From positions 62,001 to 126,000 of the forward strand of contig CACWPM010000007.1 of assembly GCA_902762795.1 (NCBI GenBank): a stretch of 64,000 bases of DNA, read 5' to 3'. The DNA is from Fibrobacter succinogenes. GTDB taxonomy: Bacteria; Fibrobacterota; Fibrobacteria; Fibrobacterales; Fibrobacteraceae. The notes below the pieces were generated by a model. That model saw only the letters and a program-made list of their open reading frames with translations. It did not search any database and was not told where the DNA came from. The translations under genes and the position numbers were made by a program. Shown here in pieces: positions 1-64,000 of the stretch. Numbering within the stretch: the first letter of the stretch is position 1; each line of letters opens with the position of its first letter.

Positions 1-2562
1 CTTTTCAATCGAAACCGTATTCTTTTCGATTTCTTCGCGGCGGTTGCGAATCGTGTTGTCCAAGAATTCCATCTGGTCGGCAATAGCGACCAAGCGGTTC
101 TGATTCTGCTTGAGGCGAGAAGTCTTGTCTTGCGCGCTGCGTTCGAGTTCGCGGACATCCTCTTCTTTTTCGCGGAGCATCGTCTCGTTTTCGCCGAGCT
201 GGTCCGAAATCGTCTGGTAACGTTCCTCGACCTTTTCGACTTCGCTTTCGGCTTCGGCAAGTTCAGCATCGCTGTTCTTGGACTGCGCCGCCGCATCAAT
301 TCTGTTCTGCGCGTTCGTCACTTCCCCATTCAACTGGTTCAAGCGACGCGTGCAGTTTTCAACCGTATTCCTGTGAATGCGGATAGAAGCATCGCCACCG
401 CGCAGAGAATCGCGCTTTTCGCGGATTTCATCGACCAAGGACGAAAGCATCTGCGAATCTTCTTCGGTCAATTCACGCAAACGGTCGACGTTTTCTTCGC
501 CGGCCGAAATATCGCCAAGCACACGCTCCAACAGAGCTTCGGCATCTGCAATTTCGTTCTTGCGGGAGAGCGCGCCCGACGTCGAAACGCCAAACGACAC
601 AAGGCCGCTTGTACGCACAATCGTATCGGACGTGACAAAGTTCAAATTTTCGCCGCGGTATTCCTTCGCCAAGTTGAGCGCCGTCTGCAAAGAATCTACA
701 ACAAAATAGCGAGATAGAATTCCCGAGAGCCACGGAGAAACTTCGTCATCCGTCTTGACAAAATCCTTGAGCGAACCGACAACGCCCGGATTGTTCACCG
801 GCTTATCGTAAGCTGGAGCGGCACTCGAAACAAGCGACATGAGCACCTTGCCCACGTTTTCGCTCTTGAGGGCATCTACAATTTCGTTCACGGCACTGTC
901 GCCATTCACGACAACAGAATCAAGGATTTCACCGAGAGCGGCTTCGACGCTCGACGCGTATTCCGGTGTTGCCTCGATGCGTTCCGAAACAAGACCGCCA
1001 ATGAGGTTCGCCTTGTTTTCCTTGAGGTAACGGTTTGCGTCCGAGCCTTCGTTCATCACGCTCTGGAGCACATCGATTCGAGACTGCAAGCGCGCTTCTT
1101 CGTTCTTTAAGCCTTGCAATTTCTGTTGCGCTTCGGTCAGTTCCGCACGTTCAGATTCCAGACGTTCTTCACGCGTGGCGTGCTGCTCTTCGAGATTTTC
1201 GATTTCGCGGTTCGTGTCCTCGATGCCCGCCTGGATTTCGGCGATGTTCGCTTCGGCATCGGACTTTTGCTTGTCGAGGCCTTCGATTTCGGTCTGCCAC
1301 TTCGCGATGTTCGTCTGAAGCATGTTGACTTCTGCGTCCATGCGTTCAAAACGCCCGCGGAGGGAGTTCACGCGGTTCGTCGCCTGCAAGCGTTCGTTCG
1401 AAAGTTCACGGGACTGCGTACGCAAGTCATCGACCTTGTCGCGCATGACCTGGAGAGTTTCGCGTTCACGTTCCAAAAGCGCATTCAGTTCGTCCATGTC
1501 GTTTTCGCTACCGAGAACGGCAATTTCTTCTTCGAGGCGAGCTTTTTCTTGTGAAAGTTCCTGCGACTTGAGTTCGCTGCGTTCGATTTCGCCCTGGGCC
1601 TTTTCGTTCGAAGACTGGAGGCCCGACATGGAATCGCGCAAACGGACAATGTTGTTGTTCAGGTCATTGAGCGCAATCGTTGCCGCCTGGACTTCGCGTT
1701 CCAAATCGCGGTAAGCGTTTTCGTCTTCGCTAATGGCGAGCTTCTTTTCTTCAATCTTCGCCTGGAGCTCGGTGGCCTGCGTCTTGGAAGATTCCACTTC
1801 GTGGTTCATGCGCTTGGTCGTAGAATCAAGCGTCGCGAGGCCTTCCTTGTAATCTTCAAACTTATCGAGACTTACAGACAAATCGAGTTCGCGGAGGCGC
1901 GTATTCAATTTCTTGTAAGCATTGACCTTTTCGGCCTGAGTCTCATAGAGACGGACAGAACGGCGCACGCTGCGCAAGTTGTCTTCGACACGTTCCATGT
2001 CCATCTGCACGCGTTCGAGCTGACGGCGCGTTTCCTTGCGCTGCTGCTTGTACTTGCTCACGCCGGCGGCTTCTTCAAAGAGCACACGACGGTCATCGGC
2101 CTTGTCCGAAAGCACCGCCTTGATCATGTCGGCGTTCATCTGCGAATACGTGCTGGAACCGAGGCCCGAGTCAAAGAGCAAGGCGTGAACATCGCGAAGG
2201 CGGCATTCCTGGTTGTTGATGAGGTATTCGCCCGAACCATCGCGGTGCACGCGGCGCGTCACGATGACTTCGGAATAATCAGAAGCGAGCGTACCATCGC
2301 TATTATCGATGACGATGGAAACTTCGGCAAGACTCATGGCGGCACGTTCTTCGGTACCGCTAAAGATAACGTCCTGCATTTTGCCCATACGCAATGCGGC
2401 TGCTTTCTGTTCGCCAAGCACCCAACGGATGGCGTCCGTAATATTGGACTTGCCACAGCCGTTCGGTCCCACGACCGCCGTAAGACCTTTCGTCGGGAAG
2501 TTAATTTCCGTCCTTTGCGCGAAGGACTTAAAACCAAAAATCTTTAACTTAGTTATCTGCAC
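1..2562 (-). CDS. smc: Chromosome segregation ATPase SMC (C-terminus beyond window)
   Basis: SMC dimers are ABC-type ATPases that organise and help segregate the chromosome with ScpA and ScpB. The reverse strand is open from position 1 to 2562 (854 codons, no stop). The N-terminal head begins MQITKLKIFGFKSFA, and the Walker A motif GPNGCGKS is at residues 32-39. A signature region with FSGTEER follows, then a long Glu/Lys/Arg/Gln-rich coiled coil from about residue 170. The hinge is at about 520-690, and the returning coil runs off the window. The missing part should hold the C-terminal head with the ABC signature and Walker B. The start is GTG at 2562; no ATG lies between it and the in-frame TAA at 2581-2583, and no clear Shine-Dalgarno is visible. 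The long plus-strand open frames here are shadows of its codon bias. Confidence 0.95.
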   Translation of the reverse strand, partial: MQITKLKIFGFKSFAQRTEINFPTKGLTAVVGPNGCGKSNITDAIRWVLGEQKAAALRMGKMQDVIFSGTEERAAMSLAEVSIVIDNSDGTLASDYSEVIVTRRVHRDGSGEYLINNQECRLRDVHALLFDSGLGSSTYSQMNADMIKAVLSDKADDRRVLFEEAAGVSKYKQQRKETRRQLERVQMDMERVEDNLRSVRRSVRLYETQAEKVNAYKKLNTRLRELDLSVSLDKFEDYKEGLATLDSTTKRMNHEVESSKTQATELQAKIEEKKLAISEDENAYRDLEREVQAATIALNDLNNNIVRLRDSMSGLQSSNEKAQGEIERSELKSQELSQEKARLEEEIAVLGSENDMDELNALLERERETLQVMRDKVDDLRTQSRELSNERLQATNRVNSLRGRFERMDAEVNMLQTNIAKWQTEIEGLDKQKSDAEANIAEIQAGIEDTNREIENLEEQHATREERLESERAELTEAQQKLQGLKNEEARLQSRIDVLQSVMNEGSDANRYLKENKANLIGGLVSERIEATPEYASSVEAALGEILDSVVVNGDSAVNEIVDALKSENVGKVLMSLVSSAAPAYDKPVNNPGVVGSLKDFVKTDDEVSPWLSGILSRYFVVDSLQTALNLAKEYRGENLNFVTSDTIVRTSGLVSFGVSTSGALSRKNEIADAEALLERVLGDISAGEENVDRLRELTEEDSQMLSSLVDEIREKRDSLRGGDASIRIHRNTVENCTRRLNQLNGEVTNAQNRIDAAAQSKNSDAELAEAESEVEKVEERYQTISDQLGENETMLREKEEDVRELERSAQDKTSRLKQNQNRLVAIADQMEFLDNTIRNRREEIEKNTVSIEK

Positions 2563-2923
2563 TGGAGCGAAATGTAGTAATTATTAAGTCCTAGACGAAA
2601 GACAAGAGGCGAGAGACGGAAGAAAAAAGTAAGATGTTGTGAGGTATGGGATCGCCCCACTTAAGCGTCTTGCATCGATGGCTTGTCCACCGCAATCACT
2701 GGATGATTAATTTATCTATACTACTAGGATTATATTTGGAAGTTTTTCCCTAAGGCAGCGTTCGATTAATCCACTAAAATAGCTCATTCCACTGTTTCTA
2801 CATACCTTACCTTTAACACCCAATAAATAAAAACTATTGACCAACAACAATCGACAAGCGACCAGCCTTTTCCTATATCCTACCACCTTACTTCCTACTA
2901 AAATCTTTACTATATTTATGCAT
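2563..2923. other. Intergenic region between smc and metXW
   Basis: This 361-base gap separates two divergently read genes and must hold both promoters. It contains low-complexity strings: GAAAGACAAGAGGCGAGAGA near 2595-2615, and ACCAACAACAATCGACAAGC near 2838-2858. These resemble the other intergenic repeat mosaics of this window. A short GC-rich stretch at about 2640-2715 could fold, but I could not match it to a SAM or other methionine riboswitch. No small coding frame is convincing. Confidence 0.5.
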
Positions 2924-4717
2924 ATGAGTGAATATTTGCATAAATCATTTGGTCCCGTAATCCCGAAGGATTTCAACAAGGATTACGGAGAACAGGGCTT
3001 TTTGCTTGAAAGCGGCAAAACGCTTCCCGCCCTGACAATCCGTTACGAGACCTACGGCACATTGAACGAAGCCGGCGATAACGCCGTGTGGGTTTGTTCG
3101 CCGTTAACCGCCGACGCACATGCAGCTGGATGGTATACCGAAAATGACAAGAAACCCGGTTGGTGGGACGAACTCATCGGTCCGGGCAAAGCTATCGACA
3201 CGGACCGTTTCTTTGTCGTTTGCAGCAACATCCTTGGCGGATGCAAGGGCTCCACAGGCCCGGCAACCATCAATCCGCGTACAGGCAAGCCGTACGGCAG
3301 CACCTTCCCCACCATCACGATTGGCGACATGGTGCATGCGCAGAAAGAACTCGCGAACGCGCTCGGCATCAAGGAGTTCTACAGCGTCATCGGCGGGTCC
3401 ATGGGCGGCTTCCAGGCGATGAAATGGGCCATTTATTATCCGGAACAAGTGAAACGCATCATCGTCATTGCTAGTTCACCTAGATTTTCAAGCCAGGCAC
3501 TCGGCTTCGAAGTCGTCGCTCGCGATGTCATCACGCAGGACCCGAACTTCCACGGTGGCGACTATTACGAAGAAGGTAAGACAAGACCGGACATCGGGCT
3601 TGCTAACGCCCGCAAGCTCGCTCACATCACATACCTCTCGGCCGTGGGTATGGAGAAGAAGTTCAAACGAGCGCAGGATCAGGAAAACAAGAACCACGCC
3701 GTCACTTACACGACGCCATTCGACTTGTCTCTCCCCATTGAAAGCTATTTACGTTATCAAGGAACGAAGTTTGTCGACCGCTTTGACGCAAACAGCTACT
3801 TGCACATAGCCCATGCGACCGATGCCTTCGATCTTGAAACCGAATACGGCAGTATCGAGAACGCTTTCAAGGATATCAAGGCTGAAGTCCTGAACGTGAA
3901 TCTTTCGACCGACTGGCTTTTTCCACCTCACGAAAGCCGCCGCATCACAAGTGCGCTTCTCAATACAGATAAAATCGTCACGAGTCTTGAACTCGATACG
4001 CAATTCGGTCATGACGGATTCTTGATTGAAGTCGGTGAACTCGGCAAAGCTGTGGGGCGCTTCCTTGATTCGAAGATTATCCCGCAAAACGGAACGCAGG
4101 CAGTCCCTGTATTCCACAACCAGAGCGATTTCAAGCTTATGAATAAGCTCGTGAAGGAAGGGAGCCATATTCTCGATCTCGGCTGCGGCGAAGGCGACCT
4201 TATCGACAACTTGAGAAAGACAAAGAAGATCACGGGCTTTGGCATCGAAAAAAACATCAAGGGCATTCTCGGGTGCCTCGAAAAGAACGTGCCGGTCATC
4301 CAGCGCGACTTGGACGAAAGCGGTCTCAAGGATATCAAGGACGGGAGTTTCGATTACGCGATTATCAACCGCACCATCCAGGAAATCCGCGATCCGGTGG
4401 CGCTTTTGAACGAACTTCTGCGCGTCGCAAAGCAGGTCATCGTGACATTCCCGAATTTCGGACACTGGTCTGCCCGCGGTAGCCTCATGCTGCACGGTCG
4501 CATGCCTATTTCCAAAGAACTCCCCTACGAATGGTACGATACGCCGAACATCCGCGTCTTGACGCTCAAGGACTTTTACACGTTGTGCCGCAAGGAAGGG
4601 TTCAAGATAGAGAATCTGCACTTCCAGAACGAGCACAAGATAAGCAAGTTCCTGACCGCCATCGGGCTCCCGAACTTCGGCGCCGAACATGTGGTTGCGA
4701 CTATTAGTAAAATATAG
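2924..4717 (+). CDS. metX: Homoserine O-acetyltransferase MetX fused to MetW
   Basis: MetX acylates homoserine from an acyl-CoA, the committed step towards methionine by the direct sulfhydrylation route. Residues 1-380 form the alpha/beta-hydrolase: the nucleophile elbow GGSMGG has Ser159, Asp330 lies in STDWLFPP, and His363 lies in FGHDGF, a complete triad. Residues 400-597 form a second domain matching MetW, a methyltransferase-like fold with DLGCGEGD near 418 and PNFGHW. MetW is usually a separate gene next to metX, so the fusion is notable. Two close ATGs fit (2918 and 2924); I take 2924 (MSEYLHKSFG). A TTG at 2837 would add a non-conserved tail. The gene is followed by repeat-rich intergenic DNA and appears monocistronic. 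Confidence 0.93.
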   Translation: MSEYLHKSFGPVIPKDFNKDYGEQGFLLESGKTLPALTIRYETYGTLNEAGDNAVWVCSPLTADAHAAGWYTENDKKPGWWDELIGPGKAIDTDRFFVVCSNILGGCKGSTGPATINPRTGKPYGSTFPTITIGDMVHAQKELANALGIKEFYSVIGGSMGGFQAMKWAIYYPEQVKRIIVIASSPRFSSQALGFEVVARDVITQDPNFHGGDYYEEGKTRPDIGLANARKLAHITYLSAVGMEKKFKRAQDQENKNHAVTYTTPFDLSLPIESYLRYQGTKFVDRFDANSYLHIAHATDAFDLETEYGSIENAFKDIKAEVLNVNLSTDWLFPPHESRRITSALLNTDKIVTSLELDTQFGHDGFLIEVGELGKAVGRFLDSKIIPQNGTQAVPVFHNQSDFKLMNKLVKEGSHILDLGCGEGDLIDNLRKTKKITGFGIEKNIKGILGCLEKNVPVIQRDLDESGLKDIKDGSFDYAIINRTIQEIRDPVALLNELLRVAKQVIVTFPNFGHWSARGSLMLHGRMPISKELPYEWYDTPNIRVLTLKDFYTLCRKEGFKIENLHFQNEHKISKFLTAIGLPNFGAEHVVATISKI

Positions 4718-4925
4718 GTTTTAGGTATCAGGTAATAGGTTTTAGGAATATAGGCGCGCCATAGTCGCCAAACTAACCTAATCCCTATAACCTATCTATA
4801 TTTTAAAAGCGTAGAATTTAGTCAATAGTCATTGGTCAATGGTCATTAGGGCTTTATAATCAGTCAAAAAGCGCCTAATATAAACTACTGACTAATGACT
4901 AACAACTAATAACTTACTAATTTCT
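4718..4925. repeat. Two adjacent low-complexity inverted mosaics
   Basis: The left part (4718-4800) reads TAGGTTTTAGGTATCAGG and ends CTAACCTAATCCCTATAACC, so its ends are imperfect inverted copies around GGCGCGCC. The right part (4826-4925) starts AGTCAATAGTCATTGGTCAA and returns as ACTGACTAATGACTAAC, a second inverted pair built from a different short string. Neither contains a coding frame. The same architecture recurs at 29632, 42800 and 46690. Confidence 0.7.
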
Positions 4926-4996
4926 AAGAGCGAAGCAATCTAAGTTCTACCAACTATTATTTAACTAATAACTGCGGCAAAGCCGCAAAAATCGAA

Positions 4997-5878
4997 ATGT
5001 CCATTATCTCTATGACCGGGTTCGGCAAAAGCGAATCCACACTGCAAGGAATCACATGCGTTATCGAAGTGCGCAGCGTGAACAGCCGTTTTCTTGAAAT
5101 TTCAAGCAAGATTCCCAAAAATTTTGCCTATCTCGAAAATGACTTCAAGGCACAAATTAAGGACAAGCTTGTTCGCGGTTCCGTGAACTTTTCCATCACT
5201 CTCGGCGCGGGCAATGCGGGAAACATTCCCGTTTGCTACAACGATGCCGCCATCGAAAAATTTGTGGAAATCACGAAAGCGATGCAGAAAAAGTATGGCA
5301 TTGCAGGCGATATCAAGCTCGAACACGTTCTTTCCATCCCGGAAGTTTTGCAGTTCACCGACGGCAACGGTGACAACGAAATTTGGGAAAAGCACCTGAA
5401 GGCGGAACTTGACAAGGCTCTGGACGGCGTCATTACCATGCGCGAAAAGGAAGGTGCAAACCTCGCCATAGACCTCACCCGCCGCGTAATCCACCTGAAC
5501 GAAGTCATCGACAAGGTCGAGGTCCTCGATCCGCAGCGCATCGAGACGTGGAAAACGAAATTCCGCGAACGCATCAACACGCTCATGAAGGATTCCGAAA
5601 TCGACGAAGTACGCCTTTTGCAAGAAGCCTGCATCATGGCCGACAAGCTCGACATCCACGAAGAAATCACTCGGTTCCGCAGCCACAACAAGCTGTTCCT
5701 GGATGCGCTTGCCAAGGGCGGTGCCCAGGGCAAGAATCTCGGGTTTATTTTGCAGGAAATGGGCCGTGAAGCGAATACGCTTGGCACCAAGTGCCAGAAT
5801 GCAGAAATCGCCGCCCTCGCCATCGAGCTCAAGAACGAGATCGAATGCATCCGCGAGCAGTCTATGAACGTTGCCTAA
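4997..5878 (+). CDS. yicC: YicC/YloC family endoribonuclease
   Basis: YicC-family proteins are conserved bacterial RNases linked to stationary phase and small-RNA turnover. The 293 residues match the usual family length. The N-terminus MSIISMTGFGKSE is the family hallmark. The C-terminal domain carries EEITRFRSHNKLF, then GKNLGFILQEMGREANTLGTK, and ends near IREQ, all diagnostic. The start is ATG 4997; no strong Shine-Dalgarno is visible, and the sequence just before it is a GCGGCAAAGCCGC hairpin. The stop TAA (5876-5878) lies inside a 48-bp structured repeat. gmk, a frequent neighbour elsewhere, is absent here. Confidence 0.93.
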   Translation: MSIISMTGFGKSESTLQGITCVIEVRSVNSRFLEISSKIPKNFAYLENDFKAQIKDKLVRGSVNFSITLGAGNAGNIPVCYNDAAIEKFVEITKAMQKKYGIAGDIKLEHVLSIPEVLQFTDGNGDNEIWEKHLKAELDKALDGVITMREKEGANLAIDLTRRVIHLNEVIDKVEVLDPQRIETWKTKFRERINTLMKDSEIDEVRLLQEACIMADKLDIHEEITRFRSHNKLFLDALAKGGAQGKNLGFILQEMGREANTLGTKCQNAEIAALAIELKNEIECIREQSMNVA

Positions 5879-5974
5879 GCCGAGCGATGCAGCAACATGC
5901 TTGCATGTTGCTATATCCGAGGCACAGCAACATGCGCTACGAAGTAGCGCCACATTGCGTAAGCCGAGCGATGC
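5876..5974. repeat. 48-bp stop-abutting hairpin repeat plus partial copy
   Basis: The full unit is 5876-5923. It has a 15-bp left flank TAAGCCGAGCGATGC, a 22-nt perfect hairpin (5891-5912, arms AGCAACATGC and GCATGTTGCT around TT), and an 11-bp right flank ATATCCGAGGC. The left flank recurs exactly at 5960-5974. The string AGCAACATGC recurs at 5925-5934, followed by the separate hairpin GCGCTACGAAGTAGCGC. Two further 48-bp units lie after glgC (63427 and 63509). The first three bases of this unit are the yicC stop codon. Confidence 0.85.
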
Positions 5975-6025
5975 TCCCCTCAAAATTCTCAACGCAATTT
6001 CTCAACATGGATTTTTTATCCATAA

Positions 6026-6054
6026 AAAGCCTTACGGAAGTAAGGCTTTTCGCT
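6026..6054 (+). terminator. Probable terminator of yicC
   Basis: AAAGCCTTACGGAAGTAAGGCTTTT forms an 8-9 bp stem (AAAGCCTTAC pairs with GTAAGGCTTT) closed by a four-base loop, with T residues at the 3' side. It lies about 150 bases after the yicC stop, beyond the hairpin repeats. Confidence 0.65.
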
Positions 6055-6103
6055 TCAAAACTATCTAAAATTAAAATAGAAAGAATAAAACATCCACACT
6101 CCA

Positions 6104-6144
6104 ACAACAAGCGTCTCAGGCAAATAGCCCGAGACGCTTGTTGT
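6104..6144 (-). terminator. Strong stem-loop downstream of the PorU-like cluster
   Basis: A perfect 14-bp inverted repeat: ACAACAAGCGTCTC at 6104-6117 and GAGACGCTTGTTGT at 6131-6144. A short inner GGC/GCC stem encloses an AAATA loop. It lies 55 bases past the stop of the last minus-strand gene of the cluster (6199). No continuous T tract follows on the minus strand, so it may act as a 3' stabiliser as much as a terminator. Confidence 0.6.
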
Positions 6145-6198
6145 ATATGCAAAAATGACGAGAAGGAGGTGCTCACACCGTGGCGGGCATGACAATCA

Positions 6199-7071
6199 TT
6201 ACTTTTTCTTCTTGGAAGAGCTCTTCTTCTTGTCACTCATCTTGACGCGACGGGAACCTGCGCGGAGACGTTCCCACGGAGCAAAAGACATCGTCCCGAA
6301 TGTAAAACCGAAGAACCAAATGTTGAATGCGACCCATAGAATTGCTGCAATACCAATTCTTCTAGCATCCACGACGACGCTCATATCGACCACAAGAGCC
6401 GAAATCGTGAGAAGCGAGGCTATCATAACCGGCACAAGCATCTTCTTGCCCGCTTTCACTAGTGCGCCTGCTTGAGGCGTTCCTTCCCCGAGTTCCTTGC
6501 CGGCAATCAAGGCACAAGCGACTACGCCCGAAAACGCAACAGCACTGAGCGCCGCCCACATGAGCCAAGCTTTACCGATCATCATCGGGAACCACGCCAC
6601 AAACCCCGTGAGCAACAGCCACGAAAGAGCAAACGGGAAAAGCGCACATGCGATGCTCCACTTGACCAAAAATGCGAGCAAAAGCGCAATTCCTGCAAAT
6701 ACGGCAAAGAAGATGACAAGCATGTCTTCATCGCCGCCCAAAGCAAAGAGCGATCCTACAAAAGCGGCCAAGGCTAATACCCCCCCGAAGCCTCCTCGAA
6801 TGCCGCCAAACACGAAATAAAGCACGATCATGGAAACTGCGGCTACAAAAATATATTGCGTCGAGTTCCATGCCGAGGCTACATTCGTAAATTTGGAAAT
6901 CCAAATTCCAAGAGCTTCTGAAGCTCCCAGCGGAAGCGAACCCATTTGTTGCCACCCCGTAGCGATGAAAGCTACAGAAAAGCCAACCATCAAAAGCACA
7001 AAAATCAGACGAAAGCGGAGAGAAAGTTCCAAAATTTTTTGAACTTTCCCCGGTTTTTCACGTAATTCCAT
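6199..7071 (-). CDS. Polytopic membrane protein of unknown function in the PorU-like cluster
   Basis: I do not recognise this 290-residue protein. It has a short cytoplasmic-looking basic N-terminus and about seven or eight hydrophobic segments (near residues 22-40, 70-92, 93-112, 118-134, 137-160, 168-190, 215-232 and 240-262). It ends in a lysine-rich tail (MSDKKKSSSKKKK). The start at 7071 lies only three bases after the stop of the PorU-like gene, so the two are almost certainly co-transcribed and probably translationally coupled. Context suggests an inner membrane role linked to secretion or envelope assembly, but nothing in the sequence shows a catalytic motif. Confidence 0.8.
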   Translation of the reverse strand: MELREKPGKVQKILELSLRFRLIFVLLMVGFSVAFIATGWQQMGSLPLGASEALGIWISKFTNVASAWNSTQYIFVAAVSMIVLYFVFGGIRGGFGGVLALAAFVGSLFALGGDEDMLVIFFAVFAGIALLLAFLVKWSIACALFPFALSWLLLTGFVAWFPMMIGKAWLMWAALSAVAFSGVVACALIAGKELGEGTPQAGALVKAGKKMLVPVMIASLLTISALVVDMSVVVDARRIGIAAILWVAFNIWFFGFTFGTMSFAPWERLRAGSRRVKMSDKKKSSSKKKK

Positions 7072-7074
7072 TAT

Positions 7075-10000
7075 TTACCTCGATATCAACAATTTTTGTT
7101 TTTTAGTCCAAGTTTTTGATTTAGAAGCCGATGTTTTGACTTCGCTGCGGACGACATAATGATATAATCCATTTGCAAGTAAACGCCCATAATTATCGGT
7201 TCCGTTCCAATGGGTCTCACCGGACTTGGCGTCTTTCAGGACTTTGACCAATCTTCCGTGCTGGTTGTAGATAAATATTGTCACCTTTTTGGAATCGGAA
7301 CTTTGGTTTACGGCAAGATCCTTGAAGTAGAACGTCGTTCCCTTCTTGCCCATCGGATTTGGTACGTTGAATACGTCCGAAAGTCCAGTTTGTATGTTTT
7401 CCGTAATTTGTATGTTCACTTGCTTTGTGGATACATTTCCGAGAACATCTTGGGCCTTGACCTTGAACGTGTAAGTATTGCCTGCCGGATATTCTTCTGT
7501 TGTTAAAGATTTTTGCGCTATGGCAAGCTTTGACGTTTGTTGTATGAACGGATTTGGATGGTATGGATTCTCCTGTCCGACAATTTCAAACGAAATTCCC
7601 TCGTCGGCCTGTTCGCGATAATCCAAAGCCGTTTCATCTTCGACAATGACTTTAATGCAGGCGGGAGTCTGGAGTTTTACGTTTTGGTTATCTGCAAAGG
7701 CCGATGCTGCGCCAGTATAGCACGACTGGATTGTTATTGTCGGGGGTGCCTTGTCGTTCAAGGAATCCGCATAATTCGAAAGCCCGGCAATCTTGATATT
7801 TTTTTCGAGATGTCGACCGATTGATTTCTCATTTGGAGAATAGGCCCAAGCCCGTAGTTCTGCCAAAGAATCCCCGATATTCAATTTTTTCGGAGTAACG
7901 AATTCTGTTTCAAAACGTCCGCCTACGACAGGAACGACTTCTGAATAAATCAGCGGACCGTCGTATGGCACATTGACATATTTATCTGATGAAATCAAGT
8001 CCAGATGCTTGATAAACCGTCCTTCACGGAGTGTCAATGCGATATTCCCGGACGACATCCCGGATACCGTTCCAGACAACTTCATCCTATCCAAAGCCAG
8101 GATAGAATCGACTGGGGAGTCCAATGTAATTTTCATATTCGCAATAGGCATTTGAATGATGGGTTCTCCCATAAACACATAATGCTCTGCGTTGAATATG
8201 AATGTATCGTAAACAAAAGTCGTATCGTTGTGATTGAAAATATTGTTTTTTGCTTTCATGTAAGCAACACCGAGGTAATTGCCGTTCTGGAGCAGCGCTC
8301 GGCTTATGAAGTTTTTCGCAAAGACTTCGTTCCTGTCTGCATAAGTTTCTCGTGCCGCACCAATGGCTGCAATCGCACCAGCATCTTTTGCTAGAACAAT
8401 TTCTTCGGTAAGGGATCTGGAATTCCCTTCGTCAAAACGGCCTACTGTACACGAAAAAGAATTTAAAACCGTATATTTTTTCTTGTTCGTAAGTCTAGGA
8501 ATGTAAGAAAGTTTCAGCAAGCCTTCAGAAGCCCAAGCGACTTTGGATCCATGTCCGTAGTACAAAGTCATCAATGCACCTTGGTTCATGATATTCAAGA
8601 AATCGCTGACAGCTTCTTGTTTTTGTCCGGCGGCATCTCTTTTGTAGTCCAATAGATAAACTTTTTTCATGTTCAATCTGAAACCAAGCGATTCCGAAAC
8701 AGTATCAATCAGCATTGCCAAATTTTCTTGATAAACAGTATGGTTCATCTTGTCGACTATGACGCCATTTTTTTCATCGTCAGCGGCAAGCAGAAGTGTC
8801 GATTTCCATTCACCGTGATTGAACGTCGAAATTTCATCGTAGTCCTTCGCTTTTTGCACGTAGTTTTCAAATTCCTCTACCGAAGAAACCGGCAAACGAC
8901 CGACGGCAAGATCCAAATCGTATGTTTTACCGCTTCGTACAACTTCTCCGGAATCGAGTACGGCAAAGAAGTCCTCTGTAACAGAGGATTCCTTTTCGAA
9001 TGGCGGTATGTAATTCTTGGAAAAAGAGCGGTAGACGCCACGATAGTCGAAATGCCCGGAACCCGCCAGCAATACAAATTTCAAGTCCGGACAAACGCTA
9101 CGTGCATAAGCGATATAGTTTCGGATTGCTATTGGAGATGGGGATCCGCCTGTATAATGTCTATAAATGTTCTCGACACTCACTATTGTGGTCACTAACT
9201 TGCTTATGGATTTATCGCTTGAGCGGAACACGGCAAGCGATTCTGCTGGAGCGCGGAATTCTTCTGGCGTAATGATCAGGTATTCTGTCTTTGACGAAAT
9301 TTGGGACAGCTTTTGCACTTCATTCTTGGACGACTTGGGAATATTCTCCAGACTTATTGTTTTGCGATATTTTTTTCCGTTGTACAACAAGTAACGGACG
9401 TCTTCGTCTTTCCCGATGCTATCAACGGCTATGCCATCCGAGATTTTTAAAAGACCCACAGGTCGGTAATTCTTGAACTTCATCAGACGAAGATCCGAGT
9501 TTTTACCTACGGGAATGCGAATGACTCCAGTTGCAAATCCAGGCAGCAACCATTCCGAGGAATCGATGGAAACATTAGACGGATCCCATTGGTACGCTAC
9601 GGAATACCCGTCGAAGCGGTCATAACGGTTAGACGAGTTTGTAAGAAGAGTCAACTCATATTCATTTCCTTTTTCTTTCAATGAATTGACTTGCATACTG
9701 TAGTTCCCGCCTGGTAAAAGGTCTCCGCTATTCCAGTAATATTCTTCGCCTTTACCTTTAGAATACGTTGTTCCGTTTACGCTTAATTTAAAACACGTGT
9801 ATTTCATGCGTTCGGAATAGCCTATTTCCGAAAAGCGGACACCACCGTAAGATGCGGACCGAAGCGGGAAATACGTCAAGGAGACATATCCCTTGCCCCC
9901 CGGGATTAATCCCGGCAAATCAGTCGTCGGTTGCTGGTTTCCTAATGTATATGCCGAGATTGTCGTGTCCGAAGCATCTCGCCAGATCCAGAACCATTCC

Positions 10001-11178
10001 TTACCCGTAGCCTGTTCCCAGTCCAGGTCTTTGCCGTAGTAGACATCGCGCAAAAATTCATCCTTTTCCGCACGCACGTACCTGAGCCATTCGATATTCT
10101 TTGGCGTTGATTTTGGCGCAGGCAGTTCTTCAATGCGAAGCCCCTTCCCCACTTCCTTGTAACCCAAAATAAAATGCTGCGTATAAGAATAGGGCGAATA
10201 GGAATGGAAGTAGCTCATGTTTGTTTTGGGAGCATCGAGCTGTTCGGCATCTATGCGTTTCCAGAATGCGTTTCCATAACCAACAAAGAAAATAGTGTCG
10301 CCTTCATTAAAGTTGCCTGTGGAATTATTCTCGCCGGTTTTAACTTTGATAGGCAGTTCAAAGAGCTGATTCGGATTGCGGAATTTTGCACCAGGTCCCA
10401 TATCGGGAAGTGTGTCCGGGGACGCCCCGTAAATGCAAAGCTTTTCTAGAGGGATGCCTTTCAGTTCGCTTTTGTCCACGATTTTTAAAAGCGACTTGAA
10501 ATCTATCGCGTAAAGACCGTCTTCGCGGAATGTGGTCATCGACATTTTACCCGAATCGCCCACGACCAGTTCGGCAATCTTTATCACGCCGTCGATTTCG
10601 GAAACAGCTTCGCGCCGCAACGCGGTACGGTTGTTTTTTACCACGCCAAACTGCGCTGCTGCCTTAGCGTTATCCACCAGCATAAGCGCACGTGATCCGG
10701 GATTTTGACCGGAAACCGAGGACGCTGCAAAATCCACGTTCAAGCGGAAGTTCTTGCGAAGTGCAATGGAGTTTCCTTGTTTCACGTAAAGCGGGACACG
10801 GACATCGACCATCCAAAGGTTGTCTTTGAAGAACGGGGCAGACACCTTCACGGATAAGGGTTTTGCCTGAGCTTTATTGCAAGGTTGGGCGTCTAGCGGG
10901 ACAAGCTTGTTGTTCGTTACCGACACTGAAGGTTTTTCGTTGGACGGGAGCGCCACACGGTAGTGACGGAAAGGAATATCCGTTGAATCCTGAAAGAATG
11001 CATTTTCGGGGCTAAAGCGCATTCCCGAACCTTCTTTACAGGATTTCTTGGACGAGTCCAGAACCTCGTCGTCTAGAATAAAATGTTTTTTGGAATCTTC
11101 TACGACAGAAGATGCCAAACTAGAGACTGTTGCGCAAGCAACTAGGATAAACTGAAATTTTTTGATGATAGAATTCAC
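7075..11178 (-). CDS. porU: PorU-like peptidase C25, type IX secretion sortase
   Basis: PorU is the outer-surface gingipain-family protease that removes C-terminal signal domains from type IX cargo and attaches the cargo to the cell surface. This 1367-residue protein has an N-terminal signal sequence (MNSIIKKFQFILVACATVSS). A beta-rich region runs to about 640. The C25 domain has the catalytic His in YYGHGS (about 873) and the Cys in NSFSCTVGRFD (about 909), followed by GAIAAIGAARETYADR. A long beta-sandwich tail ends in a FlgD/CTD-like domain (VFNVPNPMGKKGTTFYF to NGLYHYVV). It is longer than typical Bacteroidetes PorU. It is third in a four-gene minus-strand cluster. A secreted C25 protease other than the sortase cannot be excluded. 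Confidence 0.82.
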   Translation of the reverse strand: MNSIIKKFQFILVACATVSSLASSVVEDSKKHFILDDEVLDSSKKSCKEGSGMRFSPENAFFQDSTDIPFRHYRVALPSNEKPSVSVTNNKLVPLDAQPCNKAQAKPLSVKVSAPFFKDNLWMVDVRVPLYVKQGNSIALRKNFRLNVDFAASSVSGQNPGSRALMLVDNAKAAAQFGVVKNNRTALRREAVSEIDGVIKIAELVVGDSGKMSMTTFREDGLYAIDFKSLLKIVDKSELKGIPLEKLCIYGASPDTLPDMGPGAKFRNPNQLFELPIKVKTGENNSTGNFNEGDTIFFVGYGNAFWKRIDAEQLDAPKTNMSYFHSYSPYSYTQHFILGYKEVGKGLRIEELPAPKSTPKNIEWLRYVRAEKDEFLRDVYYGKDLDWEQATGKEWFWIWRDASDTTISAYTLGNQQPTTDLPGLIPGGKGYVSLTYFPLRSASYGGVRFSEIGYSERMKYTCFKLSVNGTTYSKGKGEEYYWNSGDLLPGGNYSMQVNSLKEKGNEYELTLLTNSSNRYDRFDGYSVAYQWDPSNVSIDSSEWLLPGFATGVIRIPVGKNSDLRLMKFKNYRPVGLLKISDGIAVDSIGKDEDVRYLLYNGKKYRKTISLENIPKSSKNEVQKLSQISSKTEYLIITPEEFRAPAESLAVFRSSDKSISKLVTTIVSVENIYRHYTGGSPSPIAIRNYIAYARSVCPDLKFVLLAGSGHFDYRGVYRSFSKNYIPPFEKESSVTEDFFAVLDSGEVVRSGKTYDLDLAVGRLPVSSVEEFENYVQKAKDYDEISTFNHGEWKSTLLLAADDEKNGVIVDKMNHTVYQENLAMLIDTVSESLGFRLNMKKVYLLDYKRDAAGQKQEAVSDFLNIMNQGALMTLYYGHGSKVAWASEGLLKLSYIPRLTNKKKYTVLNSFSCTVGRFDEGNSRSLTEEIVLAKDAGAIAAIGAARETYADRNEVFAKNFISRALLQNGNYLGVAYMKAKNNIFNHNDTTFVYDTFIFNAEHYVFMGEPIIQMPIANMKITLDSPVDSILALDRMKLSGTVSGMSSGNIALTLREGRFIKHLDLISSDKYVNVPYDGPLIYSEVVPVVGGRFETEFVTPKKLNIGDSLAELRAWAYSPNEKSIGRHLEKNIKIAGLSNYADSLNDKAPPTITIQSCYTGAASAFADNQNVKLQTPACIKVIVEDETALDYREQADEGISFEIVGQENPYHPNPFIQQTSKLAIAQKSLTTEEYPAGNTYTFKVKAQDVLGNVSTKQVNIQITENIQTGLSDVFNVPNPMGKKGTTFYFKDLAVNQSSDSKKVTIFIYNQHGRLVKVLKDAKSGETHWNGTDNYGRLLANGLYHYVVRSEVKTSASKSKTWTKKQKLLISR

Positions 11179-11218
11179 GAATTCTAAAATAGAAAACTAT
11201 CACTGTTTTATTGGATGA

Positions 11219-12100
11219 CTAGGGCCTTTTAATAACCATTTCTATGAACCCATTTCCAGTGGTTCGCATTTCGATCGTCTCGCCCCCCGCTGCTTTGGAC
11301 TTAAAGACCGTGATATATTCTGGAGGGACTCCCTTGGAGAGGAGCATTTCTATCTCCTTTGGCGAAATCATGAATTTCGAGTTCCATTTGTCCATGTACC
11401 AATGCCAAGGCTGCCAATTGAAAATTCCACGGGTTGATTGGACAAAAGCCCTGAGCATCATGGAATATTCGTACCTTAAAAAACCAAGATAATCGTTCAC
11501 TTCGGCATGTTTGTCGACAAGCGTCTTCGTTGCAAAATCAGGGTCATAGCGCAAAGGCGTCTTGTCGGGGTTATCGTAGGTGAAATGAATTAACTTGTCC
11601 GTTACGGATATTTTCAAGTTCGAACGGTCGAGGTGTACAAATTCTTTTTCTGAAATTTGTCTGTAATCCCTAAACACGACATCTGGCGTAAGGACTTTGT
11701 TGAGCTTGAGCGGAACCGGCTTTGCATCGAGCGCACCCAGTTCGTAAAAGACGAGTACTTCGCCTTCCCCCTTTGGCAAAAGTACGGAAAGCAAAGGCTT
11801 TTCGCGTTCTGTAATAGCCCAAACCATCTTCGGCTTGTTCGTTGAATTTAACAGAGGATTCAGCACCTTCATCACGGAGGGGTCGCGGACACCGTTCACA
11901 TCCCATTCCATCCATGTTCCCGTCCCGCCAACGGAATCGAGAACGTCAAAAAGGCGACCGCCAACAAAGCCTCCCTTGGCTTCTACGGCACCGTAAATTT
12001 TAGTCGTCGTTGATTTTGTTTTCTGGGATATCGCGGGAGCCGCATGGGAAAAGGTCGCAAAAAACGCAACAAGTGCGCAAGCCGCAAGAATTTTACGCAT
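11219..12100 (-). CDS. Exported protein of unknown function upstream of the PorU-like gene
   Basis: I do not recognise the family. The protein starts MRKILAACALVAFFATFSHA, a clear Sec signal peptide with an Ala-X-Ala-like cleavage site, followed by about 270 polar residues rich in aromatic positions (WQPWHWYMDKWN near 235). I chose ATG 12100, because AAAGG lies ten bases upstream. The alternative GTG 12106 adds two residues. It sits 40 bases before the PorU-like gene and 38 bases after the lipoprotein gene, so an operon is likely. The mature part shows no obvious repeats or enzyme motif. Confidence 0.8.
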   Translation of the reverse strand: MRKILAACALVAFFATFSHAAPAISQKTKSTTTKIYGAVEAKGGFVGGRLFDVLDSVGGTGTWMEWDVNGVRDPSVMKVLNPLLNSTNKPKMVWAITEREKPLLSVLLPKGEGEVLVFYELGALDAKPVPLKLNKVLTPDVVFRDYRQISEKEFVHLDRSNLKISVTDKLIHFTYDNPDKTPLRYDPDFATKTLVDKHAEVNDYLGFLRYEYSMMLRAFVQSTRGIFNWQPWHWYMDKWNSKFMISPKEIEMLLSKGVPPEYITVFKSKAAGGETIEMRTTGNGFIEMVIKRP

Positions 12101-12144
12101 AAACACTAACCTTTAAATTTGAACACGCTGTATTCTCTGGACCT

Positions 12145-12864
12145 CTAAAAACCGATCGGTTCAAAGAGTGATTCGTCCAATCTCGAATACTGTAAATGGT
12201 ACTTCTTGTCGAGCCAGTAAAGGGCTAGCTTTGCGCCTGTCCAATTTTTCTTGGCCGCCGTGGCTTCGATGCCTTTGGTGATAAGCGGGAGCGTCTCGAT
12301 AAGATCGAGTTTCCACTTGGTGTCATCCCAGTTAAAAAGCATGATCGGCACTTTCGGGCTCTTCGCAAGTCCAACACTCCCGCGGTCGTTCTTGACTTCG
12401 AACGGTCCCATGTTCACGCGGTCGACCAGGTCCAAAAATCCGCTATCGTACAAAAGAAGATAGAGCATCCGGTAATCCGGCACCGTCCAAAGGTGTTCGC
12501 GTTCGTAGAGCCTGTAAAGCACGATGGCATAGGCTTCATAGAACTGGCACGTATCCATAGCGGTAGCATCGTAAGTCTTGGCGTGGCTTTCGAGTTCGTC
12601 AAGCCATGCTTCCGAAGGATCTGTCAAAAAATCAAGTAGAACATCGGACGGGGCTCGGTTCTTGACCGCTTCCTTGAATTGCGTGAACATGCTTTCGAGC
12701 ATGGCAAGCTTGTCCGCTTCTTGCGCTTTCACCTTCGCGTCGCGGACGGCTGCTGTTTCTGGATGTTCGCCCGCAGTATTGTTAGACGAACCGGCGCAGC
12801 CCGCCATAAATGCAAATACACTCACCAAAAGCGCTAGAACTATTTTATTTTTCAGAACATGCAT
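12145..12864 (-). CDS. Lipoprotein of unknown function, first gene of the PorU-like cluster
   Basis: The protein begins MHVLKNKIVLALLVSVFAFMAGCAGSSNN, a lipoprotein signal with lipobox MAGC (Cys about 23). The mature 215 residues are charged and probably helical, with no recognised domain. The start ATG is preceded by AGGTAGG (reverse strand). It is face to face with an upstream plus-strand ATG: the six bases ATGCAT at 12859-12864 contain both codons. It leads the cluster lipoprotein, exported protein, PorU-like protease and membrane protein, with gaps of 38-44, 40 and 3 bases. Confidence 0.8.
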   Translation of the reverse strand: MHVLKNKIVLALLVSVFAFMAGCAGSSNNTAGEHPETAAVRDAKVKAQEADKLAMLESMFTQFKEAVKNRAPSDVLLDFLTDPSEAWLDELESHAKTYDATAMDTCQFYEAYAIVLYRLYEREHLWTVPDYRMLYLLLYDSGFLDLVDRVNMGPFEVKNDRGSVGLAKSPKVPIMLFNWDDTKWKLDLIETLPLITKGIEATAAKKNWTGAKLALYWLDKKYHLQYSRLDESLFEPIGF

Positions 12865-12882
12865 CGCGATACCTACCTGAAA

Positions 12883-13350
12883 ATGAATTTAGATGAACTT
12901 TTACGGTCATGCACCCTGAAAGGCTATCAAGGAAGCGGACCGGGCGGCCAGCATAGGAACAAGACCAACACTGGAATCCATCTTTCGTTACAACAATATA
13001 ATTTAGAAATTAAATCTTCTGAAAGTCGAAGCGCAAAAGAGAATAAAATTCATGCGCTACACCGTATGCAGATGGCTCTCGCCTTGAACGTACGCGAAGA
13101 ACCGCCGGCAGTCGAAATGAAATTTCCGGGAAGCAACGGCCACATCCAGCCGAGCAACCCGCAGTTTCCCCTGTTTGTAGCCCATGTCTTCGACATCATG
13201 GCGACCAAAAACGGCGATACGAAAGCCGCCGCGGCGGCGTTCGGCCTTAGTCCAAGCGCACTTGTAAAAATTCTCCGGCAGGACAAGGCCTGCGCAGCCA
13301 AGTTGCAAGGGAATCGCGTGGAGAACGGGAAAGGCAAACTGCATTTGTAA
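12883..13350 (+). CDS. GGQ-motif peptide chain release factor-like protein
   Basis: This is a small protein built on the RF-1 catalytic domain, which hydrolyses peptidyl-tRNA on the ribosome. The motif GSGPGGQHRNKTNTGIHL is at residues 17-34, with GGQ at 21-23 as in release factors and ArfB/ICT1 rescue factors. The codon-recognition domains of RF1/RF2 are absent. After residue 85 there is a family-atypical extension, including a helix-turn-helix-like stretch (DTKAAAAAFGLSPSALVKIL) and a basic tail GNRVENGKGKLHL. I prefer ATG 12883 (155 residues). ATG 12859 would add eight residues and fully overlap the start of the divergent lipoprotein gene. Probable role: ribosome rescue. Confidence 0.82.
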   Translation: MNLDELLRSCTLKGYQGSGPGGQHRNKTNTGIHLSLQQYNLEIKSSESRSAKENKIHALHRMQMALALNVREEPPAVEMKFPGSNGHIQPSNPQFPLFVAHVFDIMATKNGDTKAAAAAFGLSPSALVKILRQDKACAAKLQGNRVENGKGKLHL

Positions 13351-13451
13351 AGTAACTAAATATTTTACAATAAATTTTAAAATAGTTCTGTCCAAAACTC
13401 TCTTTAAAGCGTGTTAAGTAAGTAGGACCACTCAACAAACAGGAGGTTTAT

Positions 13452-14699
13452 ATGAGTCCTACCATCAAAAAGCACGTCTGCATTTGCGCAGCGACAATCT
13501 CCACTGCACTAGGCTTGTGGAACTGTTCAAGCAGTACTCAAGAAAGTGCGTCTCCAGCAACCGTTCAAATAGGCGAAACAGCCAATGTGGCGCTCAATTT
13601 GAACTTTTCCGATACGCCTCTGCTCGATAGCCTCGTGCTGGACTGTTACGGGCCTGACACAATCCATCTCGTACATTCTACCGAAAAAAAATCGTTCAAT
13701 CTGGACATTTTTCCGAGCGAAGAATGGGTCTTTAAAGCAAAGCTATATGCCAATGGAGCGTTGATGCAAGAAGGCGAAGTCACGACGGCGATCGAAGCCG
13801 GTGCTGCCGTAAACTTGAACATTCCCTTACACGCTCTCGTCGGACTAGTTTATGTGAAAATCCCCATCGGTTTCGGAAATCCGGCAGGGATTAAAAAAGG
13901 TGAAATGAAACTGACGAGCAACAACGAAACATTCACCTACCCTATGGCGTTTGAATCCGATTATGTAACGTTTACTAGCGATGACTTGAAACTCAATCGT
14001 GAATATCATATCGTGATTTCGATGCAGGATGAAAGCGGGAAGAGTATCTTTAGCCTGGATGACGTGTTTACGTTGGATGAAAAGACTCCCATTCCGAATT
14101 TCCAGATAGCCTCGCTTCGCAGCAAGATTGTACTAGCGATTGAACTTGCAAAGGAAGTGAACATGCAAGTGTCGCTGCAACTCCCCGCGATGAAACGCGC
14201 CCCTGCAGCAAATGACATTGTCATAAGTGAATTCTTTGTACAACCTAACGCAAGCGATTCTACTCAGTTTACGTTCGTAGAATTCTACAACGGAAGTACC
14301 GATACGCTCGTTTTGGACAAATGTACTTTGGGCAAGACATCGAATGTAAGCGGTTCTGCCGAGATTACGACGCTCGAACTCCCGCCAAATAAAATTCTTG
14401 TCGTGGGAGACCGTGAAACAGCGGACATTCCGGGAATTTACAAGTTCACTGGAAGTATGCCGTCGTTTAACAAATCCTCCGGTTCACTCGTATTGCAATG
14501 CGATGGAAATGTTCTTGATTCGCTCTACTACGGCAAGGCGGATTCACTCCATGTATCGCCATTACCAGTCGGTCCGGCATCAGGAGCTGTTCGCAAGAGT
14601 TCGCAGTTGAACATAGGGCTTTGGAACAAGCGTAACGAGCCGGATTCTTGGTGCACGAGTACTCCGACTCCTGGAATCATTTCTGTTTGCGGAAATTAG
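13452..14699 (+). CDS. Lipoprotein with C-terminal lamin tail domain
   Basis: The start ATG follows a textbook AGGAGGT (13441-13447). The signal peptide ends in a lipobox at Cys25 (GLWNCSSS), so the protein is lipid-anchored. Residues 40-240 form an unrecognised beta-rich region. Residues 255-415 match a lamin tail (LTD) domain: NDIVISEFFVQPN, FVEFYNGSTDTLVLDKCTL, LPPNKILVVGD and a closing PDSWCTSTPTPGIISVC. LTD domains in bacteria occur on cell-surface and secreted proteins and probably mediate adhesion. It is a single gene with its own terminator downstream. Confidence 0.85.
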   Translation: MSPTIKKHVCICAATISTALGLWNCSSSTQESASPATVQIGETANVALNLNFSDTPLLDSLVLDCYGPDTIHLVHSTEKKSFNLDIFPSEEWVFKAKLYANGALMQEGEVTTAIEAGAAVNLNIPLHALVGLVYVKIPIGFGNPAGIKKGEMKLTSNNETFTYPMAFESDYVTFTSDDLKLNREYHIVISMQDESGKSIFSLDDVFTLDEKTPIPNFQIASLRSKIVLAIELAKEVNMQVSLQLPAMKRAPAANDIVISEFFVQPNASDSTQFTFVEFYNGSTDTLVLDKCTLGKTSNVSGSAEITTLELPPNKILVVGDRETADIPGIYKFTGSMPSFNKSSGSLVLQCDGNVLDSLYYGKADSLHVSPLPVGPASGAVRKSSQLNIGLWNKRNEPDSWCTSTPTPGIISVCGN

Positions 14700-14752
14700 A
14701 TTTTTAGTTCCGTAACGTGAAATCCGCACCATGTACGGGTTAAAAAGGAAAT

Positions 14753-14778
14753 GGCCGTTCCGAATGGAACGGTCTTTC
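14753..14778 (+). terminator. Terminator after the lamin-tail lipoprotein gene
   Basis: GGCCGTTCC (14753-14761) pairs with GGAACGGTC (14766-14774) around a GAAT loop, with TTT following. One G-U pair is needed. Confidence 0.65.
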
Positions 14779-14799
14779 CCAAATGCAATTCTCTCTAGC

Positions 14800-14833
14800 G
14801 AACTCTAAAATTTGAAATCCAATTTTAGAGTTC
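14800..14833. repeat. Inverted repeat overlapping the PIN gene stop codon
   Basis: Perfect 13-bp arms GAACTCTAAAATT (14800-14812) and AATTTTAGAGTTC (14821-14833) with an eight-base spacer. The right arm contains the last codons and the stop codon of the PIN-domain gene (ends 14825). No T tract follows on the minus strand, so a pure terminator role is uncertain. Confidence 0.6.
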
Positions 14834-15274
14834 ATCCAATGTTATAACGAGCGCATCGGTTGCATCGCGAAAATTGGCGCATTCCGTCAAGATGCAATCG
14901 GCGCCGTTCACAAACGCCGTTGCAAGGCGCATCGCTTCGTTTTCGGTAAGCTTGTGGTTCGTGCGCGCAGCCGCCGCATAGAGTTCAGCCGCCTTAAGCG
15001 ACACGTCGGCATTCACTTCGCAAAGTCTTACATTTGCGGATTTCTCAAAAAATTCTCGATATTGCCTTGCCAAAACATCTTCGTTTGAGCCGTAGGCTTT
15101 CTTGCAGACTTCAAACAACGTCACGGACGAGACTAGAACCTGTACGTTGTTCTCGTACACCATGTCGAGTACGTTCGAAACAACCGGATAATAATCCGGG
15201 TGCATCTGGAGGAGTCTTACAAGCGGCCCCGAATCCAGAAATAAAATACGGCTTTGCTCAATCGACTTGATCAT
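14825..15274 (-). CDS. PIN-domain protein, VapC-like
   Basis: PIN domains are Mg-dependent RNases, and many are VapC toxins. The 149 residues show the expected acidic positions: Asp14 in ILFLDSGP, Glu55 in LFEVCKK, and a C-terminal ENEAMRLATA followed by ILTECANF, where family members usually have Asp. No intact antitoxin gene is adjacent. The bases just upstream on the same strand keep an open frame that overlaps the start (see findings). The neighbouring gene ends at 15357. It could be a solitary VapC, a toxin that lost its antitoxin, or a housekeeping PIN protein. Confidence 0.78.
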   Translation of the reverse strand: MIKSIEQSRILFLDSGPLVRLLQMHPDYYPVVSNVLDMVYENNVQVLVSSVTLFEVCKKAYGSNEDVLARQYREFFEKSANVRLCEVNADVSLKAAELYAAAARTNHKLTENEAMRLATAFVNGADCILTECANFRDATDALVITLDEL

Positions 15275-15356
15275 AATCTTCTACAACAATTCGTTGCAAT
15301 GGATAAACAGTCTTTTTTAAATTAAATTTTTTTTCAAACTTGGGCCAAGCCCTCTC

Positions 15357-16427
15357 TTAATCATCTTCTTTGACGGGTTCGTAAATTTCCATATAGGCGG
15401 CATCATAACGCATACCGGATCGCATCATTTTGAAACGCCCTGCACGCGGATAAAAATACCAGTTCATCCATTCACCGCTCATGTCCGTGCGCTTGGTCTT
15501 GAGGGCAATCGGCTTTTCCCCCATAAAGTAATCGCGCTTGTGCGGAATCACGCGCTCCATCGCACGGTACGTATGCACCGTATTACCTGCCTTGCGTTCA
15601 ATGGTCCCACGTCCATCCTTGCTCCATGTAATGTTCACGACGCCGTGTTCATCCTTCAAAGGTTCGCACGTGTCATAGCCGCTTGCGCACCAGAGATATT
15701 TAGGATAAGTAAAGTTGTAGGTATCGAAGTTAAACGTCTCGACAATGCGGTTGTTCCCTCGGAATGTCGGGTAGTTCCCGGCAAGCGTATATTCTCCCGA
15801 ATTGTATGATTCGCAGCCATGCTGAGCGACTCTTACAACTCGGTTAAAAACATCAACACCCACCGAGCAACCGTCCTCTTTATAGATAAAGCGTGCGTGA
15901 CCGTTGATGTTCTTTTTTTCAAGGTTGCCCATCTCGATTTCGGCGATGTTGTTGTCCTTGCCGTTCTGGACTATAATATTGAAACGACTGGCATTGCTTG
16001 GAGAACTTTTCAAAATAACGCGACCCGTTTCGGAGACGTATTCCCCACTCAAATCCGTATATTCCTGCATAAAGCGGTCCAGTTCCGAACGCTTGACCCA
16101 GACATCGCCAAACTTGCAATTCACAGGAACGTAACGGGGCGGGGCCTTCGGTTCGACTTCTTCGTATGTCACAACTTTTTGCTTTTGGGTAACGGTTTGG
16201 ATTTTTCCGTTTTTGTCACGAACTTTCTCTTGAACATCCACATAGCTTTCGTGTTCAATCCGGTCTTTCGGGATGGGGAGTTCCTTGATCATGTCCGAAG
16301 ACATTAAATATCCTAGCGGGCGATTTTCATCGATAACACCATTGATTTTCTTAAAGACATCCAGTTTCATTTGGGCAAAAGCGCTCGCCACACAAAGTAC
16401 CGATACCAACAACAAGTTTTTTTTCAA
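15357..16427 (-). CDS. Exported protein of unknown function
   Basis: I do not recognise the family. The N-terminus MKKNLLLVSVLCVASAFAQ is a clear signal peptide. I chose the TTG start at 16427 because AGAGGTGAT sits six to seven bases upstream; GTG 16436 is within that Shine-Dalgarno itself. The mature protein is about 335 residues, with cysteines at spaced positions (VNCKFGD, DGCSVG, HGCESY, LWCASGYDTCEP) that could form disulfides. It divides into a charged N-terminal third and a beta-rich C-terminal two thirds. It is divergent from the porin-like gene. Confidence 0.78.
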   Translation of the reverse strand: MKKNLLLVSVLCVASAFAQMKLDVFKKINGVIDENRPLGYLMSSDMIKELPIPKDRIEHESYVDVQEKVRDKNGKIQTVTQKQKVVTYEEVEPKAPPRYVPVNCKFGDVWVKRSELDRFMQEYTDLSGEYVSETGRVILKSSPSNASRFNIIVQNGKDNNIAEIEMGNLEKKNINGHARFIYKEDGCSVGVDVFNRVVRVAQHGCESYNSGEYTLAGNYPTFRGNNRIVETFNFDTYNFTYPKYLWCASGYDTCEPLKDEHGVVNITWSKDGRGTIERKAGNTVHTYRAMERVIPHKRDYFMGEKPIALKTKRTDMSGEWMNWYFYPRAGRFKMMRSGMRYDAAYMEIYEPVKEDD

Positions 16428-16560
16428 AACAATCACCTCTTTTGGATATTTAAATTAGATTAAAGGGGGCAATATATGTAGTAAAAAAAATATTAAGATA
16501 TTTTTGCTAACATTTAAATGAGTATTTAAACACAAAATTAATTACCAAGGAGACCCCAAA

Positions 16561-18048
16561 ATGAAGAAAATGTTTCTTGCAAGCTGCATACTCGCTGCAT
16601 CCGTGTTTGCAGCGCCCAAGGCAGATGATGTTAAGGCTGTAACCGAAAAAACGACAGTAGAAGCTAAGACTGCAGTTTCAAAGGCAAAAGCCGTGACAGC
16701 AAAGAAGAAGGCTAAAGTCGAAAACGTCAAGGCCGATGTCACAAAGGCCGCCGAAGAGGCCAAAGCCAATGCCGCTGCCGTAACGGAAAAGGCTCCGGAA
16801 GCAGCAAAGACTGCCGCCGCGGACGCTCAAGCCGAAGCAAAAGCCGCTGTAGCCGAACAAGTTCCGGTTGCCGAAGTCAAGGCTCCTGCAGTAGCCGCTC
16901 CGGTTGCAGAAACAGTCCCGGTTATTCCGGCAATTGAACCTACTCCTGCTCCAGAAGTCAAGCCCGTTGTCGTTCCGCCTCCTGTTGTCGAAGCTCCGGT
17001 CGCAACGCCTGCTCCGGCAGTGGTACCGGCAGAAGAGGTCGCCGCAACGGAACAGGCCTCTACCACCAGCCGCAAGAAAAAGAAAATGATTGAAAACGCC
17101 GTTTTCACCGTCAACGAAATCGACTTTGACATCAACGCGGACTTTGAACTCGAAGCCGGCAAGGTCCTTTGGACAAGCGAAGACGATGATGCTGCGGACA
17201 ACTTCGAAAAGTGGAGCGGTCAGGCTAATTTCGCAATTCTTGCTGAAACCAATAATTTCAAGGGCAAAATCGCCCTCGCCTTCTACCCCGGCGACTTGAA
17301 AACAGACAACGTTCATGGAGATGTGGGTGGCGCCGAAGATTACTTCTCCCTCGATGAAGCTTGGGCATACCAGAGTAAAGACTGGTTCAGCTTCAAGGTC
17401 GGTCGTTGGGACAATACGGACAAGAACGGCGATTACTTCGGTGGCTATATCGATGGCTACGTAAACGGCTTCCTCTCTACGCAGGATCCTGAAAATCAGT
17501 TTGAATTCGGCTTTACTCCGAACAAAAACTTGGATTTTGCACTCTCGTTGATTAGCAAGGCTCCGCACCTCAACAAAGGTGACCTCCGCCTCGTATTCAA
17601 TTTCCATGAACTTCCGAATCTCGAAATGTTCGACATCCAGCTTGGCTACCGTAGCAACATTTTCGACAAGATCTATGATAGCGATGCAACAATTAAGCAC
17701 AATGCGTCCTTGAAGGTCCGTGCTCCGATTATTCCGGATTTCTTCACACTCTTTGGTGAAGTTGCACTCATGGATCTCTCCGATGATATGGTCGTCCCGC
17801 TTACGGGTGGTATTGAATTCAACTTCAAGACTGTGGACCGTGTCATTCTCGAAGCCGAATACGTTTCTAGCCGTCATAACAAGAGCGGTTTCTACGAAGG
17901 CAAACCGAAACATATCAAGGATGTTCTCGGCGCCATCTATGTCGAAAAAGCTCTCACGGATCGTTTTTCACTTTCTGCGGGCATCCACAGTTTCGGTGCA
18001 ACCAAGGACTACACGATCTCTGGCGACTTAGTCGGAAGAATAAACTAA
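16561..18048 (+). CDS. Outer membrane beta-barrel protein with Ala/Lys-rich periplasmic segment
   Basis: AAGGAG lies twelve bases before ATG 16561. Residues 1-18 are a signal peptide ending ASVFAA. Residues 19-95 are a low-complexity Ala/Lys/Glu helix (TAAEEAKANAAA type repeats), and residues 96-170 are a Pro/Val/Ala linker with many PAP and PVV steps. Residues 185-495 alternate like a porin barrel (DWFSFKVGRWDNTDKNGDYFG, FDIQLGYRSN, VILEAEYVSS). The design looks like a barrel tethered through a rod, possibly to peptidoglycan, but no known peptidoglycan-binding domain is visible. A transport substrate cannot be inferred. A strong terminator follows. Confidence 0.82.
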   Translation: MKKMFLASCILAASVFAAPKADDVKAVTEKTTVEAKTAVSKAKAVTAKKKAKVENVKADVTKAAEEAKANAAAVTEKAPEAAKTAAADAQAEAKAAVAEQVPVAEVKAPAVAAPVAETVPVIPAIEPTPAPEVKPVVVPPPVVEAPVATPAPAVVPAEEVAATEQASTTSRKKKKMIENAVFTVNEIDFDINADFELEAGKVLWTSEDDDAADNFEKWSGQANFAILAETNNFKGKIALAFYPGDLKTDNVHGDVGGAEDYFSLDEAWAYQSKDWFSFKVGRWDNTDKNGDYFGGYIDGYVNGFLSTQDPENQFEFGFTPNKNLDFALSLISKAPHLNKGDLRLVFNFHELPNLEMFDIQLGYRSNIFDKIYDSDATIKHNASLKVRAPIIPDFFTLFGEVALMDLSDDMVVPLTGGIEFNFKTVDRVILEAEYVSSRHNKSGFYEGKPKHIKDVLGAIYVEKALTDRFSLSAGIHSFGATKDYTISGDLVGRIN

Positions 18049-18049
18049 A

Positions 18050-18155
18050 GAGACCGCTCGGCTCTATTGCATAATTAGAACCGGCGTCATCGCCTCGCTC
18101 TCGCACCGCCCCCGTTTAACAACGGGGGCTTTTGCTCACGGGAGACCGCTCGGCT
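18050..18155. repeat. 14-bp direct repeat flanking a terminator
   Basis: GAGACCGCTCGGCT occurs at 18050-18063, just after the porin stop codon, and again at 18142-18155. Its reverse complement AGCCGAGCGGTCTC shares the CCGAGC core with the flanks of the 48-bp hairpin repeats found after yicC and glgC. The terminator hairpin lies between the two copies. Confidence 0.6.
18108..18134 (+). terminator. Rho-independent terminator of the porin-like gene
   Basis: GCCCCCGTT (18108-18116) pairs perfectly with AACGGGGGC (18121-18129) around a TAAC loop, followed by TTTTGC. Confidence 0.88.
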
Positions 18156-18263
18156 ACTGTTAGGCTTTTTCGTAGAACAAACTCATTGATTCATGTAATG
18201 GCAACTTGCTTGGCATATGTTTTTTTTGTACTTTTAACGAGAGAGTTGTTTAGGAGACAATGT

Positions 18264-19886
18264 ATGAAAGTACTAAAAACGTTAGCGGTATCTGCTGCAA
18301 TTGCGCTTACCGCTTGTGGCGACGATAATGTTGCTGCATTTGACGAGCCTCCCATGTCGAGTCAAGATGTTTCGAGTCAAGATCCTTCAAGTCAAGGGAA
18401 GTCAAGTTTCAGTTCCGAAGCTGCTGTGACAAGCTCCAGTTCGGATGCTAACGCAACAAGCTCCAGCTCAGATGCGGTTCAGGGAAGTTCCAGTTCAAAA
18501 ACAGGCCCCGAAATGATTTCGAACGGTTCCATCATCACCGATGGCAAAGTTGTCGATTTGCGCGATGGCAAAACATACAAGACAACGGTCATCGGAAATC
18601 AGGTGTGGATGGCTGAAAATCTCAAATTGGATGTTACCCAATACGTTGATGACGGAACATATAATAACGAATACGGTCTTTATGACGCCTTATGGAACAG
18701 TTATTTGTATGGCGAAGTTTTAGACACTAGCGAGCATTTCTACCCGTGGAACATCGCCATCGATACAGCCGGATTATTTGGAACAAGTGCCAAAGGTTGC
18801 GACTTCGAGTCTCCATGTAATTTAACGGGAATGGTTCGTGGAATATGCCCCGAAGGTTTCCATATTCCCAATCCATCAGAGGTCGAACAATTGATTAGAG
18901 CTATAGGCGGAAAATGCGGGACATCCCAAAAGCTTAAAGCGAAACAATCCGGATGGAGCATTGATAACGGCACTGATGAATTTGGATTTGCAGCACTCCC
19001 TGCTGGATATTACGCCGTATGGTGGGGTGACGGAATGGAAAGTTTTACTTTTGAGCATGAATATGATTCACAAGCAAAATTTTTAACAACGTCAGACACA
19101 CTCACTTGGAGCATCGCAACCGAAGCAAGCTATGCCATCGGCTATAGAGAAGAATATGAAGTAGTTGATCTTACTGAAGATTATCGTTGGACCATGAGTT
19201 CGCTCCGTTGCGTAAGAGACGAACCCGCCGGAGTTGATTGGGTGGATCCGCCTCTGCCAACCGCGCCCGCCTTGCCAGATTTTGAATACGGTGAATTCAC
19301 CGATGAACGCGATGGACAAACATACAAGACCGTTGTTGTCAACGGCAAAACATGGATGGACCAGAACTTAAATTACGTCTTTGACGCTGTGGATACAAAT
19401 GCTTCGTGTAAGGTTTTTTACGAAGATGAAGACGAAGAATGCGAGAAATCCTCTGATTATTCATGCAAGCATCCATTTGTCGGAAGTCCTGTAAGTTGTA
19501 AAAACAAATACAGCATAGATGCCGCTTACTGCAAAGAAAATGAAGCGGTCTGTAAAAATTATGGAAAGTTCTACACTTGGAATCAAGCTTTAAAAGCATG
19601 CCCCACAGGTTGGCATTTGCCCGACAATGACGAAATAGATGACTTTTTGGAATCCATCAACCCCTATACCGTTTATGAAGGGGAATGTCTTTTAAGGCAT
19701 ACCAGGTTTAATAAAATTGAAGATTCTGATTTAAACAAACTGTTGTCTAAAGATTTTGGATTAAAAAATTTCCAAATGGATTTCTGGACTTCAACCGTAG
19801 CCAATTTCAACAACAATTACGTATACACTTCTGGTTACGCAAGTCTCAAAACAGAAATGCAGAACATCCGCTGCGTAAAAGATTAG
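18264..19886 (+). CDS. Lipoprotein with two FISUMP (Fib_succ_major) domains
   Basis: The domain family is named for Fibrobacter succinogenes major paralogs; its function is unproven, and it is found on secreted and surface proteins. Start ATG 18264 follows TAGGAG; upstream in-frame ATGs lack a ribosome site. The lipobox is TAC with Cys18. Residues 30-80 are a Ser/Gln-rich linker with repeated SSSS blocks, typical of Fibrobacter secreted proteins. Domain 1 (about 93-320) has DGKTYKTTVIGNQVWMAENL and CPEGFHIP. Domain 2 (about 340-541) has DGQTYKTVVVNGKTWMDQNL, CPTGWHLP and the closing NIRCVKD. Domain 2 has extra cysteines (CKVFYEDEDEEC). It stands alone between terminators. Confidence 0.9.
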   Translation: MKVLKTLAVSAAIALTACGDDNVAAFDEPPMSSQDVSSQDPSSQGKSSFSSEAAVTSSSSDANATSSSSDAVQGSSSSKTGPEMISNGSIITDGKVVDLRDGKTYKTTVIGNQVWMAENLKLDVTQYVDDGTYNNEYGLYDALWNSYLYGEVLDTSEHFYPWNIAIDTAGLFGTSAKGCDFESPCNLTGMVRGICPEGFHIPNPSEVEQLIRAIGGKCGTSQKLKAKQSGWSIDNGTDEFGFAALPAGYYAVWWGDGMESFTFEHEYDSQAKFLTTSDTLTWSIATEASYAIGYREEYEVVDLTEDYRWTMSSLRCVRDEPAGVDWVDPPLPTAPALPDFEYGEFTDERDGQTYKTVVVNGKTWMDQNLNYVFDAVDTNASCKVFYEDEDEECEKSSDYSCKHPFVGSPVSCKNKYSIDAAYCKENEAVCKNYGKFYTWNQALKACPTGWHLPDNDEIDDFLESINPYTVYEGECLLRHTRFNKIEDSDLNKLLSKDFGLKNFQMDFWTSTVANFNNNYVYTSGYASLKTEMQNIRCVKD

Positions 19887-19905
19887 TAGTCGTTCAAAAC
19901 TCATA

Positions 19906-19944
19906 AAAGAAATCCTGCGATGTCCTCGCAGGATTTCTTTTGCA
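19906..19944. terminator. Bidirectional-looking terminator after the FISUMP gene
   Basis: A perfect 15-bp stem: AAAGAAATCCTGCGA (19906-19920) and TCGCAGGATTTCTTT (19926-19940) around TGTCC, with T residues at the 3' side. It serves the FISUMP gene and could also serve the minus-strand small gene ending at 19991. Confidence 0.85.
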
Positions 19945-19990
19945 ATTTCACTCTACTGTCTGCTGCCGACTGACAACTGCGGCGAAGCCG

Positions 19991-20188
19991 CTAGAAGCCC
20001 TTGCGTTCCAGATCTAGCAAAAGAGCCTGGAGGGATTCTTCGACTGAAGCGCGGAAACTGTTCGAACCTAGGCTGCAACTGGCAACAACTTCATTACCGG
20101 AAGAAATACGAATGACATCGAAGCCGTTTTCAGATGTAAAGCAGACTGTTAAACCCTTATTCAGTGCTTTTTCTAATAAATCGCGCAT
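19991..20188 (-). CDS. Small protein of unknown function (65 residues)
   Basis: The start ATG 20188 has AAAGGAG seven bases upstream on the reverse strand, which supports real translation. The protein alternates like a compact alpha/beta fold: MRDLLEKALNKGLTVCFTSENG, a central strand pair, then a helix ESLQALLLDLERKGF. I do not recognise the family. The stop is preceded downstream by a GCGGCGAAGCCGC hairpin and the shared terminator. It is divergent from the TatD-family gene. Confidence 0.7.
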   Translation of the reverse strand: MRDLLEKALNKGLTVCFTSENGFDVIRISSGNEVVASCSLGSNSFRASVEESLQALLLDLERKGF

Positions 20189-20327
20189 AGGGACTCCTTT
20201 AATGATGAATTCAAAAACTTGGGTTGGCGAACCAACAGACTTAAACTAGGCTTTTTTACCCGAAAAAACAAGCAAATAATCTTGAAAAAAAGTTATTTCT
20301 ATGTATTTTTAAAAGTAGGGGGTTTTT

Positions 20328-21047
20328 ATGTTCGATTTTCATATTCATTTAGCCCGACTACCCCACCCCAAGCGGCTAATCCGGTTGCTTTTGGACCGCA
20401 ATTATGACTTCGTTGCAGTCGCATGTGAGCCTTGGGAATGGAATGATGTTTCGCTGCTGAAAAAGGAATTTTCAACAGGACTAAAGCCAATCAAGACTGC
20501 CTACGGACTACACCCGAAGGTTGCAAAAGATGTTACAAAAGAGGTGTTGTTTGAACTGCGCGAGTACTTGAAAAACGACAAACGGGCTATGGTTGGTGAA
20601 GCCGGTATTGACAAAAGGTACCCGGGCTACGATGATGGCTCGCAAGACCAGATTTTTTTAGCGCAGGCAGGACTCGCCCTAGAACTCAAACGGGATTTGC
20701 AAGTTCATTGTGTCGGGGATTACATGCGGGTGTTAAGATTACTGAAAGAAGCCGGTTTTTCACAAGATTTTAAACAAACGCAAGATTCTCCGCGTCCCAT
20801 TTTCCATCGATTTGGCGGAGATTTAAATTTCGTCAAGAAAGCCCTCCCTTTGGGAGCGCTCTTTTCTCTACACGAAGACAGTTTCCGCAAAAAATCGACA
20901 ACGGCAGCCATTCCGCATATACCGCAAGAACGTGTGTTCTTCGAAACAGATGCCGATGAATCTTTCTTGGAACCAGAAGAACTCGCCGAATCGCTCGAAA
21001 ATCGTCTGGAATCAGTTCGAGCCGCCTATGCCAAGAGCCTTGAGTAG
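20328..21047 (+). CDS. TatD-family metal-dependent hydrolase
   Basis: TatD proteins are TIM-barrel metal hydrolases with DNase activity in characterised members. The metal ligands are visible: His5 and His7 in FDFHIH, Glu in GEAGID (about 91-96), His in LQVHC (about 126), His in IFHRFGG (about 157) and Asp in ETDADE (about 205). GLHP at about 63 is also family-typical. The 239 residues are somewhat shorter than the usual 255-265. The start is ATG 20328, after AGTAGGGGGTTTTT. Its last 36 bases overlap the 3' end of the convergent mfd gene. Confidence 0.87.
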   Translation: MFDFHIHLARLPHPKRLIRLLLDRNYDFVAVACEPWEWNDVSLLKKEFSTGLKPIKTAYGLHPKVAKDVTKEVLFELREYLKNDKRAMVGEAGIDKRYPGYDDGSQDQIFLAQAGLALELKRDLQVHCVGDYMRVLRLLKEAGFSQDFKQTQDSPRPIFHRFGGDLNFVKKALPLGALFSLHEDSFRKKSTTAAIPHIPQERVFFETDADESFLEPEELAESLENRLESVRAAYAKSLE

Positions 21048-24000
21048 CGGGTCTGCCGGCCTGATGGTCGCCGCCTGCACTTGAATATTTGCGAACGCTC
21101 GGAACACTTCGAGCGTTTTTTTTGCCATTTCCACTGGAGTCCCGCGCCCGACCTCGAACACTGCTTGCAATGGCGACATTCCCAAGTAACGCATACTGCA
21201 TGTGCAAAGGCTGCTGATTTCACCCAACACACGCGGATCCGGCGATGGAGTCTCTGCAAATGTCGCAACGATAACGCCCTTGCGGAGCGCTAGCCCTTGG
21301 ATGCGCAAACGGCCCGCCAAAAGTCCGAGCTCGGTCACAAGCAAAAGCATCTTCGCCGGCGTCGGCACCGGGCCAAAGCGGTCTTGTAGTTCGCTTTCGA
21401 TGTTCTGCACATCCGCCTGCGACGTGATGCGTGCAATGCGCTGGTACAGAGAAATTCTCGTGAGGCCATCTTCCACGTAATCTTCGGGGAGGTAAGCATC
21501 CACGCCGATTTCCACACGCGGTTGTATCGGCTTTTCGAGAGTGCCGCCACGAAGCATTTCAACCGCTTCACGCACCAGGCGCACATACGTTTCAAAGCCT
21601 ACTTCGGCAATAAAGCCGTGCTGTTCTTGGCCGAGCAAGTTGCCTGCACCGCGAATTTCGAGGTCACGCATGGCAAGCTGGTAGCCGCTGCCGAGGTCGG
21701 TAAACTGTTCCAACGCCTTGAGGCGGCGCATGGATTCCTGCGAGATTTCACCGCGCTGCGGAATGACGAGGAACGCCTTTGCCAAGACGCTACTGCGGCC
21801 AACGCGGCCTCGCATCTGGTAAAGCTGGCTAATGCCAAAGTGGTGCGCGTTCATGATGATAATCGTGTTCGCATTCGGCACGTCCAAGCCGGATTCAATG
21901 ATGCTCGTGCTCACGAGAATATCGAACTTGCGCGAAAGGAAAGCGTCCATCACGCGTTCAAGCTCGTGATCTTCCATCTGGCCGTGAGCCACAGCGACTT
22001 TCGCTTCAGGCGCCATCGCTTCGATTTCTTCGGCGAGCTTTGTAATCGTTTGCACGCGGTCATTCACCACGAACACCTGGCCGCCACGAGCGAGTTCATC
22101 TAGAATCGCATTCTTCAAGACTTCATCATCGCGCTGCATCAGCTTCGTTTCGACCGGCAAGCGGTTAATCGGCGGCGTATTGATAAGCGAAATATCGCGA
22201 ACGCCCGTCATGCTCAAGTGCAACGAACGCGGAATTGGCGTCGCACTCATGCTGAGCGTATCGACGGAAAGCCTGAACTGGCGGAGTTTTTCCTTTTGCT
22301 TCACGCCAAACTTTTGCTCTTCGTCAATGATCAAAAGCCCGAGGTCCTTGAACTCGCTCTTGTTCGACAAGAGCGCATGTGTGCCAATCACAATGTTCAC
22401 CGAGCCATCGGCAATTTGCTTGAAGATTTCCTTCTTTTCCTTGGCGCTCTTGTAGCGGTTCATCAAGGCGATGTTGACCGGATAAGCGGCAAAGCGTTCG
22501 CAGAAGTTTTCGTAATGCTGCGCCGCAAGAATTGTCGTCGGCACGAGAATGGCGACCTGCTTGTTCGAGGCTACGCACTTGAACGCCGCTCGCATCGCAA
22601 CTTCGGTCTTTCCAAAGCCCACGTCACCACAAATCAAGCGGTCCATCGGGCGACGGCTTTCCATATCGCGTTTGATGTCGGCAGTAGCACGAAGCTGGTC
22701 CGGCGTCGGATCGTATTCGAACGATTCCTCGAATTCCTTTTGCATGTTGCCATCGGGCGGGAAGCCGAAACCTTCGACGAGTTCGCGTTTCGCATAAAGT
22801 TCCACGAGGTCGCGCGCAATCTTGATGACCTTTTCTTTGACGCGCTTCTTGATGTTTTCCCAAGTCTTGCTGCCGAGGCGGTCGAGCTTGGTTTCCACAT
22901 CGTCCGAGCGGTCGAGGCGTTCAATCTTTTGCAAGTCCGAAACCGGGAACTTCAAGCGGTCGCCGCCATCGTATTCCAGCAACGCGCAGTCCACCATACC
23001 ACCGTTGACTTCCACGCGGACAAGCCCCAAGTAGCGGCCAATGCCGTGGTCTTCGTGCGCCACCAGGTCACCGCGATTGAGAGATTCCACCATCAACGCA
23101 TTCGTGACAGAACCCGCAATCTTGTGCTTACGAGCCTTGTTCGCATGGCGGTTTAGAATTCTCGTTTCGGTAAGAAACGCAACATTATCGTCTTCGAGCC
23201 AGAACCCTTCCGACAAGTTTCCGATAAAATAATCTTCGACCGGCAAGTCGTCAAAAATTTCACGCAAGCGGTTCACGCCGCCAAGCGTCTGCGCCATCAC
23301 ATAGACGCGGCCGCCCTTGTCGTAGAATTCTTCGATTTCTTTTGCAACCGCATCCGTACCGTTCGAAGTAAAGTCCTGCGGACGCATGTGCATTTCGTGC
23401 CAATTGCCATCATCGACTTTGACACGAGTCATATCGAGCGATGCACGACCTACAAACAAGCGCGAAAGCTCACCAATCTTGAACCAAATATCCGCGGGAG
23501 CCGCAATCCCCGCATCCGTAACGCGAGCTTCATCGTAAGCACCTCGGAACGCACCATACATCTTCGAAGCAGTTTCCGAAAGCAACGAAAGTTCTTCAAA
23601 GACAAGCGATGCACGCGGCATGTAATCCAAGAGGCTTGCCACCAAACGCTGGTGATTCGGACGATGCCACCACAGCGATTCTTTGGAACATTCCTCGCCC
23701 GCCATCACCGATTCCGGCACTGTAAATTCGCCCATCGGGAAGAACTCGATATGCGTCATCTGCTCCAGCGAGCGCTGCGAGAAAATATCAAAAGCGCGAA
23801 TGGACTCAATCTCGTCGCCGTAAAATTCAATACGGATCGGGTGCGGATAAAGCAAGCAGTTCACATCGACAATGCACCCGCGAATCGAAAACTCGCCCAC
23901 GCCGCTCACCATCGGCTGTTCCGTAAAGCCGTGATCAAGAAACCACGGGCGCAAAGACGAAGGTTCCAGTTGGTCGCCCACGCGGAGCGTACGCACCTGG

Positions 24001-24410
24001 CGCATAATATCACCCGGTTCCGGGAGTTTCATCAAGAACGCATTGAGCGGACAAACGACAACAAATGGCTTTTCGGTATGCGAAACATCGCGGAAGAACT
24101 TCAGACGTTCTTCAAGCACGCCCTCGAACGGCACCTTAATTTCGTAGGGTTTCAAACCGAGCGACGGGAAAAAGCGAACAAATTCCTCGCCCACCATGCT
24201 TTCGAGATTCTCGACCCAGACTTCGGCACTGCGGTAATCCTTCGCAATCACCAGAATGTTCTGCGGGCTTTTTAAGAAACGGTTCGCCACCATCATCGAG
24301 GCAAGCGGAACCGACGCGCCATTGACGTGAATGGCCTCGTTATCAGCATTTTCAAAAAGCGAAATCGCAGGGAACGAATTTTCTTGAAGGAATTCCGAAA
24401 TGGTAAGCAT
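21012..24410 (-). CDS. mfd: Transcription-repair coupling factor Mfd
   Basis: Mfd displaces stalled RNA polymerase and recruits the UvrAB repair proteins. The 1132 residues match the family. The N-terminal UvrB-like module runs to about 350. The CarD-type polymerase-interaction domain is at about 445-505 (RGDLVAHEDHGIGRYLGL). The RecG-like helicase begins at about 560, with Walker A CGDVGFGKTEVA near 592, DEEQ near 695, SATPIPRSL, and the C-terminal helicase motifs VSTSIIESGLDVPNAN and QMRGRVGRS. A TRCF C-terminal domain (about 980-1090) ends it. The start is ATG 24410 (MLTISEFLQE). The 3' end overlaps the TatD gene by 36 bases. Confidence 0.96.
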   Translation of the reverse strand: MLTISEFLQENSFPAISLFENADNEAIHVNGASVPLASMMVANRFLKSPQNILVIAKDYRSAEVWVENLESMVGEEFVRFFPSLGLKPYEIKVPFEGVLEERLKFFRDVSHTEKPFVVVCPLNAFLMKLPEPGDIMRQVRTLRVGDQLEPSSLRPWFLDHGFTEQPMVSGVGEFSIRGCIVDVNCLLYPHPIRIEFYGDEIESIRAFDIFSQRSLEQMTHIEFFPMGEFTVPESVMAGEECSKESLWWHRPNHQRLVASLLDYMPRASLVFEELSLLSETASKMYGAFRGAYDEARVTDAGIAAPADIWFKIGELSRLFVGRASLDMTRVKVDDGNWHEMHMRPQDFTSNGTDAVAKEIEEFYDKGGRVYVMAQTLGGVNRLREIFDDLPVEDYFIGNLSEGFWLEDDNVAFLTETRILNRHANKARKHKIAGSVTNALMVESLNRGDLVAHEDHGIGRYLGLVRVEVNGGMVDCALLEYDGGDRLKFPVSDLQKIERLDRSDDVETKLDRLGSKTWENIKKRVKEKVIKIARDLVELYAKRELVEGFGFPPDGNMQKEFEESFEYDPTPDQLRATADIKRDMESRRPMDRLICGDVGFGKTEVAMRAAFKCVASNKQVAILVPTTILAAQHYENFCERFAAYPVNIALMNRYKSAKEKKEIFKQIADGSVNIVIGTHALLSNKSEFKDLGLLIIDEEQKFGVKQKEKLRQFRLSVDTLSMSATPIPRSLHLSMTGVRDISLINTPPINRLPVETKLMQRDDEVLKNAILDELARGGQVFVVNDRVQTITKLAEEIEAMAPEAKVAVAHGQMEDHELERVMDAFLSRKFDILVSTSIIESGLDVPNANTIIIMNAHHFGISQLYQMRGRVGRSSVLAKAFLVIPQRGEISQESMRRLKALEQFTDLGSGYQLAMRDLEIRGAGNLLGQEQHGFIAEVGFETYVRLVREAVEMLRGGTLEKPIQPRVEIGVDAYLPEDYVEDGLTRISLYQRIARITSQADVQNIESELQDRFGPVPTPAKMLLLVTELGLLAGRLRIQGLALRKGVIVATFAETPSPDPRVLGEISSLCTCSMRYLGMSPLQAVFEVGRGTPVEMAKKTLEVFRAFANIQVQAATIRPADPLLKALGIGGSN

Positions 24411-24544
24411 AGAGGGAAATGTAGAAAAAAAATCGGCCTACCATCCGAAACAAATATTTCAATTCAAAAAAGTAGATTATACACTACGGATAATTGCAGA
24501 CGAACAACAATTATTGTATATTACTGTATGTAAAGTCATAAAAA

Positions 24545-24802
24545 ATGGACGCAATAAGCAACATAAAAAAGAATTACGATTTCTTCATGAAAAATCTTGA
24601 AACCCTTTACGCAAAGTATAAGGGTAAATTTCTTGTCTTGAAAGATGAAAACGTAGAGTCTGCCCATGACGATCTTGCATCTGCATACAAGCACGTAATA
24701 TCAAAATTTAAACCGGGAGAATTTTCAATACAGGAATGCAAGTCCAACAAACGTGAAGGCTACATCGAAGTTTTCAACTCCAGTTGCGTGAAGTTTGGAT
24801 AA
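24545..24802 (+). CDS. Small DUF5678-like protein paired with a broken protease gene
   Basis: The 85 residues start MDAISNIKKNYDFFMKNLE, followed by YKGKFLVLKDENV, SAYKHVISKFKPGEFSIQEC and a last strand EVFNSSCVKFG. From memory this resembles small DUF5678-type proteins encoded directly before retropepsin-like aspartic protease genes in many bacteria. Here the stop TAA (24800-24802) overlaps the ATG of such a protease remnant (TAATG), the classic coupled arrangement. No strong Shine-Dalgarno is visible before ATG 24545. Its function is unknown. It may be a survivor of a decayed two-gene cassette. Confidence 0.72.
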   Translation: MDAISNIKKNYDFFMKNLETLYAKYKGKFLVLKDENVESAHDDLASAYKHVISKFKPGEFSIQECKSNKREGYIEVFNSSCVKFG

Positions 24803-25030
24803 TGGCTTCATTCACAACAACCTGCCCAGGTATCGCAGACTGCCTTAGAAGTCACAGAAGGTATTTCTAGCGGAACATGGGATGTTCTTATTGGCATGGA
24901 TGTAATTACAATGGGTGATTTTTGCGTTTCAAACTTCAACGGAGTAACAACATTCTCTTTCAGAGTCCCTTCCGAAGGTAAAACGGATTACGTTCAAATT
25001 GATTTGGCTAAACAAAGTACAACAGCATAA
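24802..25030 (+). pseudogene. Truncated retropepsin-like aspartic protease remnant
   Basis: ATG 24802 overlaps the stop of the previous gene and gives MASFTTTCP before this frame closes at TTTCTAG. From about 24820, a second frame (in phase with the upstream small gene) encodes LEVTEG, then WDVLIGMDVITMGDF, then GVTTFSFRVPSE, and ends at TAA 25028-25030. That block is the C-terminal signature of bacterial retroviral-like aspartic proteases. The part carrying the catalytic Asp-Thr-Gly, roughly 60-70 residues, is missing. The simplest reading is an internal deletion with a change of frame, leaving no functional protease. Confidence 0.72.
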
Positions 25031-25289
25031 TCTCAAACAAACTGTCACCGCAATCCAAATCCTAAATAGTATCGGCAAAAAAATGTATTTACATTTTTTC
25101 TTAGCTATTACTATTGCTCTGATAGTTAAATAATTGATATCAACGAATAGATATTTAAATTACAAAATGTATGGATTCTCCTTCGGAGAATGACCGACTC
25201 TATGATTTTGTAAATTATTTAATTATTGCCTCTATATAAATTCTTTTTTTGTATTTTGCGGTGGTGATTATTAACGATTGGGTTTTGGA
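25031..25289. other. AT-rich spacer with nested inverted repeat
   Basis: There is no coding frame. A hairpin ATTCTCC-TTC-GGAGAAT lies at 25175-25191. It is nested in longer imperfect arms: TAAATTACAAAAT near 25156-25168 and ATTTTGTAAATTA near 25204-25216. Promoter elements for the following gene must lie here but are not distinctive. Confidence 0.5.
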
Positions 25290-26864
25290 ATGAAAAAGAA
25301 GTTTATTGTCATTTTCGGGCTGGTTTGTTTAGCCATATTGTTGTTCTTCGTTTTCAAAAACGATAACGTGCAATTCGCGCACGATAAAAATACGGCAAGC
25401 GTTTCCAATAATACAGCAAGCGCCTCTGACAGCGCAGCTCCTAAAACCAAGACCATGTATCGAATTTTGGAATTCAATGGAGATATCTCTGTGTGGGATT
25501 CAGCCGACTGTGTTATTCGTGATTCTTCGTTTTCGTGCAGAAAAACGTGCAAACATGATTTCTTTGAAAAGTTATTTGGGACCAAATGGCAAAAAACCGA
25601 TACAAATCATAAAAAAAAGCAAAAAGTCATTTATAAAGACTCGAATAATTATAAAGACTTAAATTTCGGTAAAAACGCCATTGTAAATTATATTCCTATA
25701 GCAGATATTCCTGCATTCGATCGAAAAAACGTCGCAAAGTTTTTTTCTTATATATCTGGAGGACCATGTTCCAAACTTTTGACATTCAGTTCAAATTATA
25801 AAATCGAAGCTATTGGAATTCCTGATGATTTTAAATGGAAGAAACGAAATGCTCATGAAATGCTCATTCATAAAAACGCAGCAGGGCAAAACACATGCAA
25901 ACTAGAACAAAATATATACAAATCTCTACAAAATTTATTATCGAAACCACCGAAAGAACTGAAGCTGATTCATTCAACTAATAAAAAAATAGCTTATCAA
26001 CCAAGACTAGATGTTGATTTCTGTTATTTACCCGAAAAAAAAGAAATCTATGAATACCAACTACTTAACTATTCACTCCTGTATAAGGACACTACTTTTT
26101 CGTGGAAACTTGTCTATAAAGATCAATACGGTCGCGGCGACACGCTAGATATCACAACAAAATTCGAAGTAAATCAAAACTACACACCCACAAAGTGCTT
26201 CGATTCCGCAAATGAAACAGGTTCATCAAAAGATACCCTCTTTTATCGTATTCTTGATTTTAGAGGGGATACTACTATTTGGCATCCTTCTGATTGTAAA
26301 ATTTTCGGCAATCGTTTTTCATGCGTTCGTAGAGTATCAGCCAGCAAGTGGGAACAATGCAATTATCCTTACCGCAAGGACAATTCTTCAAAAGCGAAAT
26401 ATAAAAATCTAAACTTTGGAAAAGAAGCTATCACAAACTACATTCCTACAGCAGAAATTCCCGAATTCAATCGCGACTCTGTAGCAAAACTCTTTTCTAT
26501 TTTGCCAAGCACATCCTGTTCTGCATTGCTGACATTCAAATCCAATTACAGTATAGAACCCATCGGGCTACCTAAGGATTTCGAATGGCGAAAAGACTTT
26601 CCGAAAGCCGTCGTTAAAGAAATTTCTAAAAAGAAAAAATTGTGCGCCCTTGAATATCGGAGTGTGTCTAATCGTCCCGTCCCCTACAAACAATACCGCG
26701 ACATCATTTTTGAAGAATTGCCCGAAAAAGCCCGTGTTTACAACTATCAACTTTTTAACAAATCGCTTCAATCTTACAAGGACTCAACCATTAAATGGAA
26801 ACTTGTCTATAAAGACCAATACGGTCGCGGCGACACGCTGGACATAACAACGAAATTCGAATGA
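25290..26864 (+). CDS. Membrane-anchored or exported protein with an internal tandem duplication
   Basis: I do not recognise the family. ATG 25290 gives MKKKFIVIFGLVCLAILLFFVF, a signal anchor or uncleaved signal. An upstream TTG (25278) is less likely. The rest is two copies of a module of about 235 residues (about 55-290 and 310-524). Each copy has YRILEFNGD or YRILDFRGD, LNFGK-AI-NYIP, a Cys before LLTF-SNY, and ends WKLVYKDQYGRGDTLDITTKFE-like (split here as WKLVYKDQYGRGDT plus LDITTKFE). The 3' ends are nearly identical at DNA level (26109-26168 and 26803-26862), so the duplication is recent or maintained by conversion. Base composition is AT-richer than its neighbours. Confidence 0.75.
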   Translation: MKKKFIVIFGLVCLAILLFFVFKNDNVQFAHDKNTASVSNNTASASDSAAPKTKTMYRILEFNGDISVWDSADCVIRDSSFSCRKTCKHDFFEKLFGTKWQKTDTNHKKKQKVIYKDSNNYKDLNFGKNAIVNYIPIADIPAFDRKNVAKFFSYISGGPCSKLLTFSSNYKIEAIGIPDDFKWKKRNAHEMLIHKNAAGQNTCKLEQNIYKSLQNLLSKPPKELKLIHSTNKKIAYQPRLDVDFCYLPEKKEIYEYQLLNYSLLYKDTTFSWKLVYKDQYGRGDTLDITTKFEVNQNYTPTKCFDSANETGSSKDTLFYRILDFRGDTTIWHPSDCKIFGNRFSCVRRVSASKWEQCNYPYRKDNSSKAKYKNLNFGKEAITNYIPTAEIPEFNRDSVAKLFSILPSTSCSALLTFKSNYSIEPIGLPKDFEWRKDFPKAVVKEISKKKKLCALEYRSVSNRPVPYKQYRDIIFEELPEKARVYNYQLFNKSLQSYKDSTIKWKLVYKDQYGRGDTLDITTKFE

Positions 26865-27060
26865 AACAATTCCCCAAGCTAAAGTCTAATTCGATTTCAT
26901 CGTACTGAACACATACTTTGCGTTTTTAGTTGTATAACTCCAATCGGGGCTTCATGCGATAACTCTAAATACATTGTGAAAAACAGAAACATCAATCGAA
27001 GTGTTTTTACAAAAAGCCCTTGGGATAAAAAAAATTTTTTATCTTTAGTCATGAAATTTC

Positions 27061-27081
27061 AGCCGATTTCACGGCTTTTTA
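27061..27081 (+). terminator. Small terminator-like hairpin just before argH
   Basis: AGCCG (27061-27065) pairs with CGGCT (27072-27076) around ATTTCA and is followed by TTTTT. It ends about 14 bases before the argH start codon. It could end the previous transcript or act as an attenuator in an argH leader. The stem is only five base pairs, so the call is tentative. Confidence 0.4.
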
Positions 27082-27094
27082 ATTGAGGTTTATA

Positions 27095-28498
27095 ATGGCT
27101 AAGAAGAAAGATACCCAGACTAACATGTGGACGGGCCGCTTTGCTAGTGGCATGGCCCAGAGCATGGTCGATTTAAGTTTCAGCTTGCAGTTTGATGCAG
27201 AACTCATCGAAGAAGATATTGAAGGGAGCATCGGACATGGCAAGGGGCTCGTCGAATCGGGTGTTCTTTCGAAAGCCGATTACAAGAAGATTTGCGATGG
27301 TCTCAAGAGCATCCTCGACGACTACCATGCCGGCAAGAACCTTTGGTGCGATAGCGACGAAGACATCCACATGGCTGTGGAACGCGTGCTTACCGAACGC
27401 ATCGGCGCTCTCGGCAAGAAGATCCACACGGGCCGTAGCCGCAATGACCAAGTCTGCACAGACTTCAAGCTTTACATGCGTCACCGTGCTGCAGAAATCC
27501 GCCAGCTCGAAATTGAACTCATGGAAACGGTCTTGGACCTTTCCAAGAAGTACTTTGGCAAGATGATGCCGGGCTATACGCACTTGCAGCAGGCACAGCC
27601 GATTTACTTTAGCCATTACCTCATGAGCATGTTCTTTGCCGTGAGCCGTGACGTGAAGCGTCTCGACAATTTCCTCGAATTGCATAGCCAGCTCCCGCTG
27701 GGAAGTGGCGCCATGGCGGGTTCCGCATTCCCCTACCACCGCGCACTCGTTGCCGAAGCCCTTGGCTTTAAGGACGTGAGCCCGAACAGCATTGATGCCG
27801 TGAGCCATCGCGACATGATGCTCGAATTCGAAGCAGACCTTGCGATTATCGCAAACACCATGAGCCGCTACGCCGAAGACTTTGTGAACTGGAGCTCTTG
27901 CGAATTTGGATTCCTCACATTGCACGATGCATTCTCCAGCGGTTCTTCGATGATGCCGCAGAAAAAGAATCCGGACTCCATGGAACTTATCCGCGGAAAG
28001 TCTGGCCGTATGCTCGGAAACTTCACCGCACTCTACACGCTTGTGAAGGGCGCTCCGCTCAGCTACAGCCGCGACTTGCAAGAAGACAAGGAACCTGTCT
28101 TCGACAGCGTCCACAACGTGAAGGTAATTCTCCGCGTGATGAAGGAAGCTTTGGAAACGGCTCGTTTCAACTTCGAAACGATGCACGCCAAGATGCTCCC
28201 GGCGCTCCTTGCAACAGACCTTGCGGACTTGCTCGTGGAAGCAGGCGTTCCGTTCCGCGACGCCCACCACATCGTGGGAAGCCTCGTCGGCGATGCAGCA
28301 CGTGCAGGCAAGCAGTTTACGGAACTTTCCGACGAGGCTTGGACCGCCGCAGGCGTCCCGGACGTCGCCAAGATGAAGAAGACGCTCACGTTCGAATACA
28401 GTGTAAGCAAGCGCAACATCGAAGGCGGCACAGGCCCGAAGTCCGTGAAGCAACAATTTGTAAAAGCCGCTGCAATTTTGAAGAAGTTCAAGAAGTAG
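27095..28498 (+). CDS. argH: Argininosuccinate lyase ArgH
   Basis: This enzyme splits argininosuccinate into arginine and fumarate, the last step of arginine synthesis. The protein has 467 residues, the usual length. The superfamily signature GSSMMPQKKNPDSMELIRGK is at about 285-304, and further motifs are TGRSRNDQV (about 112) and TPLQ-like YTHLQQAQP (about 163). The start is ATG 27095 (MAKKKDTQ); the upstream in-frame start at 27083 lacks support. It is a single gene, with a terminator after it and unrelated genes on both sides. It belongs to the same fold family as PurB encoded at 37778. Confidence 0.96.
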   Translation: MAKKKDTQTNMWTGRFASGMAQSMVDLSFSLQFDAELIEEDIEGSIGHGKGLVESGVLSKADYKKICDGLKSILDDYHAGKNLWCDSDEDIHMAVERVLTERIGALGKKIHTGRSRNDQVCTDFKLYMRHRAAEIRQLEIELMETVLDLSKKYFGKMMPGYTHLQQAQPIYFSHYLMSMFFAVSRDVKRLDNFLELHSQLPLGSGAMAGSAFPYHRALVAEALGFKDVSPNSIDAVSHRDMMLEFEADLAIIANTMSRYAEDFVNWSSCEFGFLTLHDAFSSGSSMMPQKKNPDSMELIRGKSGRMLGNFTALYTLVKGAPLSYSRDLQEDKEPVFDSVHNVKVILRVMKEALETARFNFETMHAKMLPALLATDLADLLVEAGVPFRDAHHIVGSLVGDAARAGKQFTELSDEAWTAAGVPDVAKMKKTLTFEYSVSKRNIEGGTGPKSVKQQFVKAAAILKKFKK

Positions 28499-28511
28499 GT
28501 GTTCGATTTTT

Positions 28512-28540
28512 GGTTATAGGAGCTAAGTCCTTATAACCTT
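28512..28540. repeat. Short inverted repeat of the TTATAGG type
   Basis: GGTTATAGG (28512-28520) returns as CCTTATAACC (28530-28539) around AGCTAAGT. It is a minimal version of the intergenic mosaics seen at 4718, 29632 and 46690. Confidence 0.55.
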
Positions 28541-28552
28541 TCGCAACGTATC

Positions 28553-28577
28553 ATGCCCCACTCAGTGGGGCATTTTT
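28553..28577 (+). terminator. Terminator of argH
   Basis: ATGCCCCACT (28553-28562) faces AGTGGGGCAT (28564-28573) and is followed by TTTT. The stem is GC-rich, with a practical loop of about seven bases. Confidence 0.8.
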
Positions 28578-28614
28578 CGGTATGGAACAATAACGGAAAA
28601 TGGTGAACGAACAT

Positions 28615-29631
28615 CTACGAGAACTTGATTCTCGGATCGACGAGCGTATAAAGTATATCGCTAAATAGACGACCGACCATCGCCATGAGGCTGCTAAGGA
28701 AAATAATCCCCATCACCACGTTGTAATCGCGATTGACCATGGAATTGTAATACAAAAGACCCATGCCATCAATATCAAAGACTTTTTCGATGAGGAGCGC
28801 GCCTGCAAACATGAGCGTGCAAATTTCGGAAAGGCGGGTCGCAATCGGAATAAGCGCATTGCGGAGGGCATGGTGTACAAGAGCCTGGTTAAAGCTGAGT
28901 CCTTTCGCTAAAGCGGTGCGCATATAATCGCGGCCCAGTTCCTCCAGTGCCGAGTTTTTCATGAGGAACGTGAGGAACGCAAATTCGCTAATCATGTAGC
29001 AGAAAATCGGGAGCGCCAAATGCTGCGCCAGGTCAAAGATTTTCCCGAAGAACGTAAAGTCCTCGAAGTCATCGCTCGTGAGCCCGCCTAGCGGGAAAAT
29101 GTCCAAGTACGAACCGCCCGCCAAGAAGATGATGAGCAAAATGCCCAGTGCATAACCCGGCATCACGTAACCCGAAAAAATAAGGCCGCTTGTAAACGAA
29201 TCGAGCTTGCTACCGTGATGTACCGCCTTCCATAGCCCTAGCGGGATGCAGATAAGGTAGCTCAAGAAGAACGATGTCACGCCAAAGAACAGGGAAATCG
29301 GGAAACGGCTAACGATAACGTCCCAGACTGGGAGTCCGTACGTATAGCTTTCCCCTAGATTCAAATGAAGCACATTCCAAAGCCACGTGAGATAGCGTTT
29401 CCATGCAGGCTGGTCAAAGCCAAAGTACGCCTGGATTTGCGCAATCTGGTCCGGCGAAAGCGCCTTGGACGCATCTACCCCACCCTTCATCGAAGCCGCC
29501 TGCTGCGCACGAGAAATCAGCTCTTCCACAGGGCCTCCCGGCAAGAGCTGAATCAAGATAAAGCACACCAATGAAATCCCGATTAATGTCGGAATCATCA
29601 AAAGCAAACGACGAAGGATATAAGAACGCAT
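28615..29631 (-). CDS. Peptide-type ABC transporter permease (DppB/YejB-like)
   Basis: This is an inner membrane permease of the oligopeptide/dipeptide importer class. The 338 residues show the typical N-terminal helix (RRLLLMIPTLIGISLVCFIL), a periplasmic loop, GLPVWDVIVSRFPISLFFG, and the permease EAA-like loop EELGRDYMRTALAKGLS (about 232-248), ending VDPRIKFS. No other subunit (second permease, ATPases, binding protein) lies in the window, so the transporter must be completed elsewhere. The substrate cannot be read from the permease. It lies downstream of dapB on the same strand but is separated by a large intergenic mosaic. Confidence 0.88.
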   Translation of the reverse strand: MRSYILRRLLLMIPTLIGISLVCFILIQLLPGGPVEELISRAQQAASMKGGVDASKALSPDQIAQIQAYFGFDQPAWKRYLTWLWNVLHLNLGESYTYGLPVWDVIVSRFPISLFFGVTSFFLSYLICIPLGLWKAVHHGSKLDSFTSGLIFSGYVMPGYALGILLIIFLAGGSYLDIFPLGGLTSDDFEDFTFFGKIFDLAQHLALPIFCYMISEFAFLTFLMKNSALEELGRDYMRTALAKGLSFNQALVHHALRNALIPIATRLSEICTLMFAGALLIEKVFDIDGMGLLYYNSMVNRDYNVVMGIIFLSSLMAMVGRLFSDILYTLVDPRIKFS

Positions 29632-29757
29632 GGTTAGGTTTTTAGGTTATAGGCAATAGGTTTTAGGATTAGTTTCACACGCTTCGCGTGTCTCATTAGG
29701 GCGGCGAAGCCGTGATTATTAGCCTAATACCTAACCCCTAAAACCTAATACCTTAAT
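29632..29757. repeat. Intergenic mosaic: inverted TAGGTTATAGG strings around two hairpins
   Basis: The left arm has TAGGTTTTTAGGTTATAGG and TTTTAGGATTAG. The right arm has TAGCCTAATACCTAACCCC and AAAACCTAATACC, an imperfect inverted copy. The centre holds two hairpins, CACGCTTCGCGTG-like and CGGCGAAGCCG. It fills the whole gap between dapB and the permease gene. The same layout, including the two central hairpins, recurs between gltB and gltD. Confidence 0.75.
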
Positions 29758-30588
29758 CTATCTCATTTTTCCAGAGCGGAGGACGTCCATCATGTTGAAG
29801 GGCCTTGCGGTGCCTGCAGCAATCTGGTCGGCAAGGAAGTTCACGGCGTCCACAGTACCTTCGGCGTAAATCTTACGGCCGCAAACATTGTGCTGGAATT
29901 CAAAGTGAACCGTGCCGTCTTCGCTATCGAGGCTGTAGGTGTGGAATGCGTGGCCGCCGAGGTATTCTTCGGGCACATGCATGCGTTCCATCTGTTCCTT
30001 TTCGACGCGGACTTTTTCGATGTCATCTTCAGTAAACTTGAAGCCCATCTTCTGGAACGTTCCGACAACAGCACGAGCCGTACCGCTTGTATCGGCCTTG
30101 GTCTTCTGGTGGCTTTCGACAACAGAAAGCTTGTAGCCGCTAAACGCTGTCGGGAATTCCTTGGCAAGGTATTCGATCATCATCTGGAAAGCGACAATCT
30201 GCTTTGCCATGTTCGGAGCAATCACGCTCGGGTGGTTTGCATCGGCAACGAGTTTTGCGAGTGCTTCGCGGTCACCGCCGGTCGTGCCCATCACAAACGG
30301 AATCTTGTGGTTCACGTAGAAGGCGGCGTTGTCGTTCACGGCGCTCGGGTGCGTGTAGTCAATGCAAATCAAGTTCGGATACTTGGCAAGCACTTCGCCA
30401 ATGCGTGCTTCGCGGTTGGAGGGCTTCAAGAGCTGAATTGTCTTGCCTGCAACTTCAGCTTCGTTTTCGACAATAATTTCACCTGTCAAAGAATACGGGA
30501 CAAGTTCCAAACCTCGGGCAACACAAGTTTCGGCCACGATGCGGCCCATGCTTCCCGGAATACCATTAACCATCACTTGAACGGACAT
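29758..30588 (-). CDS. dapB: 4-hydroxy-tetrahydrodipicolinate reductase DapB, plant-type
   Basis: This enzyme reduces the dipicolinate precursor with NAD(P)H in lysine and peptidoglycan precursor synthesis. The N-terminal nucleotide site is VMVNGIPGSMGR (about 5-16), and the substrate region has VVESHQKTKADTSGTA (about 155-170). The motif layout resembles the plant-type DapB2 group rather than the E. coli type. That fits the DapL route encoded at 43030. AGGAGA precedes ATG 30588. It is separated from the upstream ankyrin gene by a terminator. Confidence 0.92.
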   Translation of the reverse strand: MSVQVMVNGIPGSMGRIVAETCVARGLELVPYSLTGEIIVENEAEVAGKTIQLLKPSNREARIGEVLAKYPNLICIDYTHPSAVNDNAAFYVNHKIPFVMGTTGGDREALAKLVADANHPSVIAPNMAKQIVAFQMMIEYLAKEFPTAFSGYKLSVVESHQKTKADTSGTARAVVGTFQKMGFKFTEDDIEKVRVEKEQMERMHVPEEYLGGHAFHTYSLDSEDGTVHFEFQHNVCGRKIYAEGTVDAVNFLADQIAAGTARPFNMMDVLRSGKMR

Positions 30589-30627
30589 AAAATCTCCTAT
30601 AGTTTTTTCCGAACATAAGATAGAAAA

Positions 30628-30654
30628 AAAGGACGGGCTTTAGACCCGTCCTGT
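30628..30654 (-). terminator. Terminator of the ankyrin lipoprotein gene
   Basis: On the minus strand AGGACGGG pairs with CCCGTCCT (plus positions 30630-30637 and 30645-30652) and runs into a seven-T tract. Confidence 0.88.
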
Positions 30655-30677
30655 AAATTCAAGCAGAAAAGATTCGC

Positions 30678-31418
30678 TTATCTGCCACGAGAGTCGAGCT
30701 TGTACTTTGGAGTATTCTTAGCACCGACCTTCTTCAAAGCCTTGATGAGGCGAGTATAACCTTCGTTCGTAGCCCAGTCGAGCACGGAGTAACCCTGACC
30801 GCACTTGGCGTTCACATCGACACCCTTGTTGATGAGGAACATCATGGCATCATAGTTACCAGACTTGACTGTCCAGTGAATCGGCATGTAGCCATCCGGG
30901 CTGCGGTTTTCAAGCGGAGCGCCAGCATTGGCAAGCACTTCAAGCATGTCTGCTTTGCCCGTTTTTGCGGCGATGTGTACTGCCGTTGCGAGGTTCTGCG
31001 GTTCAACACCTTCTTTCTTGAGCTGATCCAAGATACGGACGACCACATCCTTGTTGCCCATCATGACTGCGTTGTCAATAACCGGCTCGCCATTGCCATT
31101 GTTGACATTGGCCTTTGCACCATGATCGAACAAGTAGTTGAGCACCATCAGGTTGCCTTTGTTGGCCGCGATGGCGACAGCGTTATTGCCGTTATCTGCC
31201 GGCTGGTCAATTTCGAAAGAGGCCTGGAGGAACAAGGTCATCTTGGCGGTATCGCTATTAACAGCATAAGAGACGAACTGGTTCGGCGTGAAGCCAATCT
31301 GCTTTTTCGTCAAATATCTGCGGACAGACTGCGGATCGTTCGGGTCCATGGTTTCTTCACAACCGGTCAAGGAAAAAATGAGACCGGCAGCACAGAGAGC
31401 CAAGATTTTCTTCTTCAT
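30678..31418 (-). CDS. Ankyrin-repeat lipoprotein
   Basis: The start ATG 31418 has TTGGAG upstream; the in-frame start at 31448 lacks one. The signal peptide ends in the lipobox LTGC (Cys about 19), so the protein is lipid-anchored in the envelope. The mature part has about four to five ankyrin repeats between residues 70 and 240 (NNAVAIAANKGNLMVLNYLFDHGAK, then TAVHIAAKTGKADMLEVLANAGA, then PIHWTVKSGNYDAMMFLINKGV). Ankyrin repeats bind protein partners; none can be named. The gene is monocistronic, with a strong terminator. Confidence 0.88.
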   Translation of the reverse strand: MKKKILALCAAGLIFSLTGCEETMDPNDPQSVRRYLTKKQIGFTPNQFVSYAVNSDTAKMTLFLQASFEIDQPADNGNNAVAIAANKGNLMVLNYLFDHGAKANVNNGNGEPVIDNAVMMGNKDVVVRILDQLKKEGVEPQNLATAVHIAAKTGKADMLEVLANAGAPLENRSPDGYMPIHWTVKSGNYDAMMFLINKGVDVNAKCGQGYSVLDWATNEGYTRLIKALKKVGAKNTPKYKLDSRGR

Positions 31419-31557
31419 ATTATACTCCAATGATTTTTGAATTTTCAAGTCTAAAACTACACTATTTTTTTCATTTTATTACAAAAAAAACACGAATTTA
31501 CACATTTTTTTCTACAAAGGGCTTCCGATGAACCATTCATGAAAGTAATCTTGCCAA

Positions 31558-31588
31558 AAGCGAATAAAGAACCATTATGCATTCGCTT
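31558..31588 (-). terminator. Possible terminator after the LysM transglycosylase gene
   Basis: AAGCGAAT (31558-31565) and ATTCGCTT (31581-31588) form an eight-bp stem with a 15-base loop. On the minus strand it is followed by TTTTGG. It lies 19 bases after the stop codon. Confidence 0.5.
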
Positions 31589-31606
31589 CACGGCTGCACA
31601 CGGTTT

Positions 31607-33970
31607 TTATTTTTTTACTTTCTTTGTCGTCTTTATTTTTAGTTTCTCGTTAATCTTTATTTTGGTGTCTTTTAAACCGTTCCATTTGACGATATCTTCG
31701 ATTGTCACGCCGTACTGACGCGATATATCCCAAAGACCTTCGCCCTTCTTGACAACATGTGTAATCTCTTCGATTTTGGGCGCGCTCGAAACCGGTGCGG
31801 CGGAACCCGGAATTTTGAGTTTCTGTCCTACTCGAATGTTCGAGGAATTGCCCATATCGTTCATTTCACGGATAGCGGCAACCGTCGTCGAATACTTTCT
31901 TGCGATGGCATACAGATTATCGCCCGATTCGACTGTATAAATAATCGTCGTGCTGACCGGCTCCTTTTTTGAAGTCTTGGTTGAGGGTTCCGGTATTTTC
32001 TCGGACGATCTCTTCGATTTTTTGGAATCCGTAATTTCTATAGCCTTTGGCGGTTCAACAACAGCCACATCATCGTTCGCTCCGGACATTTTACGAGCCG
32101 GTCGCACATAAGCCGGTATCGAAAGAGAATCGCCAATCGTGAGGCGCTTGGTAAAGCCCTGGTTCGCCTGCAAAAGCAAGAACACCGGGACCTTGTACAT
32201 TTTCGCAATTTGAGCGTAAGTATCCCCCGCCTTGACAACGTATTTTTCGCCTTTTTTGAGCGCCACTCGCTGTTGTACAAAGCTGCTGGGTTTTAGGTCC
32301 GGCTTTGAAACGTAAATGACATCGCCTTTTTTGACGTTCGACCATGCTTCGATATTATTCCAAATGCGTAAAGATTCCTGAGAAATGCCAAAGCGACGGG
32401 AAATGGAACCCAGATTGTCGCCAAGCTGCACCACGTAGGTACGGACCTTGCTTGGCTTTTTGCCCGTTGAACGGCGCGGTGCGACTTTAATCGGAATTAA
32501 AAGCGTTCGTCCCGGCTTGAGTTTTGTCTTTTTCATGTCGTTTGCACGCTGGATTTCCGCAACTCGAACACCATATTGCTGAGCTATAATTCCTATCGAT
32601 TCCCCTTTGCGAACTTTATGTTGTTTCCAGCTCGAAAAACCGTTTTTTTCCATGCGGTCGTAGTTCTGAACAAAAGCCGCTCGCGTGCCATACGGTAAAC
32701 GGAGCAAGTAAGCGTCCCGGTTCGGAGGTGTGCACCACATGGTAAGTTCCATATTCAACGAACGGAGCGTGTCTTCCGAGACTTTCAGGAATTTCGCAAT
32801 TTCATCAAGCGAGAAAGAATCATAAACTGTAACGGTATCGTAGGCTGGCAAATGACGGGGCGTAATAGCCACATCGTAATGGTTCGGATAATGCCCGATG
32901 ACCATCGCGGCAAGGATACGTGGCACATAGTGCATCGTCTCTTGCGGAAGTTCCAAATCCCAATATGTCACGGGACGATTCGGTCCCCACGAGGGATCTT
33001 CGCGTTTTTCGCGAAGCAAGCGCCGGATGCGGTTTTCGCCACAGTTGTAAGCCGCCATAGACAAAAGCCAGTCGCCAAATTCATCGTGAAGACGAGTCAA
33101 GTAATTCAGGGCTGCATCGGTCGCCAGTTCCGGATTGCGACGCATATCGACCCAGAAATCAAGCTCCAATCCGTAACGAATGCCCGTTTCGGGAATGAAC
33201 TGCCACATGCCCGCCGCCTTTGCACGGCTGTACGCCTTCACGTTAAAGCCGGATTCCACCAACGCCAAATATATGAGGTCTCTCGGCATTCTCTTTTGTG
33301 CAAGTTTCGTATAGATAAGAGAATCATATGCCGTCTTGCGAGAGAGCGACCTCGTGATAAAGCCACGTGCCGTCGTTGTCATGTAATAGATTTCCTGCAT
33401 GACACGTTCATTGAATCGTATCGGGAGCGTGAAACGCCCGGCATCGACTGTGTCAAGGAAATTTTCAATCACGCGTATCGACGCGCTGTCTGCCGCGTTT
33501 TCGTCATAGGCATCGACGCCATCGATCGTAAGGCTGTCCGCAGATGTCGAATCGCTTGCTTCCTGTTCCGAAAGGTTCGGGTAGACTTCTTCCAAAGCTT
33601 GCACGATACGCACTGGCATCTGCATTTTATAGATAGAATCTTCCGAACGCGTGAGACGGCTCTTGGCCGGATCGAATTTCTCTGTTACAAGCAAGCGCAA
33701 GGATTCTTCAAGATAATGCTTGGAAACGGCCCATTCGTGGTTGTCGATGGCCTGGAGCCCATACTGGTAATAGACCCAAGAGGGCCTCGTAGAATCCCCA
33801 ACGATTTCTTTCCCCGGATTTGCTACAGGTACTTCAACAGACACCTTCTCCGTCTGGATAGGCTTCCCCTGTGATGACACGGCAACTTTCGCCTGTTTGG
33901 ACGCACAGGCGGACAGCATCAAGATAATGAGTATGAAGCCGAGTCTAAAAAATGTATTCGACCATATCAC
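31607..33970 (-). CDS. Lytic murein transglycosylase with five LysM domains (MltD-like)
   Basis: This enzyme cleaves peptidoglycan glycan strands to 1,6-anhydro products. The 787 residues open with a lipoprotein signal (lipobox LSAC, Cys about 22). The GH23 domain lies at about 205-360: the catalytic Glu is in LALVESGFN (about 241), and the family motifs AAGMWQFIPETG and AAYNCGENRI follow. Five LysM modules bind glycan at about 435-485, 500-545, 565-610, 690-735 and 745-787. Classical MltD has fewer LysM modules. Its start overlaps the stop of the acidic small gene by four bases (ATGA), so the two are coupled. Confidence 0.92.
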   Translation of the reverse strand: MIWSNTFFRLGFILIILMLSACASKQAKVAVSSQGKPIQTEKVSVEVPVANPGKEIVGDSTRPSWVYYQYGLQAIDNHEWAVSKHYLEESLRLLVTEKFDPAKSRLTRSEDSIYKMQMPVRIVQALEEVYPNLSEQEASDSTSADSLTIDGVDAYDENAADSASIRVIENFLDTVDAGRFTLPIRFNERVMQEIYYMTTTARGFITRSLSRKTAYDSLIYTKLAQKRMPRDLIYLALVESGFNVKAYSRAKAAGMWQFIPETGIRYGLELDFWVDMRRNPELATDAALNYLTRLHDEFGDWLLSMAAYNCGENRIRRLLREKREDPSWGPNRPVTYWDLELPQETMHYVPRILAAMVIGHYPNHYDVAITPRHLPAYDTVTVYDSFSLDEIAKFLKVSEDTLRSLNMELTMWCTPPNRDAYLLRLPYGTRAAFVQNYDRMEKNGFSSWKQHKVRKGESIGIIAQQYGVRVAEIQRANDMKKTKLKPGRTLLIPIKVAPRRSTGKKPSKVRTYVVQLGDNLGSISRRFGISQESLRIWNNIEAWSNVKKGDVIYVSKPDLKPSSFVQQRVALKKGEKYVVKAGDTYAQIAKMYKVPVFLLLQANQGFTKRLTIGDSLSIPAYVRPARKMSGANDDVAVVEPPKAIEITDSKKSKRSSEKIPEPSTKTSKKEPVSTTIIYTVESGDNLYAIARKYSTTVAAIREMNDMGNSSNIRVGQKLKIPGSAAPVSSAPKIEEITHVVKKGEGLWDISRQYGVTIEDIVKWNGLKDTKIKINEKLKIKTTKKVKK

Positions 33971-34182
33971 TGGTCAAAATCCATGTCCTCGCCGTAGTCT
34001 GACCAAATTGGGTTACGGCCAAAGGATGGCTTATCAAAATCAACTTCTTCGTCAACTTCTTCTTCTTGCGGTTCTTCTTCTTCTTTCAGCAGATCATCTT
34101 CTTCGCCCAAATAAGACGGATCCGGTGTATCATCGAATGCGTCACTCTTGGGACGACGACCACAATAATAAGCAATGCTCAT
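33967..34182 (-). CDS. Small acidic protein coupled to the transglycosylase
   Basis: The 71 residues have an N-terminal MSIAYYCGRRPKSDAF, then a run dominated by Glu and Asp (EEDDLLKEEEEPQEEEVDEE). GGAGG lies ten bases before ATG 34182. The stop shares four bases with the start of the transglycosylase gene. There is no signal peptide, so it is probably cytoplasmic. I do not recognise the family. The coupling hints at a shared function, for example in regulating or assembling the enzyme. Confidence 0.75.
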   Translation of the reverse strand: MSIAYYCGRRPKSDAFDDTPDPSYLGEEDDLLKEEEEPQEEEVDEEVDFDKPSFGRNPIWSDYGEDMDFDQ

Positions 34183-34200
34183 TTAAGCTATCCTCCGGTT

Positions 34201-34347
34201 TTATTGCATCAACTTGTTCATGCCATAAAGAATAACCCCGCACATCGCAAGTGCAGCAACAATTTGCAGGACGATGATAATCCTGTTTATCTTGTACGCC
34301 TTTTGCGATTTCCTATGCCATGATGGCAATTTGTTTGCGGTGTTCAT
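34201..34347 (-). CDS. Small single-span membrane protein (48 residues)
   Basis: A short frame, MNTANKLPSWHRKSQKAYK, then a hydrophobic span IIIVLQIVAALAMCGVILYG and MNKLMQ. The positive-inside pattern (HRKSQKAYKINR before the span) predicts an N-in inner membrane protein. Its stop lies 18 bases before the start of the acidic gene, which makes it first in a three-gene operon ending in the LysM transglycosylase. The Shine-Dalgarno is weak (GTGAGAAAC). The 15-base palindrome TCACTTC-G-GAAGTGA lies five bases upstream of its ATG. Confidence 0.65.
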   Translation of the reverse strand: MNTANKLPSWHRKSQKAYKINRIIIVLQIVAALAMCGVILYGMNKLMQ

Positions 34348-34352
34348 GTTTC

Positions 34353-34367
34353 TCACTTCGGAAGTGA
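34353..34367. promoter_or_regulatory. Palindrome between divergent genes
   Basis: TCACTTC-G-GAAGTGA is a perfect inverted repeat located five bases before the start of the minus-strand 48-codon gene and 67 bases before the OmpA-like gene. It could be an operator for either gene or a hairpin occluding the ribosome site of the small gene. Confidence 0.4.
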
Positions 34368-34434
34368 AATATATACATAAATTTGTAAATGAAAACAGAT
34401 ATTCTAAAAAAATGTCTAAATTCTTTATAAAAAA

Positions 34435-36567
34435 ATGAAACAGTTTCTATTCATCATTCTTGTTTGCGCCGTTTTTTCATTTGCGCAGTCCGGATTTTCC
34501 ATCAACAGTAGCGGAATCCACGTTCCTGGAGCACGAACCCTCAGTCCAGGAGACCTGTTTGTCATGGGCGGTTTCGAAATGGCCAGTACCAGCAAGCCGG
34601 CTAGTATTGAAGGGTATCTCCTCGATGAAAACGGAGAAAAAAGAATGCTCTCCGAAAATGTCCCGTCAAATTCCATCCTTGGATATGTCGGTTACGGACT
34701 CCTCGATTATCTGGAATTGGGGCTCAATCTGAACTTTCACTACGATGGAGATGCCGGAAATACAAAACTGAAGGGACTTGGCTTCGGCGACCTAGGACTC
34801 TTGGTCAAGGCTCAACCTCCCAGCCAAACCGCAAGAGACCTTCTGAACGCAGCGGCTGCAATCGAAATATTTATTCCCACGGGAACAAACGAAAAAGGAC
34901 TCCGCCCGAGGCACCTTTGGTACATTCACAAAGACGGAACGACGCACTCCTACTCCGCAGCGGATTTCGCCATCGCCGGGACCCTTTATTTAACGGTCAG
35001 CATTCATAGAAACCTACGCTGGAATAATTATATAGGTTTGCTAAGAACTTTGGAAAATGGCGAAAACGTCTTTACATACGGTTCTGGCATCAACCTATTC
35101 CCCTATGAATGGGTCTCGTTAGTTCTTGAAGTCTCGGGCGAAACTTGGATCCGTTCCAAAAAAATTCTAAGTGGATTTGCAAACGACCAGTTGAGATTTT
35201 CACCCGGCCTAAAAGTCCGCTTGCCAAAATTCACGACACTATCCATCAACGCCGACCTCGGCATGGATCTTTTCCGAAAACGCAAAATCAGCCGAGGACA
35301 TGCGATTACAGTAAAGAATAACGGGCATAGGTATTCTTACACCGTTGCTGGAAGCCCTCCCATTGCGGCATCTATCAAGCTAAGTCGGACTTTCGACCTC
35401 AGTGGAAGGATTGAAGATTACAAACACCGCATGGACTTGTGCCCCAAGTCTAGCCGTTCATTAAAAGAAAACGGTTACAAATGTGCGCCTGATACCGACA
35501 ATGACGGTATTGCCGACGATATGGACAAATGCCCGGATACACCGCCAGAAATTCTTATCGATGATGTCGGATGCCCGTTCGACCAAGATAAAGACAACGT
35601 TCCAGACTATAAGGACCAGTGTCCCGATACAAAGCTCGGATATCCGGTTAATGAATTTGGATGTATTCGCGATGCCGATAACGATGGCATTCCAGACGAA
35701 CTAGACAAATGCCCTGAAAGTTCTCCGGACGAAGAAATCAATGAATTTGGATGTGTTATGGACAGCGATGACGACGGCGTGCCGAACGTTCTCGATTCCT
35801 GCCCGAATACGCCTGCAGGACTCACGGTAAACAAGTTTGGATGTTTCTTGGACAAAGATGAAGATGGCGTACCGGACGAATGGGACCAGTGCCCGAACAG
35901 CGCTCCTAAAGAAATCGTGAACATGTACGGTTGTCCCATCGATTCCGATGAAGACGGAATCCCTGATTTTATGGACAAATGTGAAAAAACTCCGAAGGGC
36001 GTGATGATCGATAGCGTTGGTTGTAGAGTGGACCTCGATGGTGACGGTGTTTTCGAAGAAGACGATAAATGCCCGAACACTCCCGAAGACGCTCCAGTCG
36101 ATAAAATGGGCTGCCCCGTCGATTCCGACAAGGACGGCATTTTCGACTATCTCGACAATTGCCCAAACACACTAGAGCGCACCGAAGTGGACAAGAACGG
36201 ATGCCCTATCCGAGAAAAGCAAAATCTGGATAAAATCGCTAGACGCATTCTGTTCCACAAAGGTTCTGACAGGCCTCTCAATTCCTCTTACACTGCATTG
36301 AGTGACGTGGTATCGATTATGCGCCACAATAAGCAGATTGCCATTGAAATCCAATGCAGCGTAAAACCTGGCGAAGCGATGGTTCCACAAGCTCTCTCAG
36401 ACGCTCGCGCGACCGTCATCTACGATTTTATTGTAAACAAGGGAATTAAGGAAGAACGGCTTAAGGCAATGGGCTACGGATTACAACTCCCGGCAAATGT
36501 CCGCGGACACACCAAATTAAACCCCGTTGGCGTGAGGCTTTTGCCATATAATATGACGGAAGAATAA
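34435..36567 (+). CDS. OmpA-like outer membrane protein with thrombospondin type 3 repeats
   Basis: Residues 1-18 are a signal peptide (FLFIILVCAVFSFAQ). Residues 25-340 form a probable beta-barrel. Residues 352-592 are eight thrombospondin type 3 repeats of the form D-D-DG-PD-D-CP, each with regular Asp positions and paired cysteines expected to bind calcium. Residues 600-700 are an OmpA-like domain (ILFHKGSDRPLNSSYTALSDVV, SDARATVIYDFIVNKGI, RLKAMGYG) that normally contacts peptidoglycan. Similar proteins serve as gliding or type IX accessory outer membrane components in Bacteroidetes, but that role is inferred. The start is ATG 34435. Transcription is divergent from the transglycosylase operon. 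Confidence 0.9.
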   Translation: MKQFLFIILVCAVFSFAQSGFSINSSGIHVPGARTLSPGDLFVMGGFEMASTSKPASIEGYLLDENGEKRMLSENVPSNSILGYVGYGLLDYLELGLNLNFHYDGDAGNTKLKGLGFGDLGLLVKAQPPSQTARDLLNAAAAIEIFIPTGTNEKGLRPRHLWYIHKDGTTHSYSAADFAIAGTLYLTVSIHRNLRWNNYIGLLRTLENGENVFTYGSGINLFPYEWVSLVLEVSGETWIRSKKILSGFANDQLRFSPGLKVRLPKFTTLSINADLGMDLFRKRKISRGHAITVKNNGHRYSYTVAGSPPIAASIKLSRTFDLSGRIEDYKHRMDLCPKSSRSLKENGYKCAPDTDNDGIADDMDKCPDTPPEILIDDVGCPFDQDKDNVPDYKDQCPDTKLGYPVNEFGCIRDADNDGIPDELDKCPESSPDEEINEFGCVMDSDDDGVPNVLDSCPNTPAGLTVNKFGCFLDKDEDGVPDEWDQCPNSAPKEIVNMYGCPIDSDEDGIPDFMDKCEKTPKGVMIDSVGCRVDLDGDGVFEEDDKCPNTPEDAPVDKMGCPVDSDKDGIFDYLDNCPNTLERTEVDKNGCPIREKQNLDKIARRILFHKGSDRPLNSSYTALSDVVSIMRHNKQIAIEIQCSVKPGEAMVPQALSDARATVIYDFIVNKGIKEERLKAMGYGLQLPANVRGHTKLNPVGVRLLPYNMTEE

Positions 36568-36594
36568 TTGTAAGGATAAAAAAAGTAAAATCTC

Positions 36595-36627
36595 TGTGAA
36601 AATAATCACATTGTGAGAACATTCACA
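36595..36627 (+). promoter_or_regulatory. Two tandem CRP-type operators
   Basis: TGTGA-AAATAA-TCACA (36595-36610) and TGTGA-GAACAT-TCACA (36612-36627) are both perfect matches to the CRP consensus TGTGA-N6-TCACA. They are centred 17 bases apart. The second is centred about 42 bases before the predicted transcription start of the 19-codon gene, the class II activator position. Confidence 0.7.
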
Positions 36628-36649
36628 TCGGAGACCTTCTAAATCTACG

Positions 36650-36655
36650 TATATT
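36650..36655 (+). promoter_or_regulatory. Predicted -10 element of the microgene
   Basis: TATATT fits a -10 box, placing the start of transcription near 36662. No good -35 box is present, which agrees with activator-dependent transcription from the operator at 36612-36627. Confidence 0.5.
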
Positions 36656-36681
36656 GTACTCGCAAAACAAAGGAGGGATAT

Positions 36682-36741
36682 ATGAGTGCTAACAACCGAA
36701 GCAACGACGGTGATGATTACATTCCGCCGTTCAAACCGTAA
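36682..36741 (+). CDS. 19-residue microprotein with its own regulated transcription unit
   Basis: ATG 36682 follows AAAGGAGGG, the strongest ribosome site in the window. It is read for 19 codons (MSANNRSNDGDDYIPPFKP) to TAA 36741. A terminator starts 20 bases later, so the transcript would be only about 130 bases. The peptide is hydrophilic, Asn/Asp-rich with a PPF-KP end, and has no membrane span. No gene follows on this strand, so it is not a leader peptide in the usual sense. It could be a real microprotein, or the coding part of a dual-function small RNA. I cannot assign a function. Confidence 0.6.
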   Translation: MSANNRSNDGDDYIPPFKP

Positions 36742-36761
36742 GAGTTGTTTAAATACATACA

Positions 36762-36791
36762 AAAAGCGAGTCTGAAAGGACTCGTTTTTTT
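36762..36791 (+). terminator. Terminator of the microgene
   Basis: CGAGTC (36767-36772) pairs with GACTCG (36779-36784) around TGAAAG. It is preceded by AAAAAG and followed by seven T residues. Confidence 0.85.
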
Positions 36792-36848
36792 ATGGGCTGT
36801 TTCATCTAGAACTCGTTCTATTCGTTAGAGCCTGCCGCAACATTCGAC

Positions 36849-37370
36849 TTAGTCATAGATTATTCTTTCTAACAGTTCAAATACGCCATTCGCTTTTTCT
36901 GCTGAATTCGGCAATTCGTTTATACTGAAAACGTAGAATAAGCGTTCTTTTTTATCGACGAATTCAATTTCGAAAGTTTCTCCATCCAAAGAACACACTT
37001 CGATGTTTTCGTATTCCATCACATAAGATTTAATGGCTGTTTTCAGCATCTTTAGATGACTCCCCTTTTCAAGGGCGAGTTTCTCCCAAGCACAATCTTT
37101 TTCTTTGATGGTGCAAATGTAGGCGTCGCTGGAATCGTCATTCCATTTCAACTTTCCACGTTTGATTCTATTTGCATCAAGAGAATTTATGGAGAACGAA
37201 ACAAAGTTCTCAAAGTTATCATCCAAAGAAGACAAATCATAGCGCGCATAAAAACCTATTTTCCGTTCAATGGCAATATCCATTTTGGGCGGCTTATACG
37301 AGAAGCTGTCATAGATATAATATGCAATCAGAGGTATTGCTATAATAAAAATTATCCATTTTTTGCTCAT
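36849..37370 (-). CDS. Membrane-anchored protein of unknown function
   Basis: AAGGAGA lies before ATG 37370. The N-terminus MSKKWIIFIIAIPLIAYYIYD is a single membrane anchor, and the remaining 150 residues are polar, with three cysteines (AYICTIKEKDCAWEK and EVCSLDGE). I do not recognise the family. It stands alone, with its 3' end facing the microgene terminator. Confidence 0.72.
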   Translation of the reverse strand: MSKKWIIFIIAIPLIAYYIYDSFSYKPPKMDIAIERKIGFYARYDLSSLDDNFENFVSFSINSLDANRIKRGKLKWNDDSSDAYICTIKEKDCAWEKLALEKGSHLKMLKTAIKSYVMEYENIEVCSLDGETFEIEFVDKKERLFYVFSINELPNSAEKANGVFELLERIIYD

Positions 37371-37777
37371 TACATCTCCTTAAGAACATCACTAAAATAC
37401 TTTTATTCGCTCCCCCAAATATACAAGTTAACGAAAAAAAATACCCCATTATAGAAATGGGGTAAATTCACAAAATCGCCAAAATTGATTTAGAACCTAG
37501 CAAAACAAAATTGCTTTAGAATCAAGCAAGACGAGGCGCGAACCGTTCACAAACGACTAATTTGACTTAGTGCCTAGCGAGGTCCTAATCTATATCTTGA
37601 AACGGAAACAAGTTTCCGACAAGATATGATTACGACATCCTTCGACGAACAATGGGCAAAGCTCATTTCCCGCGCTAAAAGCGCGGAGTCTCAGTAACAA
37701 AGAATCCGCGACCGAAGGCGTACAAATCGTACGTCGAGAGTCGCGGTGATGCCGTATCGCGACGGCAATAAGGCAAA
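37371..37777. other. Intergenic region rich in inverted repeats
   Basis: No convincing gene is present. The hairpins seen are: TACCCCATT/AATGGGGTA at about 37442-37463; a nested repeat with outer arms TATCTTG/CAAGATA and inner arms CGGAAAC/GTTTCCG (37593-37626); CGCGCT/AGCGCG-type at about 37671-37685; and CCGCGAC (37706-37712) with GTCGCGG (37740-37746) enclosing CGTAC/GTACG. The last one carries the strings GACCGA and CGAGAGTCGC that also flank the 48-bp repeats after glgC. A 23-codon frame at 37626-37697 lacks a ribosome site. Confidence 0.55.
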
Positions 37778-39094
37778 TTACACCTTCAGTTCGCCGGCGT
37801 CAATGTTCGCCCAGTCCTTCACGGCTTCGATAGCCGGGCGGACTTCTTCGGTCACGAACTTCACGACCTGTCCCGGAGCGCGACCCACGAACTTGCGAAG
37901 GTCGAGGATTTCCTTGAGCTTTTCTTCGGTTAGCCCAAGCTTCTGGAACTTTTCATTCTTCAGAACGCGTTCAAGCAAGTCGTTGTCCTTGCCCTGTTCT
38001 TTGACGACCTTGCCCGCTTCCATGGACATCACGCGGATTTCTTCGTGGAGTTCCTGGCGGTCGCCGCCATTCTTCACGCCTTCCATGATGATGTTTTCGG
38101 TAGCCATGAACGGGAGTTCGGCCATGATGCGCTTTTCGATAACCTTCGGATAAACGACAAGGCCGTTGGTCACGTTTTCAGCGATGATGAGCATGGCATC
38201 CATAGCGAGGAATGCTTCCGGAATGGCGAGGCGCTTGTTGGCGCTGTCGTCAAGCGTGCGTTCGAACCACTGCGTTGCCTGCGTGAAGGCGGTGCTGTTG
38301 ACCTGAGCCATCACGAAACGAGCGAGAGAGCAGATACGTTCGCTGCGCATCGGGTTACGCTTGTAAGCCATGGCGCTGGAACCGATCTGGGTCTTTTCGA
38401 ACGGTTCTTCCACTTCCTTCACACCCTGCATGAGGCGCATGTCGGTAGCGAACTTGTGCAGAGACTGAGCGATGGAGCTGAGCACCTGGTTCACGCGGTT
38501 GTCCCACTTGCGGGTGTAAGTCTGGCCGGTGATGGTGAGCACGCGCTTGAAGCCAGCCTTGGCGGTCACGCGGCGGTCGAGTTCCATAATCTTTTCTTCG
38601 TCGCCGTTGAACAGGTCCATGAAGCTGGCCTGCGTACCGGTCGTGCCCTTCACGCCGCGGAACGGAAGCACTTCGATGAGGAAGTTGAGTTCTTCGAGGT
38701 CGATGAGCATGTCCTGGAGCCAGAGGCAAGCGCGCTTACCGACGGTGGTGAGCTGGGCCGCCTGGAAGTGGGTGGCGCCGAGCTGGGCCATGTCCTTGTA
38801 TTCCATCGCAAACTTGGAAAGCTTGTCCATCACGCGGCAAAGGCGCTTGCGGACGAGGATCATGGCCTGCTGCATCTGGATAAGGTCGGTGTTGTCGCCA
38901 ACGAAAGCAGACGTTGCACCGAGGTGGATGATGCCCTTAGCCTTCGGGCACTGCACGCCGTAAGCATAGACGTGGCTCATCACGTCGTGACGGCGGCGCT
39001 TTTCTTCTTCTTCGGCGACTTCGAAGTTGATGTCCTTTTCGTGGGCCTTCAGTTCGTCCACCTGCTCCTGCGTAATCGGGAGGCCGAGTTCCAT
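37778..39094 (-). CDS. purB: Adenylosuccinate lyase PurB, start codon lost or unusual
   Basis: PurB cleaves adenylosuccinate and SAICAR in purine synthesis. Superfamily motifs are clear: [21 protein letters not shown], and [17 protein letters not shown] (about 240-256). The first available ATG (39094) starts at [11 protein letters not shown]. The open frame continues 23 codons further upstream (to about 39163), still coding for typical family sequence ([16 protein letters not shown]). No ATG, GTG or TTG exists in that stretch, and a TAG lies at 39164-39166. Roughly 40 residues normally precede this ATG in relatives. Either an unusual start is used, the N-terminus is truncated, or the assembly has an error. 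Confidence 0.85.
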
Positions 39095-39216
39095 TTCGGA
39101 TTCGGCGAGGTAAATCCACAGCTTGCGCCAAGTCTGGAACTTGGATTTATCCTTTTTTAAATTCTACGGTGCAAATGTAGAAAAAAAGTTACCTTACGGC
39201 GAGACTCATTTTGCGG

Positions 39217-41268
39217 TTAAACATTTTCAAGCTCTGCGAGCCAGTCTGCGGAGGAAGCATCGCTAGGCATTCGCCAATCGGCTCGCGGAGAAAGCGAAAT
39301 CGTTCCGACTTTTGGACCATCCGGAATGCAACTGCGCTTGAACTGCTGCGCAAAGAAACGCTTCAAGAAAATTTTCAAGACGCGAACGAGTTCCGCATGC
39401 GAAAATCTTTCCGGAAACGCATTCGCTGGGAGCACATCGCCAACGCCAAAAGCTTTTTCTGCTAGATAGAGCATTTTCAACGGCTCTGCACCATATTTTG
39501 TAAAATGATACAAGTAGAAATCGTGTATTTCGTAAGCCCCTAGAATAGCTTCCGTCTTTTGCACAATTTGTCCATCATGATCGGCAGGCAAAAGTTCAGG
39601 TGAAACAGGGGTGTCCAAAATATCTCGAAGCACCGACGATAACGAATCCGCAAATTCCATCGGTAAAAAATCTAGCGCATGGTCGGCATACCACGCCACA
39701 ACGTGGCGCACAAGCGTTTTCGGAATATCACAATTTACCGCATACATCGACATGTGATCGGCATTATAAGTGCTCCAGCCAAGAGCTATCTCGGAAAGGT
39801 CGCCCGTTCCAACGACAAGGCCTCTTTCCTTATTCGCCAAGTCCATCAAAATTTTTGTGCGTTCGCGAGCCTGAACATTCTCGTATGTCACGTCAAGTTT
39901 TGCCGCATCATGGCCGATATCCTTGAAATGCTGGAGACACGCTTGCTTGATATCGATCGTTCGGAGTTCAACGCCCAAAAGTTCAGCCATGGCGACCGCA
40001 TTATTTTTCGTGCGTTTCGTCGTTCCAAAACCTGGCATCGTGACCGCAAGAATTTCTCTTAACGGGCGATTCAACAACTTGAATGTTTCCACAATGACAA
40101 GCAACGCAAGCGTTGAATCAAGACCGCCGCTGAGCCCGACAACAGCACGTTCAGCATGTGAAGATTCTATACGTTTGGCAAGTCCGGCACATTGAATATT
40201 GAAAATGTCAGAACAGTTTGCATCGCGATGGAAAAAATCATTTGGCACAAACGGTGTCGGAGAAATATAGCGGTATCTCAACCCGTCCACGGGTTTGTTG
40301 TTTTTCTTCACGACTACAGGCAACATCGAAAAATGAGCCGCTCGGGCATAAACGTCCATCGAATCAAAATCCTGGAAATTCCCTTCACTCAGCCGTTGCA
40401 TGTTCAGTCGTTCAACATCGATATCAGCATACATGATTTCGCTTTTGCGGTTGTAATTTCTACGTTCCGCTAGCATAGCCCCATTCTCGGCAATCATCAA
40501 ATGACCACTAAAAACCATGTCCGTCGTCGATTCATGAACGCCTGCCGAAGCATAAACGTACGCTGCCATGCAACGTGCCGATTGGTTCATCACAAGGTTG
40601 CGACGGTAATCGCCCTTTCCGACCAGCGCATCGCTTGCGGATAAATTTAATATAACATTTGCTCCCGCCAAGGCGAGTTCACCGCTCGGTGGCGCCGGTG
40701 TCCAAAGGTCTTCGCAAAGTTCAACACCAATGCGAATTTCATCGCAACCGTTCACCGTAAAGAAATTCGTTATGGGGACATCGCCAATACCTGCAAACGA
40801 ATATGTTTGCAAGTCTCCCCCATTGCGGCTTTCTCCATTCCGCAACCCCGCTGAAAAATTCAGCAAATCCCGTCCACTACTGAAATGACGTTTTTCGTAA
40901 AACTCACGCTGATTAGGCAAATGGATTTTCGGGGTCACGCCAATGACTTTTCCATGTTGCAGCAAGGCGGCGCAATTATAAAGTTTGCCGTACATCCTGA
41001 GCGGAAGGCCGACAGCCACAATCATATCAGTATCGTCAAAAGCCTTTGCAATTTTCATGAGCGAAGCCAAAGATTTCTTCAGCAAAAGCTCCTGATGGAA
41101 CAAGTCACTACATGTGTAACCCGTGATACAAAGTTCTGGGAAAACGACAACTGCGGCCCCTTCATTTTTAGCGAGGAGACCGCAGCGTATGATTTCATCA
41201 GTATTAAAATCCATATCCGCGACTTTTAAAGTCGGGCATATAGATGCGATTCTATAAAATCCGAACAT
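39217..41268 (-). CDS. nadE: Glutamine-hydrolysing NAD synthase NadE
   Basis: This enzyme makes NAD from nicotinate adenine dinucleotide, ATP and glutamine-derived ammonia. The N-terminal nitrilase-type glutaminase (about 1-300) has Glu in FPELCITGY, Lys in TPKIHLPNQ and Cys in GVELCEDLW. The C-terminal synthase has the ATP loop GLSGGLDST (about 376-384) and GTGDLSEIALGWSTYNADH. The 683 residues are the length of the fused form. The start ATG 41268 follows the stop of the sigma54 activator gene by one base, so the two are co-transcribed and coupled. Confidence 0.95.
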   Translation of the reverse strand: MFGFYRIASICPTLKVADMDFNTDEIIRCGLLAKNEGAAVVVFPELCITGYTCSDLFHQELLLKKSLASLMKIAKAFDDTDMIVAVGLPLRMYGKLYNCAALLQHGKVIGVTPKIHLPNQREFYEKRHFSSGRDLLNFSAGLRNGESRNGGDLQTYSFAGIGDVPITNFFTVNGCDEIRIGVELCEDLWTPAPPSGELALAGANVILNLSASDALVGKGDYRRNLVMNQSARCMAAYVYASAGVHESTTDMVFSGHLMIAENGAMLAERRNYNRKSEIMYADIDVERLNMQRLSEGNFQDFDSMDVYARAAHFSMLPVVVKKNNKPVDGLRYRYISPTPFVPNDFFHRDANCSDIFNIQCAGLAKRIESSHAERAVVGLSGGLDSTLALLVIVETFKLLNRPLREILAVTMPGFGTTKRTKNNAVAMAELLGVELRTIDIKQACLQHFKDIGHDAAKLDVTYENVQARERTKILMDLANKERGLVVGTGDLSEIALGWSTYNADHMSMYAVNCDIPKTLVRHVVAWYADHALDFLPMEFADSLSSVLRDILDTPVSPELLPADHDGQIVQKTEAILGAYEIHDFYLYHFTKYGAEPLKMLYLAEKAFGVGDVLPANAFPERFSHAELVRVLKIFLKRFFAQQFKRSCIPDGPKVGTISLSPRADWRMPSDASSADWLAELENV

Positions 41269-41269
41269 T

Positions 41270-42784
41270 TTATTTTGTAATCAATCCAAGTTTGTTCATG
41301 CGGTAATTCATCATTCGCGGTGAAATACCGAGTTCACGACCTGCCGCAGAAATGTTGCCGTCATTGCGCTTGATGGCTTCGGTAATCAATTCCTTTTCAT
41401 AATTGCACATCATCACGTCAAGCGGTGCGTGATCCGTAATGATCTTCCCCGCATTCGTACTGAGGCTTGTTTGTAATGAAGGCGGAAGGTTGTAACTATG
41501 AATGCAATCATCCGTTGCCGTAAGTACCGCACGTTCAATGCAGTTTTCCAGTTCACGGACGTTACCCGGCCAATGATAGCTCATTAACAAATTAATGGCA
41601 GTCGTAGAAAGACGGACAATTTTTTTACCATACTTGAGATTCATCTTTTCAATAAAATGTTCTGCAAGTAAAATAATATCGCTTTGGCGCTTTGCCAAGT
41701 CCGGCATCGAAATCGGGAAAATATTCAAACGGTAGAACAAGTCTTCACGGAACAATTTCTTTTCCATGAGTTCTTCGAGATTTCGACTTGTTGCGGCCAA
41801 AAAACGAACATCGGAATGGAGCTCTTCGTTGCTGCCGACACGGCTAAAGGTACGTTCTTGCAAAAATCGCAACAACTTGACTTGAGTCTGCATCGTCAAA
41901 TCGCCAATTTCATCCAAGAATAACGTTCCGCCGTCAGCGATTTCGGCACGGCCCTTGCGCATATTGATGGCACCCGTAAAAGCGCCTTTCTCGTGACCGA
42001 AAAGTTCACTTTCGACAAGATTTTCCGGAAGAGCGGCACAGTTGAGCGTCACAAAAGGCTTGTCTCTACGCGATGAAAGCTGCACAATGGCACGTGCAAT
42101 CATCTCTTTACCCGTTCCGCTACCGCCACGAATAAGAACTGTAGCATCCGATGGAGCGACCTGACGCACTTGTTCGTAGACAATCTGCATTTCGCGACAA
42201 TTACCCACAAGGTTTTCAGGCTTGCCACTGAGCATGTCTCGCAACTTTTGGTTTTCGTCAATCAGCGATTGGCGTTCTACGAGCATCGTTTGGCATTCAC
42301 TCGCTGCATCGCCAGTAATGTTTGCGATAATTTCCAAAAGCGCCACATCGCGATCCAGGTCGGTTGTAACATCGACAGGGCGATCTACAGAAAGCGTTCC
42401 GATAATTTGTTCATCATGAATCAACGGAACACAGATAAATGCAACTTGGGAAGCGTAATTACGCGCTCCTGTACGGTTCAAGAAACGCGAATCCTTGCGC
42501 AAGTCAGGAATCACATGGCTACGGCCTGTTTCGGCCACATGCCCGGTAATACCTTCACCAACTTGATACTGCCCCAACTGTTTTTTCTTTTCGTCAAGGC
42601 CATGTGACGCTTCAATCTTCAAGGTATTGCCGAACAGCAGTGTAAATGTTCCGTTCAACATCCCCATGTCGGTATCCAAAATCGTAAGCACATTATCCAA
42701 AAGCTTTTCGACATTCCTTTCATGGATAATGATAGTACTGATCTTTTGAACGACCGCAATTTCTGGACCAATAGGTTGTTTCAT
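41270..42784 (-). CDS. NifA-like sigma54-dependent activator (GAF, AAA+, Fis HTH)
   Basis: This bacterial enhancer-binding protein opens promoters held by sigma54 RNA polymerase. Residues 20-175 are a GAF sensor domain. The AAA+ domain (about 195-425) has Walker A GGSGTGKE (about 222), the sigma54-contact loop GAFTGA (about 270) and Walker B GTLFLDEIGD. Residues 455-504 are a Fis-type helix-turn-helix (NISAAGRELGISPRMMNYRM). Domain order equals NifA, but nif genes are not in the window. It lies among genes whose upstream regions hold sigma54 promoters. A half-conserved copy of the shared palindrome spans its start codon (about 42777-42795), which may mean feedback control. Confidence 0.92.
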   Translation of the reverse strand: MKQPIGPEIAVVQKISTIIIHERNVEKLLDNVLTILDTDMGMLNGTFTLLFGNTLKIEASHGLDEKKKQLGQYQVGEGITGHVAETGRSHVIPDLRKDSRFLNRTGARNYASQVAFICVPLIHDEQIIGTLSVDRPVDVTTDLDRDVALLEIIANITGDAASECQTMLVERQSLIDENQKLRDMLSGKPENLVGNCREMQIVYEQVRQVAPSDATVLIRGGSGTGKEMIARAIVQLSSRRDKPFVTLNCAALPENLVESELFGHEKGAFTGAINMRKGRAEIADGGTLFLDEIGDLTMQTQVKLLRFLQERTFSRVGSNEELHSDVRFLAATSRNLEELMEKKLFREDLFYRLNIFPISMPDLAKRQSDIILLAEHFIEKMNLKYGKKIVRLSTTAINLLMSYHWPGNVRELENCIERAVLTATDDCIHSYNLPPSLQTSLSTNAGKIITDHAPLDVMMCNYEKELITEAIKRNDGNISAAGRELGISPRMMNYRMNKLGLITK

Positions 42785-42799
42785 AATTTGTAAAATAGA

Positions 42800-43026
42800 A
42801 ATTAGTTAGTGAAAAGTAGGAAGTAGGCTGTAGGAAGTGGTTTGTGGTTAGTGGCTAGTAAACAGTGGTTAGTGGTTAGAAGCTATGGGGTGTGAGCACG
42901 GTCGCCTACGGCTCCCTCTGAGGTATGGGGTTTTATAGTCGCACCTTCGGTGCCTAACTTCACCTCACCTCATAGCCCAAGCGTAGCGACCCCAGAGGGC
43001 GAAGCCCGACCCCATACCCCCCAACC
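42800..43026. repeat. Intergenic mosaic between dapL and the activator gene
   Basis: The left part has AAGTAGGAAGTAGGCTGTAG and GTGGTTAGTGG strings. The middle has TATGGGGTGTGAG and GAGGTATGGGG. The right part answers with TTCACCTCACCTCATAG and ACCCCATACCCC, giving overall inverted symmetry. Short hairpins TCGCCTACGGC, GCACCTTCGGTGC and GGGCGAAGCCC are embedded. There is no coding frame. Confidence 0.7.
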
Positions 43027-43029
43027 TAT

Positions 43030-44238
43030 TTACAATTTCTCCTTGATACGTTGTAGCGCTACTTTCGTCTGCTCATGGTCGCCAAATGCCGTCAGGCGGA
43101 AATAGCCCTCGCCGCACGGTCCAAATCCACTACCCGGCGTTCCGACAACTTCGCACGTGGCAAGCAAGCGGTCAAAGAAATCAAACGATTTTTCACCATC
43201 GGGTAACTTCCACCAAATGTAAGGAGCATGCTCGCCACCGAAAACGGTGTAGCCACAAGCGGTAAGTTCCTTGCGAATCATGGCGGCTGTGTCCATGTAA
43301 CCGCTGATGACTGCCTTCGTCTGTTCCCAGCCTTCGGGCGTGTAAATGGCTTCGGCAGCACGCTGCGTCACGTAGCTCACGCCGTTGAACTTGGTGCATT
43401 GACGACGGTTCCACATCGCGCGGAGTTTTTTCAGTTCATGCGGAACTATCGTATAAGCGCAACGAACGCCCGTGAATCCAGCGGTCTTGCTGAAGCTGCG
43501 GAATTCAATTGCACAAGTGCGAGCCCCCGGAATTTCGTAAATGGAGTGCGGGAGTTTTTCGTCACGAATGTAGCAGTTGTACGCTCCATCGAACAAAATA
43601 ATAGCGCCTGTTTCGTTGGCATAATCCACGAACTTCTGGAGCGTTTCACGAGAAAGAACAGTACCCGTCGGGTTATTCGGGCTGCAAAGATAAATTAACT
43701 GCACCGGATTTTTGGGAAGGTCCGGCTGGAAGTTGTTTTCGGCGGTCGATGCAAGGTAAGTCACTTCGGAGAAATGCCCGTCCACCTGCAAAGTGCCTGC
43801 GCGACCGGCCATTACGTTGCTATCAAGGTATACGGGATAAACCGGATCCGGAATTGCAATTTTCGCATCAGCCGAGAAAAGCTCCTGAATGTTGGCTACA
43901 TCGCATTTGGAACCGTCACTCACAAAGACATCGTCTGGATCTATATCGATTCCGCGAGACGTATATTCGCCACGAATAATCGCTTCACGAAGAAAATCAT
44001 ACCCTTGCTCAGGACCGTAACCGCGGAACGTCCACTTGACGCCCATTTCGTTCACCGCTTTGTGCATCGCCTCGATCACGGCCGGGATAATTGGAGACGT
44101 GACATCGCCGATTCCTAGACGGATGATGTCTGCGTTTTCGTGAGTGCCCTGGTATTCCTTGATTTTTTTTGCAATCGTTGAAAAAAGGTAACTGCCAGGA
44201 AGACGATCGTAGTAAGGATTGATGATTGATTCGTTCAT
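43030..44238 (-). CDS. dapL: LL-diaminopimelate aminotransferase DapL
   Basis: DapL converts tetrahydrodipicolinate directly to LL-diaminopimelate, a route shared with plants, chlamydiae and some other bacteria. The 402 residues have the fold-type I aminotransferase layout: the N-terminal IRLGIGDVTSPI and GYGPEQGYDFLREAI, YLCSPNNPTG (about 186-195), and the PLP lysine in FRSFSKTAGFTGVR (about 250). It starts at ATG 44238, 52 bases after dapF, with a stretch of TAGGTATTAAGTG-type repeat between. Probably co-transcribed with dapF from the sigma54 promoter at 45138. Confidence 0.94.
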   Translation of the reverse strand: MNESIINPYYDRLPGSYLFSTIAKKIKEYQGTHENADIIRLGIGDVTSPIIPAVIEAMHKAVNEMGVKWTFRGYGPEQGYDFLREAIIRGEYTSRGIDIDPDDVFVSDGSKCDVANIQELFSADAKIAIPDPVYPVYLDSNVMAGRAGTLQVDGHFSEVTYLASTAENNFQPDLPKNPVQLIYLCSPNNPTGTVLSRETLQKFVDYANETGAIILFDGAYNCYIRDEKLPHSIYEIPGARTCAIEFRSFSKTAGFTGVRCAYTIVPHELKKLRAMWNRRQCTKFNGVSYVTQRAAEAIYTPEGWEQTKAVISGYMDTAAMIRKELTACGYTVFGGEHAPYIWWKLPDGEKSFDFFDRLLATCEVVGTPGSGFGPCGEGYFRLTAFGDHEQTKVALQRIKEKL

Positions 44239-44285
44239 GATTAGGTTTTTAGGTGTTAGGTAATAGGTATTAAGTGTTAGGGATT
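44239..44285. repeat. Single-arm TTAGGTATTAGG repeat between dapF and dapL
   Basis: The plus strand reads TTAGGTTTTTAGGTGTTAGG, then TAATAGGTATTAAGTG and TTAGGGATTAGTGGTTAGG. Only one arm of the larger mosaics is present, without the central hairpins. It ends at the dapF stop region. Confidence 0.6.
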
Positions 44286-44290
44286 AGTGG

Positions 44291-45100
44291 TTAGGCGATT
44301 TCGCCTTTGAAGACTTCTTTCGCAGGGCCGGTCATAAAAACGGGACCGCCTTCTTCGTGCTTGATGTGGAGCGTTCCACCATCCAAAACGACATCGGCTT
44401 CCAGGCCTATGCGACCCGTGCGTTGAGCGGCAACAAGCGTTGCGCAGCTTCCAGTGCCGCACGCCATCGTCACTCCACAACCGCGTTCCCAGACGCGCAT
44501 ACGGATTGTATTTTCATTGATTACTTGCGCAAATTCAATATTGCAACGGTCAGGGAAAATCTTATCGACTTCGAGGATGCTTCCCCAGTTTTCAAGCTGG
44601 ATTTTTTCGATATCATCAACAAAAATAACGGTGTGCGGATTGCCCATCGAAACGGTTTCGCCCGTAAAATCAAAAGTGTCAGCCGTGAGCTTGATCGTTC
44701 CCAAGAAATCACGCGGGAGCCCCATATTTACACAAACACGGCCATCCGGCAGAACGGATGGCTTCACAAGACCGCTTTGGGTGTGCAAGACAAAATTGTT
44801 ATCGTCGCTAAGACCACGACTCTGGATAAACTTTGCCACGCAGCGGGTGGCGTTTCCGCACATGGCTGCTTCGGAACCGTCCGCGTTGAAAATGCGCATT
44901 TCGAATTCGTTACTTTTTACATTTTCGTTCAGCGGAGTCACGACTACAACCCCGTCAGCGCCAATGCCAAAGCGCCTATCGCAAAGTTCAATTACACGCT
45001 GTTCCAGAGCCTTGCCCGGAGTCATGTCGAAAGACTCACCTGGTTCGACCAAGACAAAATCGTTGCCGAGACCGGTCCATTTTGAAAATTTTAAAGACAT
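44291..45100 (-). CDS. dapF: Diaminopimelate epimerase DapF
   Basis: DapF interconverts LL- and meso-diaminopimelate for peptidoglycan and lysine. The two catalytic cysteines are in AAMCGNATRC (about 80) and MACGTGSCA (about 215). GLGNDFVLVE at the N-terminus and FNADGSEA are also diagnostic. The 269 residues are the normal length. AAAGGA precedes ATG 45100. A sigma54 promoter lies 38-52 bases upstream, giving a predicted 5' leader of about 26 bases. dapL follows on the same strand. Confidence 0.95.
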   Translation of the reverse strand: MSLKFSKWTGLGNDFVLVEPGESFDMTPGKALEQRVIELCDRRFGIGADGVVVVTPLNENVKSNEFEMRIFNADGSEAAMCGNATRCVAKFIQSRGLSDDNNFVLHTQSGLVKPSVLPDGRVCVNMGLPRDFLGTIKLTADTFDFTGETVSMGNPHTVIFVDDIEKIQLENWGSILEVDKIFPDRCNIEFAQVINENTIRMRVWERGCGVTMACGTGSCATLVAAQRTGRIGLEADVVLDGGTLHIKHEEGGPVFMTGPAKEVFKGEIA

Positions 45101-45137
45101 AAAATGTAATCCTTTTTACGCTATTCGCGCACTATAG

Positions 45138-45152
45138 GCAAAAACCGTGCCA
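45138..45152 (-). promoter_or_regulatory. Sigma54 promoter of dapF-dapL
   Basis: On the minus strand the sequence is TGGCACGGTTTTTGC, a full match to the -24/-12 consensus (TGGCAC, five bases, TTGC). Transcription should start near 45127. The identical 15 bases precede gltB. Confidence 0.85.
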
Positions 45153-45153
45153 C

Positions 45154-45172
45154 TTTTACAATTTGAGTAAAA
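45154..45172. promoter_or_regulatory. Promoter-proximal palindrome at dapF
   Basis: TTTTAC-AATTTGA-GTAAAA abuts the -24 element, centred about 36 bases before the predicted start. The same type of site sits in the same place at gltB (51253-51271). Confidence 0.65.
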
Positions 45173-45234
45173 ATGCTGTTTTTAAGCAAATTTAAAGGAT
45201 TTTTAAAATTATTGAATTTTCACGAATTGAAAAG

Positions 45235-45289
45235 TTTTACAAAGTATGTAAAAACAACAAAAGAGTTTTACATAAATTGTAAAACTCTT
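45235..45289. promoter_or_regulatory. Two distal palindromes upstream of dapF, second also a possible gltD terminator
   Basis: TTTTAC-AAAGTAT-GTAAAA lies at 45235-45253, and AAGAGTTTTAC-ATAAATT-GTAAAACTCTT at 45261-45289. They are centred about 117 and 148 bases before the dapF start, suitable for an enhancer-binding protein. The second has 11-bp arms and, read on the minus strand, is followed by TTTTGTTGTTTTT, so it may also terminate gltD, whose stop is at 45312. Confidence 0.65.
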
Positions 45290-45311
45290 GATTTTCAGTA
45301 ACGGAGATGTA

Positions 45312-46676
45312 TTATTTGAGTCGGTTTACGACCTGCTTGGCGCTCGCCATGGCTCGCACCACAAGTGATGCACCGTTGGCACAGTCACCGACAGCGTAAA
45401 TGTTACGTGCCGGGTCAGGGATGATTGCCGTACGGGGAGTGAGTTTCAGGCCCAAGTCGTTCACGAGACCATCGGCAGGAACGCCCGTGAAGCCCATCGC
45501 GAGCACGACCAGATCGGCTTCGATGATTTCCGTGGAATTCGGAACTTCATTCGGCTTGAGCGGCTTGCCGAGCGGAGACATATCCCATTCGACACGGACT
45601 GCTTCGACACCAGCCACGTGACCGTCCTTGACAATAAACTGCTTGGATGACACGTTCCAGCGCCGTTCGCCGCCTTCGTGGTGCGCATAGCTCGTGCGCA
45701 GCAAGTACGGCCAATCCGGCCACGGCGTCGAGGGAGAACGTTCCTCGGGCGGTTTGGGCATGAACTCCACCTGGAGCACGCTCTTGCAACCTTCGCGGAT
45801 GGCTTTGCCCACGCAGTCGTTACCCGTATCGCCACCGCCAATGATCAAGACCTTCTTGCCCTTGGCATTGTACTTTTCCGGATCATTGCAATCGGGCATT
45901 TCGGCACCGTGCAAGTAATCGAGCGCTAGATAAATGCCTTCGGCTTCGCGGCCCGGGATTTTCAGGTCACGGGCGTTCGGCGTACCGATGGCGAGAAATG
46001 TGTAATCGAAATTGCGATGGATGTATTCTGCAGAAATATCCTTGCCGATTTCGGTATTGCAAACAAACTTGATGCCGGCCGCTTCGAGGAGCGCTACGCG
46101 GCGGTCGATTACTTGCTTTTCGAGTTTCCAGTTCGGGATGCCGTAACGCAGAAGTCCACCCGGCTTTTCGTGCTTTTCATAAACTGTAACGGCAAAGCCT
46201 TTGCGACGGAGCGCTTCGGCGGCAAACAGGCCCGCAGGGCCTGCACCAATCACGGCGGCAGTCTTTCCGTTCAGTTCTGCGTTCGGGAGGCTCACCCAGC
46301 CTTCTTCAAACGCCGTTTCGATCATGAACTTTTCGACCTGGCGCACCATCACGGCATCGTCATTCAGGTTGCGCGTGCAGCAAGATTCGCAAAGTGCAGG
46401 GCAAACACGTCCCGTGAATTCCGGGAAGAAAGCCGTCTTGCTAATGATATCGTAACCCTTGCGGATATCGCCAGCGGCAACAGCTTCATTAAATTCAGGA
46501 ACGAGGTTTCCGAGCGGGCAACCTGCACCGTGGCAGAACGGCACTCCGCAATTCGAGCAGCGACCGGCCTGAGCCACAATTTCAACGGCGGTCAGCGGGC
46601 GTTCAACTTCTTTCACGTCCTTGACACGTTCATCAACCGGACGGTAAACATCTTGAATTCGATTAATTTGCTGCAT
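45312..46676 (-). CDS. gltD: Glutamate synthase small subunit GltD
   Basis: GltD passes NADPH electrons through FAD and iron-sulfur centres to GltB for glutamate synthesis. The N-terminal cysteines CSNCGVPFCHGAGCP (about 38-52) bind an iron-sulfur cluster. The FAD site is GAGPAGLFAAEAL (about 150), and the NADPH site is GGGDTGNDCVGKAI (about 285). The start ATG 46676 has TTGGAG upstream; the in-frame extension to 46733 runs into repeat sequence. The protein has 454 residues, slightly shorter than many. It follows gltB by about 105 bases filled by a mosaic repeat. Confidence 0.94.
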   Translation of the reverse strand: MQQINRIQDVYRPVDERVKDVKEVERPLTAVEIVAQAGRCSNCGVPFCHGAGCPLGNLVPEFNEAVAAGDIRKGYDIISKTAFFPEFTGRVCPALCESCCTRNLNDDAVMVRQVEKFMIETAFEEGWVSLPNAELNGKTAAVIGAGPAGLFAAEALRRKGFAVTVYEKHEKPGGLLRYGIPNWKLEKQVIDRRVALLEAAGIKFVCNTEIGKDISAEYIHRNFDYTFLAIGTPNARDLKIPGREAEGIYLALDYLHGAEMPDCNDPEKYNAKGKKVLIIGGGDTGNDCVGKAIREGCKSVLQVEFMPKPPEERSPSTPWPDWPYLLRTSYAHHEGGERRWNVSSKQFIVKDGHVAGVEAVRVEWDMSPLGKPLKPNEVPNSTEIIEADLVVLAMGFTGVPADGLVNDLGLKLTPRTAIIPDPARNIYAVGDCANGASLVVRAMASAKQVVNRLK

Positions 46677-46689
46677 ATCAAATCTCCAA

Positions 46690-46795
46690 GTTAAGGTTAT
46701 AGGTTGTAGATAAATTTCATGTGTTTCGCACATCTTTTATAGACGGCTTTGCCGTGAATTTTTCCTAATACCTAATACCTGTTACCTGTTTCCTC
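46690..46795. repeat. Intergenic mosaic between gltB and gltD
   Basis: The left arm is GGTTATAGGTTGTAG, the centre has ATGTGTTTCGCACAT and ACGGCTTTGCCGT hairpins, and the right arm is CCTAATACCTAATACCTG. The design matches the element at 29632-29757 piece by piece, although the hairpin stems differ in sequence. The right arm contains the gltB stop codon (46782-46784). Confidence 0.7.
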
Positions 46796-49700
46796 CCATC
46801 GCTAAAGCGTGACGGTATTCAACCGGGAATACCTTTACAAATTTCGGACGGGCATCATTCCAGTCTTCGAGAATGCGCTTGCCCTTTGCAGAACCCGTTG
46901 CTTCGACGTGCTGCTTGATGATGTCGAGGAGTTCCTTTTCGCTTTCCGTTCCCGGAAGCACGCTTTCAAGGTCCACAGAATCCACATTGCAGCTCAAGTC
47001 GAAGTGACCCGTTTCATCGTAGACGTATGCAAGACCACCCGTCATACCGGCAGCGAAGTTCACGCCCACGCGACCGAGCACAACCACGCGACCACCCGTC
47101 ATGTATTCGCAACCATGGTCACCGACGCCTTCAGAGACGAGAAGCATACCGGAGTTACGGATACCGAAGCGTTCGCCAGCGAGACCGTTGATGAACACCT
47201 TACCGCTCGTGCCACCGTAACCGATGACGTTGCCGGCGATGACGTTGTCTTCGGCCTTGAACGTTGCGTTGTGCGGCGGTCGAACGATAATCTTACCACC
47301 GCTTAAGCCCTTTGCCATAAAGTCGTTGACTTCACCTTCCAAGTCGAGCGTGATACCCGGAGCGAGGAATGCGCCAAAGCTCTGGCCGGCAACGCCCTGC
47401 AGGTGAATCTTGATGGTGTCTTCGGGGAGGCCCTTTGCACCGTAGAAATCATCGACGTAGCCGGAGGTTTCTGTACCGACCGTGCGGTCCGTGTTGTGGA
47501 TCATGGCCGAGAGTTCCACCGACTTGCCTTCTTTGAAGGAATCCTGCACGAACGGGATGATTTCGCGACGGTCAAAGTTGACGAGTTCTTCAGGTTCATA
47601 ATTCTCATCAAAGGACTTGCAACCTTCAACGGTCTGGAAAACCTTGCTGAAGTCGAGGTGCTTTGCCTTGTAGAATTCAATAGCGTGGTTCACGTCGAGC
47701 AAGTCGCTGCGGCCACAAGCGTCGTGAAGGCTCTTGAGACCGAGGCTTGCAAGGATTTCACGGACTTCGTCGGCGATGAAGTACAAGAAGTTCTTGACGT
47801 ATTCCGGCTTGCCCTTGAAGTGCTTGCGGAGTTCCGGATCCTGTGTGGCAAGGCCCATCGGGCACTGGTTCGTATGGCAGCGGCGGTCCATAATGCAACC
47901 GAGCGATACGAGCAAGTTCGTGGCGAAGCCAAATTCTTCGGCACCGAGGAGAGCGCCAATCACGACATCACGGCCAGTCTTGAGCTGACCATCGACCTGG
48001 AGCTTTACGCGGCCACGGAGGTTGTTCAAAACGAGAGTCTGTTCGGCTTCGGCGATACCGAGTTCCCACGGCAAGCCCGCATGCTTGATGGAAGTGAGCG
48101 GAGATGCGCCCGTACCGCCATCGTGACCGGAAATGAGAACGACGTTTGCATGAGCCTTGGCAACACCGGCTGCAATCGTACCGACACCGACTTCAGACAC
48201 AAGCTTCACGGAAACACGAGCCTTCGGATTGGAGTTGTGCAAGTCGTAAATGAGCTGGGCCAAGTCTTCGATAGAGTAAATATCGTGATGCGGCGGCGGA
48301 GAAATAAGCGACACATTCGGGATGGAATGGCGCACGCGGGCTACAAATTCATTCACCTTGCGGGCCGGGAGCTGACCGCCTTCACCCGGCTTTGCTCCCT
48401 GAGCCATCTTGATCTGTAAATCCTTGGCATGGCGCAAGTAATCGATCGTCACACCGAAACGTCCAGAAGCGATCTGGCGGATGGCGGAACTGCGAATTTC
48501 ACCGTTCGGCCCCGGCGTATTGCGATCCGGGTCTTCACCACCTTCACCGCAGTTGCTCATGGCACCCACGCTGTTCATGGCGATAGCGATGGTTTCGTGA
48601 GCTTCCGGGCTCAAGGAGCCAAGGCTCATGGCGCCAGCGACAAAGTGCTTGACGATGTCTTCGCGGGATTCGACTTCGGAAATATCGATCGGAGTCGTTT
48701 CCTTGAACTTGAAGAGGCCGCGGAGTGTGGCGAGGCGTTCGGACTGATCGTCAATGAGCTTGGAATAGGCCTTGAACTTTTCGTAATCACCCATCTGCAC
48801 GGCCTGGCGGAATGCGGCGATGGACTGCGGAGTCCACAAGTGGCGTTCGCCTTCGCTGCGGTAGCGGTACTGGCCGCCTTCCTTGAGAACGCTGCTGGCA
48901 TCGGCAAGAGCGATATGGCAACGAGCGTCGATTTCCTGGGCGATTTCCTTGAGGCCGATTCCTTCGATACGGCTTGCGGTACCCGGGAGGTACTTGTCGA
49001 TAAATTCGCGGTTGAGACCGACGGCTTCGAAAATCTGTGCACTGCGGTAGCTGCGGAGCGTCGAAATGCCCATCTTGGACATGATCTTCAAGAGACCTTT
49101 ATCGACAGCCTTGATGTAGTTGGCTGCAGCCGTAACCGGATCCACATCGAGTTCGCCGTTATGGCACATGTTCGAAATGCTTTCGAGAGCGAGGTACGGG
49201 TTGATGACCGTTGCGCCGTAACCAAGCAAGAGTGCAAAGTGCATGACTTCGCGGACTTCGCCGGACTGCACGATCAAGCCGATTTCTGGGCGGACGCCGG
49301 CTTCGACAAGTGTGCGGTTCACGCAAGCTGTAGCAAGGAGCGACGGCATTGGCACATAGCCCCAATCGACATTCTTGTCCGAAAGTACGATGATGTTGAA
49401 ACCGTCCTGCACGGCACGGACCGCATCGCCAGCGAGTTTCTGCAAAGCTTCTTCGAGGACTTCGCCGTTACCGCCAATCGGGAACTGCATCTTGAGAACT
49501 TTAGCCTTGAAGCTCTTGTCACCGATGTTTTCAAAGCGACGGATTTCGTCTTCGGTCACGACCGGGCGCGGAATCTTGATGAGGTGAGCCTGTTCCGGAG
49601 TTTCTTCGAGAATGTTGCCGTGGTTGCCGATGTAAGTCGTAAGGCTCATCACGAGTTCTTCACGAATCGGGTCAATCGGCGGGTTCGTCACCTGGGCGAA

Positions 49701-51203
49701 AAGCTGCTTGAAATAGTTGAACAGCGGCTGCGGCTTGTCCGAAAGCACGGCGAGTGCAGCGTCGTTACCCATGGAACCGAGCGGTTCTGCGCCGGTCTTT
49801 GCCATCGGCTGCAAAATTATGCTCAAGTCTTCGGCGGAATATCCAAAACGTTTCTGCTGGATGAGCAAGTCGGCAGGAACATCAGACGGATTGATTTCGC
49901 TGAAGAGGCCGCGGACACTCATCTTGTTTTCGGCAACCCAGCGGCGATACGGCTTGCTGCGTGCCACGAGCGCCTTCATTTCGGCATTCTTCAAGATACG
50001 GTGATTTTCGATATCGAGGTAAATGATTTCACCCGGTTTTAAACGTCCCTTTTCTTCGACCTGGTCGTCATCGATGTCGAGCACGCCCGTTTCAGATGCC
50101 ATGACGAACAAACCGTCTTTACATAAAGTGTAACGTGCCGGACGGAGACCGTTACGGTCGAGAATTGCACCCGCGTTCACGCCATCGGAGAACGCAACAG
50201 CTGCCGGGCCATCCCACGGTTCCATCAACATGGATTCATATTCAAAGAATCCGCGCACATCGCGGCCGAGGTAGTGCTTTTGTCCCCAAGCTTGCGGCAT
50301 CATCATGAGCATCGCATGCGGGAGGCTACGGCCAGCGGCCACCAAAAGTTCAAACATGTTGTCGAGGCTAGCGGAGTCGCTCTGGCCTGCGGCAATCAGC
50401 GGCAAGCACTTCTGCAAATCTTCGCCAATGCGGTCGCTCTTGAGGTACGGTTCCCGAGCCTTGAGGCTGTTCAAGTTTCCGCGGAGCGTGTTGATTTCGC
50501 CGTTGTGAGCGAGGTAGCGGAACGGATGAGCCAAGGGCCAAGTCGGGAACGTGTTGGTCGAATAACGCTGGTGGACAAGTGCAATAGCACTTTCGAAATC
50601 GTTATCCTTCAAATCCTTGTAAAAGCCTTCGATCTGTGTGGCGAGTAAGAGACCCTTATAAACAATCGTCTTGGAGCTGCAAGAGCAGATGTAAAGATTC
50701 TTGATAGACTTTTCGATCAAGCGGCGGAGTACAAACAGCTTGATTTCAAACGCATCGTTCGATTCGAACTTGGAACCGTCAAAAATATACTGGCGGATAT
50801 GCGGAAGTGTTTCGCGAGCTGTGTGACCAATGGCGGACGGGTCCACCGGAACTTCACGGATCTTGACGACCGGAGCACCTTCGGCTGCAGCGAGCTTTTC
50901 AATTTCGGCATCGGCAGAATCGGCTGCCACCGTATTTTCGACAAAGATCATTGCCACGCCGTAACGGTTCGGCAGCTCGTTGTAGATTTTGTGGAAGAAC
51001 TTGTGCGGCATCGAAAGCAGAAGGCCGGCGCCATCGCCCGTTTCCGGGTCGCCACCCGTTGCACCACGGTGAAGGAGGCGCTTTAAGACGGTAATACCCT
51101 GGACGACAATCTGATGAGAAGCGATGTTATTTATATTGGCGACCAAGCCGACGCCGCAGGCGTCATGTTCGTTGGCTGGATCGTAAAGAGCTTGTGCTTG
51201 CAT
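46782..51203 (-). CDS. gltB: Glutamate synthase large subunit GltB
   Basis: GltB transfers the amide of glutamine to 2-oxoglutarate. The start ATG 51203 follows AAAGGA; the in-frame extension to 51350 would run through the sigma54 promoter and is not real. The protein has 1473 residues. The class II glutaminase domain has its Cys at residue 16 in EHDACGVGLVA. After the propeptide come the central domain, the FMN synthase domain (about 790-1190), the [3Fe-4S] cysteines CIMDRRCHTNQCPMG (about 1106-1118) and the C-terminal beta-helix. It is first in gltBD, with a sigma54 promoter 32-46 bases upstream. Confidence 0.96.
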   Translation of the reverse strand: MQAQALYDPANEHDACGVGLVANINNIASHQIVVQGITVLKRLLHRGATGGDPETGDGAGLLLSMPHKFFHKIYNELPNRYGVAMIFVENTVAADSADAEIEKLAAAEGAPVVKIREVPVDPSAIGHTARETLPHIRQYIFDGSKFESNDAFEIKLFVLRRLIEKSIKNLYICSCSSKTIVYKGLLLATQIEGFYKDLKDNDFESAIALVHQRYSTNTFPTWPLAHPFRYLAHNGEINTLRGNLNSLKAREPYLKSDRIGEDLQKCLPLIAAGQSDSASLDNMFELLVAAGRSLPHAMLMMMPQAWGQKHYLGRDVRGFFEYESMLMEPWDGPAAVAFSDGVNAGAILDRNGLRPARYTLCKDGLFVMASETGVLDIDDDQVEEKGRLKPGEIIYLDIENHRILKNAEMKALVARSKPYRRWVAENKMSVRGLFSEINPSDVPADLLIQQKRFGYSAEDLSIILQPMAKTGAEPLGSMGNDAALAVLSDKPQPLFNYFKQLFAQVTNPPIDPIREELVMSLTTYIGNHGNILEETPEQAHLIKIPRPVVTEDEIRRFENIGDKSFKAKVLKMQFPIGGNGEVLEEALQKLAGDAVRAVQDGFNIIVLSDKNVDWGYVPMPSLLATACVNRTLVEAGVRPEIGLIVQSGEVREVMHFALLLGYGATVINPYLALESISNMCHNGELDVDPVTAAANYIKAVDKGLLKIMSKMGISTLRSYRSAQIFEAVGLNREFIDKYLPGTASRIEGIGLKEIAQEIDARCHIALADASSVLKEGGQYRYRSEGERHLWTPQSIAAFRQAVQMGDYEKFKAYSKLIDDQSERLATLRGLFKFKETTPIDISEVESREDIVKHFVAGAMSLGSLSPEAHETIAIAMNSVGAMSNCGEGGEDPDRNTPGPNGEIRSSAIRQIASGRFGVTIDYLRHAKDLQIKMAQGAKPGEGGQLPARKVNEFVARVRHSIPNVSLISPPPHHDIYSIEDLAQLIYDLHNSNPKARVSVKLVSEVGVGTIAAGVAKAHANVVLISGHDGGTGASPLTSIKHAGLPWELGIAEAEQTLVLNNLRGRVKLQVDGQLKTGRDVVIGALLGAEEFGFATNLLVSLGCIMDRRCHTNQCPMGLATQDPELRKHFKGKPEYVKNFLYFIADEVREILASLGLKSLHDACGRSDLLDVNHAIEFYKAKHLDFSKVFQTVEGCKSFDENYEPEELVNFDRREIIPFVQDSFKEGKSVELSAMIHNTDRTVGTETSGYVDDFYGAKGLPEDTIKIHLQGVAGQSFGAFLAPGITLDLEGEVNDFMAKGLSGGKIIVRPPHNATFKAEDNVIAGNVIGYGGTSGKVFINGLAGERFGIRNSGMLLVSEGVGDHGCEYMTGGRVVVLGRVGVNFAAGMTGGLAYVYDETGHFDLSCNVDSVDLESVLPGTESEKELLDIIKQHVEATGSAKGKRILEDWNDARPKFVKVFPVEYRHALAMGGNR

Positions 51204-51234
51204 AGAAATCCTTTTTAGTTTTTGCGCCCAATAT

Positions 51235-51249
51235 GCAAAAACCGTGCCA
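51235..51249 (-). promoter_or_regulatory. Sigma54 promoter of gltBD
   Basis: The minus strand reads TGGCACGGTTTTTGC, identical to the dapF promoter. The predicted start of transcription is near 51224, 21 bases before the gltB start codon. Confidence 0.87.
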
Positions 51250-51252
51250 ACA

Positions 51253-51271
51253 TTCGACAAAATGCGTAAAC
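51253..51271. promoter_or_regulatory. Promoter-proximal palindrome at gltB (degenerate)
   Basis: TTCGAC-AAAATGC-GTAAAC matches the TTTTAC-N7-GTAAAA pattern in most positions and lies just upstream of the -24 element, as at dapF. Confidence 0.5.
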
Positions 51272-51385
51272 CCCGTATCAATTCATGAAAAAGCGGTTGA
51301 AAATGTAAAAGAATGGGTCTTGTGGACCGAATCTCGAAAACACGGTACAACAGCTATTTACAATTTTTGAAATTAAATTTTGAAT

Positions 51386-51404
51386 TTTTACAAAATACGT
51401 AAAT
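51386..51404. promoter_or_regulatory. Distal palindrome between gltB and the FNT gene
   Basis: TTTTAC-AAAATAC-GTAAAT has one mismatch to the shared pattern. It is centred about 171 bases before the gltB start of transcription and 60-90 bases before the divergent FNT gene, so it could serve either. Confidence 0.55.
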
Positions 51405-51484
51405 ACAGACGGTGCGAAAAACGCAAAGAAAAAATAGGCAACGAACTCTTTTGAAAAATGGTCGATTATTTTAAATTTGGCGCC

Positions 51485-52108
51485 ATGATTAATTTTATCA
51501 AGTCAATTTACTCCGGTCTGTGCATTGGAATCGGCGGAACGGTTTATCTTTCTTGCGACAATAATATACTTGGATCGTTCTTGTTCGGGCTTGGACTTTT
51601 TACAATTTTGAATTTCGGATTCAATCTTTTTACGGGCAAGGTCGGATATTTTGTCAATAACAAAATCAATTATTGGGGCTTTTTGGGAATAGTTTGGCTC
51701 GGGAATTTTATCGGGACTTTTGTTTTTGCAAAGTTGATATCGGCGACCCGCTACGGTGCAGCGCTTCAGGCAAAAGCGAACGCTCTATGCTCGGTAAAAG
51801 ACGGCGACGGTTTTGCTAGCTTGCTTGTGCTCGGAATTTTCTGCGGGATGCTCATGTTCATCGCGGCGGACGGCTATAAGACAGTCGAAAACCAGGTCGG
51901 AAAAGTTTTTATCGTATTCCTCCCGGTGATGGTCTTTATCTTGAGCGGTTTCGAGCACTGCATTGCGGACATGTTCTATTTCTCGCTTGCGGGAGACTTT
52001 TCCATGACAATGCTCAAGGCTCTTGTGGCGATAACAATTGGAAATTCTATTGGCGGCGGGCTCATCCCGCTCATGCAAAAACTGAACACTAAATCCGCGA
52101 AAGCGTAA
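51485..52108 (+). CDS. Formate/nitrite transporter (FNT) family channel
   Basis: FNT proteins are pentameric inner membrane channels for formate, nitrite or hydrosulfide. The protein (207 residues from ATG 51485, or 216 from ATG 51458) has six hydrophobic segments. It carries the family signature near the fifth helix, SGFEHCIADMFYF, and the closing TIGNSIGGGLIP. It is shorter than typical FocA or NirC (260-285), mainly at the termini. It is divergent from gltB and shares an upstream region with it, so nitrogen control, and nitrite as substrate, are possible but unproven. I prefer ATG 51485 because family helix 1 starts soon after. Confidence 0.85.
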   Translation: MINFIKSIYSGLCIGIGGTVYLSCDNNILGSFLFGLGLFTILNFGFNLFTGKVGYFVNNKINYWGFLGIVWLGNFIGTFVFAKLISATRYGAALQAKANALCSVKDGDGFASLLVLGIFCGMLMFIAADGYKTVENQVGKVFIVFLPVMVFILSGFEHCIADMFYFSLAGDFSMTMLKALVAITIGNSIGGGLIPLMQKLNTKSAKA

Positions 52109-52109
52109 A

Positions 52110-52826
52110 TTACCACCACTGAACGTTTAACATGAGAGTGAATCGGTCAATAGGCTCTTCTGTTTCGCCATTGACAATTTTATAGGTCATGTCCCTGCCG
52201 TAACGGAACTCAAGTCCCATTCCAAGGCGTTTCCCGACAATGCCTGCCACATACATTCCACCGCCGATTTCATCATAAAAAACGGGTGCGGGCGATGCTG
52301 AAAGTTCTCCATATTTATTTTGATACGCTTCGCGTCCATTTCTGGAGATGTGTTGAGTGAGACCGACACGTAGCTTGCGAAAGTAAAAAGGGAGTTGTTC
52401 AATAATTGTAATACCGCCGCCCCATTGTAAATCGTGCTCTATTTTTTCAAATCTCCATAAACACAAATTGCTCCATCCCATCACGCCAAAATATTCCGAC
52501 ACGAAACCAAATTGAACAAAGGGAGTGAGCCAATCCACCCCCGCACCCATTTTAAAGTTTCCGATCTGCTTTTGAAAATCGAAACTCGATTGAAAGATCC
52601 ATTCCATGTTGTTGTAACTGTAATCTTCATTTGGCAAAGGCTTTGTCTTTACGTTTCCATAAGACTCAAGATATCCGTCAGCTTTTGTCACCCAAACGTA
52701 CGATGCGGTGACATTCTTTTGCAAATCGCCATCGCCCTGTTCCATAAACGCGGCCGCAGAAGGCGGGTGGACGGCGCATCCACACAAACAAAGCGCCACA
52801 GTCAAAAAAATCACATTCAAACGCAT
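52110..52826 (-). CDS. Outer membrane lipoprotein of unknown function
   Basis: From ATG 52826 the sequence starts MRLNVIFLTVALCLCGCAV with lipobox CGC; an in-frame start at 52853 adds nine residues. The mature 220 residues alternate hydrophobic and polar positions (MEWIFQSSFDFQKQIGNFKMGAGVDW) and end FTLMLNVQWW, a beta-barrel-like C-terminus ending in aromatic residues. A lipid-anchored barrel-like protein is unusual; the call rests on pattern only. Its stop is one base from that of the convergent FNT gene. Confidence 0.72.
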   Translation of the reverse strand: MRLNVIFLTVALCLCGCAVHPPSAAAFMEQGDGDLQKNVTASYVWVTKADGYLESYGNVKTKPLPNEDYSYNNMEWIFQSSFDFQKQIGNFKMGAGVDWLTPFVQFGFVSEYFGVMGWSNLCLWRFEKIEHDLQWGGGITIIEQLPFYFRKLRVGLTQHISRNGREAYQNKYGELSASPAPVFYDEIGGGMYVAGIVGKRLGMGLEFRYGRDMTYKIVNGETEEPIDRFTLMLNVQWW

Positions 52827-52988
52827 CACGAGAAAGAATTTATTAAACAACAAGGTTTATTTCAACTAAATTCGGATAAGCTGTACAATTGAATGGATGA
52901 ATATGCAAAAAACGCAGTCCACAATGGATTGCGTTTTTTGCGTAAATAGGCGATTCCGGCACGGAGGCCGGAATGACAAAACAACGTT

Positions 52989-54626
52989 TTATCCCAGGTC
53001 TTTGATGACCATGATGCCACTGCGTTCGATCTTCGGGTACTGGCGCATACCTTCCCCGCCCTTCCCCTTGTCGAGAATGTCGAGCAAAGTGCCATTGGTC
53101 GAATACAAATGCAATTCCCATGGACCGTTTGGAGCGTTGAAGTATCCCGAATTCTTTTGCACATTGCGTTGGAAAGTTCTGTTCAAACGATCGGCCACAC
53201 TGCGCGCGTGAACGAGCGAAACATCTGCAAGACTCCAAGAAATCGGAACGCCGCCCATGTCAAAAATGAGCACGGCATCGACATCGGTTTCTTCTTTCAT
53301 TGTGAATTTCCAGCTGAAGTTCTGCCAGCTCGTGCTCAAGTCGAGAATACGACCATTTGCATACGGCGTGTATGCCTCGCAGTCCTTCTTGATGTTTACG
53401 TTGAGCGTGCGCGGCTTATCGGCCCTAGCGCGCATACTGAATATATACGTCACGCCCTTGTGCAGTGCAAAATGCTGCTTGAACTGAAGATTCCAAGAAT
53501 CCTTGCCGCACTTCTTGATATCGAAATGAACAACGCCATCTTTTACGGTGACTTCGCCCGTCCCCCCCCAAAAGTCGGTTGTCCAGCCACTGAGCGGATC
53601 TTGTGCGCTAAACTCGCCATTTTCTATGATATTTGTTCCTGAGCCTTGAGAACCCGTAGTAAAATCCCTGTTCTGGATAAAATTCGGGATAACGCTTGTG
53701 TTCTGAATTCCAAGAGAACTATCAACGGCAACTTCCTTGCCCCAGCCAACGAGCGTATTGTATGAACCGTGGACGGTCATGTCCATTTCGGGACTGTCAA
53801 AATTTCCCGGTCCCCAGCTCCAAGCGAGCCAACCGATATTCAACCGTTCGCATTCGGACATGATAAACTTGTACGGAATTTCTCTTACGCCGCCTGCAGC
53901 GACAGGAGCGAATTCCCCGACTATCAACGGAATTTTGCGATTGAGGGATTCTTCAAGCGTGCCCTTGATGCGGTCCTTGACAGTTGCATAGCCCGTAGCC
54001 ACCGGATTGTGACGTTCAGTCGGCCACCACATGTGTATCGAGAAAATCAGGTTGTGTTCGGGATCAGCCTGCAAAAGCTTCGGACCCACATTCAACAGAT
54101 TCTTTTCGTTTTGTCCCCATTCGTCAGCGTCGATCATGATCGGCACGCGCACTCCAGAGGCGCGGAGCTTTGTCACGATGATATTGTACGCATTGAAAAA
54201 TTCATCGGGATTTTGGGCCTTGTCGCCCGGTTCATTGCCAATGTTCAAAATCAGGTATTCCTGATGATTGTAAATCATCTGGAGAGCTTCTTCACGAAGC
54301 CAAAATTCAAGAGCATCGCTCAAGCGGTCCCAGTTGCCAGTCGTGTCATGAATTTCCGGGATGGGAATCATGCCGTTTGCAATACATAGCGAGACGATGT
54401 TATCGAGGTCGCTAATACGCCCACGAGTGTTCCAAACAATTCTAACACAGTTAGCGCCTGTCTTTGCGATTTCGGGAATAGTCTTGCCTTCGCGATCCGT
54501 CCAAATAAACATGTGATTCACACCACGGAGAACAACTTTTTCGTTGTCTTTGCTGTACAGAAAAGAATCTTGAACAAAAAAGCCCGGTTTCACAGTTGAG
54601 CCGTTCATATCTTTTATTTTCTCCAT
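52989..54626 (-). CDS. GH5 glycoside hydrolase (mannanase-like) with CBM and C-terminal secretion-type domain
   Basis: Residues 15-290 are a GH5 barrel resembling bacterial beta-mannanases (VLRGVNHMFIW, AKTGANCVRIV). The acid/base Glu is in NIGNEPGD (about 131), and the nucleophile Glu is in LIVGEFAP (about 236). Residues 325-460 look like a CBM4/9-type sugar-binding domain (NGEFSAQDPLSGW, TYIFSMRARAD). Residues 485-545 resemble a type IX C-terminal domain (ELHLYSTNGTLLDIL, SGIMVIKDLG). No N-terminal signal peptide is visible from ATG 54626 (MEKIKDMNGS), which is odd for a secreted polysaccharide-degrading enzyme. Expected substrate: mannan or related beta-glycan. Confidence 0.88.
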   Translation of the reverse strand: MEKIKDMNGSTVKPGFFVQDSFLYSKDNEKVVLRGVNHMFIWTDREGKTIPEIAKTGANCVRIVWNTRGRISDLDNIVSLCIANGMIPIPEIHDTTGNWDRLSDALEFWLREEALQMIYNHQEYLILNIGNEPGDKAQNPDEFFNAYNIIVTKLRASGVRVPIMIDADEWGQNEKNLLNVGPKLLQADPEHNLIFSIHMWWPTERHNPVATGYATVKDRIKGTLEESLNRKIPLIVGEFAPVAAGGVREIPYKFIMSECERLNIGWLAWSWGPGNFDSPEMDMTVHGSYNTLVGWGKEVAVDSSLGIQNTSVIPNFIQNRDFTTGSQGSGTNIIENGEFSAQDPLSGWTTDFWGGTGEVTVKDGVVHFDIKKCGKDSWNLQFKQHFALHKGVTYIFSMRARADKPRTLNVNIKKDCEAYTPYANGRILDLSTSWQNFSWKFTMKEETDVDAVLIFDMGGVPISWSLADVSLVHARSVADRLNRTFQRNVQKNSGYFNAPNGPWELHLYSTNGTLLDILDKGKGGEGMRQYPKIERSGIMVIKDLG

Positions 54627-54705
54627 AAAGTCAATTATTATTCCAGTATAAATATACTACTAAATATTTTTTGAGTGCCAATTTTTTTTACCATATATAA
54701 AAAAA

Positions 54706-55575
54706 TCAGCGCTGGACATTGAGCCTTAATGAAGCAAAAGCGATCGACTTAGCAACTGTCGATGGAAGTTGTTGCGATGGAACTGCCCCTATGCGAGCAA
54801 GCGAAGAATCCGGAAGGGAGCGTTCCGGCAAATGTTTCCAATAGCGTACTGGCAGACAACGTCGGAGGAGTCGCGGGTTGATTCGCTCTTTAATCGCCAT
54901 CGTGTCGTAGTAAGACTTCCACATGCGAGTAAATTCATCGGGAGGAGCATGTGCAGAGAGATAGCTCGAATCGGGAACTGTTACGAAATGTGACCGGTAA
55001 TTTTCGTAATATACGCCAAAGCCTCGTTTGACATCGATGATAGCCCATGTGCCATTCGGGTAGCGCCCTCGGAAATGCCCAATGATCATTTCAAGAATAT
55101 CGTACTTGGGTTCGATTTCGGCAATGTACATCCCGTCGGGAGCCTTGTTAAACCGCACCATTCCAAGCATGTTGTCCATTTCACGGCGAACAGAACGCGC
55201 AATCGTGATGAGCGGGATCATTTCAAGACTTGAAGGATTGCGCCCGTAATTCGGATCAAGTCCAGCAAAGAGCTTGCGCAAGTAAGCAAGAATATTCATC
55301 TCTATATTCGTATCTTCGGAGCGAAAGCATGTTTCAAGCAATCCCAAGACATCCTTGCTGGCGGCGTTCACGATAGCGCGTCTGAGACGTCTAGCGGATT
55401 CTTCGGACGTCTCGATGTGAAACGGCTGCGCAAAAAGATCTGTAGCGGCTTCGCATTCTGTTTCGTACGAGCGCTCGGCGACAAAACCCGAAACGTCCAA
55501 ATGCTGGCGGTAAATCTCGAAAACGGCACTCAAGAAGCCGTCAAATGTAGAATCGTAATGAATAGCGAGGGACAT
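54706..55575 (-). CDS. DUF4130-type DNA metabolism protein (radical SAM partner)
   Basis: The 289 residues match, from memory, the TIGR03915 / DUF4130 family, conserved next to a radical SAM protein and annotated as a probable DNA metabolism or repair protein. The diagnostic region is AYLRKLFAGLDPNYGRN, MLGMVRFNK, IEPKYDILEMIIGHFRGRYPNGTWAIID and GFGVYYENY. In some bacteria this domain is fused to a uracil-DNA glycosylase-like domain; that part is absent here. It follows the radical SAM gene on the same strand, but the gap is filled by a 14-bp tandem repeat. Confidence 0.82.
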   Translation of the reverse strand: MSLAIHYDSTFDGFLSAVFEIYRQHLDVSGFVAERSYETECEAATDLFAQPFHIETSEESARRLRRAIVNAASKDVLGLLETCFRSEDTNIEMNILAYLRKLFAGLDPNYGRNPSSLEMIPLITIARSVRREMDNMLGMVRFNKAPDGMYIAEIEPKYDILEMIIGHFRGRYPNGTWAIIDVKRGFGVYYENYRSHFVTVPDSSYLSAHAPPDEFTRMWKSYYDTMAIKERINPRLLRRCLPVRYWKHLPERSLPDSSLARIGAVPSQQLPSTVAKSIAFASLRLNVQR

Positions 55576-55579
55576 GGTT

Positions 55580-55733
55580 TAGTAGGCAGTAGGAAGTAGA
55601 CGGTAGGAAGTAGGCGGTAGGAAGTAGGCGGTAGGAAGTAGACGGTAGGAAGTAGACCGTGGGAAGTAGGCGGTAGGAAGTAGACAGTAGGAAGTAGACA
55701 GTAGGAAGTAGGCGGTAGGAAGTAGGCGGTTGT
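55580..55733. repeat. Tandem repeat, 14-bp unit, about eleven copies
   Basis: The unit is GGTAGGAAGTAGRC (R is A or G), repeated head to tail with few substitutions between the radical SAM and DUF4130 genes. It contains no stop-free gene and no hairpin. Similar AAGTAGGAAGTAGGCTGTAG sequence occurs at about 42810-42830. Confidence 0.9.
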
Positions 55734-55745
55734 GCTTAAACGTTT

Positions 55746-57041
55746 TTAGGAGTTAACGGAAAGTGGCGCAACCTTTGGCTGTGGTGCAGGTGCGGGGAGC
55801 GCGGTGGGCATAGTGTCAAACAAGTCCAGTTGATCGTTCATGGACTTGCCGGCAATAAGCAACGGACGAAGCATTTCCGGGTATAACTTATGCAACTCAC
55901 GAGGCACCTCGCAATCATAAATGAAATACTTCGCTCGTTTGAGAACGACTCCCATTTTTTTTAAATGCTGTAACCTGATCTTAGAAAACCTCCTGCCGCT
56001 TACAATGAGCTGAGCCGACCTCACTCCAATGCCCGGTACGCGCAATATCATCTCGTAATCGGCAGTTTGTAAATCGACGGGAAAACATTCCGGGTGCCGT
56101 AATGCCCACATTACTTTCGGATCCAACTCGGGATCTAAAAACGGGTTCTTTTCGTCCAGGATTTCGTTGTACTCGAATTTGTAAAAGCGCATAAGCCAAT
56201 CCGCTTGATAAAGCCTATGTTCACGCAAAAGCGGCGGCTTTGTCGTAATCACCGGCAAACGCTTGTCGGCATTGATCGGAACATATCCCGAGAAATAGAC
56301 CCGTTTCATTTGTTGCTGCTTGTAAAAGCCTGCCGAAAGCGTCAGAATTTGGAAATCGGTTTCTCCCGAAGCGCCGACGATCATCTGCGTGCTTTGACCA
56401 GCGGGCAAGAACTTCGGAGAATATTTTGACTTGTCCGCTTTATATTCCAGCTTCCTTTCCGCTAAAAAATTCATCGGGCGATAAATAGATGCAAAATTTT
56501 TTTCGGGTGCGAGGTATTGCAATTGCCTATCGGATGGAATTTCGATATTCACGCTGCTGCGGTCGGCATAAAGTCCCGCTTCAAATAAAAGTTTCGAACT
56601 TGCACCAGGAATTGCTTTCAAATGAATATAGCCGCCAAAATGGTGGATAAGCCGCAATTCTTTCGCGACTTTAATCAAGAGTTCCATCGTGTAATCCGGC
56701 GTGCCGATAACAGCCGAACTCAAAAAAAGCCCCTCGATATAATTGCGCCGGTAAAATTCAAGCGTGAGATTGATCAGTTCCTTGGGTGTAAACGTCGCCC
56801 GCGGGATATCGTTACTGCGACGGTTGACGCAATAAGCGCAATCGTATTTGCAAGCATTGCTGAACAGCACTTTCAATAGTGAAATGCAGCGACCGTCGGC
56901 GCTCCACGTGTGGCAAATGCCCGAACTGTGTCCGCACCCCATCCCGCCTTTTGGCGAGTTTCGCTTGGAGCCACTCGACGAACAAGAAACGTCATATTTG
57001 GCGGCATCGCCCAAAATGTTCAACTTATCCCGTATATCCAT
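55746..57041 (-). CDS. Radical SAM DNA modification/repair-type protein with helix-hairpin-helix
   Basis: From memory this matches the TIGR03916 family (putative DNA modification/repair radical SAM protein). The iron-sulfur motif is CKYDCAYC (Cys64, 68, 71). Additional cysteines at about 20, 36, 43 and 52 may bind a second metal centre. A helix-hairpin-helix DNA-binding motif, ILRVPGIGVRSAQLIVSGRR, is near 330-350. I chose ATG 57041, with AGGGGT upstream; the TTG at 57077 is weaker. The partner gene follows at 55575. The substrate of this pair is not established to my knowledge. Confidence 0.87.
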   Translation of the reverse strand: MDIRDKLNILGDAAKYDVSCSSSGSKRNSPKGGMGCGHSSGICHTWSADGRCISLLKVLFSNACKYDCAYCVNRRSNDIPRATFTPKELINLTLEFYRRNYIEGLFLSSAVIGTPDYTMELLIKVAKELRLIHHFGGYIHLKAIPGASSKLLFEAGLYADRSSVNIEIPSDRQLQYLAPEKNFASIYRPMNFLAERKLEYKADKSKYSPKFLPAGQSTQMIVGASGETDFQILTLSAGFYKQQQMKRVYFSGYVPINADKRLPVITTKPPLLREHRLYQADWLMRFYKFEYNEILDEKNPFLDPELDPKVMWALRHPECFPVDLQTADYEMILRVPGIGVRSAQLIVSGRRFSKIRLQHLKKMGVVLKRAKYFIYDCEVPRELHKLYPEMLRPLLIAGKSMNDQLDLFDTMPTALPAPAPQPKVAPLSVNS

Positions 57042-57357
57042 TTTACCCCTACCGGCTTTCGCCTTGGATTTTACCAAAACGGTTTTCCATTAACGCACTC
57101 TTTTGTTCACTTGCCTTTTTGTTCACTAAATATAGTACTAGCTGCTCAAAAAAGCAAGTCTTTTTTTGAGATTATTTTTTTACCGGCTTAGATAACGTAG
57201 ATACATTTTTTTGCATTTCTATATCATCATGATACAAATTTGTTTGTAAAAACTCAAAAAATGTAAAAAAATTTAATCTTTTATAATTAATGATTATAGT
57301 TTTTTGAACATAAAAATTTACCACCAGGAGTCGTACTTATCGGGAGGGGGAATCGGG
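57042..57357. other. AT-rich divergent promoter region
   Basis: This 316-base gap lies between the minus-strand radical SAM gene and the plus-strand VWA gene. It is strongly AT-rich (especially 57165-57300) and must hold both promoters. No small gene, strong hairpin or repeat was found. Confidence 0.45.
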
Positions 57358-60300
57358 GTGAGAACTTTCTTAAAAGCAATTCTATTTACTCTATTGTTTG
57401 TAACAAGTATTAGCGCAAACGTCGTTATAGAAGGAGATAGCACCACGTATACAGTCGCCATTGGCGATACGATTTCCATCACATCAAAAAAGAACATCGC
57501 CATCGGAGAAAACCTGGTTCGGTGGGAAATTGTTTCAGGAACGGGAACTTTCATAGATTCGACGGCGGACTCAACAGGATTTATTCCTTCGTCGGATTCT
57601 GTCACTCTAAGAAGGATAACACGAACACTCCCCATTTACGAATTGACCGACACTTTTAGCAAATTTTTTTATGACAAAAATAGCGTCGCAATCCCATCAG
57701 GATCGCACTACGGCATCAGAACTTTTTTCAATGCCAACGATTCCGGGCAATACGTGGCAATTCTTTCTTTTAAACAATCGACCGGTTTCCTGAATTATTC
57801 AACAGACAGTACGTTTTCAAAATCAACCTCAAGGACATGCATCGGGGCGCGTTGTTACGTCAATGCAAAAGCGAATACAAAACACCATCTGCTCCTCTAC
57901 TTGGCAAATACCTCCTCTGGCGACAGGAAGGATTCCATCAAAATCCGTGTCGAGCGTACCCACATTTTAAATATCGACACGACATCAACATTGGGTAAAG
58001 CCTACATCGATTCGTCAGGATCGAATGTTACCGCGTACACGAAAGCCATCAAAACTGACAGCATAAAGATTAAAGCCATCCCCGATACAAACAACGTTTT
58101 CGAACAATGGAAAGTCGTTTCCGGTCCCTGCCGCATTCGCGATACCAAACAGGAAAATACGACCGTTTTTGGTATTACAAGTAATTGTACAGTAAAGGCG
58201 TTTTTTCGGGAAGGAACAATCTACACCATCACGGATACTCCTGTCCAGTATAACTTTACGGACCATCTGTACTCCAAAAAGGTTTCTGCCGGAGCTGTCG
58301 GCGTCTGGTTTTCTTTTACGGCACCTACAAGCGGTGCCTATACATTCGTCGTATCCAACGAAATGACACAAGACAACCTCGTTTACCGCAGGTACGTATC
58401 ATCTAATTACAAAGTCGTATCTTTATCCCAAGTTTTTAAAGGAACATACAGCCAAACATTAAACCTGAACCAAGGTGAAACTGTAGCCATCATAGTTTCA
58501 AACACCACACAAAAGCCGAACAGTTTCTGGATCAATTATTCTAGGCAATCGTACCGGCTCACACTCAATACGGACGGTTTTGGTAAAGTCAAGCCCGATT
58601 CCGGATACAAAATGGCATTTGAAGGTTCCAAGTACACCATCTCGGCAGAAGGGAATGACGGTTATCGTTTTTCCGAGTGGAGGGCCACTTCCGGAATGCC
58701 GACAATTGATGACAAGTTCATTGCCAATACATTTGCCACAATCAACAACACATCCGAAATAATAGCTTTATTCAAGCCTAGCGAAATATATAACGTAACC
58801 AAGACCGAACAGACTTTCAATTTTCAAAAGAATTATTACACCGAAAAAAGCCGGTCAACTATCCGTTTTCGCTGGACTCCGCCGGACACGGGCACATACG
58901 TGATCCATTTTGACGCAATCGATTCGTTAAAAGGAATTTATGTCAATTACAGCGATGACAGTTCTTTTACAAGAAGCTCTACGAACAAGGGCGTAAAAGG
59001 AAAAACGGGTTTCTTCATAAAAGGAACTCCAGGAAAGCCCATTTACTGGTCGTTCAAGGACAGTTCGGAAACCATCCCGGACAAATCCTTCAAATGCTGG
59101 ATATCGGATCCTAGCATCCTTAATGTAAACACAACAAAAGGCGGGGCAGTCAATCCCCCGGGGCGTCAATATACACAGATTGGCGACAAGACCATTCTTA
59201 CCGCATGGCCATATGGCGGCTACACGTTCAAATCCTGGGTAGCTACCAAATGCAATCTTATCATCGATAATCCCAAAGATCCAAGAACAACTGTTATTCA
59301 AAAAGACATGGCCTGCGCCATAAAAGCGACGTACTCCATCGATACAACGGCAGAGCCTTCGTTAAAGATTTCGCAACTCGATCTAGGCAATTACCCCGAA
59401 ATATGCGCCTCGGTTTCAGTGACGGACAAGAACACCGCGCTTTCATTTTACGGACTCACCTCAAGCGACTTCAGGCTCTCCCAGGACGAAATATCGATCC
59501 GTCCACAAGTTACAAGCATCACAAGCGTTTCCGGCGTTTCAGTCGTTATCGTCATTGACGAAAGCGGATCGATGTCAAGCAATAACCGAATGGCCAAGAC
59601 AAAAGAAGCCATACGCGACTTTATCGGCAACATGGGCCCCTACGACAGGACTGCAATTGTAGGCTTCCGCGGAGGCGATTCTACTTATGTCCACCATACC
59701 ATGACTTCAGACAAAAATCTGCTCGTCAAATCATTGGATTCGGTCAGAGCTAGCGGTAACACAAATATTATCACAGGAGCGAATGTCGGATTGCAGCAAA
59801 TCGTCAACGAATCAAACCCGACCGCAGTTATCGTCTTTTCTGACGGCGAAAACAGTTCCGCCGATAGCAAAAAACTGGATGATTTTGTCAAAGCGGCAAA
59901 TGAGAAGAACACCGCTATTTACACCATCGGGCTTGAAACGACTTCTGAATTTCCGCTGAAGGACATGGCAAAAAGAACTGGAGGAACATTCACTTTCGCA
60001 AGCGACGCAAGCGAACTGGCCGGTATTTACGCCGCAATCCGCGACAACGTAAAATCCCAGTATGTAGTTTGTTTCCAATCACCGGATTCGGTCCAGAACT
60101 CAGGCGTTCATGACATCGTCATTCAAACGACCTTCAACAAGAAAAACGCAAGCGATACAGTGCAATGGACCGAAAAGTCAATGCCACCGACAATCACGCT
60201 TACGCAAGACACTCGGGACTTGATCAACAATGAGCAAATGGCAAATAGGTCCATCACAATTAGCGCGTATATAACATCCGGCCAGAATATTCAAACGGCA

Positions 60301-62004
60301 AATCTGTACATGCGGACATCAAGTCCAATCGAACGGACCTTCGAAAAATTTTCCATGCGGAATGTACGCGACAGCCTTTGGGAATTCGTCATCCCGGCAA
60401 ACGAAGTCATGGCACCGGGCATTGACTTTTACATGACGGCAGAAGACGATATCGGACAAATCGGCAAGTCCCCCAAAATCAAGACGCCATCCAAGGAACC
60501 CTACACCATATTCGTCAACAACGACATTCCCGAAACCAAGATTGTCTCTGTCGCTTGCGAAGATTCCACAAAGAATATCAAAACGTTCACCTTCAAAATT
60601 GACGATCGTGATGGAATTATGAACGCAACGCTGTACTATAGGGATTCCCGTGCTGTCATTTTCCAGGAAATTCCCCTCGCCTATTCAGCCCAGAACGGTA
60701 CCTGGTCCATAGAAATCCCTGCAGACACAAGCGAATACTCATCCATAAACTATTACATCCGCGCTACAGATGCCTTGGGTGCCACGGTTCGATACACAAG
60801 CAACGGATTTTTCAATACGGACGCATGCATCATCAAGACCGACACCATTCCCAAAGATTCGATCGACAAACCCATCCGTGACACCATCAATTATTCCCTC
60901 ATTGCCGATGTCGCCGAAATATACGATTTGGACTTGGACGGCATGGCCGATTTCGTACGAATACATTTCAATGACGAGCATGACAACAACATCTCAAATA
61001 TCGATTCCATTTTCTGGAATTCCAGCAGCGGCGAATGGCGATCCGTTCCGAAAGGGGCTATACAAATCAACAAAATCGATGGAAAATGGGCCGAAGCCCC
61101 TATCGAAAAACCTTTTAACTATGGCCTTACCAAAGCAGACTTGGTGAAAAAACCTTTCTTGAGTTTTTCGACGGACAAGTCGAACAAACTTGAAAACGTC
61201 CTGCTGATTGACAAGGTCGGAGCAGTTCCCGTGAAAGCGGTCTTGCATCCAGGAAAAACCGATCTCAAGGAATACATGGACCCTTATTCAGAAGATCCGC
61301 CCGACACGCTTGTCATCCATATGTCCGAACCAATAATGAATAACGGTGTCGAAGATGCTTGGAAAAAACTGTTCCGCTACTCAAATTCTTGCAAGGACAC
61401 GACTTCGTACGAATTAAACTCGAAAGAAGCGCCAATCATTCAGAGCGACGGTTTAAAGTGGTCTCTGCTTCTTGATAATTATACCATCAAGACAGGATTT
61501 TGCCTATTCACGGACCCGCAAGCATCGTATGTAGATTCTTGGGGAAACGGGCTTGGTCGCGGAGGCGTAGGAATTGAAGGCAATAACGGAATCAAATATC
61601 TCGATGAAGTCAAACCTTTACAAAGTGTCAGCGGGATTGGAGATTTGCCAGACTGGCTCCCCCCGGGTGGCTTTGCCTGGGAACGCATGGCAGATACTTT
61701 ATCGGCCATCCGTGTAAAAACGTTTTACCCTTATACGGCGGACGTGTACATATATGACGGTATATCAACTTTTGTAACGCACTTCCAGCAGAAATTCGGC
61801 TATGACGGCGAAATGGACCATCCGTTACGCATGGGTTCCGATAAACCGACCAGCCTCGGTTTCCTATATTGGAATCAAAGATCCGAAAAGGGGCGGAAAA
61901 TCGGTCCCGGCATTTACATTTGGAAAATACTATTCACTTTTGAGGACGGCCATAAGGAATTGAGGATTATCACAACCGGCATCGTTCGAAAAAAACGGAA
62001 ATAA
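57358..62004 (+). CDS. Giant secreted VWA protein with InlB-like repeats and C-terminal secretion-type domain
   Basis: GTG 57358 has GGGAGGGGG seven bases upstream and gives a clear signal peptide (RTFLKAILFTLLFVTSISA). The TTG 57304 alternative puts a charged extension before it. The protein has 1548 residues. Three divergent InlB/Bacterial-repeat domains (about 200-285, 395-480, 587-665) contain YRFSEWRATSG and YTFKSWVATKC type motifs. A VWA domain follows at about 730-900, with an intact MIDAS motif DESGSMSS (about 735) and later VFSDGENSS. Ig-like modules lead to a C-terminal domain (ADVYIYDG to GIYIWKILFTF) resembling type IX tails. A surface adhesin is likely. Confidence 0.86.
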   Translation: MRTFLKAILFTLLFVTSISANVVIEGDSTTYTVAIGDTISITSKKNIAIGENLVRWEIVSGTGTFIDSTADSTGFIPSSDSVTLRRITRTLPIYELTDTFSKFFYDKNSVAIPSGSHYGIRTFFNANDSGQYVAILSFKQSTGFLNYSTDSTFSKSTSRTCIGARCYVNAKANTKHHLLLYLANTSSGDRKDSIKIRVERTHILNIDTTSTLGKAYIDSSGSNVTAYTKAIKTDSIKIKAIPDTNNVFEQWKVVSGPCRIRDTKQENTTVFGITSNCTVKAFFREGTIYTITDTPVQYNFTDHLYSKKVSAGAVGVWFSFTAPTSGAYTFVVSNEMTQDNLVYRRYVSSNYKVVSLSQVFKGTYSQTLNLNQGETVAIIVSNTTQKPNSFWINYSRQSYRLTLNTDGFGKVKPDSGYKMAFEGSKYTISAEGNDGYRFSEWRATSGMPTIDDKFIANTFATINNTSEIIALFKPSEIYNVTKTEQTFNFQKNYYTEKSRSTIRFRWTPPDTGTYVIHFDAIDSLKGIYVNYSDDSSFTRSSTNKGVKGKTGFFIKGTPGKPIYWSFKDSSETIPDKSFKCWISDPSILNVNTTKGGAVNPPGRQYTQIGDKTILTAWPYGGYTFKSWVATKCNLIIDNPKDPRTTVIQKDMACAIKATYSIDTTAEPSLKISQLDLGNYPEICASVSVTDKNTALSFYGLTSSDFRLSQDEISIRPQVTSITSVSGVSVVIVIDESGSMSSNNRMAKTKEAIRDFIGNMGPYDRTAIVGFRGGDSTYVHHTMTSDKNLLVKSLDSVRASGNTNIITGANVGLQQIVNESNPTAVIVFSDGENSSADSKKLDDFVKAANEKNTAIYTIGLETTSEFPLKDMAKRTGGTFTFASDASELAGIYAAIRDNVKSQYVVCFQSPDSVQNSGVHDIVIQTTFNKKNASDTVQWTEKSMPPTITLTQDTRDLINNEQMANRSITISAYITSGQNIQTANLYMRTSSPIERTFEKFSMRNVRDSLWEFVIPANEVMAPGIDFYMTAEDDIGQIGKSPKIKTPSKEPYTIFVNNDIPETKIVSVACEDSTKNIKTFTFKIDDRDGIMNATLYYRDSRAVIFQEIPLAYSAQNGTWSIEIPADTSEYSSINYYIRATDALGATVRYTSNGFFNTDACIIKTDTIPKDSIDKPIRDTINYSLIADVAEIYDLDLDGMADFVRIHFNDEHDNNISNIDSIFWNSSSGEWRSVPKGAIQINKIDGKWAEAPIEKPFNYGLTKADLVKKPFLSFSTDKSNKLENVLLIDKVGAVPVKAVLHPGKTDLKEYMDPYSEDPPDTLVIHMSEPIMNNGVEDAWKKLFRYSNSCKDTTSYELNSKEAPIIQSDGLKWSLLLDNYTIKTGFCLFTDPQASYVDSWGNGLGRGGVGIEGNNGIKYLDEVKPLQSVSGIGDLPDWLPPGGFAWERMADTLSAIRVKTFYPYTADVYIYDGISTFVTHFQQKFGYDGEMDHPLRMGSDKPTSLGFLYWNQRSEKGRKIGPGIYIWKILFTFEDGHKELRIITTGIVRKKRK

Positions 62005-62052
62005 AAACGCAGGAGAAATCGTATTGTCGTTCGCTATTATTTTATAGCCATT

Positions 62053-62086
62053 AAAGTGCAAATCGCCACTTTGGGTATGTTTTTTT
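62053..62086 (+). terminator. Possible terminator after the VWA gene
   Basis: AAAGTG and CACTTT form a short stem, and a T-rich run (TTTTTTTT) follows nine bases later. The stem is weak, so the call is tentative. Confidence 0.4.
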
Positions 62087-62175
62087 TAACAAAAAATTGA
62101 AATTATGATTTTTTCGGTAAAAAAAATGGTATTTTATGGGCGAATATTACGATATCGAATTTTCAGAGGAATTTC

Positions 62176-63426
62176 ATGAGCTGGTCATACTCAAGAGAAC
62201 ATCAGAAAAATATCCTTTGCATGATCATGGCTGGTGGACAAGGGAGCCGTCTACAGCCCCTCACCCGCGACCGTGCAAAACCTGCAGTACACTTTGGCGG
62301 AACCTACCGCATTATTGACTTCGTCCTCAACAATTTCATCAATTCTGGAATTTTTAAAATCAAGGTTTTGACGCAGTTCAAGAGCGACTCCCTAAACAAG
62401 CATATTTCCGCAGCATGGAATTTAAACGCAAGTCTCGATCAGTATGTAGACTTGGTGCCCGCCCAAATGCGTACCGGAGACGAGTGGTACCGCGGTACGG
62501 CCGATGCTATTTTCCAGAATATCAACCTGATTACAGACGAACGCCCGGACCTCGTGGCCATTTTCGGTGGCGACCACATTTACAAGATGGATATCAATCA
62601 GATGATTGATTTTCACTTGAGCCGAGCCGCCCTCCTCACGATTGCAGCAATCCCGGTGCCCGTTGAAGAAGCCCGTGAATTCGGCGTTATCGAAATTGAC
62701 GCCGACAACCGCATGGTCGGTTTTGAAGAAAAGCCAAAAGAACCGAAGCAGATGCCGAACCGTCCGGGGTGGTGCCTCGCCAGCATGGGCAACTACCTCT
62801 TCACGAGCAAGTTCCTCGTACGTGAACTTTTGAAGGGCGCTAACTCTGGCGCTACGGACTTCGGCAAACATATCATTCCGCGCTTGTACAAGGATTACCC
62901 GGTTTACGTTTACGATTTCAACACGAATATCGTGCGTGGTGAAAAGGCTTCTACGAAGGGCTATTGGCGCGATGTGGGTACGCTTGATGCCTTCTTCGAA
63001 GCAAACATGGACCTTTGCTCCGAAAATCCGCCGTTCGACCTGTACAACAACTACTGGCCAATCCGTACATACAACTGGAACCAACCGCCAGCACGTTTCT
63101 TTGCGGGCGACAACGAAAGCCATCAGGGCGCAGCCGTCGATTCCATTGTTTCTGCCGGTTGCATTATCGGTGGCGGAACGGTCGTGAAGAGCATTCTCTC
63201 GCCGGGCGTGACCATCCAGAAGGACGCTCTCGTTGAAGAATCTATCCTCTTCCCGAACGTGACGATTGGTCCGGGCGCCAAAGTTCGTCGAGCCATCATC
63301 GAGAAAGGCTTGCACATTCCGGCAGGTTTCCAGATCGGTTACGATTTGGAACGTGACAAGCAGCTTTTCCACGTGACAGAATCCGGCATCGTTGTCCTCG
63401 CCAAGGATACGATAATCAAAGCCTGA
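62176..63426 (+). CDS. glgC: Glucose-1-phosphate adenylyltransferase GlgC
   Basis: GlgC makes ADP-glucose for glycogen, which Fibrobacter stores in large amounts. The nucleotide site is MAGGQGSRLQPLT (about 18-30). KPAVHFGGTYRIIDF (about 35-49) follows, and the sugar-phosphate region has FEEKP and GDHIYKMD. The C-terminal half is a left-handed beta-helix (SIVSAGCIIGGGTVV). The 416 residues are normal. AGAGGA precedes ATG 62176; a second frame starting at 62136 is a shadow. The stop TGA is followed directly by an in-frame TAA that belongs to a 48-bp hairpin repeat. Confidence 0.95.
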   Translation: MSWSYSREHQKNILCMIMAGGQGSRLQPLTRDRAKPAVHFGGTYRIIDFVLNNFINSGIFKIKVLTQFKSDSLNKHISAAWNLNASLDQYVDLVPAQMRTGDEWYRGTADAIFQNINLITDERPDLVAIFGGDHIYKMDINQMIDFHLSRAALLTIAAIPVPVEEAREFGVIEIDADNRMVGFEEKPKEPKQMPNRPGWCLASMGNYLFTSKFLVRELLKGANSGATDFGKHIIPRLYKDYPVYVYDFNTNIVRGEKASTKGYWRDVGTLDAFFEANMDLCSENPPFDLYNNYWPIRTYNWNQPPARFFAGDNESHQGAAVDSIVSAGCIIGGGTVVKSILSPGVTIQKDALVEESILFPNVTIGPGAKVRRAIIEKGLHIPAGFQIGYDLERDKQLFHVTESGIVVLAKDTIIKA

Positions 63427-63474
63427 TAAGGCGAGAGTCGCAGAAAAATGCTTGCATTTTTCTATGACCGAGCC
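63427..63474. repeat. 48-bp stop-abutting hairpin repeat after glgC
   Basis: Left flank TAAGGCGAGAGTCGC (15), 22-nt perfect hairpin at 63442-63463 (arms AGAAAAATGC and GCATTTTTCT around TT), right flank ATGACCGAGCC (11). It has the same geometry as 5876-5923, with four changed pairs in each stem compensated on the other arm. Confidence 0.85.
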
Positions 63475-63508
63475 GCTAAGGCTAGCGCTTGAAAAGCGCA
63501 ACGCTTAA

Positions 63509-63556
63509 CAAGGCGAGAGAAGCGCTAGCATGCTTGCAAGCTGGCATTTCCGAGCC
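63509..63556. repeat. Third 48-bp hairpin repeat unit
   Basis: Left flank CAAGGCGAGAGAAGC (15), hairpin at 63524-63545 (GCTAGCATGC, TT, GCAAGCTGGC; one mismatch and one G-T), right flank ATTTCCGAGCC (11). Total length is again 48. It does not touch a gene. Confidence 0.8.
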
Positions 63557-63578
63557 GCGCTCCATCTAAAAAACAAAA

Positions 63579-63612
63579 CCCGGTTCAGTTCATCTTCACC
63601 GGGCTTTTTATT
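63579..63612 (+). terminator. Terminator downstream of glgC
   Basis: ACCCGGT and ACCGGGCT-type arms (AAACCCGGT to CACCGGGCTTTTT) enclose about 14 bases and run into TTTTTATTT. It lies about 150 bases after the glgC stop, beyond the two 48-bp repeats. Confidence 0.7.
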
Positions 63613-63670
63613 TGCGTCAAAGAAGTTCGCTATTCGGTAACGGGACCGAAGATATCGGCAGCCCATACGT

Positions 63671-63985
63671 TTACGTACTTTTCTACTGTTTTTTTGCCTT
63701 CTAGTACGTAATGAAAAAACTCATTTTTATACGATTACGTACTTTTACACCATTTTTCAAGCATTTGGTACGTAATTTCGACTTTTAAGGCTTGGAAATT
63801 CTTCGGGATCACTCTTTTTTAAAGTTAAAAAAGTCAAATTTCATGGATTTCAGCTATTTTCAATCATTTTTTTTCACTTTTTTACGTACTTTCCTACTGA
63901 TTTTCTGTATTCCAGTACGTAACACACAAAGTAACTGAATAAAATTACGTACTTTCGAGCCATTTTTCGCACGTTTAGTACGTAA
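63671..63985. repeat. Array of four 41-bp units bounded by TTACGTAC / GTACGTAA
   Basis: Units at 63671-63711, 63735-63775, 63882-63922 and 63945-63985 are each exactly 41 bp. Each opens TTACGTACTTT and closes GTACGTAA, eight-base perfect inverted ends. The 25 inner bases are T-rich and only partly conserved: units 1 and 3 share CTACTG, and units 2 and 4 share CCATTTTTC. Units come in pairs 63-64 bases apart, and the pairs are separated by 106 bases. There is no coding frame here. The array may continue past the window. Confidence 0.9.
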
Positions 63986-64000
63986 TTCCGCTTCACTAGC

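Follow-up and report, generated by a model that had tools for sequence, protein, structure and literature searches.

A conserved micropeptide gene behind tandem CRP-like sites in Fibrobacter

Closest described systems

SpfP is a 15-residue protein of the Spot 42 RNA of E. coli and has been described as regulating CRP (PMC11955535, PMC12119635). The Fibrobacter locus considered here is likened to it by description, not by sequence, as a tiny peptide linked to CRP and to carbon state. Spot 42 works first and foremost as an RNA that base-pairs; in Fibrobacter, by contrast, only the peptide is conserved. A further difference from SpfP and Spot 42 is that the Fibrobacter CRP-like sites are of the activator type.

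The class I and class II CRP promoters of E. coli offer the closest promoter comparison. Shared features are the TGTGA-N6-TCACA sequence, a class II site near -41.5, the missing -35 box, and the RExxxR helix of the regulator. The Fibrobacter sites differ in that they abut at 17 bp, with predicted centres at -42.5 and -59.5, and in that either one can be lost in evolution. Paper searches turned up no described CRP regulon for the phylum and nothing useful on CRP or cAMP in Fibrobacter.

In apidaecin (GNNRPVYIPQPRPPHPRL), residues P11, R12, R17, and L18 are critical, and the last eight positions are fixed while the N-terminus is free (PMC11347161). The Fibrobacter peptide is similar in length, contains YIP, has a basic penultimate residue, and likewise conserves its last eight residues behind a free N-terminus. 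It differs in lacking the PR and RL residues, in being acidic, and in being encoded by the bacterium itself.

In the PapA/PapB ranthipeptide system, PapB forms Cys-Asp/Glu thioethers (PMC9413430). A PapB-like radical SAM/SPASM gene adjoins the peptide gene in some Fibrobacter species, but 29 of the 30 Fibrobacter peptides contain no Cys, and the enzyme is not co-distributed with them. TnaC-type arrest leaders also have conserved residues beside the stop codon; most Fibrobacter loci, in contrast, have no downstream co-directional gene.

The unit, its promoter, and its regulator

The window, i.e., the whole stretch of DNA analyzed, covers 64,000 nucleotides of Fibrobacter succinogenes. The unit opens with two CRP-like sites to which no strand is assigned. 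Site 1 (TGTGAAAATAATCACA, 36595-36610) is centred at about -59.5, a class I-like position whose spacing is kept in relatives, and site 2 (TGTGAGAACATTCACA, 36612-36627) is centred at about -42.5, a class II-like position 17 bp from site 1. The -10 element TATATT (36650-36655, + strand) begins 38 bp from the start of site 2. Neither a program scan nor inspection by eye found a -35 hexamer at the right spacing, which fits dependence on an activator. From the -10 element, transcription is predicted to start at 36662 (+). The Shine-Dalgarno sequence AAAGGAGGG (36669-36677, +) is followed by the micropeptide gene MSANNRSNDGDDYIPPFKP (36682-36741, +), which runs for 19 codons from an ATG at 36682 to a TAA stop at 36739-36741. 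An intrinsic terminator (36767-36791, +) with a CGAGTC/GACTCG stem (36767-36784) and seven T closes the unit. The predicted transcript folds better than shuffled sequences (z -2.5), with the terminator hairpin as its main stem.

These sites, the TATATT box, the ribosome site, the frame, and the terminator had all been proposed in a sequence-only reading of the window, and each is present; the placing of site 2 near -42, relative to the start set by TATATT, agrees with the predicted centre. That reading also held that there was no downstream gene, which is correct only for a co-directional one. A gene on the minus strand (36849-37370), followed by purB, converges on the micropeptide gene and encodes a 173-residue protein with a hydrophobic N-terminus; no Pfam family matched this product. 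The terminator at 36767-36791 probably serves both convergent genes. The minus-strand gene adjoins the micropeptide gene in only some relatives. The upstream neighbor in the window is an OmpA/TSP3 gene (34435-36567), and no micropeptide unit was found behind its relatives in other Fibrobacter (L017-L022).

On their own, TGTGA-N6-TCACA sites show hardly any enrichment, occurring at 6 places in the 3.93-Mb genome versus 2 for the reversed control. One of the four other single sites falls within aroC, as judged by eye from the translation. Site pairs with a 0-6 bp gap occur four times in 80 Fibrobacter genomes and never in the control, and all four of these exact tandem pairs sit upstream of the micropeptide gene. 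With singles near chance and pairs at 4 versus 0, the signal is therefore the pair and not the single site. In the 64-kb window, the pair with its following -10 element is the sole tandem match.

In double-site units, the centres of the sites lie 17 bp apart, and TATATT follows 38 bp after the start of site 2. This geometry holds in nearly all units, two being off by 1 bp. The seven-member MAKTENKK clade has a perfect site 1 and has lost site 2, and in a few other units site 1, or both sites, are degraded. An alignment of 29 units shows T64, A65, T66, and T69 of the -10 region to be invariant. Between TATATT and the ATG, the distance ranges from 27 to 37, which leaves the geometry fixed only on the regulatory side. 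On 16-bp sites spaced by 17 bp, two CRP dimers may get in each other's way, and simultaneous occupancy is uncertain. The unit presents the arrangement expected of a CRP-activated gene, namely a consensus TGTGA-N6-TCACA at an activating position with matching spacing to the -10 element. A profile built from the 29 units also matched the site pair and -10 spacing upstream of other genes, and Fibrobacter may have a small CRP regulon based on abutting sites.

A second stand-alone small-gene family encodes peptides of 32-34 residues with one hydrophobic span, e.g., MKNQDDQRIISNRFFVNFVMAFSGVVLFLMASIV, and has similar tandem CRP-like sites upstream. This single-span membrane peptide family was seen at six loci (L129, L130, L132, L135 with two copies, L136, and L139), mostly in species without the DYIPPFKP gene. 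Six further loci (L126, L127, L128, L131, L133, and L134) hold a gene with a secretion signal and, by eye, FecR-like sequence; it has an imperfect version of the tandem operator and TATATT spacing of the micropeptide gene. A perfect TGTGA-N6-TCACA also lies at L004:1501-1516 (C14:1697-1712 in the genome of the window), well upstream of a gene starting MLSYQDAYKIADTVHKGQQ, which is possibly a further CRP target.

In the genome of the window, the HTH_Crp_2 domain is complete in two Crp/Fnr proteins; a third, partial match falls within a longer frame. The first protein (L061) is a CRP of 236 residues that contains the sequence GEMSLIDGEPRSASVRT and whose gene adjoins purA. It matches cNMP_binding above the cut-off as well as HTH_Crp_2, has an intact cyclic-nucleotide pocket, and carries the recognition helix TTRETVSR, an RExxxR helix of the TGTGA-reading type. 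Its orthologues are found in 77 of 80 Fibrobacter species and in all 40 good assemblies, and CRP is also encoded in species without the micropeptide. A single class III cyclase was found, a CHASE2-transmembrane-class III cyclase (L141:91-3120) whose ATP-selecting positions hold K and D, as assigned by eye. A CRP with both a cNMP pocket and RExxxR is present alongside this cyclase in the same genome, as anticipated when a regulator of the CRP/FNR family was proposed for the unit.

The sites may instead be operators of another factor, either the second Crp/Fnr protein (L062) or Rex. L062 also has RExxxR, so the cognate regulator is not proven to be L061, and the Rex operator is a similar palindrome. 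On the other side, L061 alone scores above the cNMP cut-off, L062 falling under it, and no Rex domain (PF06971) was matched in the genome of the window, whose assembly is 96.7% complete, with a control that matched in 7 of 14 genomes. Sites upstream of a -10 element without a -35 box also fit an activator. Control by a factor other than cAMP-CRP is unlikely on these grounds, and activation of the micropeptide gene by cAMP-CRP is the likely and best supported regulatory reading of the promoter and regulator sequences.

Peptide conservation and distribution

Across species, the peptide has 17-19 residues and a variable, acidic N-terminal half. Residues -8 to -1 read D-Y-I-P-P-[F/Y]-K-P in all 30 sequences; variation is confined to -3 (24 F, 6 Y), and residue -9 is D or E. 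The last eight codons, in 23 distinct nucleotide versions, give a pS of 0.80, a pN of 0.019, and a pN/pS of 0.023, compared with a pN/pS of 0.64 for codons 2-10. With so low a ratio in the tail and silent codon change free, selection acts on the peptide; by this codon evidence, the tail is strongly selected and the remainder weakly. Such purifying selection at the amino acid level marks the frame as a protein-coding small gene. Clades differ in the untranslated parts on the 5' and 3' sides, and the peptide is kept. A terminator usually follows the frame, with similar stems in most relatives and sequences that differ between clades. The DYIPP[F/Y]KP tail had no match in viral contigs, a PDB search gave none, one peptide of the family had none in NCBIfam, and the window had none in Rfam. 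The micropeptide gene with its conserved two-site promoter is almost certainly real, and its product is a small protein without a previous name.

A DNA search with the unit of the window found it in 11 of 60 relatives. The degenerate pattern DYIPP[FY]KP-stop was present in 27 of 80 Fibrobacter species, and the pattern without the stop in 29 of 167 Fibrobacterota, every one a Fibrobacter. The sequence profile built from 29 units, run over 167 genomes, recovered 30 full units in 29 of the 80 Fibrobacter species, set apart by an empty gap between E values of 8e-17 and 6e-5. It found full units in none of the 87 non-Fibrobacter Fibrobacterota. Contamination of the assembly (8%) may account for the two copies in one genome (G006).

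On a purA-crp tree covering 77 species, the gene occurs in the window's clade in 17 of 18 species, the one without it having an assembly that is 69% complete. It also occurs in all seven members of the MAKTENKK clade, in G007, and in four scattered species; large clades are without it. This pattern indicates an ancestral gene that was vertically inherited and lost several times. Some well-assembled species have lost the gene completely, so its function is dispensable. The idea of a mobile element was rejected, as most units share the GCS2/APH/radical SAM/purB neighborhood and the distribution follows the purA-crp tree.

The sequence-only reading would have fallen had frame and operators not been conserved in close relatives; they are kept in 29 Fibrobacter species. 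Together with the encoded regulator and class III cyclase, and with no Rex detected, this supports its interpretation of a stand-alone gene under CRP-type control.

Possible modes of action

Most units have a GCS2-type ligase, TIGR02172 kinase, or radical SAM/SPASM gene close by on one side and purB on the opposite side. The next gene downstream runs convergently in most of the 29 loci, which leaves no target in cis. This agrees with the earlier remark that the peptide is unlike a leader, and a leader or arrest peptide was rejected because most loci have no downstream co-directional gene. Neither synteny nor two co-occurrence searches indicated a partner for the peptide.

The tail could act on the ribosome, either by stalling it from within the exit tunnel at the peptide's own PP...KP-stop or by trapping release factors as apidaecin does. 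Translation is slow at PP and termination is slow at Pro-stop, and the conserved residues abut the stop codon. The shared YIP, length, penultimate basic residue, and fixed last eight residues point the same way (PMC11347161). The critical apidaecin residues P11, R12, R17, and L18 are unmatched, however, and the peptide is acidic, so the resemblance is a lead only; most loci, moreover, have no downstream co-directional gene for an arrest to control. A ribosome-targeting peptide is accordingly quite unlikely. Its more specific form, by analogy with apidaecin, would be a Fibrobacter-encoded translation regulator under cAMP-CRP, whose DYIPP[F/Y]KP tail would bind the exit tunnel or release factor and slow termination in carbon limitation; this is highly improbable.

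Alternatively, the gene could encode a precursor that matures into a modified peptide or a cofactor derived from one: a PapB-type radical SAM/SPASM enzyme would crosslink the tail, which a carboxylate-amine ligase may also lengthen. PqqA and MftA are examples of short precursors whose C-termini are conserved. About ten loci place the gene between the GCS2-type ligase and the radical SAM/SPASM gene; among NCBIfam models, the product of the latter comes closest to the PapB maturase (E 1e-52, below its cut-off). The radical SAM orthologue, however, occurs in many species that lack the peptide and is absent from many that have it, so that the co-occurrence expected of a maturase is not seen. The genome of the window itself has no orthologue, only paralogues of 52-56% identity. 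The enzyme's gene is convergent and not co-transcribed, GCS2 is near-universal in the co-occurrence search, and PapB chemistry needs the Cys that 29 of 30 peptides lack (PMC9413430). Such a precursor is very unlikely. Several PapB-like radical SAM/SPASM paralogues, about 50-62% identical, were seen in Fibrobacter species (L142-L171). Modification of the peptide by one of these widespread paralogues is conceivable.

A processed signal peptide, extracellular or re-imported, with the C-terminal 8-9 residues as the signal, would recall short streptococcal pheromones. The conservation of those residues behind an acidic residue, with a variable N-terminus, suits this idea. It is nonetheless most improbable, given that the peptide lacks a hydrophobic segment for export, that neither a receptor nor a transporter was recognized next to it at the loci, and that there is no split into signal types across 29 species. 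A dual-function small RNA with base pairing as its main activity, as in Spot 42, shares the CRP-type control and the short transcript with a terminator but is equally improbable, since the untranslated parts and terminator stems differ between clades, codons vary silently so that the RNA sequence is not kept, no base-pairing segments are conserved outside the frame, and Rfam gave no match.

The best reading is a stand-alone microprotein that is activated by cAMP-CRP and acts in trans via its C-terminal motif, with a probability of roughly 0.6. That the motif acts on a protein partner is somewhat favored. The sequence of events that we infer includes CRP binding, a response to cAMP, expression, and action in trans. 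Carbon or energy limitation would raise cAMP, and CRP would occupy one or both abutting sites. From the class II (-42.5) or class I (-59.5) position, it would recruit RNA polymerase to a promoter without a -35 box. The resulting short mRNA, about 130 nt long and with a strong ribosome site, would then yield a soluble peptide of 17-19 residues. Its variable acidic N-terminal half would serve as a carrier, and the invariant octapeptide DYIPP[F/Y]KP would dock on a conserved cellular partner. Through docking, the peptide would probably modulate this partner when carbon or energy is limiting, much as SpfP does with CRP in E. coli.

Proteins of fewer than 20 residues are usually skipped by annotation, and very few have been shown to be real. 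With about 30 natural variants, a fixed octapeptide tail, and a fixed promoter, the Fibrobacter gene is a clear case of a tiny protein. The invariant tail makes partner capture directly testable. If CRP controls the gene, cAMP signaling in a main rumen cellulose degrader would gain a predicted target that is usable as a reporter.

Follow-up and report, generated by a model that had tools for sequence, protein, structure and literature searches.

The BIMEs and REP arrays of enterobacteria are intergenic mosaic arrays of inverted units, for which protein binding has been proposed. Tn7-like transposons have the DDE transposase TnsB, together with TnsC, near their ends and produce a 5-bp target-site duplication. 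In REPIN-RAYT systems, a low-copy protein gene is flanked by repeats, and cognate gene-less repeats are dispersed through intergenic regions (PMC8049555, PMC3116915). The ends of these repeats are conserved while the interior varies, the repeats persist vertically over long periods, and the RAYT protein is a Y1 (HuH) tyrosine transposase that acts on hairpins (PMC8049555, PMC3116915).

We analysed a 64,000-nucleotide stretch of Fibrobacter succinogenes DNA (the window), in which the first-pass annotation had reported four 41-bp TTACGTAC-N25-GTACGTAA units. All four are exact and lie at the reported positions (Table 1), with start-to-start distances of 64, 147 and 63 bp. The 25-bp interiors had been described as alternating in type, and identities counted by hand agree: unit 1 matches unit 3 at 19/25 positions and unit 2 matches unit 4 at 16/25, against 14/25 for units 1 and 2. 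In shuffled windows, with three mismatches allowed, the pattern occurred on average 0.13 times and never four times, and the whole genome holds 47 exact units in about 14 clusters versus 0 for the reversed pattern, which rules out a chance motif. Nor does unit length vary freely, since the gap between arms is almost always 25 bp genome-wide, with a few of 24 or 26. A very large, secreted-looking ORF of 1566 aa (window 57304-62004) directly upstream of the glgC-like gene is unrelated to the array.

Table 1. Features of the array and its upstream landmark, in window coordinates.
Feature	Position	Strand	Remarks
Complete array element, 315 bp	63671..63985	.	Ends are the outermost arms; apparent gene-less dispersed copy of the TTACGTAC class
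Unit 1, TTACGTAC-N25-GTACGTAA	63671..63711	.	Exact pattern match
Linker between units 1 and 2, 23 bp	63712..63734	.	Window sequence
Unit 2, TTACGTAC-N25-GTACGTAA	63735..63775	.	Exact pattern match
Central spacer, 106 bp	63776..63881	.	A/T tracts with 10.5-bp phasing, as measured on 19 thinned class-1 spacers
Unit 3, TTACGTAC-N25-GTACGTAA	63882..63922	.	Exact pattern match
Linker between units 3 and 4, 22 bp	63923..63944	.	Contains second conserved motif, CACACAAAGTAAC
Motif M, ACAAAGTAA	63926..63934	.	Common to arrays with quite different arms
Unit 4, TTACGTAC-N25-GTACGTAA	63945..63985	.	Exact pattern match
glgC-like upstream neighbour	62176..63426	+	Named from sequence; landmark outside the system

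The TTACGTAC clusters that we examined are all intergenic, and the genes around them show all orientations, convergent pairs (L010, L017, L019) among them. The right-hand neighbours of two arrays (L008, L009) appear to resemble the TIGR02147 family of Fibrobacter. A typical element spans about 303-315 bp and consists of two units joined by a 22- or 23-bp linker, a spacer of about 95-106 bp, and a second pair of linked units; across the system, units are 39-41 bp long and have inverted arms. One linker carries the motif ACAAAnTAA/TTAnTTTGT, which occurs 2.58 times per kb inside arrays versus 0.10 times per kb in the flanks. Non-allelic elements are 73-77% identical to one another, and their alignments end at the outermost arms. 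The elements share with BIMEs and REP arrays the intergenic arrangement of inverted units, but their units are not fixed-sequence hairpins, their spacing is strictly quantised along the helix, and each arm class has its own nuclease-fold protein. A further dispersed array class with TTTTACGTAAaAA arms and a gap of about 24 bp was seen in genome G000 (L012 1482-1671, contig C7), and a gene in the same genome (L263, G000:C3:124183) has arms that match it.

The unit spacings follow the turns of the double helix. Centre-to-centre distances fall at 63-64, 73.5, 84-85, 94-95, 106, 136, 147, 157, 168 and 200 bp, quantised with a period of about 10.4-10.5 bp (R=0.88, n=136; the Rayleigh p-values take no account of shared ancestry). 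The same 10.5-bp lock was found for spacings in 47 protein clusters (70% identity) plus eight non-Fibrobacter loci, which come from Lachnospiraceae, Treponema and related bacteria (R=0.887, n=130). A/T content has a 10.5-bp periodicity too and stays in register with the arms over the full length of the element, about 300 bp (amplitude 0.128 versus a shuffled maximum of 0.020), and in the 47 clusters and eight outside loci this phase persists to ±80 bp. Helical phasing of this kind fits curved or wrapped DNA and not RNA hairpins, and it suits the earlier suggestion of paired protein-binding half-sites held about four helical turns apart.

Conservation was measured on 11 orthologous element pairs between two species. 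The 8-bp arms are identical at 557/576 positions (96.7%), or at 492/496 (99.2%) when locus L018 is left out, compared with 72% identity for interiors, 74.5% for spacers and 70.5% for flanks. Gapped positions number 51 inside elements versus 865 in the flanks; 42 of the 51 come from a single incomplete unit where a contig ends, which leaves hardly any true indels within the elements. Sequence that drifts freely while length and helical phase stay fixed is characteristic of a nucleoprotein assembly rather than of an RNA or a coding region. Idle mobile elements would not be expected to keep their arms so well in gene-less copies passed on vertically, which suggests that the copies may serve the host, and the apparent purifying selection on them argues for a function that would be either host-relevant or self-protecting.

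In at least three species (L016, L022, L089/L106), an ORF of 276-291 aa has an array on either side, and homologues of this ORF adjoin arrays of every arm class; the gene of the TTACGTAC class is at L016:8738-9613. Across the 80 genus genomes we count about 130 homologues, spread patchily over 50 of them; the genes are divergent, and any one genome has 0-8. In the window's genome about five more members of the family are present, probably with arrays of their own in each case. A de novo search that was not given the arm sequence found an adjacent array at 29 of the first 30 gene loci and, across the genus, at 81/98 (17 loci have no array by the criterion used, and a handful of the positives are doubtful), versus 2/79 control windows, both of which resemble genuine arrays of other classes (Fisher 2e-30). 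Most arrays are found upstream of their gene, at a distance of about 100-500 bp, and some genes have them on both sides. Dozens of arm sequences at these loci share one geometry. The four of 80 genomes with TTACGTAC arrays are the same four that hold the cognate gene (p=6e-7), and arm similarity follows protein similarity more closely for residues 1-60 (Mantel r=0.445) than for the C-terminus (0.284), with the Mantel p-values again uncorrected for shared ancestry. Some genomes have arrays but no detected cognate gene, such as G064 for TTACGGGA. Members of a nuclease-fold protein family are widely paired with inverted-repeat arrays that are phased along the helix and match them in specificity.

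The protein matched no Pfam or NCBIfam family, whether of transposases or of any other kind. Its RSKSE, PDF and WEHxG motifs are essentially invariant among 68 homologues, with E170, P203-D204 and E219-H220 kept in 99-100%; these residues resemble a PD-(D/E)XK-type catalytic pattern in which the position of the lysine is ambiguous. An AF2 model (pLDDT 82.6) has a helical N-terminus with a β-hairpin and a C-terminal domain, which resembles the nuclease domain of the PADLOC candidate PDC-S68 (1e-22). Foldseek alone gave no significant fold match (best E 0.055). With VIA, the best nuclease neighbours of the C-terminal domain were I-Bth0305I (3r3p, Z 8.6), TnsA (1f1z, Z 8.0), Bax1 and Vsr, scores of 8.0-8.6 being borderline by VIA's own note, and we tentatively assign the modelled domain to a PD-(D/E)XK fold like that of TnsA, Vsr and homing endonucleases. 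Although the Vsr/EDxHD homing endonuclease I-Bth0305I is the best structural match, the gene here lies outside any intron or intein and is tied to multi-unit arrays; the N-terminal region of its product is distinct, and there is no sequence-family match. In one subfamily (L268, G088:C9, G006:C161, G045:C21), homologues match in two blocks (residues 23-206 and 211-289) about 126 bp apart in one open frame, an extra insertion before WEHFG.

The glgC-like gene served as a landmark for locating the orthologous sites, whether filled or empty. At this position, downstream of the gene, other Fibrobacter species have the same geometry with different arms, TTACGGGA-N25-TCCCGTAA, and in still others the site is empty, with a short intergenic region. 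Units of the TTACGGGA class (class 2) occur in only 5/80 genus genomes, none of them rich in TTACGTAC, and form a symmetric inverted repeat with outer, terminal GGGGATAATTTT boxes. Arms of the sequence ATGCATATA define a third class, which G001 has alongside TTACGTAC, and a TTACATAC class is dispersed in 17/80 genomes. ATGCAT, at first taken as a control pattern, proved to mark yet another genuine arm class in G001 and G045; its matches elsewhere are mostly chance singles. Gene/array pairs extend from the genus Fibrobacter to two further bacterial phyla, with adjacent arrays at 8 of 15 gene loci from Lachnospiraceae, Eubacterium, Treponema and Crickella. Lachnospiraceae RGIG2901 (Bacillota) has a five-unit TTACGTACTAC array (L141 6292-6598) and four homologous genes on other contigs. 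Apart from L122, L125 and L141, single TTACGTAC matches in unrelated phyla can mostly be put down to chance, which predicts about 60 in 257 Gb. No full-length phage counterpart was found in IMG/VR, only domain-level relatives; an unverified 4.2-kb faecal 'Bacteriophage sp.' scaffold encodes a full-length homologue (31%). A plasmid search returned only the nuclease domains of AAA-ATPase or helicase proteins.

Arrays at many orthologous loci are common to relatives, whereas others are filled in one genome and empty in the next. G000, for example, has the L013 array, which six relatives lack, among them the class carriers G001 and G045, and the L019 array is missing in G088. These contrasts favour a gain of arrays by dispersal and, together with paralogues bounded at the outermost arms, fit the mobile non-autonomous element envisaged in the first-pass annotation. 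Empty-site alignments revealed no target-site duplication or clean excision boundary, but the flanks there have diverged too far for a duplication to be legible. Separately, the G045 site orthologous to G001 (L310 versus L159) lacks both the ATGCATATA-class gene and the home array, and G045 retains only some partly degenerate arrays of this class; this may be a natural instance in which the gene was lost and its arrays then decayed.

We give about an even chance to a two-part system of protein and cognate arrays with REPIN-RAYT-like population dynamics, in which the window array would be a gene-less dispersed copy. One part would be a protein of about 276 aa, with an N-terminal helix/β-hairpin region and a C-terminal PD-(D/E)XK domain, whose gene sits at another place in the genome, next to a home array that has these arms too; the other would be the arrays of about 300 bp, built of 39-41-bp inverted units. 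Protein dimers may grip the inverted arms through the N-terminal region, and with all units on one helical face and the A/T tracts in phase, the array could bend or wrap into a single nucleoprotein complex. The gene-linked array would then be the home locus and the dispersed arrays non-autonomous copies, which the protein would spread at a low rate and purifying selection would retain. As in REPIN-RAYT systems, cognate repeats flank the gene and disperse through the genome, and gene-less copies with conserved ends and variable interiors persist vertically. In contrast, the protein is PD-(D/E)XK-like rather than a Y1/HuH transposase, and its repeats come as 41-bp units, grouped into arrays of about 300 bp that are phased along the helix and show long-range A/T phasing. 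The population behaviour is REPIN-RAYT-like, but the system is not a REPIN-RAYT member because the defining transposase is missing.

It is rather unlikely, though worth weighing, that the protein is instead a domesticated DNA-binding protein that wraps the dispersed arrays and so organises the chromosome or controls nearby transcription, having kept its nuclease fold for contacting DNA or for some minor task, with the gene-side arrays acting as autoregulatory operators. The upstream position of most arrays, the strong purifying selection on arms at orthologous loci and the nucleosome-like A/T phasing are what such a protein would lead one to expect; several dispersed arrays, however, lie between convergent genes, neighbouring genes have no visible common function, close relatives differ in array presence, and the nuclease motifs hardly vary. 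The PDC-S68 likeness, the patchy distribution with its many private specificities, and arms that rarely tolerate mutation could also belong to a defence or toxin-antidote device, in which array assembly keeps the nuclease silent or sensing, and cleavage is set off when arrays are disturbed or lost or when foreign DNA invades. We consider this improbable: it leaves the dispersed arrays unexplained, no known defence partner was noticed, and IMG/VR holds no full-length phage counterpart.

Given the TnsA-like fold, the genes flanked by arrays on both sides and the inverted-repeat symmetry of class-2 elements, the arrays might be the ends of a transposon or MITE whose second, unseen transposase works with a TnsA-like nuclease, but we see only a slim chance of this. 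Binding-site-like arrays do recall Tn7, yet in the examined home loci a single gene and no TnsB or TnsC was seen, listings of the ORFs next to the G000, G001 and G024 arrays showed no common second gene, and gene-less arrays are dispersed and conserved with no target duplication found. The inverted arms could pair, as in the transcript with four stem-loops and 25-nt loops that had been proposed at first; this we find hardly credible. Arms are identical, not covarying, between loci of one genome, loops accept substitutions but hardly any indels, the 10.5-bp phasing of spacings and A/T content runs on through unpaired regions and spacers, and an Rfam model search gave no match to the array; on these grounds RNA hairpins were rejected. 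So was a CRISPR array, in keeping with the initial remark that CRISPR repeats do not match: CRISPR arrays have direct repeats, spacers of foreign origin and cas genes, whereas the arms here are inverted, the interiors drift by substitution in orthologues, and no cas gene was seen among the neighbouring ORFs. Evidence for the suggested partition-type or recombinase site array was not found.

In the limited literature accessible to us, we found no earlier description of the protein/array system. A little short of even is our confidence that all of the following hold jointly: that at least three phyla share a novel class of DNA-protein system, in which each nuclease-fold protein recognises a private inverted arm of 8-12 bp and assembles on helically phased, nucleosome-like arrays of about 300 bp; that its specificities, dozens of them, change together with the protein as they evolve; and that gene-less arrays populate the host chromosome and are kept there for genome organisation, defence or selfish persistence in a way undescribed in bacteria. 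Such a system would add a second type of intragenomic repeat population to REPIN-RAYT and may be expected to surprise specialists. It ties an undescribed, abundant nuclease-like family to its apparent DNA sites, and its dozens of natural protein/site pairings make DNA recognition and co-evolution directly testable. The arrays themselves are a rare case of bacterial DNA that is free in sequence but fixed in length and helical phase, as expected of a wrapped nucleoprotein.
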